A stretch of DNA of 64,000 nucleotides from Cloeon dipterum (lineage: Eukaryota; Arthropoda; Insecta; Ephemeroptera; Baetidae), in contig NC_088788.1 in the NCBI RefSeq assembly GCF_949628265.1, positions 34,272,335 to 34,336,334 of the forward strand. The letters run 5' to 3'. The translations under genes and the position numbers were made by a program. The notes under the pieces are model-generated. The model was not told where the DNA came from and made no database searches. It saw only the letters and a program-made list of their open reading frames with translations. Each line of letters starts with the position of its first letter. Position 1 is the first letter of the stretch. Below, in pieces: positions 1 through 64,000 of the stretch.

Positions 1-185
1 AAGAATTTTTTTAATTAAATTATTACCATAGGAATTGCATTTTTTTTAATGATCTGTTCGAGAAATTCACTGATTTTTGCATGACAAAGAAAGAAGTTCT
101 ACTGTGGTAACGCATCGCCGGCATTTCCCCCGTCTAGTTGCAGGCCCAAATTTTTAACACGCATCCCTTTTTTTCATGCGAACAG

Positions 186-1361
186 ACGTGGAAGACGTGA
201 AGTTTGTTATCAATTACGACTTCCCCAACTGCTCTGAAGATTACATCCATCGAATCGGGCGTACTGGTCGCTCGGACAAAACAGGCACAGCATACGCCTT
301 TTTCACACCCAACAACTCAAAGCAAGCCAACGATCTGATTTCCGTCCTCAGGGAAGCAAACCAAGTCATCAACCCAAAGCTCTATGAGATGGCCAGTATG
401 AGCAAAGGAATGGGTAAGATAATTTTTAAATTAATTCAATTCCGGACCAAAAAACAGCTGGCCCTAACATATATTTTTGGCACCAAAAGGGCACATTTTT
501 TATTGTTATGGTGTTTCTGTCAATTCTAGCATCGTTATTGAGTTATGGACTGGGCAAATATTTAAGGATAAAGCTATAAATAAATTTTAATTCAATCACG
601 ATGATTTTTAGTACATTCTTCTTTAAAGGACAAATCGTTTGGTGAATCATTTTCCCCCAGAAAAAGTACTTCATTATTTGTACATTGAGGCCACTACGAG
701 CCAATTAAAAGTTTAAAAAAATTAAACATTGAACCCATAATGTTCCAAAAACTAATAAATTTATTCATTTTCCTTATCCAGTTTTTATTTTTAAATTTTA
801 GTCCAATTGTGCCACTCTTTAACTCTTGAAAAATTGCTACAATAGGCTATTTCGCAAATAATTCAATCTGTTTGCTAAAGTCACCAGCCTTTAACCAATA
901 AAACTTAAAATAAGATATTGGGATCGATTCAAGATTACAAGAATAACACAATTTCTGTATTTATTTGTTCAAACGCCATTTAAATTTTCCTCACCAGTCA
1001 TTACATTTAAGAGTTATTCTTCACTTGTTGCCCTTCTGACCTGCCTATTTCTTTTATTTTCTCAGGTCGCAGTCGATGGGGTGGCGGCGGTGGCCGTGGC
1101 GGAGACCGCTCTGGTCGTGGCAGGGGCGGCGGCGGAGGTGGTCGCTGGAGGGACAGCTCACGCGACCGTAACATGAACCGCGGCGGTGACAGAGGCAGGC
1201 CCAACGGATCGTCCGGCATGGGCTCGAGGAGCGGTCCAGGAGGCCCTCCTCCTCTGATGCCGCAGGCCAACGGCAACAGCGGCACATCCAACGGAGGCAG
1301 CAGTAGTTATTACAACGGCACATCGTACTCGGCTCGCAACGGATTCAATGATGGATATTAA
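186..1361 (+). CDS. Rm62: DEAD-box RNA helicase, C-terminal part (Rm62/DDX5/DDX17 type)
   Basis: Two terminal coding exons, 186-413 and 1066-1361; the rest of the gene lies left of the window. The first exon carries the end of the second RecA-like domain, including motif VI (HRIGRTGR) and the stretch NYDFPNCSEDYIHR that fits the p68/p72 subfamily. The split codon at 186 supplies the D of the conserved GLDVEDV motif V region. The last exon is an RGG/Gly-rich tail (RGG and SRWGG repeats) ending in GFNDGY, typical of p68 tails that bind RNA. Family role: ATP-dependent RNA unwinding in splicing, transcription and small-RNA processing. The 652-nt intron is AT-rich. A canonical AATAAA lies at 1645-1650. 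Subfamily is fairly sure; the symbol follows the Drosophila orthologue and rests on about 170 residues. Confidence 0.85.
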
Positions 1362-2156
1362 GAGGTGTAATTTACTTTCGATGATCAAGGAAATTGTCAC
1401 AGTTCAAACAGAGAAACAAACACTATATTTAAATGATGTACGGTATTTTTTAGTCGTCATCCTCTTTCTCTCTCTATCATTCCCATCTGTGTTTACTAAT
1501 ATATTGCGTGTGCTGCAAGATTAGTGCGTTCTCTCGGAAGTTCATCATAATCGTACATAATGAGATGTTTGGCCGTCACGTTGGTTGGTTGGCTCCTTTT
1601 TAGCCTTTGTCTTTATTTAAAATGCACAAAATTACTTACTGGAAAATAAAACGTCTAGTATATCACCAAATTAATTCTTGATTTTGTCTTAACTCCCTTT
1701 CACAGGTTAACTAAAGGTTTGGCGAAATTATTATGAAGTATATAGAGCGCCAAGGATTATAAATAATCCTTTTGAAATATAACATGGGGCAATAGTTTAA
1801 AATCAAATTTGAAGCCATTTTTTACTCTATCGTATAAAATGATGTGTTGTAGGTAGACTATATCACAAGACAAATCAAACCAAGTTTTTCCTCTCCGGAG
1901 AAGACACTGATTTTTAGACCTTTGCCAGAAAACTGGCTAGTGACTCGTTATCAAAGATGTTATTAACTAAATTTATTACAACAAGTCTAAAAATACTTGT
2001 CAGTTGAAAACAAATTATTTGATGATTTAATTAGTTGGTGATAAGGATTAATCTATAAAAAATAATTTGATCATTCAGTTTGGCATAAATTTATTTTCCA
2101 ACATGTCAAACGGAACTAACAAATTCTCTGTACAACCATTCATTCTAGCAATCAGT
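1362..2156. other. Convergent 3' untranslated region/spacer
   Basis: No coding sequence seen. It holds the 3' UTR of the helicase gene, with AATAAA at 1645-1650, and that of ATP synthase d on the other strand, with a reverse-strand AATAAA at 2090-2095 about 60 nt past its stop. The two genes are tail to tail. Confidence 0.7.
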
Positions 2157-2783
2157 TTAATGGTGCTCAACATTCTCGGCCGCCTTCTGGTCCTCTGGAG
2201 TGTGTGGCCAGGCAGTGGGGTTGGTGGAGCTGATGGAAAGCTCGGGATGGGCATCGGCGAATTCTTCCATGGTCATCTCGCTGTACGGCAGCATTGCGTT
2301 GATTTTGGCCACCTCGGCCTGGGCAGCTGCGATGCGGCCGTTCGAGGCCTTGACAAAATCTTGGACAGCAGCCATCTGGAGAAGAACGTTTGGTTAAGAA
2401 AGGTCTTTAAATTGACCAACTCGATTGCGTACTCCTTTCTGGGCTTGGGCTTCGACTTGGCTGGTGTAGTTATCAGCTGGGTAGGGAATCTTAAGCGCCT
2501 CGTACTGCTTCTGGAAGTTGTCCACCATTCCGGCGACGGCGACGCGGCTCTTGTAGAATGACCAGTCAATCTTCGGAGGGCTCTCGGGGTTAGCAAGCAC
2601 CCTGAGATAATTGAAAATATTATTTGAATGAAAACAGAAAAATAAATTGAATTTTTCCAACCTTCGAAGGTAGTTGTCGGACTTGGTCTTAAATGCTGTC
2701 AGCATAGCCTTCTGTCCCGCCGGAACCCTCTCGGCCAGAGAGGTCCAGTTAACAGCCGACTGGGCAATTCTTTTCGATGCCAT
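2157..2783 (-). CDS. ATPsynD: ATP synthase subunit d, mitochondrial (peripheral stalk)
   Basis: Three exons on the minus strand: 2662-2783, 2433-2601 and 2157-2375, giving 169 aa, close to the 170-180 aa usual for insects. The N-terminus reads MASKRIAQSAVNW. The conserved blocks ANPESPPKIDW, FQKQYEALKIPYP, LPYSEMTMEEF and AWPHTPEDQ are all present. Family role: part of the peripheral stalk of mitochondrial F1Fo ATP synthase, holding F1 against rotation on the matrix side. Introns are 60 and 57 nt (donors gttgga and gtacgc). The gene faces away from the PRDM gene and converges on the helicase gene. The short N-terminus without a clear cleavable presequence is usual for this subunit. Confidence 0.93.
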
Positions 2784-5700
2784 TTTTACCGAAAAGATTC
2801 CTTATGCCGACAGAACAATTTTCTTCGCTAAATCGAATATGGCCGTCGAAAGAAGGACGTCCCACGCAATGCTGACAACTTTATAGAGTTCATTTGAAAT
2901 TTGAAAGCTACCAACTTATCCAGTTGGCGTAAACCTCAATAAATATCTTTTTATGAGTTCGTACAAAAAATTTAATAACGCCTATAAAAATTAATAGTTT
3001 TTCTTATTTAGCGAAGGAAAAAAATCATTCATTTTCATTTGTATCTTTTCTGGGGATTAATTTATTTTTTGATCACATTTGGACAGTTAAACTTAACGGA
3101 ACTAAAAATGTAGTGCAACACACACAGATTAAATATGTGTAAGACATAAATTATTAATTTGCCGGCCGATAAATTAATCTGCATTTTATAATAGAATGAA
3201 GGTTTTATTTTGATATTGTCCGGATAAGCTCAGAACCGCTCAGAACTTCGAAGATCTTTATTTTCCTCAGCAAAATTAAGTCTTACATGAAAGAAGCACA
3301 AAAGAAACCCTAACGAGTTGTTAAAAAACTGCGACAAATTTTGGAGATTCCTTGAAATAATTCGAATATTTAAAACTAAATACAAGTAACACATAAAGTT
3401 CAATACTCGCGCGTCTCGAGATGATGTTCATGCGACGCGTAACAATATATTTAATTAGATTTCTGGCTTGCGCAGCTGCCACGCATTTGAAGAGCTCTCT
3501 CTAAACGGAGAGCTCTTCGATGCAAATCAATAATCAACATGTCTGTCTGCTGAGCTTAAATTACTGCAGCTCCTATGCCATATAAAATTTAAAAGCTACA
3601 CAATTTGAAATGTGCCTGTTACTCCTGATTAAATCTCATGGCAAAATATAGCAAAATAAAGGAATCCTTGTGCAATGAACTATTTGATAAATCGTGTTAA
3701 AACTCATGTATACAAAAACTAGTTTTCAGCATTTAGAGTGCGCGCTTATTTGTTGTGTTCTGATATTGGATTTCATTGAGCTATCATCTTCAATACCTGT
3801 TGCGATTCTGCACAACTGGATTAAAGGGAACTTCCGGCATGGATGTTTTTAAAGAGAGCCATCTGCTATCTGCTTATTTCCCGGCGTCGAGAAGCGCGAG
3901 AAAACAGCAAAAACAGGAGTATTTTCTTTATAGTTTAATTCTTTCTAATTAACAAAGTATCCAGATCAAAATGTTTATTTTTTGCCTCTGTAGTTTAGTA
4001 ATTTAAACCTTCGACTTCAATATTTTTTGTAGTATTCAATTTTTGTGCTTCGCTATATGTAATAGTCTGTAATTTTTACGGCGGAGTTCCAAGGAAATAA
4101 GCACTCTTTAATAAAAATTGTAACACATTATCACTGCTCAAAAACAAGCAGCGAACGGTATGATATCCATATTTATCTTGTTTACTGTATATTCTTTTAA
4201 TGTTTAATAAAGCTTTTTTCATTCATGACAATAATTTGTAATTTTTGTGACACTTCTAGTGCGCTTGTTTGTTAAATTTTTCGATTATTACATTATATTT
4301 AAAATATCCTTAATATGGCTTCAAGCTTAAAATGTATGACAAAGGTGGAGTGATCTTTCACCAGTTGCACTGTTTAAGGGTGAAATTATTTCAACCTTCT
4401 TTTTGCACCATCAAAAACGGAATATTTTTACTTTTTTTATTTGTTTGCGCCTCATTGTGCAACGGGGTTGAGTAAACCTGAAAACACCTTCAGATATTCA
4501 TGATGAGGCGTGGAGTGGAGTCGAGCGGTACGCAGTTTTTGTATTTGTTATAAATTCCTCACTTTGTTACGATGCGCGGCCTAAAAAAATACGTTTATTC
4601 ACCAAGTCTTCGGCTTCTATATAAGCGTCAGATTTACAGAAACTGCAAGCCGTTTTAGATAGCTGAAGCAGTCAAAGGGTTTCAACCCCTTTTCAACCCC
4701 ATCAAAATTGGAAAATGTATTTTTCGCAGGTTAGTAGTAAACGAAGCGACTATATTTGCGCGTGTAAACAACTAACAATAGCTCCTATAAATCATCATCA
4801 TAAAAATGTTAGTGTTTATACCTGCCAAATTTTGGTCGTTAATAAGAAAATTACTGTTTTCAACAATTTTACACATTTTTAACTTTAACGGAAGGTTGAA
4901 TATCATCAAAAAATGACCAAAATCGCCGGAGCCCAGAAGAATTTTATTATTTTTCAGAGATGTTAAAAAATAAATCTTTCCCAGAATGATTGCTTTTTGG
5001 TTTCTACGGCTCTTGTGTGTCTATTTGAGTCTTGATTGCTTTTTTTCGCAGTGTTTCAGCGCAGAAAAAATATTTGACCTGAAGCAAGAACGAAAACAAA
5101 TAAACGCGTGTGGGTGACAGTCTGGCTATGCAGCGGCTTGAATTAAACACTGCTGTGTGTGTTCAGAGAGAGCCGAATCGCGTGCAGCATCACGAGATCG
5201 CATTGCCGGCTGCTTAAAGGGGTTGTTTTCGAGAGTTGTTAAAGTTTCTCACAGAGCAAAGCGGGCGGGCGGGCGGGCGCTCTTTAAAGATAATAGAATA
5301 TTAAAGCGGCTGTGGCAAATGAAATGAGAGCGCGCGTGTATGCGGCCGGGCTGATCCCGAGTGAGTGAGTGAGTGAGTGGACAGTGAGCGGCACGGGGTG
5401 CGTGCACGCGCGCGGCAATGCCGTCTTATATGTTAGCGGGCAGACAGCGATGAGCGCGTGTTCCCCTAACTGCGAAGCGTGCACGTTTCTCGGCCGTAAA
5501 TAGACGGCAGCTTTCGGCGCGGTGCGCGCTCCCGAATTCGATCAGTGGAGAGATGGCAGGGCATCCATGTTGGTGTTGCGGCGCCGAGAGAGCTGCTGGC
5601 TGCACGGGTCGATTTGCTGACGAGGGAGGGGCCGCCCCGAGAGAGCAGGCTTCGGCGCCGTGCCTTGCCCTGCCCGTGTGCCAGCCTGCCCGCACCCCCG

Positions 5701-5867
5701 AATAGCAGAGAGACGAGTGAGCGAGCAATAAAGACGATAGCGCGTTCCAGCAGTGTCAGCATCAGCATCAGCATCAGCGCAGACGATGACGATGACGACG
5801 ACGGCGGCGGGCGTCCGGCGGCTGGCCGGCCTTGAAGAGGAACTGCTGCTCGGCTGAGCGATGCGCG
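2784..5867. other. Intergenic region and GC-rich promoter between ATP synthase d and the PRDM gene
   Basis: The left 2 kb is AT-rich with no gene seen; it holds a clean hairpin at 3483-3523. From about 5100 the base composition changes to CpG/GC-rich, with four tandem GGGC units at 5261-5280, GTGA repeats at 5361-5378, a CAGCAT-type hexamer run near 5757-5780 and a GAC/GATGAC run near 5782-5805. This looks like the promoter and 5' UTR of the downstream PRDM gene. Open frames here are by-products of high GC and show no family similarity I recognise. Confidence 0.55.
3483..3523. other. Perfect-arm hairpin
   Basis: Arms GAAGAGCTCTC at 3489-3499 and GAGAGCTCTTC at 3508-3518 are exact reverse complements around an 8-nt loop. 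A further GCAT/ATGC pairing lies outside a small internal loop. It sits in intergenic DNA far from any start codon, so its role is unknown. Confidence 0.6.
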
Positions 5868-5941
5868 ATGCCGCGCAAGCAGCAGCCGAGCGAGGCCCGG
5901 ACGCTGTCCGCCGGAGCCGGACAGGCCGGCAGGGACACTAA
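5861..5941 (+). promoter_or_regulatory. Upstream ORF overlapping the PRDM start codon
   Basis: An out-of-frame ATG at 5861, seven bases before the presumed start at 5868, opens a 26-codon frame that ends with TAA at 5939-5941. If the mRNA begins upstream, scanning ribosomes would meet this ATG first. Its effect is inference. Confidence 0.4.
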
Positions 5942-8900
5942 GCGTCTCGTCAAGAGTATCTACGTCGGCGCCAGCAACGCGCTCAGGTGGAGCAGCCTCA
6001 AGCGGCGCCTTCGCTACGCCAGCGACATTGAGCTCGTGCAGCACCTGCTCGACCTCGCCGAGTCCACCCACGACAAAAGGTCAGTCGCTGCTGTTGCTGC
6101 TGCTGCTGCTTTAAACAGCGCCCCTCTATCGACCCATATTTTTTGTTTTATTTCACAACCTTTCCGAAACGAGGGACACGTTTTACGAGCGACAAAATTT
6201 ATTCTGCCTTTTTTGTACGAAAAAGCAGCATTCGCAGCCAAGCCCTTGACCTTGTGAGTGCATACCAGAGTCTTAAAGCGTTTGCCGGATCGCACGCCAT
6301 TCCCCCGACACCGATCTGAATTTTCCCTTTAAGCACAGCTGACCTACAAGTCAAAATACTCGCGCACGTTGTGTCCGTGTGTTTTTATTCAACTTGCCGA
6401 GGTTTCTGTCAGACAGCGGTTTTTTAATTAATTCGTTTGATCGTGCCGTGCGCGAGAGGGTGCCTCCAGATGTGGGATGTGAATCATACACCCACTTTCG
6501 CTTGCTTGCTCGCTCGCACTCGCGCTCCATCCCTAGCAACTCGCTCATGCAGACTCTCCTCTCTCTGTCTCATTAAAAACGCGATCAATAATGGCTTTCG
6601 CGCCATATTCCCATTTATGCCACCGACCTCGTGCCGTGCTTATTGTTCGCTGCGGCTGATGAGAGATCAAATCCGTTGAGATATGCAGCCGCAATATATC
6701 GATCAAAATTTCGCCATGAAAATTGCACGGAGAAGACATCGCAAAAGTGTGCAGCACTCACAATGAGGGGTTCTTTCTTTTCAACGCAAAGCCTGCTATA
6801 TTTATTACCATGCAAAAATTCCTGCGGGAAAAATTAGTTTCCCAGAGCAAACGTCAATTCAAAGATACCAAAATTTTCATTTTTAAAATATTTATTGATT
6901 ACAATTTAATTTTTGTGGAATACATTAAAAATAAGAGAGTTTTAGGCTGCAATAAGCAGTTGATCAAACTGCAGTTCAATTCAAATATTGCCCATTTTTT
7001 CCAATTTTTACAGCGCTTGACCATATTATTTTCTTGGCAGATTTTGGTTGCTCTTGTCGAGATCCATCCTACGGCGTACATCACATATTGGGGAAACTCT
7101 TTGTTGGGAAATAAAATAAAATTTCAAGTAGGGAGACAGTTTTCCCCATTTGAAGAGCATGCTAACTCTGAAGCGACTTTAATCGAAAATGTACGGTGCA
7201 AACCAGGTCAATTTTTGCTATAAATGCTCCTGAGGGATTAGTTTATGCATTGGCAAGAAGAATTTTCCAGTTTTTTCAGTATCAATTCTCTTTAAGAGTG
7301 AATTTTGAGGGTAAAAATTATATCGCGCGTCCTCGCACAGGAAACAGCTCACTGTTTCAGCCCCCGAGGCCTTATCAATAGTCATCTGTACAAATAAATT
7401 CGATGCCGCAATATATGGTGCAGGGAATTTCCGAAAGACCAGCAACGTTTGACACTTTTGACAAAAAAAAAACGCGATCAAATAGACACACAAGTAACAA
7501 AATTTGTGTGAAATCATAATTGTTGGACGCGAAAAACACTAAAAAGAGAAATCCCTGTACCTTAATTCTAATTAAACGGGTATTTATTTAGTGCCTTCAA
7601 ATATTTTCGCATTTGAGAATGAATTTTAAATCTGCAAAAAATAATAGCAAAAAAATACACACAGAGGAAAAAACACTAAATTATATGCTCGTCATGCGGA
7701 AATTGACGTCGGCGAATCAAGATTTAGTCAACAGACAGACACATAACACGTTAAAATTATTCCCGCAGCTGATTTTTTGAGTTCTGACAGAAAATATCCA
7801 TTTGGCTGGTCTTGAGGCTTCAAGGGGCTGGGCCCAATTATTTCCGTGAAGGAATACGCTCACTGTCCAAAAGGGTTCTGACCGGGGGCGGCAGCAGGCG
7901 CCCTTCTCCCCCCTGAATCACGTACTCGCATCGAAATCAGTCATGACACTGCTGAACTTCGTGAAAAACAGCAAGTCGTTGTTTTGAAGTTGCATCTCGA
8001 CTGGCAGATATGATTAATTATATTAAAATAAAATGTAAATACCCTTGCACATCCTCATGCTTTCCACGAAGAGGATAAAGCCATTTCTACTTTTACTGGC
8101 GTAGGTTGTTTTTCATTTTTTTTTTTGCAATTATTGGAAAGAAATCTTCGTTCACATTTTTGTGAACAATCGGAAATATCTTTTACTGCAGCTGGTCGCA
8201 GTTCAAATTCGTGAGCTTAATTAATTTCCTCGATTTTTCCCAAAAGATTTATCCTAGGGATTGTGATTTAAGAATACATTGTGCAAGAATAAATATAAAA
8301 ACAACCCCTTTCCCTTTTATCTGTGTGGCAGTATCAAACCCCAAGCTGAGAATGAGCCAGAAGCAAACGGCACAGCGGATGATGAAGAGGAGGCCGTAAT
8401 CGAGGAGCCGCCGCAGATCGAAAAGAGGGACGACCCCGACGGCAGTCATGATCGCACGTATGTTGCACGAAAACGGGTCTATTTTCGAGTCGAAATAATC
8501 GCTTTTCAAAAAACAAAAGGGAAGAGAACGAAGAGAGCTCGCAGCCTTTGGTGCCGGGTTCGCCGCAAGTGGAGGAACACAAAGAGCTCGAAAGTAGGAA
8601 GAGTGGTAAATCGCACACAGGCAAAAAGGCGCACAAGCACCACAGAAAGAGGAAACATCACCGCAGCGGCGGAGAGAAAGTCTCGAAAGAGCAGACGGAT
8701 GCTGGCGGCGGCGGCGGCGGAGGAGGCGATCAAGAGAACGGCGACGCGCCCCCAGAAGCGAGCAAGCCCGCCGAGCACCACGAGTGGAAAGACAATCACA
8801 AACACCACCACGAAAAAAAGAAGGTAAAAATTTTAATTTTAATTTGGTAGTTTTAAAATCAGCCAGTTGGTTTTCATATTTTTAATATATTCTTCACAGT

Positions 8901-11900
8901 TTCAATGCAATAGGAGCATTTCTGAAATCTATTCCTGAAAAAGGTGGTTAATATCGTGACTGGACATGCTCCAATAGCTAAACTTGGCTGGTTTTCGTAC
9001 CTTTCCAGCAGCTTTGGGGAAAAATGTCTTGTATTTCAATCAAAGCACTCGGTTCGGGGAGGCGGAAAGATGGCCTCATTGAGCCCAAACACCTTTCTGT
9101 CCTCTCAGGAATTCATTCAATTTGTTTTGTAGAACTCAAGCTCTTCACGCGGAAAGAAAAAGCGGAAGCATCGAGACCGGAGTAGTGGTGAGGACAGACT
9201 TTCGAGACAGCACCACCAAAACGCCGATGCAGCAAACTCGACGGACACAGTGTTAGAAAACGAAAAAACTCACGAGATAGAGACTGCACTTGATCAAAAA
9301 TTTTCTTCCCCAAAAACAAGCAACGGTTTTGTAGAGTTAGAATCTTCTAGTCCAAAAGTACCTGAGGCCAGACACAAACGCAAGCACAAAAAGAAATACA
9401 AAAAGCGGTAAAGTCATAAATTCCCTTATCATCACCCTTAATGCGCGTGTAATATTTTCCCAGGTGTGAAATCGACAGCCGAAAGGCTCCTGCGGACGGC
9501 GTTGCGGAGCCGGCTAAAGCGTCGACGCCCAAAAGCAGCCCAGAGCCAGAGCAGTGCACCGTGATCGAAGAGGAGGCTCCCGCGCCCGCGCCCGCGCCGG
9601 TCTCAGTTTGTCCTCCCGAAATCCAGCGCTTCCCGCAGCCGATCCCAGCTCTGCCCCCGGCTCCGCCAGCTCCAATGATTAAGTGCGCTGATCTCGAACC
9701 CGACCTTCCACCACTGGTCGCCCCAGCCAACCCATTTGTTGAGTCCAAGTTGGCCATCAAACTCAAGCTGTGCACCGAATGCGGCACGCGACACTTCCAG
9801 GATTGCTGTCCCTTGCACAATCCAGACATTGAGGTAAAAATTAAGTCAAATTAATGCATCCTGAATGTCTCGAGATATTTGGATTTCGACCAGCTTTCAT
9901 CTTTCAAAATTAAACTGCGAATTTTTGTCTGGTGGCGGCTGACATTATTTTAAACGTGGAGTTAGATAGTGCTTCCATATTTTTCCTCTACAGTTTTTAA
10001 TTTTTGACCCTTTTTCACCGGCGACTCATTATTAATTTTTATTCTGCAATTTGTTCCCAGGTGAATGATGACATCACCCTCTCAGAGTGGGTTTCCCTGC
10101 CTGAGAGTAATCGGAGGAGTTTTGCAGAGGAGTCCCTGCCGGTGGATCTGTTGAAGCTGGAGGAGCGAGACGCGACGCACGGACAGAGCGTTGTGGCAAA
10201 AGTGGTCATCAAACGGCTTACGCAGTTCGGACCGTTGCACGGTGAACGCATTCGCGAGATGGACATTGCGGACGACTTCAACATGCGCCACATTTGGGAA
10301 GTGTGCAGCGAGAACGACAAGTTCTATCTGAACACAGTCTCCAAGGACCATTCCAACTGGCTTCGGTTTGTGCGGCCGGCGCCGATCAAGGAGAAGAGGA
10401 ACGTCGCAGCCATCGTGCGAAACGGCAAACTGTACTTTGTCACCCTAAACAACATCCTCCCGGGAACCGAGCTGCTCTTTTGGCTGGAAAGCGCCGCCTC
10501 CGGCTGGTCCAAAAAGAAGATGGAGAGGACGAGTAAGAATTTTCAATTGTGCTCGTTGTGTTCGTATATTATGTTATTTATTAATTCGTACGCAGATTGC
10601 GGTGGCTGCAACCTGAAATTCAGCAACTCGCTCTACTACAGGATACACTGCTCCGTGTTCCACGACCCTAATTTCAGTCTGACAATTCGTAAATACCACT
10701 GCAAAGTGTGCGGCCTCTCCGTCTTGGGCAAAGAAAACATAATGAAGCACGCGGCGGAGCAGCACGGCGGAAAGGGTGCCTATCAGTGCCAATTTTGTAA
10801 AAAGGTATGTTCATTGCATGCAGGGCCAAACTGGCTTATCGGGTGAGGCCCGTGCTCCTTCCAAATTTGCCCTTTTGTGCCTGCAAACCCTTTAAACAAG
10901 TTAAATTCAACTTTTTGCGCGTTAAATTAATGCCTTTTTGCAAGTAAAATAGTGTTCTTACACATCAAAAAGCTGTCCTCCTTGGGTCTCTTTCATTTCC
11001 GCGCCTGCAGAATTCGCTGCATATGCAACCTGTTTGTCACGTGTGCCGAGCACGTTGCATATTGACGCCACTTCGCAGGCGCCCCCACATTGAAAAGCAT
11101 TATTTTCGAATGTTTTCAGTTCTTTTTGCGCCTCAATTATCTGGAAATGCATCGTACTTATGGCTGTGCGGCGAATCCACAACGAACTCGACCCCTCTGT
11201 GATTTCTGCGGCAGAAAATTCTGCCAACCACAAAAACTAAAGGTGCACATAAAAAGGATGCACAGTGGTAAGAATTCATCTTTTAGTTTTAATTCGAATT
11301 TAGTATAATTACCATTTTATTTCGCAGATTTAGCTGATGTTCTCAAAGAGTTCCAATGCAAGATGTGCCACAAACTGTTAGGCTCAAGAGCTGCGTTGCA
11401 AAGACACTTGAAGGAAGTGCACCACAAAGACATGATCGGCGCCTGCACCTGCGACCGCTGCGGCAAAATGTTTCAAAACAAGTCCAACTTGAAAATTCAC
11501 ATGCTGACGCATTCAGGGGTCAAACCCTTCAAGTGAGTCATTTTTTCTTCGTGGTCGAGACAAATTTAAATAAATATTGGATTATTACAGGTGCAAGGAA
11601 GGCAGCTGCTCTGCCGCGTTCACGACCAAACAGTGTCTGCAATTCCACTACAAAAAGGTGCACAGCTACACGGACGACAACATGCCAAAGATCGAGCGCT
11701 GCGTCGCCTACACCTTCGACGCGTACGCAGGTGGGCAAAACAGTTCAAACGAGGCGCAAGAACCGGAAGAGACCATCAGCCCGCCCTTCACACCAACCTG
11801 CACTGAAGACTCGCAACCTCCTTCGCCCAGTCTACCATCTTTGGAGGATGATGAGAACAGCGGAACCTCCAATTTGGCCATTGTGAATGAGACCAATTCC

Positions 11901-14441
11901 GTCGTGCTCGAGTCAAACCTCGGCAGCGTTCAGCCAGACTCAGGTATGGAAGTTGTTTTGAATTTAATTATTTAATTGGTTTTACAATGGCTGCACCCAT
12001 AGTTATGGTTAATAAGGAATGGAAGGCTAATTAAGTCGTTAAAAACGCGTTCACCCTGAAAGAGAAATAAACGATAAGCAACCAAATCGACGAACCAAAA
12101 TTCCTCTTGAAAATAATCCACCAAGCCAAACATTCCATCCTTTCTTTTGAGAGCTAATTTCAAATAGACATTTCAATCTACTATTCCTTGCCTCAAAATT
12201 AAAAGAAAAATTATTTATTTCATCGATATAATACTCACAATTTTTAATTTTACTTTTTAGTGATCTCAAATAGTTCTTCGCCTCCAATAATCGTGAGTCC
12301 GACCAACTCCCCGATGCTTTCGACCGATCTTTTGCCTCGGACGGGCGCCATTCTCAGTAAAGCCAGCAAAAAATGGATGGGCGACATCATCGCGCCCTCG
12401 ACGCAAATCCCGCCGCCCGTTGAGGGGATGCAGCACGAAAAAAGGTGGCACGGCGACATTCTGCAGTCGGAGCAGGTTGCTGTGGAAGGGCCCGACCTGA
12501 TCATGGAGAAGAACAGGTGGGGCGAGGAGGTGAACCAGCTGCGGAACGAGATCTCCTCAATCACCAGACGGAGCGACCTCTCAGGATACTCGAGGATTCT
12601 GCGACCTGGCGAAATCTCCGATATGCCTGATCCAGTGAGCATCGGAAATTATACAACAAAATTTCAAATCTCACAAAAAAATAACTTCCAGTTGAGGAGA
12701 AGCCCCAACTCCCTTGCGTCAGACTTCGGCACCTTGAGACGCCCTGACGCGGACGACTTCGGACCCTTGCGGAGGCAAGAGCCGAGCGCGAGCCTGCTAG
12801 TCGAGGCGGCCCTGGACGCCGCCGAAAGAGATCTCACTGTAAAACTGGCCGAACTGAAAACCATTCCAATGGACCCGTCGATTCTCCCTACGTCGGTTCC
12901 TTGCTCTTCCAACAGCTTCCTCTCCAGACTGAACGGAATGCACTCAAACGAAATTCCGCCCGAGGCCGATTACGGGAACATGGTCATCAACAGCAAGGCT
13001 AACCGTATTCCTGAGACGGGACTCGACATGAGCTACAAACAGTACGAGCCAGAAATGGTTTGTATTTAATTCTATTCGGTAGTACATTCAAAACTTGACT
13101 TTTTATTGCGTTTACAAATAACATTATCAACACCGAATCTTGAATATTGACCATCAGAAAATCAGAATTGCATGCAGAATTGTTTCCTTATTTCAAGGGG
13201 GTTTAAATGTAGAGCATTTTGAGGTTGGAGTGTAATAAGCACTCCCTACACCCTTTATTTGGTCAGGGGAGGTCATGACGAGTCTAACGGTGGGTAGTTT
13301 ATGCAATTCTAATGGTTAGAACCGGAGATTTAGAGTTTACTCGAAAAAGTAAAAATCTTCGTGAGTTTTCGAGTTTAAAAGTGGATATTTTTTTTTAAAT
13401 AAATACGAACACCACTATAAATTTTTTCATGTCATGGGAAAAAACTTGTCATGAGTTTTAAGAATATTTCCGATATTCCAAAACCATGAATCATTTCAAA
13501 ATTGTAAATTAGAAACCAAAATTAACAACAATGACCTTTGACCTATGACATGCATTTGGTGTCACTTCGATTGGGCTTGGTGAATGGAATCTAAAGCACA
13601 CCTTATTTTTTAAATGTCACCACGGGGAGATGAGATACTGAGAACTCAAAAACCTTTCCAAATTTCACCCGTACAAAGAAATATAATGTCAAAACATTTG
13701 TATGGCGCAACATAATTGTAAAAAAAATCTGAGGTCGTAGGGTATGCTTGACTTCATGCAAAATATTGTTTTTAAAACAATAATGTGTCCAAATTTTTGG
13801 AGAATTTAGCGGCCAAAATAAAATATTTAAAAAGAGCACTCTAGTTAAGAAATGCAACCGAAAATAAAAAATAATTTAAAATGAAAATTACGACAATTTT
13901 TTTAATTGGATCGGAATTTCAGGTCGTGACTTCAGAAATATCAGGCGGCGGCGATTACCGCGTGATGCGCAGCCCAGATCTGGTGTTCGAGCCGCAGGAG
14001 CAGGGTCTGGACATGTCGCGGAGCTCGGCCTTCCCGTCGGCGGGATCGCCGTACGCGCGCTACCCTGAGCTGCTGCCGTCGCACCTGCACCCGCACCACC
14101 GAGCAGCGGTGGCCGCGGCCGGGCTCATGTACGAAATGGAGCCGGTGCGGTGCCAGTCGCCGGTGGCGGTGCCGCCGTCGCCGCCTCCGCCGTCGTACCA
14201 GACGGCCGAGCTGCTGCGCCACCACTGGCACCACCTGCCGCCCACGGCCCACCACACCCTCGACCTGAGCACGGCCCGCGGCGTGCAGGTGTCCCCCGAG
14301 CAGAGCATCTCGCCCCCGCCGACCGTGTACCAGAACTACCCCCCCTCGCCGGCGGCGGCGGCATATCACGCGTCTACCTCGCAGCCGAGGGCACCCACCC
14401 CCAACTACCACCAACACTCAGGATACTACTACTCATTCTAG
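5868..14441 (+). CDS. PR/SET-domain C2H2 zinc-finger protein (PRDM10/15-like)
   Basis: Exons 5868-6079, 8332-8457, 8520-8823, 9133-9407, 9464-9833, 10061-10532, 10596-10804, 11120-11267, 11328-11532, 11591-11943, 12261-13057 and 13923-14441, all in phase; 1329 aa (1310 if the optional intron 12635-12691 is removed). Order: an N-terminal W-LKRRL-LL-type motif (residues about 29-62), long Lys/His-rich and acidic low-complexity stretches, a zinc-knuckle-like CTECGTRHFQDCCPLH, a PR/SET domain (about 440-585, with PGTELLFWLE matching the GxELLxW motif), seven C2H2-like fingers (about 587-796), and a 500-residue Ser/Pro/His-rich tail. Known for the family: chromatin-linked transcription regulators, some methylating histones. 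The knuckle before the PR domain points to the PRDM4/9/10/15 branch. ATG 5868 is the first in-frame Met. Exact orthologue not certain. Confidence 0.8.
6080..8331 (+). other. Large first intron of the PRDM gene
   Basis: A 2.25-kb intron, the longest in this gene. A CTG/GCTGCT microsatellite lies just after the donor (about 6085-6110). The rest is AT-rich. Open frames inside show no recognisable domain. Confidence 0.6.
9926..10030. mobile_element. Truncated copy of the GGTCTCAG MITE-like repeat (copy 1)
   Basis: The segment shares ordered blocks with 42129-42345: GGCGGCTGACA, a GTGGAGTTAGATAG/GTGAAGTTAGATAG block, TTTTTCTCCTGCA-like pyrimidines and TTTTGACCCTTTTTCAC. It lies within PRDM intron 5, ending about 30 nt before the acceptor at 10060. 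No terminal repeats are kept. Confidence 0.5.
12635..12691 (+). other. Optional 57-nt in-frame intron of the PRDM gene
   Basis: An AT-rich stretch bounded by GTGAGC and CTTCCAG lies inside an otherwise GC-richer coding exon. It is exactly 19 codons long and contains no stop, so both retention and removal keep the frame. Composition suggests it is normally spliced. Confidence 0.55.
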
Positions 14442-16066
14442 CAGTCAGCGGGTCGTTTTATCCATTTTGATTAGTTATAGTTATCGAGACTATCAGACTT
14501 TGCAGAACACACGTAAAATATACAGCGCAATTCTGGTGAGTGGTACGTGCCAAAACTGGACTCGCGAAATATACTCATTTAATTGTACACACACACACAC
14601 ACACACTGTCGTATTTAATACTGAAAACAATGCTGCGGTCCATTCCTCTCATAAAGTGAGAACCGGTTTCCCTCTTGACACAAATTAAATCCTGAAATTT
14701 ACAGTGTTTTAAAATGACCACGATAGTAAAAGGCGTTTTGGGACCAAACGAGCAAAACTTTTACAAAGTTAATAACCGCTACTCAGTTTTGTCTCTTTTC
14801 CACTAACGAGAGAGCATTTCCAAATCCATTCTTAATATCCAGAATCTAGTTGCAGTATTAAGTGAAAAGTAACTGGAATGCCAATTATTTCAAAACAGCA
14901 GCAGTCGCAAATACAAATGGTGTAATTCCTGCATTTATAAAGAGATGAATTGGATTCAGGAGAGCGTATACTATAAACCCAACTTGGTAAATTATGATAT
15001 AATTAAATGTTGATATTCGTTTATTGAAATGGAAATAGTATAAACGGTAGATATTTCATTTGATAATTTACGTTAAAAGTGATACAATGCTCGGAAACAT
15101 TATTATTTTAGTACATGGATGGCATAAAATGTTGATCAACATTAAATATGTATAAAACCCTCCCCACCATGAATATAGCACCTCTTTGCAAGTAAACGAC
15201 CTGTACATTGGAAATGGGCGAAGCGATGTTGGAAATGTCTGCAAATTATGGTTATTATTATGTACTATTTAAAAATATATACAAATTAAAAAATGCTTTC
15301 GTTTTATTTTAATTCAGTAATGCTAGGTCTGAAAATTTTTTAATTTTATCGGAGCACCAACCTGATTCTTGGTATGTTTATAGGGTTATAAAAAGGCGTC
15401 AAAACCCCCAATTTAATGCAGTTTTCCCGGAAACAGGCCTCTCAATGTCTCAACGTTCACAAAAATTAGAATATCATCTCACGTTCTAATGATGCTATAA
15501 GACTTTGAAATTTGTGGCAAAAGGATATGTACGATTCAACCCTTTGTAGGCCATCAATAAGGCGCTCAAGAACGCCCAAATGTGTCCAATATTCGTTCCT
15601 GAGCAGCCTTTCAGCGCGTGGAGGGTCAAATTACTGTAAATAAATATGCACGTATTCTGAAGGTTCAGGACGCTGTAAAGTGTGAACGCCGAGATGCCTT
15701 TTCCTCCAAATTAATTATCAAACCTTATGGAATCACTCTTCTTGTTGAATGAGAATGAATTATTCATTTTTAACCTCCATATTCTCAGTGGTAGGAAATA
15801 ATTTAATATCACGCAGTCCAGGTGCACCTGTCCGCACGCATGAGTTGAGCGGGGGTGAGTGTCACAGGAGGGGAGAATTTTGCGTGACTCACGAGACTGG
15901 CCGCAGCGGAAATACCTTCGTGAGTTTCACCAATCCGAGGGCAGAATGGAATCAAATGTGAGGCGCCAAGTCTAGGACTGTTCTCAATTTATTGGTTTGA
16001 AGCGATTCGAAAATGCCAAAGAGTGACTCCACATTTTGAGCGAATTTTCAAAAAATCAGTTCAAAT
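14442..16066. other. PRDM 3' region and TMEM107 upstream region
   Basis: It holds an (AC)10 run at 14587-14606, AT-rich sequence with several AATTAAA/ATTAAA variants, and no recognisable coding exon. The 70-codon frame near 15749 lacks any family feature. Expected contents are the PRDM 3' UTR and the TMEM107 promoter. Confidence 0.5.
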
Positions 16067-16684
16067 ATGACCATCCTGGCTGACGGAGGACTGATTCCCA
16101 CTCGCTTCCTCACACTTCTCGCCCACCTCGTTGTTTTGATCATCTTAATATGGAGCAGGGTAGGACTTGAATGGCCCGCTTTTCAAAAACTATTACTTCC
16201 GCTTTTTCCGCAGGAGGAGAATGTGCACGCTTGCATGCCGTTAGAGTATTCGATAGAAGATTTCAAAACTAAAGACACTCGGTAATCAAACGGGATAGCT
16301 TTAAAATAAATTAGTATCAATCGAAACTATTAATTGCAGCCTATTAATCGGACTGTGCACGGCCGTGGCACTGATTGTGGTGGAACTCTTTGGATTCTTA
16401 TCAGGCTTGTCAATGTTCATCACGTCAGTTTCTGCTGTCTGTATCCTTTTCTCAACTAGCTGATAGAAAATGTTCGCAATCATTGTAATTTTAATCAGAA
16501 CGCCTTAACAAATAAACTAACAGCCTCTTTTTGCCACGGATTGGGCTCGATTTTGCTCTCGATGGCAGTGGTGGACAGTTGGGACTGCAACATGTTTTGG
16601 TGGGTGTTCGCAGCCACCAGCATAACTCCAGCGATAGTCGAAATTATCGCAACATGCATGCTGGTTATTTTGCACAACGCATGA
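16067..16684 (+). CDS. TMEM107: Transmembrane protein 107 (ciliary transition zone)
   Basis: Four exons: 16067-16159, 16214-16281, 16340-16440 and 16524-16684, giving 140 aa, the same length as human TMEM107. The N-terminus carries GLIPTRFLTLLAHLVVLI and the second half has VELFGFLSGLSMF, both close to the vertebrate protein. Four hydrophobic segments are visible at about residues 8-28, 55-76, 81-103 and 110-135. Family role: a tetraspan component of the MKS module in the ciliary transition zone that gates membrane proteins into cilia. Introns are 54, 58 and 83 nt; the last has a CTAAC branch-like site beside its acceptor. AATAAA at 16723-16728. In insects, expression would be expected in ciliated sensory neurons and sperm. 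Confidence 0.9.
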
Positions 16685-17013
16685 GATTTAATTACAAGAC
16701 TCGCAATATTTTTATTTTTACAAATAAAAACTGATTTTTAGAAGATAAATACATAGTTGAGGGTTTTATTTATACCTGTTCAAATCATAATATGATCATT
16801 ATCACAAACTTCTTTTAACAATCAAGTCTCATTTCAATCTGTCACCAGGACTCTTTTCTCTACTGTTTATTAAAAATAAAATTATAGAAAATGTAACAAT
16901 CACTATGCTTTGGGTATAGACTGGATCTAACTCTGGTAATCGTATATATTACTACTCTCTTCTAACTAGGCAAAAGTATCGATGCAACTTGGGAAAAAGA
17001 TAAGCACACCTAA

Positions 17014-17962
17014 TTAATTCAGGAATCGAATCGACATTTTCTGTTCCACATCAGTACGTTCCAAGGCGTTGCAAAATTCAGCAAACGAAATCATTTGATC
17101 GCCGTCCTGATCAGCCTCAAAAATTGTTCGTTCCGCTATGCTGGTGAGTTGTTCCTCACTAAAAAAAATAAAAATAATTTAGGTTGTTTTCTTAGATGGC
17201 TAAGATAGTAAATATTATATATGCCCCGTATTTCAATGCTCTCATTAATGTGCTCACCAAAGCTTCATACTAATTATAATAGTCTATCATTCGTACCTGA
17301 TGTTGGATCCAACCATCATTTGCAAAATTGCCAGCAGCTCGTCTCTGGATATTTTGCCATCGCTATCAAGATCGTACATCTTAAAGGCAACTGCAAAGCG
17401 AATTTTTACCATCTATTTCAACTAATTAGTTCTAAAGAATTTACATTTCAGTTTTTGCTCTCGGGAGTTGAGCTTCAGGTCTTTGTTTTTCTTGATTGGC
17501 CTGAAGTGGGCCAAGACCTGCATGAACTGAAGGAAATTGATAGAGGAATCTCCAGTGCCCTCCTGGAAAAATGCATGGACGATCCTGTCGCCCAGGGGGT
17601 TGATCGCCAGCTCAGGAATCCGCAGCAGGTCCTCCCTACTCAGTGTTCCGCAATTTCCACGGTCCAAGCTGGTGAACCTGCTGTACAGACGCTCAATTTG
17701 GTTTGGCGTGACTGCAAAGTGAAAATAATTCAGTTTCAACGGCCGAAAACACGCACAAAGACAAAATCAAATTAGTCAATATGTAACGGCTGAATAATTA
17801 ATGCATGTTAATGGTGGAAAACAGGGAAAACGGTGTGTTTGTGGTGCAACCTTGGCCCCTTTCAAAACACGAAACGACGTAATTATTACACTTACATCCA
17901 GTTTTCTCCTGGATTTGGGCAATTTCGTCCTCCCTCAGGAGCAACGAAGAAGTGTTTCCCAT
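17014..17962 (-). CDS. CHP1: Calcineurin B homologous protein (CHP1/elmo type EF-hand protein)
   Basis: Four minus-strand exons: 17896-17962, 17445-17711, 17297-17390 and 17014-17158, giving 190 aa (human CHP1 is 195). It starts MGNTSSLLL, with a Gly2 myristoylation site. The block [21 protein letters not shown] is near-identical to CHP1. Two intact calcium-binding loops are seen, [12 protein letters not shown] (about 118-129) and [12 protein letters not shown] (about 160-171); the N-terminal EF-hands are degenerate, as in the family. It ends [11 protein letters not shown]. Family role: calcium sensor that binds Na+/H+ exchangers and helps vesicle traffic. Tail to tail with TMEM107 (330 bp) and head to head with the SWEET gene (732 bp). 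Confidence 0.92.
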
Positions 17963-18694
17963 TTTGCAGAAATAAGTCGCAGTTCAGAGTCTGCAAAATC
18001 CCTTATCTTTATCGTTTTCGAATGGAGTTTATCCGATCACAACATACACTCTCCACTTTGGCCACAAAAGCGGAGACAGAACGACACAACTGCCACTCCT
18101 CCCTCCCCCTCTACTTATAAAGGGGGCGTGCTGCGTCTAGTGCACTGCACAGTGCACACTGAAAATTTGTTTTGTTGACGTTTCCACACCTGATAGAGTA
18201 TAAAAAACCAGCCAAATTAGGCGAGTATAAACACAAATTAACTACGTGGGAACGGATAAATTAGGCTACTGTAATAAACATTATGGTAAATTTTGTTTGC
18301 TGTCATATTTGATTCACAAGTAAAACAGTAAATTTAATAATAAAAATTTTTGTTCTGTTTTCTATTTTGACAAATAATTACCCTTGAAGTTTTTCTTATC
18401 AGATTTTATTGTGTATATTTATATATTCTCTAATTACTGAACGTGTCTTTTTATGGTTTTCAAAGTTAAAACAACATTTTTTAAACGATAATGTGTATGT
18501 ATTAGGCGAGAGCGATAAAAATGCTATCTCTAAAACTTTAAAAAAATGTTATTTCCAGTTATCATTGTTAAAAGGAGGGTTGAAATATTAAGTGAGGCTC
18601 CTTCCCGTCAACGGGAAACCAACATGGGATAACGTTAATTACTACATACATAGATACGTCAGAATTATTTGATAAGTCATCAAGATAATTCGTT

Positions 18695-19638
18695 ATGAGC
18701 TTGACGGACTACAAGGAACCCTTGGCTGCAATTGCCGCTTTTTGTACAATTTTGCAGTTTCTTGCTGGAGTGTATGTTCAGTCATCACTGTGTTAAGCCC
18801 GATTTAATTAATTAATCTGATTTTATTAGGCCGGTATGCAGGAAGTTTTTCAAATCAGGAACAGTGGGCGACACCTCAGCTTTCCCTTTCATCGCAGGAT
18901 TTTTGTCGTAAGCTTATTTTGTTTGGCGTGAATTTGTGTCACTAAAAAATAAAAACAGTTGCAGCCTGTGGCTCCGATATGGATATCTTCTTGGTGATAA
19001 GTCCGTCATTGTAACCAACGTTGTTGGAGCGTTCCTGCAATTTTCCTATGTGATATGCTACACTGCGTACAGCTCGAGAAAAGTAAGAATTGCTGATATG
19101 GTGAAGAAAATTAGAAAAACAAATTTATTTGCATATTTGCAGACCTCTGTGCTGCGACTGTTTCTTGTGATTTGCCTAGTGCTTCTCCTCGTCATCACCT
19201 ATATGCAGTACATGCCAGATAATGAAACTGCAAAGACACACCTGGGTTTCATATGTTGTTGTGTGACTATCGTGTTTTTCGCCGCACCTTTTGCCAACCT
19301 GGTAATTCATATCTACAAATTTTTCCCAACGCGTTACAAAGTGATTTTCAGGCCCATGTAATCAAAGTAAAAAGTGCTGAGAGTCTTCCCTTTGCTATGA
19401 TAGTGGCCAATTTAATTGTGTCTGCCGAATGGATGACGTACGGGATAATAATTGATGACGCCTATGTCGAGGTGAGACTATTTTTTCTTTTTAATGGTAA
19501 GCGATTGTTAAAATCTACTTTTTACTTTTTCAGATCACTAACGCTCTTGGTTGCATTTTGTCTGGAATACAGCTCTCCTTGTTTTTGAAGTATCCTTCAA
19601 CACCATCCAAAAGTTCAAAAAACATTGGCATAATTTAG
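18695..19638 (+). CDS. slv: SWEET sugar transporter
   Basis: Six exons: 18695-18771, 18830-18907, 18959-19082, 19143-19301, 19352-19471 and 19534-19638, giving 220 aa. Seven hydrophobic segments in two three-helix MtN3/saliva repeats joined by a linker helix fit a SWEET uniporter. Typical motifs are visible: VCRKFFKSGTVGDTSAFPFI with LWLRYG in repeat 1, and VIKVKSAESLPFAMI with EWMTYG in repeat 2. Family role: facilitated diffusion of glucose, sucrose or trehalose across plasma or Golgi membranes. Insects usually have one or few copies; the Drosophila gene is slv. Introns are 50-62 nt. No break is seen. Confidence 0.92.
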
Positions 19639-20918
19639 AATTAAATGAACTCGAAACAATGTCAAGATTTGGTTTTGGATTTGTTTACAAACACTTTGGT
19701 AAATATTGTTACAATATTGTAAATGTGTGATTAAGTGCATAAAATGTCCATAAGTTTAATATCAAATCAACTTTATTTTTACAATTATCACGCAGTATAT
19801 CACTAAAGGAAAAGCGGAAAAAGTTTGAAAATATTGACTTTGACGCAGATTTATAAGCGTTTATGATTGCAAATTAAAATTTTGCTAAACACTTTTCATT
19901 GTTTGAATTAGAACATTGAGGAAATAATGTGATGATCGCGATGGTAATTGAACGCTTGGAGGCACAAGAGTTTCTCCAAAGCCTGATGTAAAAAATTTCA
20001 TCCTTTCGTTTTGCATTTCAAATTGTTTCAACTAGCTTGAATGTGGCGGCTGTTAGTTGCTGGAATCCTACTGGATATAATTTTGTGGATAGATAAAATA
20101 ATAACCTAGCTGGTGCTGTATTATTAAAAAATTTCTCATTCAAAAATTAATTGTCAACAGCAGCTGTCTTGTTCAGTACAGAGCGTAAGTTTAAATCAAA
20201 GAAAGAAATACACACACACGCACACAGGTTTAAGCTTTAATTTTAAGAAAACTGAATGACCCTACTTTTGATGTGGTCAGTTTTTCTCAAGTTGAAACAT
20301 GGTTAAATCGTTCTTGGCGCTTTTTAAAATTATATCTTGAGGTTTAAGCGCTCTTTTTTAAACAAGACAGCAATGAAACAAAATTTAACCAATCCGAACG
20401 GAGTTGTGGCGTAAGCAAAGCAGTAATTTAACCGACATTGCTCACTCATGTAATACCGGTTTACCGATATCGATTGACTTGACTGAAAGTAAAAGAACAC
20501 ATTTCGCACGCCGTTCATTCAGTCGGCTCATTTAAAAAAGGAGTTTATAATTAACTTTGACATAGAAATTTTGAAGAGTTGGATGATTAGTCAGGATTAG
20601 TCGCAGATTTTGAATCTAATTGGTTGTTTTTGCCAGGTTTTGCAGCCTGTTAAAATACCGGTATGGCGTTATTTTCATGACAAACGACATAATGAAGCCA
20701 AGGAACCAGTGACCGCTTCAACCAACTCCCTCCATCTGGGTTTGTTTACAACTTATAAATATTCCTGGCTGTTCTGCTAATGAAATCTGCGGTTATTCTA
20801 CATTTCCATTTCTCAATTAAACTTGATTTATTCCAATTCAGAAGTTAGTCAAAACTAAATTCTCTAATATTCGCGGAGATTTCACGAAATCCGGCATTCA
20901 GCGGCATATTTGGTGAAA
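19639..20918. other. Intergenic region
   Basis: AT-rich with a short CA/CG dinucleotide run near 20210-20226 and no recognisable gene. It should hold the SWEET 3' UTR and the promoter of the chromodomain gene. Confidence 0.5.
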
Positions 20919-23900
20919 ATGCCGCTGACAAGAATAACCAAAGCGACTGCCGACAAAGTCGGCGAGGCTTGTAGCGACAGTTCTTTAGTAAAAGGTTTGT
21001 AATGTCAATATATGGCATGATTTTGTGTACTGAAATGACGATTTTCCAGCCGCCAAGTTCCACATGAAACCACTCAATGGACTAGATATTCTTGTGTGTG
21101 GAAGGTGCCTTCAAGTTTTTCACGCAATACCAGAATTGCAGAAGCACAAACAGAAGGGACAGTGTGCTCAACCAGAATCAGACCCTTCAAAATTTGTATG
21201 ATATATTTTTAAATTTATCCCAGCAAATACATATATAAAAATTAAATCACTAATCACTACTGCATCTATTCTGTTAAGAACCATCTAAAAATTTGCTGCA
21301 GTAATTTGCTAGAACTGTGTATGTATACACACTTATGTATCATAACTATCAAAACTTATGCAACTGTGAATTGAAAGTTAATTCAAATTTCAAATTATAT
21401 CTTTGATTTTACTTGTGGTTTTTATAAGGGAAATTGCAGGGGGGGGGGGGGGCGAGTGGCGGTTTCGACCAGATTTCGTCTCTTTTCGATTTGGCTCAGC
21501 AATGAGTAAAGCTGGACGATTTTAGAAATATCTATAGCCAGTACTGTTGCGAATTTTGTTTTGGATGTAAAGCACTGCTGATCCGAGGCTTGCTGGTCCG
21601 AAACAGCCGCTGTACATGAAAAGAATGTGTTATTGATTTTTTCCTCAAAATTTAATTATTAGCTGATCATCCTGAATTAATTTCCACGCAGAGCTTAGCC
21701 ATTTGCTAATTTTTGAATTTAATAATATGTTAACAACATTTAATATAGTTCATAATTCCACTGATGAAGCCATCTAATTAGTTGTTTTGTTTGTTTCAGA
21801 ATCCCTCTTCTAATATTTGGGCATTCATGCTGTGGAAAAATTCTCCCGCGTGCAAGAAAATGAAACTTAGAAATGGTATGATGAGTGTTGGATTATTATT
21901 ATTATGTTATTATCTTCCCCTTTTTTTAATCGTGAAAAATTTGGATTTAGATTGAAAGCAAACAACTATCTGAAAATGAAGTCACAAAATTAATAATCAT
22001 TTAAAGTGTGGAACGGAAAGACAGTTGGTATTTTAAGGAATTCCTTTTGCATGGTGGCGATTTGAATTTTTAAATATATTGTACTGCAAAATGAAATTTA
22101 AAAATAACTGGGAATGTTTAATTTAAGTTCACGGCACAAATAGCTACTACTTTCTGAAAGCGATATCATCTCAATTTGCATTTCTATGGCCGAAATTTAC
22201 CTCTTGAAGAAATGAAATTTTATGTAGTTGACTGTCCACTTGAGTTCCAACTTAAATGGAACAACTCTCACAATTCTGCTTATCATTGTCAAAATCTTGC
22301 AGACTCCTCCGTAGTATTTTGGGAAATATAACAATTAATTGGTCAATGCATGTATTTCCAGCTGGGGACAACTCAGTTTGGTATAAAAAATGGCAAGAAG
22401 TTTCCCTTGAAGAGAGAGAAGCGTGGACTCTTGCTGGAAAAATCCTCTTTGAAATGAACAGCATACACAAGTCAAGTGACCCTGAGGTGAGTAATGATCC
22501 TAGAAACTGGTTATGTTAATTCTGATCTTGTGTGTTTAAAGGAAGCGGACACAAACTTCCTAGAAAACTTTTCCCAGCAAATTTCCGACCTAGTTGAAAG
22601 TGATTCTGATGAAAATGCAGAACACGAAGAGTCAAGTCCACTTACAGAATTAAAGACACCAAAAAAGGTTTACGTCAGGAAAATTCTAGAGGTATTGGCT
22701 AATCCCAAAATTTATGAATTGGATTTTACAGCAATTTTCATTATTTCAGTCTAAGGACCTTGTTGAAATGGACATCACTCCTAGAAGAGTGATAAACAAG
22801 AAAACCGACAAGAAGAACAACTCTATAAAATACATGGTGCAGTGGGAAGGTCAATCTGAGTAAGTATACATATGAGACAACTCGAATGGAATTGTCTCAT
22901 ATTTTCCTTCAACAGTTCCAAGACGTCGTGGCTGCCGGAGAAGAGTCTTTCAAATCACAGAGACTTGATTGATCAGTTTGAAGAGAGAATATCCAGTACA
23001 AGCCGGTAATGTCATATATTGGAGTTTTTGTGTAACCTGTGCTGACATTGAATTCATGCAGGCCGTGCCGAAGTAGTAAAGCAAAAGCCCTGCACAAAGT
23101 GAAGGCGTGGGCTCTTAAAAAATATGGTAAAGTAGTTCAAAATTATCTTTCAAATTCAGTTTCTTACAACTTGGCATTTAGACGAAAATGATGATGAATT
23201 AGATGAAGAGGAGGAGCAATCAGAGGTCGAGGAGGAAGAGGAAGAAGGAGAACTTTCAGATGACGAGTTTAAACCTGAAGAACACAACAGCACCGAAGAA
23301 GAAAAGTCGGAGACAACAGAAGACCTAGAGGGCTCTGATTCAGTGGAATCCAAGTCACCGCCAAGGGGAATAAAAAGAAAGATTATCCAACGAGGCAGGA
23401 GGCCAAAGCAAGTGAAGAAGATGTGCAAATTTGAGGAAATCCTTCACGTCAGCAATTGCCACCGGTCGATTCAAGTGAATGCAAAAACCATGCCAAAGGT
23501 GAAGCCTGGCATTCAGCTAATAAAGAACAGTCCTTCACTTCTCCTCCTGGCACCAATGCTCTGCAAAAACAAACCAAAGGAAGAACCGTCTGGCCTTGTG
23601 GTTCTCACAAACAACATCTTGCGAAACAGACCTGGAATTCGAAAGAGGCAAGGGCTGAAACTCTTTGAGGATAGCGCGCCCAAGTTTTTCTCCCAAGAGC
23701 TTCCGTCCAGATCGAGACAGAAGCCGAAACCTAAACGGAAACAAACCACAAGCATCATCAAAATATTGAGTTCTCCATCGGAACCTCCTGTGCCGACAAA
23801 GAAGGTGTACGTCCCGGCCAAAGTCAACAACAAACCAACACAAAACAAGATCTACACCACTTTTCTGCCTCCCGCTGACCCTCGTAAGACAAGCAAAGCA

Positions 23901-24964
23901 CCAAGCTACGCAAGCATTTCCTCAACAATCAAGCCAACCGCTAAAGTGCAATCCAGAACCACCACTAATGTGACGAGAACGCCAAGGGTCATCAAAGCAC
24001 CTTTGGGCTACTCGGGACCACGACCCAACAATCCAGTGACCACTTCCCCAATGAAACGCGTCCCTTCGGCTCCATCAGTGCGTTCCACTCAACCGACCAT
24101 ATCAATACAGGCGTCTGGAGACACCGCTGCTGGACCCCAGCACGTGGAAATCCCGCAGGGTGTCGATCCAGGCGCTTTGGAGGTGCCGGCTGGAATGCAG
24201 CTCATGGTGTCCGACAACGGAGAGTACTACTTGCTACCCCAGCAGCCGGTAGGCAGCACAGTTGCCCTGGCGCACGATCCCGAGTCGGGCACGGTCCAGG
24301 TTGTGGCCATTCCTGAACAGCCAGATTCTGGTCTAGCCCCTATTAATGTGGAAGTCAACCACCCCACCACAGGAATTATTACTCATGGTAAGTGGTTTTG
24401 TGAAATATTGAAAAGTAATCTAGTCCATGTTTTTTATCAACCTTATGGCGAAAAATCTTCTGACCTAGCCATACTTAAAGACATTGTGTTATGAAATGCA
24501 GGGTTGCATTTGCCTGCCACCTGTTTCTTTTCCCCCCACTCAATTTTCATCAAGTTCTTATACAAGAAATGAATTTTCTCCCTAGGAAAATCTATTATTT
24601 GCAGTTAAGAGTGGTCAAAATTTCCTCTACTGTGCAGATTTTTCTCTTTTAAATTTCAATTTGCTGCCTGTTTCTCATAAAATGTATCTCTCAATTTTCC
24701 AAGTTGAGGTCATTAGGAAATTTACATAATAGTTGAAAACAGATGCAAACATAGCCTGGTGATTGATAAAAAGTTTTAACCACTGCACTGGATTTTTCTT
24801 GTACTCTGAAAGAAAATGATCGTTTAATCCAGAGTATTTTTGTTCCAGACGCGGCAGACACGCAGATCAATGCCGCCGACGCAGGAAGATTTGTACTGGT
24901 GATGACAAAGGAAGGCGAACTAATGCTGATTCAAACGGACCAAAACAGTGCAGTGGAGAGTTAG
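20919..24964 (+). CDS. Chromodomain protein with N-terminal C2H2-like finger (candidate Chromator/Chriz)
   Basis: Ten exons: 20919-20994, 21050-21195, 21800-21875, 22362-22486, 22542-22691, 22750-22859, 22916-23005, 23062-23126, 23182-24387 and 24849-24964, giving 719 aa in frame. Residues about 35-65 form a C2H2-like finger (CGRCLQVFHAIPELQKHK). A chromodomain spans about 185-260, with KVYVRKILE, YMVQWEGQSDSKTSWLPE and LIDQFEERI in the right order. A Glu/Asp run follows, then a basic, Pro/Lys-rich disordered region. A compact conserved-looking C-terminus (VSDNGEYYLLPQ; RFVLVMTKEGELMLIQ) closes the protein. Family role: methyl-lysine reading on chromatin. Chromator is suggested by a single chromodomain at a similar place; the name is a guess. 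AATAAA at 24970-24975 is only six bases past the stop. Confidence 0.75.
21439..21452 (+). repeat. Homopolymer run, 14 G
   Basis: Fourteen consecutive G bases within intron 2 of the chromodomain gene. In nascent RNA this could form a G-quadruplex; it is also a place where assembly length may be wrong. Confidence 0.8.
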
Positions 24965-25048
24965 ACTTAAATAAAATGCTGCCAACAGCTTGGAGTTTGA
25001 CGTAGGATTAAGATTTTAATAGCTTGTACAATATATACTAAACGTTAC

Positions 25049-26956
25049 TCATTTACTGCCTTCTTTCACTGCATGATCCAATTTGGAAATGGTGAAAATG
25101 TTCTGTCCAGTGATGCTGAAACCGAGATTCCTTTCATGAGCCAATTTCTGAAGTTTATCCACATCACTGTCGTTCAGTACAAGTGGCAAGTGGATCTGTC
25201 TGGCTCTCTTGTCAGCGACGAATTTATCCAGACGAAGACTCATTGATTTCGTCACTGGATCAAAATCCTCCTTTAAAAAGAATAAATATGTATCTATATG
25301 ATAGAAATAATGCTTCAGCCATACTTTCTCAGCAACCAATAGCTTCTTGTGGAAGCCACAATGATCCTCAGTCTCAGCTTTTTTTCCAGTTGAACCTTGG
25401 AACATGAACTTCGCCATATCCTTTTCCTTCTGCTTGGCAAGTTCTTTCTTTTCTTGCACCTTTATTAACTCAACAGTATTTAATTGTCTACCACTATTAA
25501 TTGGTCCATTCACCTTCTTCAGCTCAAGGTTGATAGTCTCGTCGCAAGGATTCTTCCATTTAGCTTTCGTCAATCTTCGAGTCGCACCCTCAAAATCACC
25601 AAGAGTGGCGAGTGCTCTTCCATAGCTTAAAATGATAATCTTAAATTAAATGATCCTAGAAATTAAATAATAAAGTTCACTGGAAATTTGCTTTGGAGTT
25701 CTGAGGTTCAATCTTCAACGCTTCTTGGCACATACTGCACGCCTTCTCAGGTTCACCCAAGGAATTGTGGCAAATAGCCAGGTTCACGAAGAGTGTTTGA
25801 AGTTTTTTCATCTGCTCTTCAGAGTCCTGTTTGTTCTTAATCTTGGTGAAGTTCTCAAGGCGGCGCACAGCTCGCTTGAAACTTACGGCAACAACGAAAA
25901 TAAGGTTTTAAGTTAATTTTCAATATTACCAGCCAATCGCAGATATGTAAGACTGGTTCTTAAAGAACTGAATGCCTTCTGCGTGCTCTCGGTTAACTGC
26001 TTTCAAAAGGACCTTGAAGTCGGCTGTTGACTGATTTTGGTCCTCCATCATGCTGGCAACTTCTCCTTCAATGACGTCCTCCAGGGTAATTTCATACATC
26101 AAATGAGCATCTTAAAAGAGTGAATTAGCCCAGGGGAACAACAGTTTACAGAAATAAGCTACTTGCAGGGATTCTGGGGGGACAGCCGTTTGCCCCGTAC
26201 ATCAAGTCTGGATGCAGAAGAAACTGGGACCTCTCATTCTGCTTCATGGACATCAGAGCTTCTTTCAAACCAGTCAGAATGCCATCCTCCAATCGAACCT
26301 TCCATGGATGTCTCCGCAGCAAAGTGGAATCAAACGATGCATCTTCATTGTCTCTGTATGCATTGTAGTGGAATGACACAAATGCATTCTCTGGCACCAA
26401 CTCGCCACAACCCTCCAGGAGAACCTAAAATCGATTAGTATTTTTTTTATTCTCTGCTGCCCTTTAAATTGTTAACTACCAACCCTTTTCATAATTTTCC
26501 CATCATCTCTGATTGGATGCATTTTCTTGACGAGTTCATCAAAGCTAGGAATGAATTCTTGAGGTTTGGGAAACAGCTTTTTCGCCGACTGTCGCCTCTG
26601 CTCGTTAGAATGGCGGGGCACTTCATCTTCATCAAACGAACCATTTCCTTCATCTTCACTGCTACTGTCAAACTCCTTGCTCACGGTTTCAAACACAACG
26701 TGACCATTGTTCTCTGCTGCAGCTTGTAGTTCACTGCGTCGACAAAAATATTAATAATCAATATCATAAATATATTAATTAATAAATCAAACATAATTTA
26801 CCAGAGCTTAATCCCATTCTTCTCCACGTTCAAAGCAAAAAAGTCGTCCAGTTCTTGCTGCTCAACTTTCACTTCAACGTTCACCAATGGATCAAATGCA
26901 GATAGATCCATTAGATCACACTTGTTGCCATTTTCTTTTTCTTTATCTGAGGACAT
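25049..26956 (-). CDS. shu: FKBP6/shutdown: degenerate FKBP domain plus TPR co-chaperone of the piRNA pathway
   Basis: Seven minus-strand exons: 26802-26956, 26484-26733, 26163-26424, 25930-26110, 25681-25881, 25325-25625 and 25049-25270, giving 523 aa (541 if the 54-nt intron 25271-25324 is kept). After an acidic N-terminus, an FKBP fold spans about 135-240 (VPENAFVSFHYNAY; GILTGLKEALMSMKQNERSQF; LMYGANGCPPRIPA). TPR repeats follow at about 260-370 (FVNLAICHNSLGEPEKACSM; YGRALATLGDFEGATR). Known: FKBP6/Shutdown binds HSP90 and is needed to load PIWI proteins with piRNA in the germline; its PPIase site is inactive. The C-terminal about 150 residues, Lys-rich then globular-looking, are longer than I would expect for FKBP6. 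It converges on the chromodomain gene with only 84 bp between stops. Confidence 0.88.
25271..25324 (-). other. Optional 54-nt in-frame intron of FKBP6/shutdown
   Basis: On the minus strand it starts GTATGG and ends TTTTTAAAG, with a long T/A-rich tract before the acceptor. It is 18 codons with no stop, so the reading frame is open across it. Its translated sequence is rich in Tyr, Phe and Leu and unlike its flanks, favouring a real intron. Confidence 0.55.
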
Positions 26957-28663
26957 CGTTCACAACCTGAAATAATTAAATTGTATAAAAATGATCAGTG
27001 CAGATCGAAGCATTAAATATATTTTTTATAAATCCATATCTGTTAGAAAACCTTTTATCGTATAGATACAATAACTTTAACTCTATATTACGTGTAGATA
27101 TAATAATATATTATAATATGAATAAAAAATGTAATTAAAATAGTATGTATGTATGTATTACAAATTATGAAATTAATATATTTTTGGTGTAAAAGATATT
27201 GCGATTTTGATACATACATTATTTATTATCATACTATGTATGTAAATTTTCCAGACTACAAACACCAAACACTGGAAGAAAAAATAAAACAAAAAACAAA
27301 GGAAATGGAGGATCACAATGAATGGAAAAGTAGAGTTTGAGCAACAAACCAAAAGAAAAAGATAACGCAAAACACAAGCACGAGCTGAAGTCTGTCTGGG
27401 CGGAAAGCAAGAGAAAAGGCTAATTTTGCTCAATTGCTGTGGCCGATGCGAAGAACTACATAATATAATATCTAAAGTATATTATTTGTACTCTATAGCT
27501 GATTGATATTAAATTTGTACCACCTGTACCTTGTAGCTAGTAGCACGAGCAAAGCAAAAGCAGGAGCGTCAGAAACCGGACTCGTACTATAGACTACTGC
27601 GATTGTATAGATGTGAGATGGGAGTGGGATAATGATTGCCGCTGCAGCCTGCAGACTGGATTTCAAATTTCAACCGGAGGATAATGTAGCAGGCTCAGCA
27701 AAAGCTAAACTAAATCAGACAAGAAAGCGACAAAAGGACTGGGTGGGATGGAACTTGACATGGACGTGAAAAAATCACGCAGGCTGGGGCAGCAGAAAGG
27801 ACCACGATCACAAAGTGAGTACAAGTGAGTGTTGTATGTAAAAATCGCCAAAATGCCTCTTTTGGAATTTAGATTGGGCATTTTAGGGTTAAGGGCGGGG
27901 GGGATTTAAGTTCTGGCTCATTTTTTGTCATATCTTCTCTAGCTGTCTAGCTGCTAATATTTTTATATTTTTAATGCTTATGTATAAATGTATGTATAAA
28001 TCACATTAAAAATCTCATAATGTGGCTGTTGTGCAATGTAAGCTGCATGTTCATGAGAAAAATGCGAACCTTAAACCCTGTGAAGACGAATGATTGGCTC
28101 AAATTACATACATTACGTAACTCTGCAGAATTGCAGACCAGAATTTATGCTAGATATGTAATTATAGAACCAAAAGAAAATCACTGCCACACTATGTAAT
28201 GATGTTATTATTTATTATGCGCGTCTACGAATTTTCGAAATGTTGAATTATGTTTTCAATTAGTTTTATATTGAAAAGATTTTCCATCTCATTTTAAGAG
28301 CATTATTCCCACAAATTCCTTTTAGATTCCCATCTTCAGCGATCAGTGCGATCTTCTTTACTTTAGGCGCTAATATTTCAATCCAATTGTGGGTACTTCT
28401 GATTGGCGGAGAGAATAAAACGCGGGCAAACTGGTAAACAAAGAGCAAACGCGACAGCAGCATGCAGAAAGGCATCCATCCTCCAACCTTGCGAGTGTCT
28501 GCGTTTGAGCTAGTTTGAGACTTTTCTTCGTTTCGATTTTACAGTTCTTAAACTAGAACGCGATATATGAAAATATCGTGTTTACTTCGAGACTCTCTTG
28601 AACTCACGAAAGCGTTCTTTGAAAGTGATTTGAGTTACGTGTCTTGATTTGTGCGACTGAGAA
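26957..28663. other. Divergent promoter region between FKBP6 and NAA40
   Basis: AT-rich, with TATG/TGTA microsatellites at about 27143-27158 and 27980-28003. A stretch at about 27590-27830 has higher GC and ends in a donor-like AAGTGAGT, so it could be a non-coding 5' exon; that is only a guess. No coding exon recognised. Confidence 0.45.
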
Positions 28664-30195
28664 ATGGGGGTAAGTTATTGTACAATTTTATTCTTTCTTC
28701 CAAAAGAATTTTGTCAAAATCTCTGGACATACATTATTTTTTGTTTCGTTATGGAAAAACGAGATTTTTGCATATTGAGACGATTGAGACGGATATTTGT
28801 ATTCCTTAGAATGTTCTGATTCGCTTGACGACACGTTTCTCTCTACATTCAAAGAGATCATCCGATGTAAAATTTAAAATCTAAATCTTAAATAAGGTAT
28901 TCAATCTTCAATGAAAATTGTACTAATATATATCTATTTTACTTATAGAAGAGCAGTAAAAAATGGAAAGAAAACCGTATGCAGAGGAAGGAGGAAATTG
29001 CCAGGATTGCAAAAGCACAAGCACTTGTCAATGCAGCCAAAAAGCAGGTTCGTTTGAATTTGATCATCCTCTGTTAATCAGCAATGTTAAACTCATTTAT
29101 TTGCCTGTTCATTTTAGGATAATCCCCTCGACAAACTGTCGGCTTTCCAAAAATTCAGCAAGGATGGCTTGGAAGTGACAATTTCTTTCTGCAAGGCCCC
29201 TGACATGAATGATAAATTGAAGACAGAAGTGATGGATCTGATGCGTACAAATATGAAAGAAACGTTAGTACAAAAGCAAAATATTTAAAATTAGTTTATC
29301 GAGCCTTTTGTTCTCCATGATAGGTATGCTCAATCCGACTGGGGTTGGAAAGAAAAAGAAAAATCTGAAGAACTCTTCGATGAAGATGCTTGGTATCTCT
29401 TGGCTAATGATGACAAAAATGGATCAATGGTTGCTTTTTCACACTTCCGTTTTGACATGGATGAAGGCAGACCGGTCCTATATTGGTAAACTTACATAAA
29501 ATTTATTTATATTCATTTATATCACTGATATCAACATACTTATACTAAAAAGTGAAAAAAGGCCATGTACAAAGCGTGGTTCATTAATTTTAAACCCAAT
29601 TCTAGCCTGTTTCGTTTTAAAATAAGTGTAAAGTTACAGAGTATAATACTCCATGACTTCTCTGATTAAAAAAATGTAATGAATTATGCCAGGGAATACG
29701 TTTTCAACATCTATTAAATTCAAACAATTTATCCAATAGAGATTGACGCAATTAATACAGCAAGTTAGAGTTAGATTTGAAAATCTCAACATTTTTTGTA
29801 ATTCTCGATAGTTAATGGTAATTCACACTTACGAGTAGTCTGCGTGTGTGTTCTTTTTCACATTAAAACAATTGATTTCAGTTACGAGCTGCAGCTAAAT
29901 GAAAGCACCAGACGGAAAGGCCTTGGTAGGCGAATGATGCAGGTTTTGGAAATGTTCTCGTGGCAAGCAAACATGGAGAAGATAGTGCTTACCATCCTGA
30001 AGAATAATCCAGATGCTAAAGCATTCTTTTCAGCTATGAAGTATGTTCAAAAATTACTTTTTGTGCTATTTGATTTTTGTAATGTTCTATTTTCAAAGGT
30101 ACGAGTTGGACGAGACAAGCCCAGAAGATGAATTTGATGAAACATATTGCTATGAAATTCTCAGTAAGGAAAGGAAGATTAAAACTCCGCAATAG
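28664..30195 (+). CDS. NAA40: N-alpha-acetyltransferase 40 (NatD; histone H4/H2A N-terminus)
   Basis: Six exons: 28664-28669, 28949-29047, 29118-29263, 29324-29485, 29882-30040 and 30099-30195, giving 222 aa (human 237). The first coding exon is only ATG GGG, giving an MG N-terminus that could be myristoylated, as reported for NAA40. A GNAT fold follows: WYLLANDDKNGSMVAFSHFRF, LYCYELQLNESTRRKGLG with the acetyl-CoA loop RRKGLGRR at about residues 147-154, then FSAMKYELDETSPED, a NAA40 signature. Family role: acetylates the N-terminal Ser of histones H4 and H2A. AATAAA at 30244-30249. The 396-nt intron 4 is the largest after the leader intron. Confidence 0.93.
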
Positions 30196-31154
30196 CTGTC
30201 TCTGTATGGAATCTCGAAAACAACATCGTGTTTTTCTTACTAAAATAAAATTCCATTTGTTTCGTAGAACCTGATGTGCATTGAATCGTCTATTTCTCAT
30301 CTACGTAAAGTAGATTTTCTAGAACAGTGTGACTGTGAAACCAGTTTTCATTCAATCTAGATTAACTCTACCGAATCAATATGGTTTGTTTTAATCCTTT
30401 GGAAGTTCATACCTACCGGGATATTTGGACAAAATAGTCATAAAAAATGTCCGTAATTTTATTGTAGTAAAAAGTTTTTTGGAAAAAAATTAAATTATGA
30501 ATTAACAAATTTTTACGTAATACAAATATTAGAATTTTTCAGAATATGATCGAATATATATGTATAACCATTAAAAGCTTACAAAAGTTTTAAACTTTTT
30601 TCTGTGCGAAGTTAATTTTTTTTTTTTTTTTTTTTTGAACGTCGAAAATGATCAAAGAATTTTTATTATCGAACATTTATGTTATCTAGGTTGAGCACAA
30701 GCAATGTATTTTAAAATCAATTTTGGACCCTTTAAATATTAAAATAATTATTGTCAAATCGAAATCTTGCATCGCTGTACTTAGTTAAATATCGGAAAAA
30801 TTGCTTCACGAATTGAATGGTTTTCCCAAAAACTATAAAACGACGAGTTTCTTCAAAACGGTTGAAAGGATTTTGGAGGTTATTTTGCCTGGCTTCTGCC
30901 AGATTCGCGCCCACTTCATCACCAATAATTTCCTGTCGTCTGAGTGAGCTACGCCAATGGCGAAGCATTCCTTTCCCTCCATTTTCTCCTTTCTGCCTTG
31001 TGTGCTTTGCTTGTCGACTGACGCTGACTCTTCTCGCTTCTAACCGGAGACTACCTCAACACCTGAACTTTTAAGCAAGATCAAGGCGGCTTTGAGAGCT
31101 AAGAGCTAGCGAGCATCTTTTGGAGGTCCTTTTACCACTGATTAGACACTTAAA
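30196..31154. other. Intergenic region
   Basis: It holds the NAA40 3' UTR, a 21-nt T run at 30616-30636 and, from about 30880, a less AT-rich stretch likely to be the promoter and 5' UTR of the next gene. Open frames here show no domain. Confidence 0.5.
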
Positions 31155-33064
31155 ATGGTATTATTATTTATATCTTTATGGAAGATTCAAAACATGTTCA
31201 TTCTGTATGTTTGTTGTTACTCATACACTGCTTTTTGCACAAATATGTAACATGTAGTTGCATTGCAGTTGCAGGATATGGATCCAAGATGGGCCCGATG
31301 GGCCGAATTTCACCAAAAATTTAAGCCGTTATGTTTGGTTTGTAGGAAAAACAAACCGCGAGAAGACCCGATCAGAAGGACGAACAGGTATGTATTGATT
31401 TTAAATTTGTTAACGCTCGACAAGAAGAATTGTTCAAAACCTGCTCCTCTTAAAGGGAAGTGAGGGCCATCTGCAATTACCCCCCGCCTGGCATCGAGGT
31501 GGTGCCGGACCTTGATGATGCGGATAAGTTGCACACCTTCATCACGTGCACGGATAACACTTCGATATACTTGATTATCCGCCTCCCAAAAAACTACCCA
31601 AATGAGGGGCCAAGGGTCACGTGTATGACCGACGCCAGCTGCACTGCGGTCTTCGAACCCTACGGCAAGAAGGTGCTTCTCAGCATGCTTGGCACAGAGG
31701 AACCGTTCGACTGGAGCCCAGACGAAAGCCTGGAAAGCGTGCTCATCTCAATCCAGCGCTTCCTGAACAATGAAGCAGAGCTCGTCAAGGTATTTTGGAT
31801 AAAGAAAATAATTTTTGTCTGGCAGCTGGTTAAAAAGGACTGATTTTCCCCAAAATCCGCTAATTATTACCATAAAATAGTTATTAAACAGCTCTGCAAG
31901 GAACCATAATCTGTCCTAGTTGATCACAATATAAATTTTATTCCATTTTTCAATTGGAAATGAGTCGTCTTTGGCCATTTAATTATGAATGGATTTAAGT
32001 ATAAATTTATGAAATTTATTCTATTTATCTACCAAATAAACGCTGTGATTCACACTTTTAACCTTTTTTCGCAACGCATTTCCTTGTGAACAGGTCCTAT
32101 CCGACCTGCAGGGTCAAGCCACCGCAGCACCTATCCAAGCAACACGGAAGTGGCACCAGTCGATCACTCCAGATTTACGAAATCGCCTAGTTTTTAAAAC
32201 GTGAGTAGAGAATAATTTATTGTTGATTCAGTCAATTCAAACTGATGATTTTTACAGATTTCGAGGAATATATCCTACTCGGGATGTCCAAGCATTGACG
32301 CACAAAAATATTAATAAATTAATCGAATACGCCAGAAAAGTCGAAGGTGATTTGTATCAAAAATCGACATCAAAAGTGAGTTCTTTTAGATTTTTAAATT
32401 AGGAACGAGAAGCAGTTAATTCTGATCGTGTTTTTGTTTGGTTTTCAGTATGAATATTATCTTTTACTACATAAGATAACCCTTGAGGTCGAAGATAAAC
32501 GTGGTGAGTACAAACTAGTAATATTGGATGTGGATAAAGATGCATTCCTTTTTAAAAGGCTTTAGTTAATCAAAATTAGGAATTCAACAGGAAATATTAT
32601 AATAGTCCTTCAAATATTATTTGAAGTGTTAAGTAGGATGCACTAATTTTAGTTAGCAGGTATTCCTGCGAGGCATAAACTTCTTGAAAGCTGAAAACTA
32701 TGAAGATAGTGTTTTGGAATTTGTAAAGATAAACAAAATAATACTCATTTGGATCAAACTCAATCAAACCTAATGATTAACATTATTAAGTGCTTCCAAC
32801 TGCTAAGAATTGAAGAGAGTTAACATTTCCTAATTCTACCTTCAAAAATAGTTAGTGAAAGGATTTAAATTCTTCATCTGTTCACAAATCTGTTTCATTT
32901 ATTTGAATTAAGGTAATTATTTTCGCTAATTTGGATGTGCATTTTCTCTTTTTCACTAAACAGAGAAGATTTGGCAGCGGGACCTCAAAGAGCTCAAGCA
33001 GCTGCGGCAGAATCTGCTGTCGGTGATGCATAGTTACGTGATCCCGAGACAAGAGACAAGCTAG
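31155..33064 (+). CDS. Inactive UBE2Z-like E2 domain fused to a CBP/p300-type KIX domain
   Basis: Seven exons: 31155-31157 (ATG only), 31269-31387, 31456-31789, 32094-32200, 32258-32375, 32449-32503 and 32964-33064, giving 278 aa. Residues about 41-150 match the UBE2Z-type E2 fold (YPPPGIEVVPDLDDADKLH; LPKNYPNEGPRV; KKVLLSMLG; DWSPDESLESVLISIQ). The catalytic Cys of UBE2Z (VCLS) is Leu115 here, the NPN-like motif is gone and the loop after TGP is shortened, so it should be unable to carry ubiquitin. Residues about 170-250 are a KIX domain (RKWHQSITPDLRNRLV; YARKVEGDLYQ; YEYYLLL) strikingly like that of CBP. A basic helix ends the protein. KIX domains bind transactivation helices. I know of no named gene with this pairing. 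A downstream Met at 31278 is an alternative start. Confidence 0.85.
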
Positions 33065-34073
33065 AAGAAGCTGAATAAGCATCAGCAGCCCATGATGGAC
33101 ATGGGAATAATTATGACTTTTATGTCTTCCAACTAGCAGCAACCATATTGATCAATTTGTATACAATACCTGAGCCTATATCAAAACTTGTTTAAACGCG
33201 ATGACACATCACAAATGTTTTTTTAAGAAGAGGTTTTCCATTTAAAGGATTTAAAGCATATTTTCTGCAGTCATTATCTAAATGAGCATTCGAGGATTTA
33301 GTAATAAACCTTGAAATATGCAAGTTTATCAGAACGTATTTTTCCAAATCCCTTGATATCTATATTATATATATTCTCAGAATAATTCACGCATGCAGCC
33401 TATGAGAGATTATTTACCTCTCGCTATTGGTTAGGTAAAGATGATGAAAAAAGGTTGATTATAAAATTTTAACCTTTAAAATAGAACTACTGCGTGATTT
33501 TTTTTGCTCTTTTTGTAAGTATTTCAAATCAGCTTTTATTTAAATAAAATAATTTACAGACGAAAGACCAACTGCACAATTATTCATTTTTTCATTGCAT
33601 TTTAAAATTATTATTTATTACAATAATTTTTTTTGGACCCATACCACGGGTCTAACGTAACGCGTTCACATTCTCACAATCGCGGTTGGAATCCTTAAAA
33701 CTATAAAATTCGCGCCCACCTCTTGCCAGTCCTATCAATGTCGATGCGCGGTTCATTTTTCGAATGATTCTGACATTGCTGTGGCTGCCACCTGTCGATG
33801 TAACTGTTAAGCAAGGTCAATAACAAACAAACCACCAGAAGAGGCGCATAATGTGTATCTTTTGACCGATGAGATTCAATCGACCGTATTGAACAACTTA
33901 GCAATGGTACTTTGCTTTGAATTATGTCGCTAGAACTGCTGTAATATTCTCTCACAGTCAGCATAAATAGATTTGAAATTCAGAGTGCTCAATCATAAGG
34001 CCTCAGGCAAGTCAAAAGCATCAATTTATTTTAAAAATTTGTTCATTCGAATTTAAAAACCTTTCCTCTAGAC
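33065..34073. other. Intergenic region
   Basis: AATAAA at 33303-33308 probably ends the E2-KIX transcript. The remainder is AT-rich and probably includes the promoter of the FKBP-TPR gene. The 87-codon reverse frame at 33701-33964 has no recognisable features and is judged a chance frame. Confidence 0.5.
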
Positions 34074-35303
34074 ATGAGTTCAGCATCTCTGGAAACTGAT
34101 TGGGAGGGATGGTGCGGCAACCTGATGATCACCAAGAAGATCGTGATGAAAGGCCCTTGGGGTGACAGTGCGATGCCGCTGGGCGCCGAGTGCTGTATTC
34201 GTGTCAGCGACTCGCAAGGGTTTCTTGAAGATGGCTCGACAACCCTGACCACAGGAGAGGCAGACACCGCAGAGTTGCGGGCGCTTGAGAAAGTGCTGAT
34301 GACTATGACAATGGGAGAAAAGAGCCAAATAATATTGTTCATCGATGGGGTGGAAAGGGGGAGGGCGACTGTTGAGCTCAAGGAGTTGATAAACGCCGGA
34401 CCTGTGTACAAATGGACAGAGGAAAAAATCCTAGAGGTAAATTGAACACAGTTTTGGGACACATTTTATTGCTTTTTTCAATTCGACACTGAAAATTTAT
34501 TTCCAAATTAAATTAATTTGTATAATTAAATATTATCTATAGTAGCTGAAACTTCATCTTTGTTCTGACAAGGAAATTATAGGGGTTGACGTTTTAATTA
34601 GTGGCAAAACCATTGAATTCGTGTAGTCTTTCTGATGGGAATCTTCACTCACTGATTTATAGTCTTGAAATCGTGTACATATTCAAATAATGCATTTCCG
34701 GAATTTTGGCTTTTTATTTTAAGATAATATGTACATACTCATTGTTGTGCAAGGTTGCAGTTCAGGAACAAGTTAGTTATAAAATTGATGTTAAATTGAG
34801 GTATTTATTTTGCATTTTAGATGGCAGCCGGTTTGAAAGAAAAAGCAGTGGATCTGTTCAAGGTTGGAAGGACAGAGGACTCTTTTTATCTGTTTTCCAA
34901 AGCTCATTCAATCCTGGTCATTGGAGAGGCGAAAGACAGCGATGAGCTGAAAGCTACGTTATGCTCTAACATGGCAGCTTGTCAACTTAAGAAGAAAAAT
35001 GTCGAAAATGCCAGAGACCTCTCACTCATGGCTTTGGAGTTAAGTCCAGAAATGCCGAAGGCACTCTACAGATTAGCTGACTCTTCCATTCAGTTAAAGG
35101 TTTGATTAAATGCCAAGTTATTCGGCAATTATATTAACGTTTTGTGATTCCAGGAATATGAAGTAGCAGAATCCAGTTTGAAAAGCCTACTGAAAATTGA
35201 GCCAAGTAATAAGGACGCGCTCAAACTATTAGCAGCGCTGAAAGACTTGACAAAGGAATCGGATTCACAATATAAGGATATGGTCCAAAAAATGTTTTCG
35301 TGA
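34074..35303 (+). CDS. FKBP-like protein with C-terminal TPR repeats (FKBPL/WISp39-like)
   Basis: Three exons: 34074-34436, 34821-35099 and 35154-35303, giving 263 aa. The first exon is a degenerate FKBP domain (MITKKIVMKGPWGDSAMPLG at the start; ALEKVLMTMTMGEKSQIILF resembles the GWDxGLxxMxxGEK region) without the usual PPIase aromatic residues. Exons 2 and 3 carry about three TPRs (LKEKAVDLFKVGRTEDSFYL; LCSNMAACQLKKKNVENARD; ALYRLADSSIQLKEYEVAES). Family role: TPR co-chaperones that dock to the HSP90 C-terminus. It is shorter than FKBP52 or FKBP6 and fits FKBPL best, but AIP-like proteins are an alternative. It is the second FKBP-TPR gene within 9 kb and differs clearly from FKBP6. AATAAA at 35337-35342. 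Confidence 0.75.
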
Positions 35304-36080
35304 TGTAATTTATGATAATTATATATTTCTAATATAAATAAAAGATTGTGAATTTTTTCAATACACTTTGTTTAGCTACGTACAAAATTCATTAAGCAAC
35401 ACAATCAGAATATCACTATTCATTAGTTAAAGGGAATAAGCTCAACAAAGCATCCAACCTTTGAACATGAAAAGCTTCACAATTATTCAATTTACACTCT
35501 TTCAAAAGTGCCAAGGTGACTATGACTATTCATAGAAAATAATGCTTGTTCTACATGAGGATTGCCATTTTTCTTTTGTTCCTGACAGAACACAAAAATA
35601 ACATCAGCTGCTCCAGTTTAGTTAACATTTATTGTGGAGTAACAAACTACAAAATGTGTAATAACCATATTTCCCTAAATTAAAAATGGAATGATGGGTT
35701 TTGGCCAAAAAATAAGTCTGCATGAGGAGTAATTAGCACCTTATAAAAGCGTGCAGAAAATTTATTGAAATTATATATTATATTATATCCAAACGGGCAA
35801 CAAAGAGAGGATAGAAATTCATTTAAATTAATGATAATGCGCCTTATCTAACTTGTATTACTAGTCAGTGACATATTCATAAATTTATACACACATTGCA
35901 TTGAAGGGGTGTCATAAAAAGATCCAATGATTTTTTTCTGCATTTTCCCAAAAAGAGTCCCAACAAGCGATACACTAAACGGACAGGTGTCCCTCCCAAG
36001 CAGCCCTACGGAAAGAACAGGGGTGTTTGAGAGGGGCTCGAGTGGAGGAGAAAGTGGTGGTGGTGGTGGTGGTAAGTTGT

Positions 36081-36227
36081 TTACTTCGAAGGTGATGATC
36101 GGTCGGTCGTTTGGAGGCAGACACGAATAACAGTTCTATAATCACAGTCCCACTCGGCCACTTTTTGCAATACAGGAGAAGCAGCAGCAGCTAATTTGGT
36201 CTGGCATCGCTTGCAGTAGCCCCCTTC
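36081..36227 (-). other. Orphan exon-like ORF
   Basis: On the minus strand a good acceptor (TTTTGTCGCAG) opens directly into a 48-codon frame beginning EGGYCKRCQTKLAAAA and ending at TAA 36081-36083. It has a CxxC pair and no similarity I recognise. It could be an alternative last exon of Rab1, the end of an unseen gene, or chance. Confidence 0.25.
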
Positions 36228-36371
36228 CTGCGACAAAACCACAAACAAGCGTTACCACAAAGCACCACATGATTCAATGAGTTCAGAATTTTATTGAAAA
36301 AAATCCCACTGCTTCTCAATTTCCTGTTATTACTGAACTGCTATATTGATAATAATATGGTATAATTTTAA

Positions 36372-36546
36372 AGGTCTCAGCCAGCCGCGCTAGCAAAAAA
36401 GGGTCAAAAATTAAAAAGTGCAGGAGAAACAATGCTAAAGCAATTTCAATCTTCACGGTTAAAATATTGTAAGCCACCGGTGAAAATGGCAAGCCACCGC
36501 CGGGCAATATATTTGGCAAAGCCTTAAAATTTCGCGACTGAGACCT
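36372..36546. mobile_element. GGTCTCAG MITE-like element (copy 2, with terminal inverted repeats)
   Basis: About 175 bp bounded by AGGTCTCAG and CTGAGACCT. Its reverse complement matches 42129-42345 in the blocks ending TTTCTCCTGCACTTTT, TTTTTGACCC and GCGCGGCTGGCTGAGA. No clear target duplication. Non-coding. Confidence 0.6.
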
Positions 36547-37631
36547 CTTGTTATGTTTCAAACAGGAATAATTGCGAATTTCCTCACAAAATGATTTAGT
36601 CAACATACCTAAGGATCATCTGTAGAAATAAAAAATACACGGGTAGCATTGTAAATTTTCGAGGAAATCGGCCTCAAATATTGCATTGTTTGAAAGAGAG
36701 AATTCTCAAATGAATTTTGCGAACGCGATTTTCACTGAATTTCCGCATTCCCTCAAAGAAAGACCCACACTGTCAGAGAGATCTAAATGAGAGGATTCCA
36801 AATCTTGTGTCAACTTTGGAGAAAACTGGCAAAAACAAACTGATTGGTCAGCGTCTTTCCTGCTGTCACTTCTCGCATTCTTATAGAAGGCGGCCGGCGC
36901 GTTGGTTAATTTAACTTATTTGTCATTTTTTATTAAGTTTTTATCATCGGAATAATTTGAAAATTTTGAACATAATATGCAATGAATCAGTCTTTGTAAA
37001 TCAATAAAATTTTCTTTGAGTACAGCGAAGTCTCTGATAGCCATACATCATAGAATTGTTTAAATAATTTTTTTTCAGAGATGATTCCTGAATAAAATTA
37101 CTTCATTTTGGGAATTTTTATTTTTTTCACAAAAATTTTTAATGGTTCTCTCACGGCCAATTGAAAATTTCAGAAGAATTTTGTGCGAAAATAGCAAGTT
37201 GGAGAAAAATTTGCTCTGAAGGAAAAATACTGGAAATTTAATCAGCTAGCTGATTATAGTCAGTTTTTTGCGAATTTAAAAGAGGCCAAACACAGACCCC
37301 TTTTGAAAATCTGCAATTTTTGAAAAAACAAAATAATAAATTTCAAGACTTAAATTTATCTTTTCATTTATAAATGTTCATACTTTTTCTCAACCTGAAA
37401 GCAATTCATTTCCTCTGCCTGTTGGATTTTCGGGCTCTTTAGGTCAGAAGTATATGAAAAAATTGGTCGGTTAGGATTTACTTTTCATGTAATATCATTT
37501 TTTAAAGCAAAAAAAACACTATCATTCCACTTTAAATGGAGAGAAATTAAAAATCCATATTTTCAGCACTGATTAGCTTAGTTCATTTAATTTTGAACAC
37601 CGTATAAAGTGCAGTACCTTCATAATTAACT

Positions 37632-39517
37632 TCAGCAGCAGCCAGACTTGTTGCTCTCAATAGGCCTGCCTTGGTCGATTTTGACCTTGTTCGCTGTATC
37701 TGCTGCGGATGATGGGGGTCCCACTCGGTTTTTGATTTCAGCAGCCATTGTCATGAAAGCCTGCTCGACGTTGGTTGCGTTCTTTGCCGAGGTTTCCAAG
37801 AAAGGAATGCCTAGTTGATCCGCATACTCCTGCCAAAGATAATTTCAATTTAAATTCACTATCCACGTTACGAGGGACAAGTTTGCGAACCTTGGCTGTG
37901 GTGTAGTCGACCACTTTCTTGGTGCTTAGGTCGGATTTGTTGCCAACAAGCAGTTTGTTGACATTATCGCAAGCGTAGCGGTCGATTTCTTCAAGCCACT
38001 GCTTCACATTGTTGAAAGATTCCTGATCAGTGCAGTCGTACACGACAATGATACCATGGGCTCCACGGTAATAACTTGATGTAATGGTACGGAATCGCTC
38101 TTGCCCGGCTGTATCCCAGATCTGGAGTTTGATGGACTTGCCATCCAGCTCTATGGTCCTTATTTTCTGAAATAATAGAAAAACCATGACACTTTGAGAC
38201 CAATTTGTATTTTAATTATCAAAGTCGAAGAAACATTTATCTGAATAATTACAATATCAAGAAGTTGTTGCCTCTAATAATATTTAACAATATTTTCTAT
38301 GGCTGTTTTGGCAACAAAAACAAAAGAAATATTGACACTGAATGTTGTGGCGTGTCATGAACAGTTATTGAGGCATAATAACCCATGCTCACAGACCCAT
38401 TATTGTTCCATCAATTACTGCTAGAAACTCTAAAATGCCTTACAGAAAATTCACTCAAAGTTAAGAAAAAACTTAATGATCTTCCAGATGATAACACAAC
38501 AGATTAACTATTTATTCATGTTTGTTTTAGATGTCCAAACAAGAAATTACTTACAAAGTCAACTCCGATTGTGCTAATGTAGGACTCGGTGTAGGAATCA
38601 TCCTGGAAACAACGCAAAAGATCAGATTCAAGGAAAACAAAGTACTCCAATACTTACTGCAAACCTTAGCAGCAGACATGATTTTCCAACACCACTGTCG
38701 CCAATGAGCAGAAGTTTAAACAAATAGTCACTGTAAATGAAATTTACAATTAGTTCCTTTGCACAAACGTCGCATTTTGTATTATTTATTTGTTTAGTAT
38801 GTGTCAAACGCAAATGAGGCTACTGAGTCACAACCGTGATGCGTAGTTAATCAAAAATGACAGGGAAAACAAGTTTTAAAATCAATCAGTTGTTTTCAAA
38901 CTGGAATTATTAAAGAGTTAAAAACACATACGCGTGTCTGAAATAATATTGAAACTGTCAAAACTATTGAGAAATCCGCCCATCCAGAGGAATATTATCT
39001 ATTGCTGCTTTCTCTCCACTCCAGCGGATCCCACGTATGACTGTGTAGTCTTCCAAACGTCAGTGTCAGCTGACTTGAGCAACCATAGCATCTCTGACAA
39101 AAACTAATGCAAGCCCAACGATCCCTGCTGGCTGCTAAATTGAAGGCAGAGCAGTTTTCAAATCATCGACCTCTGCACAGAGGTGGAGAATCTCATGAGT
39201 CACGCGCCCACAGCCCTGAACGATGACCAACAGGGAACCTATATGCTAAGATCCGATTTTTGAAGGGAATCACAGCGGACACTCGAGTTGTGATGAACTC
39301 GCGATGTTTTCCCGGCAGATCGTGGTCAATGTGTTCTCGCAACGTGACTTTTAAGCTGTGCCCAATGTGCGCAATTCGTGGAGACAATTTAAACTGCTGG
39401 CACTTGATTGTTATGACGGAACGGGTGCGGAAATTTGCTCACGGAAACGGACTCGCGAAAGAGGCTTGAAAGCGAAGGGTTCGACCTCAAATATTCTACT
39501 TACTATTCGGGGTTCAT
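37632..39517 (-). CDS. Rab1: Rab1 small GTPase
   Basis: Five minus-strand exons: 39504-39517, 38658-38730, 38555-38602, 37891-38166 and 37632-37829, giving 202 aa (usual 201-205). The start exon codes only MNPE plus two bases. All G motifs are present: GDSGVGKS (about 14-21), effector region [28 protein letters not shown] (usually NKCD) and ETSAK. The protein ends SGCC, the double-Cys geranylgeranylation signal. Family role: ER-to-Golgi vesicle transport. The 773-nt first intron separates the tiny start exon from the P-loop exon. Head to head with UBA3, 967 bp apart. Start chosen as the only Met giving NPEYDYLFK, the Rab1 N-terminus. Confidence 0.96.
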
Positions 39518-40484
39518 TGCTGACTTATTCTGAATTCTCTCACGGAACAGATGGGGTGCACGTCCTGGTTTGGGCGAGATTTAGTTAATTCTAGGTGAAA
39601 AATGGCTGCTCGCTCTGTTCTGTTATCGGAGTCGCCTCAGTCAACTGTATTGACGTCATCGAGGGTGACACCACAGCGCTGTTGCCGGCTTGCCACAAGC
39701 CCTAGAATTTAAATGCCTTGGAAACGCCCTCTGTCAGTATTTATCAAACTTTCGCCTGAGAAGAATATAAGAATAACACTGATACAACAGCTAGTGAAGA
39801 TAAATATTACCCAAAAATTGACAAAATATTTATCCAACAATGTTATGGACGGCACAAATTTTGAACCAGATTTGAACAGCTGTCCTCTATCTTTTCTTAA
39901 CTATAACTAATGTTACTGAAAATCAACAATCGACAACACTGCAGTGCATATTATGGCGGGAACATTTTGAATCCACGACTTATATGATCGTGTCAAAATT
40001 ATTTTACTGAAACAAAAAGTAATGAGTTAAATAATTGTCCAAGAGGTGGGAGAAATTTTTTTGATTGTATTTTATAATTTGATCCAAGGCTTTAATTCAG
40101 CTCGTTGCTATAAATAGAACAACAACCTGTAAAAATTGTTTAAGTATTGACCCGTTGATACAGCTCTTTTCTGTGCACTCCTAATCCTTCATCCATATCA
40201 ACACAGGCAGTCGGGCATCACACCGCCATAGGGCTACTACTTTCAGGCATCTACTATTTTGTTTACATTACAGTTCTTGTGATTACTTCTTGAAGATTCG
40301 TGCTTTTGCCCTTGATACTTGACATTATTTACATCAGCTCAATTGATAGAGTATGTAAAAATACGTATATATGTAGCTGTAATTTTACATTAATATCATG
40401 GATTTTTGTGCATTAACGTTAACGGTAGATACATAATTAACATTGTTTTTTCTTTAAGGTTGGAGTGTTTCTAGATTTCAAGTT
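39518..40484. promoter_or_regulatory. Divergent promoter region, Rab1 and UBA3
   Basis: Head-to-head spacer of 967 bp; the Rab1 side (39518-39700) is less AT-rich and contains CGAGATTTAG and TGACGTCATCG. The palindrome TGACGTCA at about 39652-39659 is a full CRE/ATF site by consensus. No exon recognised apart from possible non-coding leaders. Confidence 0.45.
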
Positions 40485-42683
40485 ATGTCGGGGAGCGTTG
40501 AAATGGAAGTTCAGTCAGATGGTAAATAAATTTTTCAAAATTATTTTCAAATTTAAACTTTGTTAAAATTTTCTATAACCTTTTGTTACAATATTGAAGG
40601 TGTTGTAAAACTGTCGTTTTTATTTATGTTAAAAGATTCGCCAATGCCGGCTGCTCCAAAATCCTGGATGCGCAATGCAATGGAGAGAAGTGGCCCATTT
40701 TGCTTGCCAGACTTTGACCACAGACCCGGAGCTCTCCACAGTGTCCTGGGACAGATCCAGGTGTTAGTTGTTGGCGCAGGAGGTCTTGGTTGCGAGCTGT
40801 TGAAAGACCTGGCGCTCATGGGCTTTTCTCAGCTGCATGTTATTGACATGGATACAATTGATCTGTCCAACTTAAACAGACAGTTCCTGTTTCGAAGAAA
40901 CGACATCGGCAGATCTAAAGCTGAGGTTGCTGCCAACTTCATTAACAAACGAATTCCAGGAGTGAATGTCACACCGTATGTTTGATAACCGTCGCACAGA
41001 TGAAGCGTTCTAATAATTATTTTAATTTAGGCACTTTTGTAAAATTCAAGATAAAGACGAGGATTTTTATCGGCAGTTCCATGTGGTTGTCTGTGGCCTT
41101 GACTCTGTTCCTGCCAGAAGGTTGGTGCATTATTGGTGCCACCATTTTTATCACCATTGACTTTTAATTAGGTGGATGAATGGAATGCTCCACTCTTTGA
41201 TAGAATACGATGATGATAACACCCCTATTGCGGGCACAAACATCCCTCTTGTGGACGGGGGCACGGAGGGTCTGAAAGGAAACGCGAGAGTGATTTTGAC
41301 TGGCATAAGTGCTTGCATCGAGTGCACATTAGGGCTGTACCCTCCACAGGTTTAATTTGCCAACTTTCTCCCTGAGCAGTTAATAACCTTTATGTATTTT
41401 AAATCAGGTAACTTATCCCCTTTGCACAATTGCAAACACGCCTCGTCTTCCTGAGCACTGCATCGAGTATGTGAAGATAATACAGTGGCCCAAGGAGAAT
41501 CCCTACCAGTGCGAGATTGACGGCGATGATCCTGCTCATTTGTGTTGGATTCATGAGAAGTCTGTCGAAAGGGCGTCTCATTTTGGTAACCCTGACTTGT
41601 GTGTCCCTCTATTGTGCTAAAGGTGACAATATTATAGGCATCACTGGAGTTGATTACAAGTTGGTGCAGGGTGTAGTGAAGAACATTATTCCTGCTGTGG
41701 CTTCTACAAACGCTTCAATCGCGGCCGTCTGCGCCAATGAGGTCTTCAAACTTGCCACTGGTGTATGCAAACCCCTCAACGATTACGTGGTCCTAAACCA
41801 ATCAGATGGCGTGTATACCTTTGCTTTTGCCAATGAAAAACGGGTGAGTGAAGCCACAAGAGGTTCATAAAAATCTCAAGCTCAGAACTAACCTTTGTGG
41901 AAATTTTAATTCTTACCGGAACGTTAAAAAGGAACCACCGATCAATTTGTCTCATTTAACATTGTCTGCAAACCAAATTTCAGTTAAATTGAAAAACTGC
42001 GTTTTTAAATTTCTTTACATACTAAAGATTTGTAAAATCGTCATATCAAATAATATCCACCACTGCGTAGTTCACATAAAGAAAGGCAACTCAAATTTGA
42101 GAACTTCTCCAAAATCTAAGTTTTTTAGAGGTCTCAGCAGCGAGATTTAATGCTGCAGGTGACCATTATCATTGGCGGCTGGCACGGCTGACAATATTTT
42201 TGTACGTGAAGTTAGATAGAGTGTTTAACGGCTGGAAGCGCCAGGAGACATTTTTTTCTCCTGCACTTTTAAGTTTTGACCCTTTTTCACTGGCGGCTGC
42301 CCTCGTGACCCAAAATTTGCCGGCTGGCGCGGCTGGCTGAGATCTCTAGAAACTAATTAAATTGCCTTCTTATTCAGGAGGACTGTTTGGTATGTGGAAG
42401 GAAAGCAAACATATTGAATATCAAAGAAGACGCAAAACTAGAGGAGCTCATCAGCAAACTGTGCCAAGATGACGGAGCCAGAATGAAAAACCCAGGACTG
42501 ACGACCAATGTGAATGGAAAGCAAATGACACTCTACATAGCCACTGTGCCAAGCATCGAGAGGCAAACCAGGCCAAATCTGAAGAAGACGCTCACTGAGC
42601 TTGGATTGGTCAATGGAGCCGAAATTGTTGTTGCAGATGAGACCTCCCCCATGTCCATGACTTTCAAGCTTAATTTTAACTAG
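40485..42683 (+). CDS. UBA3: NEDD8-activating enzyme E1 catalytic subunit
   Basis: Seven exons: 40485-40521, 40636-40975, 41031-41120, 41172-41349, 41408-41585, 41623-41843 and 42378-42683, giving 449 aa (human 463). The adenylation domain shows [19 protein letters not shown] (about 56-74), and [17 protein letters not shown] for ATP binding. The catalytic Cys is C221 in [19 protein letters not shown]. The fold continues through [20 protein letters not shown], and a C-terminal ubiquitin-fold domain (about 350-449) ends MTFKLNFN. Family role: with APP-BP1/NAE1 it charges NEDD8 and passes it to UBE2M for cullin activation. The intron at 41586-41622 is only 37 nt. Intron 6 hosts a MITE-like element. 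Confidence 0.95.
41586..41622 (+). other. 37-nt intron of UBA3
   Basis: Donor GTAACC and acceptor GCTAAAG; removing exactly these 37 bases restores the UBA3 frame from ERASHFG into [17 protein letters not shown] branch-like sequence is only a few bases after the donor. No other GT-AG pair near it rejoins the two frames as well. Confidence 0.75.
42129..42345. mobile_element. GGTCTCAG MITE-like element (copy 3, fullest) in UBA3 intron 6
   Basis: About 217 bp, left end AGGTCTCAGCAGCG and right end GCGCGGCTGGCTGAGATCT, which are imperfect inverted repeats (consensus AGRTCTCAGCCAGCCGCG). Internal blocks recur at 9926-10030 and inverted at 36372-36546. It is non-coding and would be a non-autonomous DNA element. 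It ends 32 nt before the acceptor of the last UBA3 exon. Confidence 0.65.
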
Positions 42684-44069
42684 GCAATTTGCCGTACTGT
42701 TGGTTAATTAAAACGAATTTCGTAAGAATATCAACAATTACGATATTATTTTTATTACAGTTTATATAATTTGTCACATTGCATGTGCGAACCAATTCCA
42801 AAAATGCGTAATGAGTATTTGCACACAGACTGAACTGAGCTGAAGGATTAGGCCGCAGAAAAGATCTTGGAAGACTCACTTAGTGTGTGCTTAGCGAAAT
42901 ACATGTCGTGATGATCAACCTGCATAAACAAAGGCACGGCAATCATCAAAAGAAATGCTTTAACGGAACACCCACGTCACAGTTAAAATACCACAGAGAC
43001 GAATCAATTTTATAATAGTATTTGAGTAGCGCATACACTTTAAAATTCGTTGACAACGTAGCTGCACCCATGCTTAACAGTTCTCAAAACTACATGTATA
43101 ACCTTATGTATAAGAAACCGTGTTAATTCATTGGATTACGTTCTTCACTATACATTGCAAGTTTAATATTGAGTGCTCATAGGTAGGACTATTTAATCAT
43201 CCTTAGAGGCCTGTCTACCCTATACACGACATTTCTAACAAGTAGGCAGTAAGAATGCCGGAATGAAATTAATTGTATAATTATTTGCTTAATATTTGCT
43301 TACTTCATAACATCAATAATATAACTTCATTTCAACTATCATAAATATCCATAAAACTTAAATACTAGTGAAATAATTAACCTTCAAGCAATAACGTAAT
43401 TTACGCAGCGGAAAGACTAATTTAGCCACTTTTCCAAAATTTGTTGATTGGCCACAGCAAGTTTTTTTTTTTTTTTTTGTTAATCCGACATCAAACTATC
43501 AAAGTTAAAGCCATTTTTGATCTAGATATTATAAAAGAAAAAATATATTTTTTTTAAAAAAAAAATCCCTCTAGACTAGTCTCAATTTAATAGAACCAAT
43601 CACATACAATTTAGAACATTATTTTCATTAATAAAAACCTGAGTTTAGCCAGTGAACAAATATTGAAAATTTAGCTTTGCAACTTTTTTGAATAAAACTA
43701 ATGAGTAAAAACCCATTACCATGCAAGCTTATCACAACTAAAACCGATTAAATTTTAGTGCTTATCTCATTTTCAAGAATTCACATATTTAAGTAAAAGT
43801 TTCATTGAGCAGTTTCAATTGTAAAGATTGGCCAGTTGAGAAATGAGTCGTTTTGTAAATATCCAACTTGCATGTCCGATTAACCGCAGCAGGTAGGCAG
43901 CAGGGCATTAAAATTGGAAAATATAAATGCAGTAGAATCAAGACAGATTTCAAGCTGAGAAGGCACTTGAATCTTACTGCTTGATGTAAGACGACAGCTG
44001 CAAGCTGGCATGGTTCTTCGTCACGGGTCTACCACCCTTGACCCAGCGCAACCAACCCCACGATGAATG
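42684..44069. other. Convergent 3' region of UBA3 and protein kinase D
   Basis: AT-rich, with a 17-nt T run at 43462-43478 and mixed A/T runs near 43540-43565. No coding exon recognised. Expected contents are both 3' UTRs. Confidence 0.55.
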
Positions 44070-47687
<3,618 letters not shown>

Positions 47688-49032
47688 CTATGCACGAGTC
47701 ATAGATTTAATTTAATTACCACCAAAAAGGGCGTGTTTACTTTTCAAGTGCAATGCAGTGCAGGCGACTATGAAAGCTAACACATTCAGGGTCAGGCCAG
47801 CAGGGCATGAGAGGTTTCCAAGAAACTCTCACTACCAACGATGACAGTCACATTGGACAACTAGGGCAGAGGGAAAATATATTATAGTAAGTGAAACAAT
47901 GACACGACTGCAAGGTTATTCCTTGAGGTCAAAATCAATACAGATTTATTGGCATGCTCCTTTACACTTCAAGGGTTTTGAATTAATTTGAACAGTACTG
48001 CGATCAATTTTTTCGGCAAAAAAATAAGCTAAATTTAGGTGAAATGGTAAGAAAATAAACTCAAACGCTGACAAAAATTGAACCAAATTTTGACGTGAGG
48101 CGAGTTTTTTGGAGGCTAGATTTTTGGATTCACCATGGGAAGCCACAGTTTTGTTGCTCCATTGACGCAATCACAAGCAAGCAGAAGTGTTCTGCGTGTT
48201 CTCTAGAAATAACGGTACCACTCCCACGTCAAAACACCAAACAGAACAACAAAGGTTCACGTCGTTTGGCTACTAAAATAAACAGTGTGAGCTTGATCCA
48301 AAAGGCTTACTAAATTAGTATTGAGACAATAAAATCGAGATTCTTGCAGGTAATGGCCACTGTGGTCAGGGAGAAGACAGGTGGGTGCCGGTGGCCACAA
48401 TTTCGAGATGGAAGTTGCAGCAGGACTTGGCAGGTGGCAAAAGAAGGAAGGCAACCGACTACAACCTTTTGTAGGATGGGTGAGTGAGCACCAGTACCGA
48501 CAGCGAGCGCCGTGAGCGGCGAGTGGCGAATGGCGAACGATGAGATCACAGCAGCAGGCTGCAGAGGGCCAAGAGTTGAATGAGAGGAGAGTGTGCAAGA
48601 GAGTTCGTTTGTACACTGCACACTCATATGGATAGGTAGAGTTTTTGTTACCATCAGGGGCATCAGGTCTGAGCCCTGATCCAGCCCCAACCAATATCCG
48701 GCGCGGCGGTATTTTCTCTCAATTTAGAGCTTTTTTTCTCTCACTTCGCCAAAAATTCCAGTTAAATATATATGAGAATGTTTTTTTTTTTAAATCAGTC
48801 GCCCCGCTTTTCAAGGTTATAATGATATGTAATATTAAATTCCAACTCAAGCCTTTTGTTCCAGTTCCCAAGGAAATTCGCGTTTGGTTGCTGAAAGTTG
48901 CGCAATTTTTACGCTACCACGAAATTAATGTTATTACTTAGGTCTCGGGCTTCTGGTTGCTCCGTTTTACACTTTTGATGCGACCAATGCACTCGAATTT
49001 TGGAAAACGTGATCGCTCAACTGCATCACCGT
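47688..49032. other. Region upstream of PKD
   Basis: Presumed PKD leader and promoter. Overlapping reverse frames at 48257-48694 are rich in Cys, Leu and Pro without any domain and are taken as chance. The interval 48540-48660 shares words with the promoters of the LRR pair. A 10-nt T run lies near 48781. Confidence 0.45.
48540..48660. repeat. Promoter-like module shared with the LRR gene pair
   Basis: Contains GCAGAGGGCCAAGAGT and CACACTCATATGGATAGG-like sequence followed by a T-rich GTTTTTGTTA. The same words in the same order occur at about 58825-58935 (GTAGAGGGCCAAAAGT; CACTCACATTTGGATAGG) and, less fully, at 54140-54240. It may be a dispersed repeat or a remnant of a further paralogue's 5' region. 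Confidence 0.45.
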
Positions 49033-49040
49033 ATTATTAC

Positions 49041-49221
49041 TAGGGCTACCACTCTCCGGGTTTCGACCGGAGATCTCCGGGTTTGGGACTGAAAACTTTA
49101 ACACGGGGAGTAAAGGGATCTCCGGGTTTGGGACTGCAAATTTAACACGGGGAGTATAGGGATCTCCGGGTTTTCGAGTCCAAAATCTCCGGGTTTTAGC
49201 TTTGGAAGTCTGGCACTCCTA
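49041..49221. mobile_element. Non-autonomous hAT-like MITE with internal tandem repeat
   Basis: A 181-bp element with ends TAGGGCTACCAC and (reverse) TAGGAGTGCCAG, flanked by the exact 8-bp direct repeat ATTATTAC at 49033-49040 and 49222-49229. An 8-bp target site and TAGG(G/A)-type ends fit the hAT superfamily. Inside, a unit of about 53 bp (GATCTCCGGGTTTGGGACTG then AACACGGGGAGTA) is repeated twice, with further TCTCCGGGTTT words on both sides. It has no transposase. The clean target duplication suggests fairly recent insertion. Confidence 0.8.
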
Positions 49222-49329
49222 ATTATTACTCAGAAAATTGTGCCTGTAGACTAAAAACATTCTTGTATTATTTTGTGCTTTACTTTTACGTCTGCATTTC
49301 ACCATCCGTTTTTAAGAAACTTGTGTGCG

Positions 49330-49970
49330 TTTTTTTTAAAGAGTGAGACAACCTACACCATGAAAGATATAACCTGTCAATATATGTCTGTATGTAAATG
49401 AGGGGAGTAGGGGACAAGCGTATAAATAAAGCGCGCCTGCTCATATTCTTTATCATTCTGATTCTGAGTTTGCTACCTGGCCGCTCTAGTTAGCCGGCCA
49501 GAGCAGGAGCGATACAGCTCAGTTAGTTAGTGTTTTATTCCTCAAGCCCTAAAACCTAACTCGCTATCGGCAAGGGAGAAACCGACCTGCGGTTTCCCCT
49601 GTACAGCCCGGCTGTTAGTCATACCGTTCTTCCGGTTGACGCTGATTGCGAGTGAAGTCCCTGCTTACTTTAATCCGCGCGACCGGTCGACTTTCCCAAG
49701 TCGTCGTCGGAGTGCTCGTCACGTTAGCTTTATTTTAGTATTTTGAACCTAAATTCCCCTAGACTAACCGGTAGGCCGCTTCAAGAGGCGCGACGAAGAA
49801 GGGTCTCAGTGAGCAAAAAAGCGCGTTTTGAGATAAACGAGCCTTTTGTACAGCCAAAGCGTTGGTGGTTTCTTAGTATTTCAAACCTGCTGATCATGCA
49901 GGTTAAAAATGCAACCGGATCGGGGAGCTTTTTTCACTACTCTAATTTCTCATCACACTCATATTTATAG
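49330..49970 (+). other. Possible LTR-retroelement fossil (promoter-like block)
   Basis: A GC-richer island in AT-rich DNA carries a TATA box (GTATAAATAAAG, about 49419-49430) followed at 30-60 bp by a transcription-start-like context, then 400 bp of non-coding sequence. This resembles an LTR and leader of an LTR retroelement. No gag, pol or second LTR is recognisable, so if it is such an element it is broken. It may equally be the promoter of an unrecognised gene. Confidence 0.25.
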
Positions 49971-50990
49971 ACATCTCAGCCAGCCGAGGCAGAGAGCGCA
50001 GCCGGCTCACAATCAGCCGATTCTTTTCTCGAGCCGAAATTTTTTACCGGTTCATCAGCCATTCCCAGCCAGAAATTGGATATCCTTCAGGTTATTCAAA
50101 AGATATCCATGGATATCCGGATAATATATACCATATTTCATTTGGGCCGCGCCAGCCAGTCAGCCACCCATAATTTTTTTCTGTATCATTTTTTAATTTT
50201 CACGTGCCCTAAATTAAATTTTTTCGTGCCGTTCTATTTCATGACTATTTTTCTGAAGTAGTTCGATTACGGTGTTTTTCGTGTTAGTTAGATAAGTTTT
50301 TTTTCTGAGTCGATATATATTTATAGTGTTGACTGTTGACTCATTAAAATATGTCAAATTAATCTAATTACAGCTACGAGTATATATGCTTATTTATATA
50401 CTACTCTTGTACAAAATCACAGAAAAAAATCTGCTAATTGTAAGCCATTAAATTGGTACTTCATCACAAGTCTTTTGGATAATTTTTAGAAATACTTCGT
50501 CGTTTTCTATCGTTTTTATTTCCACCGGTATAAGGCGTTGAAAAGTCTCGGGATCATTACAGCTGGACTTTGGGTAACGAGTGCAAAGAGCACGTCGCCA
50601 CAAAAAGATCATTGGGGGTCTGCGGTGTTTAACTGTATGACGCGTATTGGGCCCTTTTTTGGGCTTATCCCTGCCAAGGTAAATTTTGTTCTACTTTTGA
50701 CCAGATATTTCATATCCATTCTAGTATGCAAAATAATGAATAGACCGTCATAATCTCGAATTTCTTGAATGATGGTCGGCATGAGTCGAGGGCGGCGTTT
50801 TTCCTCCAGTATCTCACACCGGCCATTAATACCCTACATTTCCTTTTAGTGCAACAAATACATGCTTTAAGAATGGTGATCCACCCCATATGACTATCGA
50901 GTAAAGTATATGACTCTATGGGCATAGGCGAAATACTTGCCGTAGCACGTCTGTCGTTATACTTTGTCTCGTAGAATAATAAATATTTAT

Positions 50991-51048
50991 GTTACGCTTC
51001 GCAACTTTTGTTATTCGCTTCGCCACTTTTGTTACGATGCTTCGTTCC
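50991..51048. repeat. Tandem repeat, about 20-bp unit, nearly three copies
   Basis: Three successive imperfect units: GTTACGCTTCGCAACTTTT, GTTATTCGCTTCGCCACTTTT and GTTACGATGCTTCGTTCC. The words GCTTCG and ACTTTTGTTA recur. Confidence 0.65.
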
Positions 51049-52207
51049 AAAGTTTGTAACTTTATAATATGTAACACATACACCGACGGAATTTTGCCAG
51101 CCAGCCGTCGACGTCTGTATTCATGACGGTTTAGAGCCGGAAAGTCAGCAAAATGTGGGTGGCTCAGATGTCTACACTCATTGGATTCCATTGCAAAGAC
51201 GCATTCAACGTATTTTCAGCATCATTTGCTTTCTGCTCATTGTCAGATTTATTCCGTTAAGATTGTTGAGTATTTTAAATGTGGTACATTGTTAGCTAAT
51301 TACCCGCAAAATAAAAAATAATTGCAAACAGCACAGTTATTCTTATATTTCTTTTTAAGTTTAAAAAACAAACAAATATAAGCTAAACTTCATGAATTAA
51401 TAATTTTATCAATCGCAATGATGCGTGCAACATTATGCCTACAACAAGGATTTTCCAAGCTTTTGCAGTATCAACCCTCTTTAAAAAAATAATAATATTA
51501 ATTTCATCAGTAAAATAGCGCTCCATATCTCTAGCTTCTCAGTTTGTCTTGTAAATTTCGCAATGCATGCAACCAGCAGTGTTGAATTGCCACGTGTCTT
51601 GTGCGCATCGAGCATTGTTTTGCGAGTTGCAGCAGAGCTCACAATTTTTCAACTCGCGCGGAATGAAGAAAAACGCAGTGATCATTAGCATGAACACACT
51701 GCCCAGATCTGCGTGTGTTTATTTAAGCAAGTACGAATCACTCTCGCTTTTTCCAGCTCATCGTCTCTTTTATGATGACCTTCTGAGAGAGAAAGAGAGG
51801 GATTGACAGATGACACGTGCGCTCAACGCCGTTGTTGTATGTTGTTTCTTACACTCTGCGCAACAAACAGGCTGGATGGCTTGGCTCTGGGCTGGTGTCT
51901 CATTGCCGAAAGTTTGCGAAGATAGCAGCTGGGAAAGGAAACGCATAGCTGCATGTAATAATAATAATTTTTTATTTGTCTTTTGGCGTGTACATAATTT
52001 AACACAGTAAATGCTCCAAACTACATACATCAAATTGCAAATCAAACATTCAGTTACATTCATTCAAAAAGAAAAGATAATAGAAGTTGCTACAACTTCT
52101 GTACACCATAAAAATACTCTTCAGCACTATAAAACTGTTTTTTTTATGAACGAATTCACGCAGCATAGCAAACAAACTCCTTATAACGCGGCTCAAGAGG
52201 AAGAGAC

Positions 52208-53143
52208 TAGAGTGTATTTCAAGAACAAGACCAAAAAACAATACCGGATTTCCGGTATTGTTCTTGTTTTGCCGGATTTTTTTCAAAATTCAATACCAGA
52301 ACAATACTGTAAAAGGCAATACAAGAATACTGTTTTTTCCTGAACTCTTTATGGTGGTAGAAAAATTTTAATTGAAAAATTCTTTTGATTTTTTAAAAAT
52401 CTCTATTTTTTGTCGTGTGAATTTTTATTTTCAAAAAGTTTTTGCAATGCAGTGTGGTTTTTTCAGAAAAAATGCGTGTTTTGGCAAAGCCTGCACTCGT
52501 TTACCAAGAGACCAAAAATTTTAACTCATCGCAATGTTCCAAAATTTCTGACTATTTTGGCACGAAATATATGAATCGTTCGGGGTAAAGTTCCGAAAAA
52601 TGCTGATAAAACCAAATTTTTCCAGCTGTTTTTCCGCAAATTTTGCTTATTGCAAAATTGGTAAACCCCCTGATTGATTCCTTCCCTCCACGAACTGACA
52701 AACTGAGAATCTTTAGGCTTTAAATGCTGCACTTTGCCATTGCTGCCGATAAAACTGTCCCTCGTCCCGCTGAAGATTGTCCCTATCTTGAAATAAAAAA
52801 TTCGACCCATCCCTCAGGGACGGGACAGGAATCCCGTAATCCCTGTCCCTGGTCCCCTCTCTAGTTTCAATTTAAAAATATATTTAATCAAGCAAAATGA
52901 CAATTTTATTAAAATGCCAAAACAAGATTTTATAATATAAAACTTGAAAAAGTCTTTCAGAATAAAAATACCAAAAGCCATCATTTTTTCAAAAAACAAT
53001 ACTGAAACAAGATTTTTTATCAGAAAAACAATACAAGACAAGAAAATTTAAAATAATCCTTTTACAAACAATACCAGAACAATACCAGTTCCGTCAAGAA
53101 AAGTTCCAGACAATACAAAAGTTTGGTATTGAAATACACTCTA
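52208..53143. mobile_element. Inverted-repeat DNA element, about 936 bp, TA-flanked
   Basis: Perfect 15-bp inverted ends TAGAGTGTATTTCAA at both limits. If the outer TA is counted as a target duplication this fits Tc1/mariner-like elements. Just inside the left end is a perfect palindrome with 12-bp arms at 52237-52248 and 52251-52262 (AACAATACCGGA). The word ACAATACC recurs near both ends. The middle (about 52650-52860) is a GC-richer segment with repeated GTCCCT/GGGAC words, perhaps a nested insertion. No transposase frame is visible, so it is non-autonomous. Confidence 0.65.
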
Positions 53144-55248
53144 CCTTAAAACGCAGATGAAATCGAGATTTTTGAACGATAAATTTAAATTTGATTTTTT
53201 TAAAATTATATTTGCTGTGTATAACCATTTATATACATATATACCGTTTATTATTTTAATTGTTTGTATTAATTTTTACAAATATTTGCTGCTTTCTCTC
53301 TTGTTCTTTTTGTTGATCAAAGCTAAACTTAATGCACTCCATTTTATTGAGTTGTACAAATTCATTTCCAGCAACATTTCATAAAATTTCAAAAAGAAAT
53401 ATCGAATTATAGTAAATTTACGTTTGGAAAGTCACACGAATATATTTTTAAATTTAAGAAAAACTGAAAATGGCTTTTCTGTGTGGAAAATTTAATCTGG
53501 ATATTGCTAGTTTTTTTTTTGAGAAATTTTCAGATGGCATGTTATCGTAATGACACTGTCTTGAACATGTCATTTTATTTTTCCTCATAAAATTGTACAC
53601 TGCAGCCATCCGGATTTAAATTTTCACACAGAGTAAAACCATTCAGTTTTTCTTAAAATTTAAGATTAAAGTCGGATCGAACAATTCTTTTTGTTTTAAA
53701 ATCATACATAAATCAATCATAAAATTTTAATGTCTCTTTTTAGCAAGGTGATTAATTTGGTGATTAATAAAATACCTGTTCAAATTAAAAGGTATTATCC
53801 TCTGGTGTTCTTGAGTAATCGAGACTTTTACCGATTATTAATTAAAGCAGATTAACGATCATGCAGGATGAATATAGGTTTAAGTTGACGTGTATTATAT
53901 GTACAAATCAAATATTCTCAATATTAGTGCATTATGATTAACAAATTAATATCGTACCCACACCAGTATAAGTCTACACCAATATGATTATTGTCCTTAT
54001 AATCTGCAGAACCCTCTTTTACTGGTGCGTGCTGCGTGGGCCAATGGGACCTACCCCCTCCCCCCTTGGTGGGTGGCGTGACTCTTATATAGAATGGAGA
54101 CTTCGCGTTCGCACGCTTGAAGCAGAGTTAACACTACACAGCAGAAAGTGGACTGGATATGGACGAGGGCTGACGCACTGAGGCAGGTGGTTGAAACACA
54201 CACATTTGGATAGTTTTGGAGTTATTTTGTTTATGTTGTCATGTTTTGTTTGATTTGTCATTCTCTCCCATGGTTGCTACAAACAGTCTTGCTTGCTTCT
54301 TTCCACCCTATAAGCTGAAGTTGGTAGGCCACTAGGCCACTTCCTTTAAAGTTTGATTTGACCGGCGGATATAACTATAAAGTAAAAAACAAAGCGTTTG
54401 TCTAGATTGGATTGCTCCTTGCTGAGCTTACTGATACCTTTCGCACACAGGTAAAGGAAATAAAAACACGACAACAAAATATTATTACTTCAATTACCGT
54501 AAATTACATAAAGGCTGAAACACAAAAATTAGTTGGCCAATAATAGGTCACGGCACACAACTATACAAAATTTTGCCGATTTTGGTACTATTCTAGGTGC
54601 TGTAGGGTTGAAAAACTTTTAAAATTTGCATCTACTAGTTGTGGTGTCATCCACAAAAAGGAATTTTTGTACAGTCACAAAAACATATTTGACTTAATTT
54701 AAAGTATGGAATGTTAGTCTTTTTATTTAAAATTTAGAGAGCTATACAACATATGTTTTCTAACATGATTGGGAATGCTCTGATCGAGATCAATCGGAAA
54801 GTGTGAGTCTTTCTTTGGGGAGATGCGGAATTTCAGTTAAAATTGCGATTGCAAAATTCCTTTGAGAAAATCTTAATTTAAAATATTGCTAACTTTGAGG
54901 TCAATTTTCTCGAAAATGTAAAGTGCTTCGTATGCAATGTTTTTGATCCATAAGACTTAATCTGTATGCGTGTTAAAGGACTTTTTGGGGAAATCCACTA
55001 TGATTCCTCTTTAGTTATGTGCAAAAATATCCGCTGGCTGGACTTTCCTAACATGCGAAAAAGTCTAGATCCGCCTATTTTCCACTACATGAACGATATA
55101 TCAAAACTTATCCTTCATATTGATTTACGAAGATACGCGTTTGGCTAAATCTTGTAAATTTTGATTCAGGAAAATTAAAAATGTTTGACCAGTCTGAGAG
55201 TGAGCGATATCCTAACACTGACGACTGAAGTGCAGATAAAGCCTCAAC
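53144..55248. other. Upstream region of LRR paralogue A
   Basis: The first 800 bp is AT-rich with nothing recognised. From about 53990 it is alignable in blocks with 58620-60427 upstream of paralogue B: ATTTGGATAG, TGTTTATGTTGTCA, GTCTAGATTGGATTGCT/GTCTGGATTGGATTGCT, CAGGTAAAGGAAATAAAAAC, and CTAGTTGTGGTGTCATCCAC. These show the duplication included promoters. Confidence 0.6.
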
Positions 55249-57127
55249 ATGGTCCTGACCAGCACGTAAGAAATAAAAAATATCTTCTCTAACGAGGCAA
55301 ACCCTTATATTGCACAAAATTCAAGTGGATTGCTTTCCTAAATTAAAAAACCAAATTGACTCTACGTGTATCCCGTCTTGTGTCCCGAAAAGTTGCAATT
55401 TTATCATTGAGTGACACCAGTTGTAAAAAGGGAGCGTTGGATTCTAACTACATGCAGTGGTGTCCGAATAGAGCATTATATGCGTCTGTTATGATTCTAA
55501 TAAATATTTGTAACAAAAAATAATTTCAAATCACTTGATTCCTTTGGTCTTTACTATAATGTCTTAAATTTCAGGTTCAGAATTGTGCAGCAAAGAAGGC
55601 GAAGACAGCTAGGACCAATCTCTTTGAGAGACCAGTGCATCCGAATCGTTCTGAACAATAAAGCCTTCTATGTCAACTATCACATTACAAATGGCATCAA
55701 CCCTTTTGCAGAATTACGTATGCTAAACAATATTGCAACCATAATTTCTATACAATCGCATTTCTAGCTGACTGTTTGATAAATGAACTTCGAGAAAAAG
55801 AAATCGGAAACATCTACACTTCTGAATATGAACTGCAGCATCTCTTCATCAATCCTAGAATGAAAAGTATAGAGATAGCTTCGAAGCTTGACTCTCCCAG
55901 CTTCAAAAAGATATGGGATGCATTAAATGATAATAAACCACCTTTGGAAATCTTCATTTGGGAGCGATGGCCCATTCTGTTTGACCAACGTGTAACCTTT
56001 GATGCTGTGATGTCGTATGGAGGTCTCAAAATCCTTTCGCTAACCCAATATCCACAGAACGATGGTCATTTAGAAGAAATTGCATCAAAGCTAAAGTCTC
56101 TAAGGTTTGCATTGGATGAATTTATTAATTTAAAATAAGCAAATATGATTATTGCAGGGTTCTCAAAATAGGACTAGAAGAGAGAAATGTCACCATGAGA
56201 GGTCTGACGGCGCTTTCAAAACTTGAAAATCTGCAAGATTTTCAGTTCAATGAATACGATCGTGAGCCAAATGATCATCCAGTGTACCAAGAGATCTTCA
56301 ACCAGTGCCTGCATCTGATGCCAAAACTTCACACCATTGGTACTTCTGTATTCATTGCCATAAATCATGTTCTAGGTTACCCCATTGACCGACCCATCAG
56401 CTCAATTCTTGAATTGAACCTGAAGCAAATATTGCTGAAAAACTGTGGCACAATCCCTCCAAACATTCGCTTGCCACAATTGAAGGAACTGTATCTCATG
56501 CACCCGATTGAGAACATAAATGCTGATGAGCGATTCTCAAACGTAACTGTGCTTGGAATGTACAAGATCAGCCTTAGATCTATGTTTCGGGCTATACAAT
56601 TGATTGGAAAAAATATTGAAAAGCTCGTCATCTCTCATATTGTGGAGAGTATTAATTTGGGTGAGGTGTTCCGATCGTGTCCAAATCTGAAGGAATTTGA
56701 AATGCCTGAGAGCCCTGCGAAGTTTATCATGACGGGCCCGTTTCTTCCTTTTGTTCAACAATTAGAAAACTTGAGCATCGATTTGGTAAGTCCCCACAAA
56801 TCTAGTTTTCCTAAAGGCATGTTGGCCTACCTGCTGAAAGCCCCAGCCCTGAAAAAAGTTGCGTTTAACTGCTTGTATGTGACGCAAGAAGAGACAAACT
56901 CGATTGTCAAAGGTTTGGAACGTGGAACCATGCTGCAAAACCTTGAGTCTTTTCAGTACTTCAATTACACTGCTTGTGACAATGATGATCCAAGCAACTT
57001 AACTGCTGCTGAGAATGTTTCTGACGAAGAATTTTTCAATCCGGTTTTGAGAGGCCGATTTGATGTGTTGTTTAAAAAACTAGCTTTGCACTGCCCGGAA
57101 TTCGTGAATCTAGTTGAAAACAACTAA
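55249..57127 (+). CDS. F-box/leucine-rich-repeat-like protein, paralogue A
   Basis: Four exons: 55249-55265, 55575-55717, 55768-56104 and 56158-57127, giving 488 aa. The start exon codes MVLTS plus two bases. Residues about 15-70 (PISLRDQCIRIVLNNKAFYV, then FAELPDCLINELREKEI) form an F-box-like helical N-terminus. The rest has irregular LRR-like strands (LKILSLTQYP; LKELYLMHPIENI; LEKLVISHI-type; LKEFEMPESP; LENLSIDLV) as in insect F-box/LRR families. Family role: substrate choosers of SCF ubiquitin ligases, or diverged relatives without that job; neither is shown. Introns 2 and 3 are 50 and 53 nt. It is a tandem copy of paralogue B; both are intact. AATAAA-like signals lie near 57590. Confidence 0.75.
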
Positions 57128-60100
57128 TAGGTCTTTTAAGCGATGTAATTTTATACTTAATGGGCTTCATCAGAGTTTTGTCCAAAAGTTAGCAAACTGA
57201 CTGAAACTACTAAAATAACTGGTGAACATATCGAACATATAATACTTGGACAACAGGTATATTATATAGGTCTCCCTCTCGAAATCTACTATTGTAATAT
57301 ATTTTATGGTCCTTATTTTAATGCATATAATTAAGAGGTCTCAAAGAGCCGATCATACAGATAAAAATAATTAATTATTTTAAAAAATTTCCTCACAATG
57401 TAATTGTTAAAGATATAGTTCATCTCTAAAGACAAAGCAGCTTTTAGTTTTGCACCACCAACATGATCTAGACGATTTTTGTCTGATTATGCGATAGTTT
57501 TGTATGTGATTTATGTTTTTCACCTTAAAAAGGTATTTATACTTAACGTATCTTATAAGAGCCTACCTTTGTCAATATTCCACTTAACAAATAAAATAAA
57601 GGAATATCTGAATTGTCATATTGGTGTAATATAAAAAATAATATATTGCCTCGCAAAGTTACGTTCGAATATAAATATGCCTAAAATAACAGGTAATAAA
57701 TGCAAATTTTTTACTAGACAAGTTCTTAATTTAACTCAACAACATGTATCCAGCAAATTGATATATATGTTACTGAATTGGTTTGACAAATTTGGGTTCA
57801 TCATTTCAAAGCATTTTTGCTTTACATTGAAAATCAGGGCAATTTTTTTTTTAATTTTTATTAAAATGCATAAATATTATACTATATATGAGTGAACTTT
57901 TCTGCATTATCTTTAATGTTTTTTTTTACTTTTTGTGTTATGATTTGACTGATTTGTAAATTGCCAGATTGTGATAAAGGAACTTTAATTTCTGTTTACT
58001 GATGTACAAAACAAAAATAAATAATTTAATCTAATCTGGTGGTCTACACAAATAAAATTCTGTTATATCCCAAATATCTACTCAGGTATTTCATGAATGT
58101 GAGCACGCAGAGAGTGCAAAGTATGAAATAAATTAGTCTATCTCTAGCAGTCAAACTGAGCAGTTCTTTCCTTTCTCCTTCCCGGCCACCCCGCAACAAC
58201 ATACATTTCAAATTCCACTACTCTCGTTCATTCTTGTTAGAACTAAAGCTGTTTGTTTGGTTTATTAATCACTTTTACTCAATCAATCTGATAAATAGAT
58301 CAATATATAATAGTATCTAAAAAATGAATAAATATATTATTCGTTATCTCATTATCATACATACATCAGAGCAATATCTCATTAACTTCTGCATCTTCAA
58401 CTCAGCCGGAATAGCTAAAAACATCATTTTTTATGTCCTGGTGCCGGTAAAATTGCGGGTATTTAGCTTAACAAAACTAACGTCATTTAATTTAAATATA
58501 CATATCGAAGTAAAAACTTAATTTTAATGAACCTTACTGCAGTTTCCTCGGTGTGTAGCATATTTACCCGTCATTCTACAGTAAAATTGTCCTAATCTAC
58601 TGGAAGAGCCCTATTTCAGTTGCGTGTGGGTGTGGGGCAGTGTGGGGTGGGCCCTTGCCCCTGGCAGTCCTGGCAATATCTCTGTTTACTGTTTATGTAT
58701 CCCCTTCCCCGGATGAGAACATCTGCGCGGTGCGCCGGCCGGCTAGCGGAGAACAGAGAGTTCACTAGTTCACATCACAGCAGCATGCAGTGGTATACTC
58801 GCTATAAACTCTCTGGTAAATGCTGTAGAGGGCCAAAAGTGGGATGGGCGAGGGGGCTGAGGCGGCTGAAGCAGTTGTTGGTCGGTATCAGTTTTTATAC
58901 ACTCACATTTGGATAGGTGGAGTTATTGTTTATGTTGTCACCCTCCCCCACGGGTGCTACACACTGTCTTGTCTGCTTTCTGTTTGCTTCGTTCCACCCT
59001 TGACCCTTGGTCGAAGTTCGCTTCTTCCTGGAAAGCTTGATTTTACCGGATTTCAATAATAAAATACAAGTTTGTCTGGATTGGATTGCTGCTTGAGCTA
59101 GTTACGTTTCGCTGACAGGTAAAGGAAATAAAAACAAATTGAGTGGCACCACAACACCAAAACACATTAATACATATTCGTACTTAAATTACATGGGTGC
59201 AAATAGGGGCCGAAACACGTTTACATTGGTTGCGAATAGGTCACGGTAGACACAAGCACACCATTTTTTGCCGATTTTGGTACTACATTATCGGGGGCTG
59301 CAATGTTTTCTCTTAATCCACTCTTCACCAAAATTCGGTATACCTTTAAATACGTTTATATATAACTAAGAAATTTTTTTAGCGAGGAGCTGTTTCAAAG
59401 ACAAACCACGCGATGACTGCTCGTGTTTGCATTGCATTATTATGAAATTTATTGTAACCAAAAAGTTGCCAGTCTGGAATTAGAAATAAAGGAACAAAAT
59501 TAATTAGCTCGGCTAAACACTTTATGTATCAACTGCTCATCCACATTATTTTCCTGCTCAAGGGACTGGGATTAAATTTTATAAATACTTTAGAAAAGTT
59601 TTTATTGAATACAAACTATAAACTATGCATGCGCACCTAATTTCAGTGCGTGACCGTGTCACACTCGTACCTAATTTAAGGTGAGCTATGCTGCCCCATT
59701 TCAGGCCATAATTTACGTTCGTATTGTGAGTTCTAAAAAATGCTAGTTGGCAGCCAACAACATTAATTTTATTAATTTTTAAATAATGTCGTTTATGCCA
59801 TGCGAAATGGCCGCATTTTGAGGAATGTCGATTTAGACTTTTTCGCCAACGGCTTGGCCACCGTGCAATTTTAAAAGGCCAAAAAACTTACTATAACGTT
59901 TCTATGCATGAATCTACATATTATGGACGTATATCTATCTACAATTTTTTACAATGGTAAAACATCGTTTCTGTCGATTTTTGGACGCATCCATTTTTAA
60001 AAACATTTTGAAATTTGAGAATGCGTTTACTAGTTGTGGTGTCATCCACAACATTTTTGCGAGTTTTTAAGTCTTTAAAAATATCGTGGATATTGGTAAT

Positions 60101-60427
60101 TTCATTGAAAATGTGGATTATGGATTGTGGATGTTGCTAAGCTTCAGCATCATTTAAGAAAGGCCCATCATGACAAATCTGTAAATAATTTAACTATTGG
60201 CAAAAGGGTCCGTTGGCTGGACTTTCCTTTTATGTGACAAAGTCTAATTCCGCCAATTTGCCACTTCATAAACGATATCAAACCTCGTCCCTCATATTTA
60301 TTTACTAAGAAACGTTCGGCTAATCTTTTGAATTTTGTCTTAGGAAATGAATGTTAGACCAGTCTGAGCGATTAGATCAGATCAGATGTCCTAACACTGA
60401 CAACTGAAGAGCAGAAGTAGCCTCAAC
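57128..60427. other. Spacer between LRR paralogues, with duplicated promoter of B
   Basis: 57128-58600 is AT-rich and holds the 3' UTR of paralogue A (AATAAA near 57590 and 58015). 58620-60427 is the 5' region of paralogue B and aligns in blocks with 53990-55248, but with many differences and length changes. No other gene recognised. Confidence 0.6.
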
Positions 60428-62313
60428 ATGGTCCTGAGCAGCACGTAAGCAAAAAATAAGCTTCTCTAACGAGACACAAAACCGTATATTAAACCCCACC
60501 AAAATCAAGAGGATTGCTTTCCTAAATTAAAAAGCCACATTGAGTCTACGTGTGCCACGTTTTGCACGTGTCCCGAAAAGTTGCAATTTCATTATTGAGT
60601 AACACCATCGTTGTAAAAAGGGAGTGTTGGATTCTAACCACATGCAGCGTCCAACTGGAGCATGTTTGTTCTGTTCTGATTCTAAAAAATATGTATAACA
60701 AAAATTCATTTCAAATCACTGATTTTTCTCTTCATTTCTATAATGTCTTAAATTTCAGGTTCAGAATTGTGCAGCAAAGAAGGCGAAGACAGCTAGGACC
60801 AATCTCTTTGAGAGACCAGTGCATCCGAATCGTTCTGAACAATAAAGCCTTCTATGTCAACTATCACATTACAAATGGCATCAACCCTTTTGCAGAATTA
60901 CGTATGCTAAACAATATTGCAACCATAATTTCTATACAATCGCATTTCTAGCTGACTTTTTGATAAATGAACTTCGAGAAAAAGAAATCGGAAACATCTA
61001 CACTTCTGAATATGAACTGCAGCATCTCTTCATCAATCCTAGAATGAAAAGTATAGAGATAGCTTCGAAGCTTGACTCTCCCAGCTTCAAAAAGATATGG
61101 GATGCATTAAATGATAATAAACCACCTTTGGAAACCTTCATTTGGGAGCGATGGCCCATTCTGTTTGACCAACGTGTAACCTTTGATGCTGTGATGTCGT
61201 ATGGAGGTCTCAAAATCCTTTCGCTAACCCAATTTCCACAGAACGATGGTCATTTAGAAGAAATTGCATCAAAGCTAAAGTCTCTAAGGTTTGCATTGGA
61301 TGAATTTTTTTTAATTTAAAGTAAGCAAATATGATTATTGCAGGGTTCTCAAAATAGGACTAGAAGAGAGAAATGTCACCTTGAGAGGTCTGACGGCGCT
61401 TTCAAAACTTGAAAATCTGCAAGATTTTCAGTTCAATGAATACGATCGTGAGCCAAATGATCATCCAGTGTACCAAGAGATCTTCAACCAGTGCCTGCAT
61501 CTGATGCCAAAACTTCACACCATTGGTACTTCTGTATTCATTGCCATAAATCATGTTCTAGGTTACCCCATTGACCGACCCATCAGCTCAATTCTTGAAT
61601 TGAACCTGAAGCAAATATTGCTGAAAAACTGTGGCACAATCCCTCCAAACATTCGCTTGCCACAATTGAAGGAACTGTATCTCATGCACCCGATTGAGAA
61701 CATAAATGCTGATGAGCGATTCTCAAACGTAACTGTGCTTGGAATGTACAAGATCAGCCTTAGATCTATGTTTCGGGCTATACAATTGATTGGAAAAAAT
61801 ATTGAAAAGCTCGTCATCTCTCATATTGTGGAGAATATTAATTTGGGTGAGGTGTTCCGATTGTGTCCAAATCTGAAGGAATTTGAAATGCCTGAGAGCC
61901 CTGAGCAGTTTATCATGACGGGCCCGTTTCTTCCTTTTGTTCAACAATTAGAAAACTTGAGCATCGATTTGGTAAGTCCCCACAATTCTAGTTTCCCTGA
62001 TGGCATGCTGGCGCACTTGCTGAAAGCTCCAGCCCTAAAAAAAGTTGCGTTTAACTGCTTGTATGTGACGCAAGAAGAGACAAACTCGATTGTCAAAGGT
62101 GTGGAAGAAGGAACCATGCTGCAAAACCTCGAGTCTTTTCAGTACTTCAATTACACTGCTTGTGACAATGATGATCCAAGCAACTTAGCTGCCGCTGAGA
62201 ATGTTTCTGACGAAGAATTTTTCAATCCGATTTTGAGAGGCCGCTTTGATGTGTTGTTTAAAAAATTGGCTCTGCACTGTCCGAAGTTCGTGAATTTAGT
62301 TGAAAACAACTAA
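60428..62313 (+). CDS. F-box/leucine-rich-repeat-like protein, paralogue B
   Basis: Four exons: 60428-60444, 60759-60901, 60952-61288 and 61344-62313, giving 488 aa, the same length and exon phases as paralogue A. The start exon codes MVLSS plus two bases. From just before exon 2 to about 61965 the DNA differs from paralogue A at only around ten positions, introns included. Beyond that the last 350 coding bases and the 3' UTR diverge more, with changes such as PAKF to PEQF and KGLERG to KGVEEG. No disabling change is seen. Function as for paralogue A. Downstream AATAAA near 62519. Confidence 0.75.
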
Positions 62314-63516
62314 GATGCCTTTCTACCTTGTAATTTTAGGCTGAATTTTGGCCCAAAAGTTAGCAAGCTGGCTGAGAATTCCAAAACATCTTATTGATTT
62401 TTTTTTTTATGTATGGTCCTATCTTAGTTGTAATGCATTAATTATTAAGAGGCCTTATAAAGTGCCGATCATAAATATTTATTTTGTAAGCTTTTTCTGA
62501 CAATATAATTGTTATAAAGAAATAAACGGTGCTGTAATTTAGTAAATTAAAACTATTGCCTCGCAATGTTACGTGTTCAAGTGTATGCCTTAACTGTTAA
62601 TAAATGCAAACTTTATTCTAGACAATTTCTCATTTAACTCATCATAATTTATTCAGGAAGATTCAGATATCGTGTATGTACTGAATGATAGAACAAAATT
62701 TTGGTTCACATAGATTCAAAAGCTTTATGTTACACTTTTAATAATTCATTTAAGATCGTTTAAGATGACATTTTTAAAATTTTAATGCATTTTAAATTAT
62801 TAAGGAAGTGTTCTAGATATCTAGCGAGGATCTACTAAAATATGGTTCCTTTATATTAATTTTATTTTATTGTTTCGTTCGTAAAATCCAAACTTAAAAG
62901 TATTACTTATATTCAAAGCTCATTGTGATTTCCAACAATTTCGCAGAGAGCTTATTTAAACAATCACGGGAAATTGCTCAATTTTCATGCAGTTGGTTTT
63001 ATTTTACAATACATATTTAATTTCAATTATTTTAACGAAATCTGTCAATTAAATCGATATTATTTATGTTATTTATATAAAAAATTGAAAAAATTAGAAA
63101 TTATGCAATACATATACATACAAAATGTAAAGGTCAGGTTATACAGATGATAAAGGGTTACAAAGCTATCGAAAAATCGATAAAAACAGACCGTAGACAT
63201 CGCGAACTTCTATGAAAATGATCACTTTTTTACGTTATTTTATCTCATTTCCAAAAAATTTTATGGTTACATCGGTTACATCATTATTTCAGTGCCTTTG
63301 GGTTTGGGTTGCTCCCTGTGATTTTGGCGCTTATAATCTTTGAAAAGAATAAAGATGGCAGCACCAAATAACAAAGTAGAGCTGTGCTTGCCGTGCTGCC
63401 GCCGACGCCCCTGCCATTTCCGGCAACTCACGAAAACGTGTCTGCTTACCGACTGACCGATTGTGAGTTACAAAGTTGACCGTGTTTCCGTGAAAGTTAG
63501 GAATTTGTGGGGCAAG
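62314..63516. other. Intergenic region and eIF3d promoter
   Basis: AT-rich 3' region of paralogue B, then from about 63340 a GC-richer stretch leading into eIF3d, likely its promoter and 5' UTR. No other gene recognised. Confidence 0.55.
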
Positions 63517-64000
63517 ATGAGCTCCGACGAAATGCCCAAGTTCAATTCCCCCGTCATCCAGGACAACCCCACCGGCTGGGGTCCTTGCGAGATGCCTGAC
63601 CAGTTCAGGAACATGCCCTATCAGCCTTTTTCCAAGGGTGACCGGTTGGGAAAGGTGAAATTATTTGTTTACGGGTCTTGTCGGATCGGGGTCTAATGTC
63701 GGTCTATTTATTCCAGATTTCTGACTGGACTGGTGCCGCATTCCAAGACAAAAAGTACACAAGTGAGTGAAATCTAAAAGCGTAATTCGTGAAATAAAAC
63801 ACCGCGAATGGTGTTTCCAGACAAGTATGCCTCGCAGTTTGGTGCAGGGAGTCAATACGCGTATTATCATGAGGAAGACGAGAGTACTTTTCATTTGGTG
63901 GACACCGCGCGGGTGCAGAAACCTCCTTACCAGAGGGGCAGGTTCCGGCAGATGAGAGGAATGCGCGGACGGGCGCAACAGCAGCGGCAGCAGTCCCAAA
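63517..64000 (+). CDS. eIF3d: Eukaryotic translation initiation factor 3 subunit D, N-terminal part
   Basis: Three exons seen, 63517-63654, 63717-63762 and 63821 to the window end; the gene continues to the right. The protein from Met 63532 reads [20 protein letters not shown], near-identical to the eIF3d start; an in-frame Met at 63517 would add [36 protein letters not shown] and [20 protein letters not shown] follow as in the family, then an Arg/Gln-rich RNA-binding stretch ([17 protein letters not shown]). Family role: eIF3 subunit in 43S recruitment, with cap-binding activity on some mRNAs. Introns are 62 and 58 nt. Confidence 0.95.

Follow-up and report, generated by a model that had tools for sequence, protein, structure and literature searches.

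Positions 31155–33064 of the window, the 64,000-nucleotide stretch of the Cloeon dipterum genome analyzed here, hold seven exons separated by GT-AG introns with matching phases, which together give one open frame of 276 amino acids (Table 1). The encoded protein combines an E2-like (UBC) part of UBE2Z type with a KIX domain of CBP type and is referred to as the chimera in the following. The seven-exon, in-phase model of the first-pass annotation was thus borne out, and the 278-residue product stated there, as opposed to 276 residues in our main model, is explained by two in-frame acceptors of exon 2 that lie 6 nt apart, the longer product fitting the upstream one. Candidates for the start codon are the ATG at 31155 in exon 1 and a second ATG at 31278 in exon 2, from which a protein of 274 amino acids would result. 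The chimera has 7 nt more than UBE2Z between the old UBE2Z start codon and a CACC that both have in common. This change puts the counterpart of the UBE2Z start, ATG 31290 in exon 2, outside the frame, so that translation has to begin at a different ATG. At the beginning of exon 4, the parental CBP acceptor gcag reads gcat in the chimera, and a site inside the parental exon is used instead. There is no in-frame Met between amino acids 117 and 264. In-frame translation of the KIX domain (amino acids 167–239) therefore has to begin in the E2 exons, and every KIX product would include some or all of the E2 remnant.

Table 1 Features of the chimeric gene and of the inserted copy (positions of the window; rc, reverse complement of C2:22090001-22140000)
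Feature	Position	Strand	Description
Promoter and 5'UTR, UBE2Z-derived	30903..31154	+	Left end of the inserted copy
Exon 1, end	31155..31157	+	Carries the first in-frame ATG, where the 5'UTR of UBE2Z reads ACG; donor (gtatta) shared with UBE2Z
Exon 2	31275..31387	+	N-terminal part, strongly diverged from UBE2Z exon 2; holds the second in-frame ATG (31278)
Exon 3	31456..31789	+	UBE2Z-like UBC domain, truncated and with Leu in place of the catalytic Cys; Pfam UQ_con 36.5 bits
Intron 3	31790..32093	+	Fusion junction at ~32010-32049; left part UBE2Z intron 3, right part CBP pre-KIX intron
Exon 4	32094..32200	+	Linker ahead of KIX in CBP and beginning of KIX; acceptor shifted 24 nt into the parental CBP exon
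Exon 5	32258..32375	+	Middle of KIX, end of alpha1 to alpha2; 85/118 nt identical to the CBP exon
Exon 6	32449..32503	+	KIX alpha3; 32/55 nt identical to the CBP exon
Exon 7	32964..33064	+	Start of the CBP poly-Gln exon, poly-Gln lost; terminates in a stop codon
CBP 3'UTR stretch with AATAAA	33263..33360	+	87/98 identical to rc 31003-31100
CBP-UBE2Z spacer up to the UBE2Z promoter	33519..33725	+	Right end of the inserted copy

Other parts of the window carry features of their own. By eye, the chimera is flanked upstream by a GNAT gene that looks NAA40-like and downstream by an FKBP/TPR-like gene. Two near-identical reading frames of 332 amino acids at 56129–57127 and 61315–62313 represent a recent tandem duplication, and the former shows weak leucine-rich-repeat matches below the cut-off. 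The segment 6978–7298 has matches of 75–77% at two places in the C2 region and a short match of 82% at a third, and is probably a dispersed repeat.

The E2-like part is recognized by the Pfam profile UQ_con (PF00179) at amino acids 36–145 (36.5 bits, cut-off 27, E 4.5e-9), and a phmmer search of the PDB returned UBE2Z with an E value of 2.5e-16, which confirms the UBE2Z type assigned in the first-pass annotation. The match spans profile positions 1–111 of 140, i.e., the E2 is truncated. The earlier description as a dead E2 domain therefore holds for the lost catalytic cysteine and not for the extent of the domain, of which only a fragment is present. The residue aligned with the cysteine is Leu113 in the numbering of the 276-residue protein and corresponds to the Leu115 reported before. 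Aligned with the insect's own UBE2Z, 59 of 106 E2 residues are identical, the HPN-type Asn of UBE2Z falls in an alignment gap, and five residues of the PYEGG turn are gone. With the cysteine exchanged, the Asn and the turn lost and the C-terminal part absent, the predicted E2 part cannot be capable of conjugation. AlphaFold structure prediction for exon 3 alone, run without an alignment, gave a pLDDT of 47, too low to be informative about the fold.

UBE2Z (USE1), whose partner E1 is UBA6, thus resembles the chimera in its N-terminal UBC part and has contributed the promoter and first exons, while it differs in possessing the catalytic Cys, the HPN-type Asn, the PYEGG turn and everything beyond about profile position 111 of 140. 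UEV proteins (MMS2/UEV1A, TSG101) likewise contain a UBC-like domain without the catalytic Cys and the C-terminal helices, and the chimera shares both traits. Its E2 part, however, was derived independently and recently from UBE2Z. Membership in the UEV family was rejected, as the UEV profile was not among the six Pfam families matched by the chimera protein at E<=1 and descent is from UBE2Z instead. The chimera is a recent hybrid of two neighboring genes of the same genome and not an old UEV-like family, which the first-pass annotation had not anticipated.

The KIX domain was detected with PF02172 at amino acids 167–239 (57.9 bits, cut-off 27, E 1.3e-15), compared with 139.2 bits for the KIX domain of the insect's own CBP. 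In the profile search that the first-pass annotation had proposed as a test, both domains hence scored above their Pfam cut-offs. KIX is the only CBP domain found by Pfam in the chimera. A search for the KIX family in the genome missed the window gene because its KIX is split over short exons; the search with the chimera protein found it. In the PDB, p300 KIX was matched with an E value of 1.1e-17, and p300/CBP KIX and UBE2Z are the nearest solved structures. These matches, along with exon and intron homology to the insect's own CBP, corroborate the CBP type of the domain and rule out descent from MED15 or RECQL5. The latter has also been named as a KIX class (PMC5668377), such that the earlier statement restricting KIX domains to CBP/p300 and MED15 was incomplete.

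The KIX exons of the chimera, their introns and a 3'UTR stretch come from the insect's CBP (CBP/p300, nejire), but the protein sequence has moved far from it: 37 of 76 KIX residues are identical between the chimera and its own CBP, against 62 of 76 between that CBP and human CBP. In helix alpha3, 14 of 19 residues are changed. Exon 6, which encodes this helix, has the same length as its CBP parent exon (55 nt), and we therefore chose the ungapped alignment, in which Tyr658 of CBP is replaced by Leu237 and Lys662 by Asp241. The first-pass annotation had reported Thr in place of Tyr658. Loss of the tyrosine is found under either alignment, while Thr occupies the position only when a one-residue gap is introduced. 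Tyr658 and Lys662 of CBP touch phospho-Ser133 of CREB, and MED15, which is devoid of equivalents of both, showed no significant binding of CREB or Myb (PMC3936767). In the conserved core network of KIX domains (L603, L607, I611, L628, L653, I657 and I660; PMC3936767), four of seven positions are identical in the chimera, I660V is conservative, and Leu607Thr and Ile657Thr are not. With three of the seven core aliphatics changed, the domain may fold poorly. Residues Trp591, Leu603, Tyr640, Tyr649, Tyr650 and Leu653 are kept. The other face of the domain, to which Ile611 and Leu628 presumably belong, is kept at these two positions and at Tyr631. The location of Tyr631 on that face is taken from the literature (PMC3936767).

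Both parental genes are present in the same genome, which comprises 190 Mb in 10 contigs, five of them 33–43 Mb in size (telomere repeats were not found in the first 160 bases of the contigs, only satellite-like sequence). It contains five matches to 7tm_6, an odorant-receptor family that marks insects. The protein search of the genome, with 10 matches, located UBE2Z with an intact Cys at C2:22106296-22106652(-) with 54% identity and the CBP KIX exons at C2:22125435-22125895(-) with 55 and 43% identity to the chimera; the next E2 match had 29% identity. CBP and UBE2Z reside about 19 kb apart on one strand of C2, CBP first. The parental breakpoints are 19.9 kb apart, and the chance of finding two unrelated loci within 20 kb of each other in a 190-Mb genome is about 2e-4.

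Homology extends well beyond the exons. The segment 30903–32036 corresponds, in pieces, to rc 32539–33981 and covers the UBE2Z promoter, exons 1–3 and the first part of intron 3, with 34 of 40 positions identical for 30903–30945 against rc 32539–32580, 149 of 186 for 30969–31168 against rc 32703–32916, and 190 of 224 for the UBE2Z part of intron 3 against rc 33756–33981. The match at the left end was equaled in none of 2000 mononucleotide shuffles. Inside intron 3, at 32049 (~rc 14099), the match to CBP starts, which places the junction within about 40 bp, the precision of the breakpoint being limited by divergence. From there to 32762 (~rc 14798), the copy holds the end of the CBP pre-KIX intron and the KIX exons with their introns, and a looser alignment extends this block to 32954 (~rc 15000). 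The introns flanking exon 5 are 87–89% identical to those of CBP, a higher value than that for the exon itself. Two further stretches stem from the CBP poly-Gln exon, namely 32904–33030 (94/120 identical to rc 17352–17473) and 33066–33143 (~rc 17753–17823). They are followed by the segment with the poly-A signal, whose counterpart we infer to be CBP 3'UTR because it follows the final reading frame of CBP, and by the spacer, for which 116 of 136 positions are identical between 33519–33673 and rc 32375–32516 and 19 of 23 between 33703–33725 and rc 32534–32556. No match in the chimera was found for most of rc 15.0–17.35k and 17.8–31.0k, i.e., most of CBP. The DNA search of the genome, in which the best candidates were scored, yielded seven matches: the window, five parental blocks on C2, and a match of 75 bp on C3. 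This last one (C3:2899722-2899796, 80% identity) is a further copy of the intron 3 part 31916–31989. Note also that, intron 4 (48/54) aside, no noncoding pair of the copy is as well conserved as the 3'UTR stretch; a control element common to both 3'UTRs may be the reason.

We thus state that the chimera is almost certainly a hybrid of the insect's own CBP and UBE2Z. A retrocopy origin was ruled out, as introns are retained. The fusion of E2 and KIX claimed in the first-pass annotation is backed by the anatomy of the locus, in which the KIX domain has no in-frame Met of its own and the 3' end is homologous to the CBP 3'UTR. That two separate genes, one E2-like and one encoding a KIX protein, lie side by side is very improbable, because exons are in phase across the junction, the KIX exons offer no start codon in frame, and intron 3 is composed half of UBE2Z and half of CBP intron and contains no promoter block from another gene. 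As to how the copy arose, its block order is the parental order rotated: it corresponds to rc ~14.09k to ~33.98k with the ends joined and opened at rc ~32.54k. Both ends of the insert overlap by 12–18 bp at one point of the UBE2Z promoter. The match at the right tail is weak, with 3 of 2000 shuffles as good, but leaving it out still puts the ends within about 25 bp of one another in the parental sequence (rc 32516 and 32539). The 12-mer found at the opening point has a single copy in the 50-kb C2 stretch and two in the window, one at each end of the insert (30903 and 33708); genome-wide there are 17 copies, compared with 19 for the reversed control. In human segmental duplications, rotated order has been described as the signature of circular intermediates (PMC7450558). 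Together with the meeting of both ends at one promoter point, it leads us to a circular intermediate of about 20 kb, which we regard as highly likely. A tandem duplication on C2 that generated a second CBP behind a first UBE2Z, with the junction piece later moved to C3 and no circle involved, would yield the same block order, and the CBP locus does contain another partial repeat. On this account, both ends must have hit the same point of the UBE2Z promoter by chance in two different copies, and no remnant of a tandem copy is among the seven genomic matches of the best candidates scored. We consider this course of events improbable.

According to the circular scenario, a segment of about 19.9 kb, reaching from the CBP pre-KIX intron to UBE2Z intron 3, would have been copied as a circle, the ends of which were joined inside two introns. 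The closing junction has phase-0 introns on both sides, and this is why the fusion is in frame. The circle would then have been opened within the UBE2Z promoter and integrated on C3, so that the copy reads UBE2Z promoter, exons 1–3, CBP KIX exons, CBP 3'UTR and spacer, with most of the CBP interior missing. Circle-mediated segmental duplications in human and cattle (PMC7450558) show the same flip of block order (A-B/C-D to B-A/D-C), ends that meet at one opening point, and a target not in tandem with the source. They differ in size, with 82–244 kb for the examples considered, and the word 'chimeric' is absent from the accessible part of that text; here the closing junction itself creates the fusion gene. 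Chimeric genes formed by DNA copying are well known (PMC5460883, PMC2926785). Those formed by exon shuffling in Drosophila likewise involve DNA duplication of gene parts and a swap of regulatory regions, but they arose from tandem duplications (PMC5460883), while the rotated order at our locus points to a circle and to insertion on another contig. Literature searches for new genes from circles returned nothing on point among the matches listed.

Is the open frame kept by selection? Our yardstick for neutral change consisted of seven noncoding segments with 717 of 848 sites identical and 43 gaps; promoter/5'UTR, intron 1, the CBP part of intron 3 and the 3'UTR were omitted, partly since they align with large gaps. 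When these four are added, 1118 of 1343 sites are identical (225 differences). Noncoding divergence between chimera and parents thus amounts to about 15–17%, which suggests that close relatives should carry the chimera. Gap counts, simulations and rate tests covered exons 3–6. In a codon-guided alignment with the parents, all four gaps in these exons are multiples of three (5, 2 and 1 amino acids in exon 3 and 9 nt in exon 4), compared with 6 of 43 in noncoding DNA (p 0.0012). The gapped alternative for exon 6 adds one gap of 4 amino acids, and the gap count depends on the method, as exon 3 receives 16 gaps instead of 3 when its DNA is aligned freely. We also simulated neutral evolution of the parental exons 3–6 (220 codons) over a distance of 0.087, half the noncoding distance, in 20000 runs. 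At the noncoding indel rate the frame remained open in 12 runs (0.06%), at half that rate in 44 and at a quarter in 198. The argument leans on the indel rate, since without indels 3538 of the 20000 neutral runs (18%) stayed open. Selection has thus most likely preserved the frame, provided that exons do not have far fewer indels for some other reason.

The sequence within this frame has changed fast. At codon positions 1 and 2 of the KIX region, 49 of 184 sites differ (27%), significantly more than in noncoding DNA (131/848, p 3.6e-4; 225/1343 for the full noncoding set, p 0.0011), while 3 of 23 fourfold-degenerate sites in unchanged KIX codons differ. Among the 39 KIX residues that distinguish the chimera from its own CBP, human CBP agrees with the latter at 33 and with the chimera at one, and all three differ at five; 33 of the 39 changes would accordingly fall on the branch of the chimera. 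For the 47 E2 differences, the human protein sides with the insect's own at 33 and with the chimera at two, and all differ at 12. Exon 5, which is free of gaps, shows 20 of 78 differences at positions 1 and 2 (p 0.019 against noncoding 131/848, p 0.013 against the introns on either side), and differences are elevated at its third positions, too (13/40). Pairwise dN/dS for both domains is 0.61 (bootstrap 0.42–0.90). Nei-Gojobori values are 0.64 (0.36–1.19) for the gapped and 0.79 (0.44–1.44) for the ungapped KIX alignment and 0.58 (0.34–1.04) for the E2 part. Fourfold-degenerate sites of the E2 part differ at 14 of 31, above the level of noncoding DNA. We therefore make no claim of positive selection for this part, and noncoding DNA may evolve too slowly to serve as a yardstick for exons. 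Taken together, the sequence comparisons make acceleration of the chimera clear; positive selection on KIX is suggested by the noncoding yardstick and not by dN/dS, and proven positive selection was rejected, as dN/dS is not above 1.

Further sequences encoding TAZ or KIX domains are present in this genome. TAZ zinc-finger matches at the level of exons number 55 at E<=1, 51 of them above the cut-off and those of CBP itself included, and 31 lie in one 92-kb cluster at C2:6784179-6875729. This expansion of the TAZ domain is large and in part made up of recent tandem repeats, with pairs separated by 5.9 kb. The 5' exons of CBP that encode TAZ are present twice, about 11.9 kb apart (C2:22126863-22127018 and C2:22138753-22138908), indicating a partial duplication of CBP. 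Downstream of UBE2Z, at C2 ~22096.5–22097.4 kb (rc 42.6–43.5k), there is a diverged set of KIX exons, the borders of which resemble those of CBP by eye; when spliced, it scores 45.7 bits against PF02172 and represents a second KIX spin-off. Ahead of it, a TAZ-like Cys/His stretch is visible by eye that is absent from the TAZ matches. Literature on expansion of CBP/TAZ genes in insects gave nothing on point among the matches listed.

Two readings compete with that of a young gene in use. The hybrid could be a decaying pseudogene, a circular copy that drifted and stayed open by luck. Its catalytic residues are lost, the C-terminal part of the UBC domain is missing, the KIX core is altered, exon 2 has suffered an out-of-frame change, and the copy is in principle dispensable with both parents present elsewhere. 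In addition, dN/dS on the branch of the chimera could be near 1 if the parents, as assumed, are constrained and the pairwise value of 0.61 reflects this. An open frame with six intact GT-AG introns, gaps in exons 3–6 that are all in frame, and the rarity of neutral survival at full, half and quarter indel rates (less so with none) speak against decay, as does the finding that KIX positions 1 and 2 outpace noncoding DNA, which drift alone should not bring about. We deem the pseudogene rather unlikely. At the other extreme, the circle-born UBE2Z-KIX gene would have its KIX surface under positive selection and would act as a decoy against a rapidly changing parasite or selfish factor directed at CBP, as one member of a burst of small CBP-derived genes (TAZ-only, TAZ-KIX and UBE2Z-KIX). 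The excess of KIX change over the noncoding yardstick, the 14 exchanges in alpha3, the 55 TAZ-domain matches (CBP's own included) and the separate KIX-like exon set downstream of UBE2Z would fit such an arms race. As dN/dS does not exceed 1, we rate it as unlikely. The evidence favors, with good probability, a translated gene maintained by selection; confidence in this statement is tempered because exon 2 shows an out-of-frame change relative to UBE2Z. The chimera is probably a working young gene that is accelerated and perhaps positively selected, although dN/dS is not above 1.

For such a gene, one can envisage a small product without enzymatic activity that is made under the control of the UBE2Z promoter and acts as a competitor or adaptor, in which the E2 remnant would serve as carrier or docking surface. 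Selection would have held the frame open while the sequence, that of KIX above all, changed fast. The predicted KIX domain would retain the Myb/CREB groove and the core in part, but not the two phospho-serine contacts. Because both contacts are lost, it would act independently of phosphorylation on other or fewer ligands, most likely binding a subset of the CBP-KIX ligands, or new ones. The role as KIX competitor or adaptor is tentative. The explanation as a whole, comprising a circle-born hybrid, a frame kept by selection and a KIX competitor or adaptor, appears to us more probably right than wrong.

A combination of UBC and KIX in one protein was not found among the matches listed in a literature search, and ubiquitin is not mentioned in the accessible part of the KIXBASE paper. 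Since homology to both parents persists at the locus in introns, promoter and 3'UTR, the formation of the fusion is still readable: closure within two phase-0 introns gave an in-frame gene that has one parent's promoter and a stretch of 3'UTR from the other. CBP is a hub co-activator that is otherwise very conserved, as seen in the agreement of its KIX domain between this insect and human (62/76). If KIX was indeed positively selected, the chimera would provide a natural altered KIX domain and a sign of conflict over CBP.
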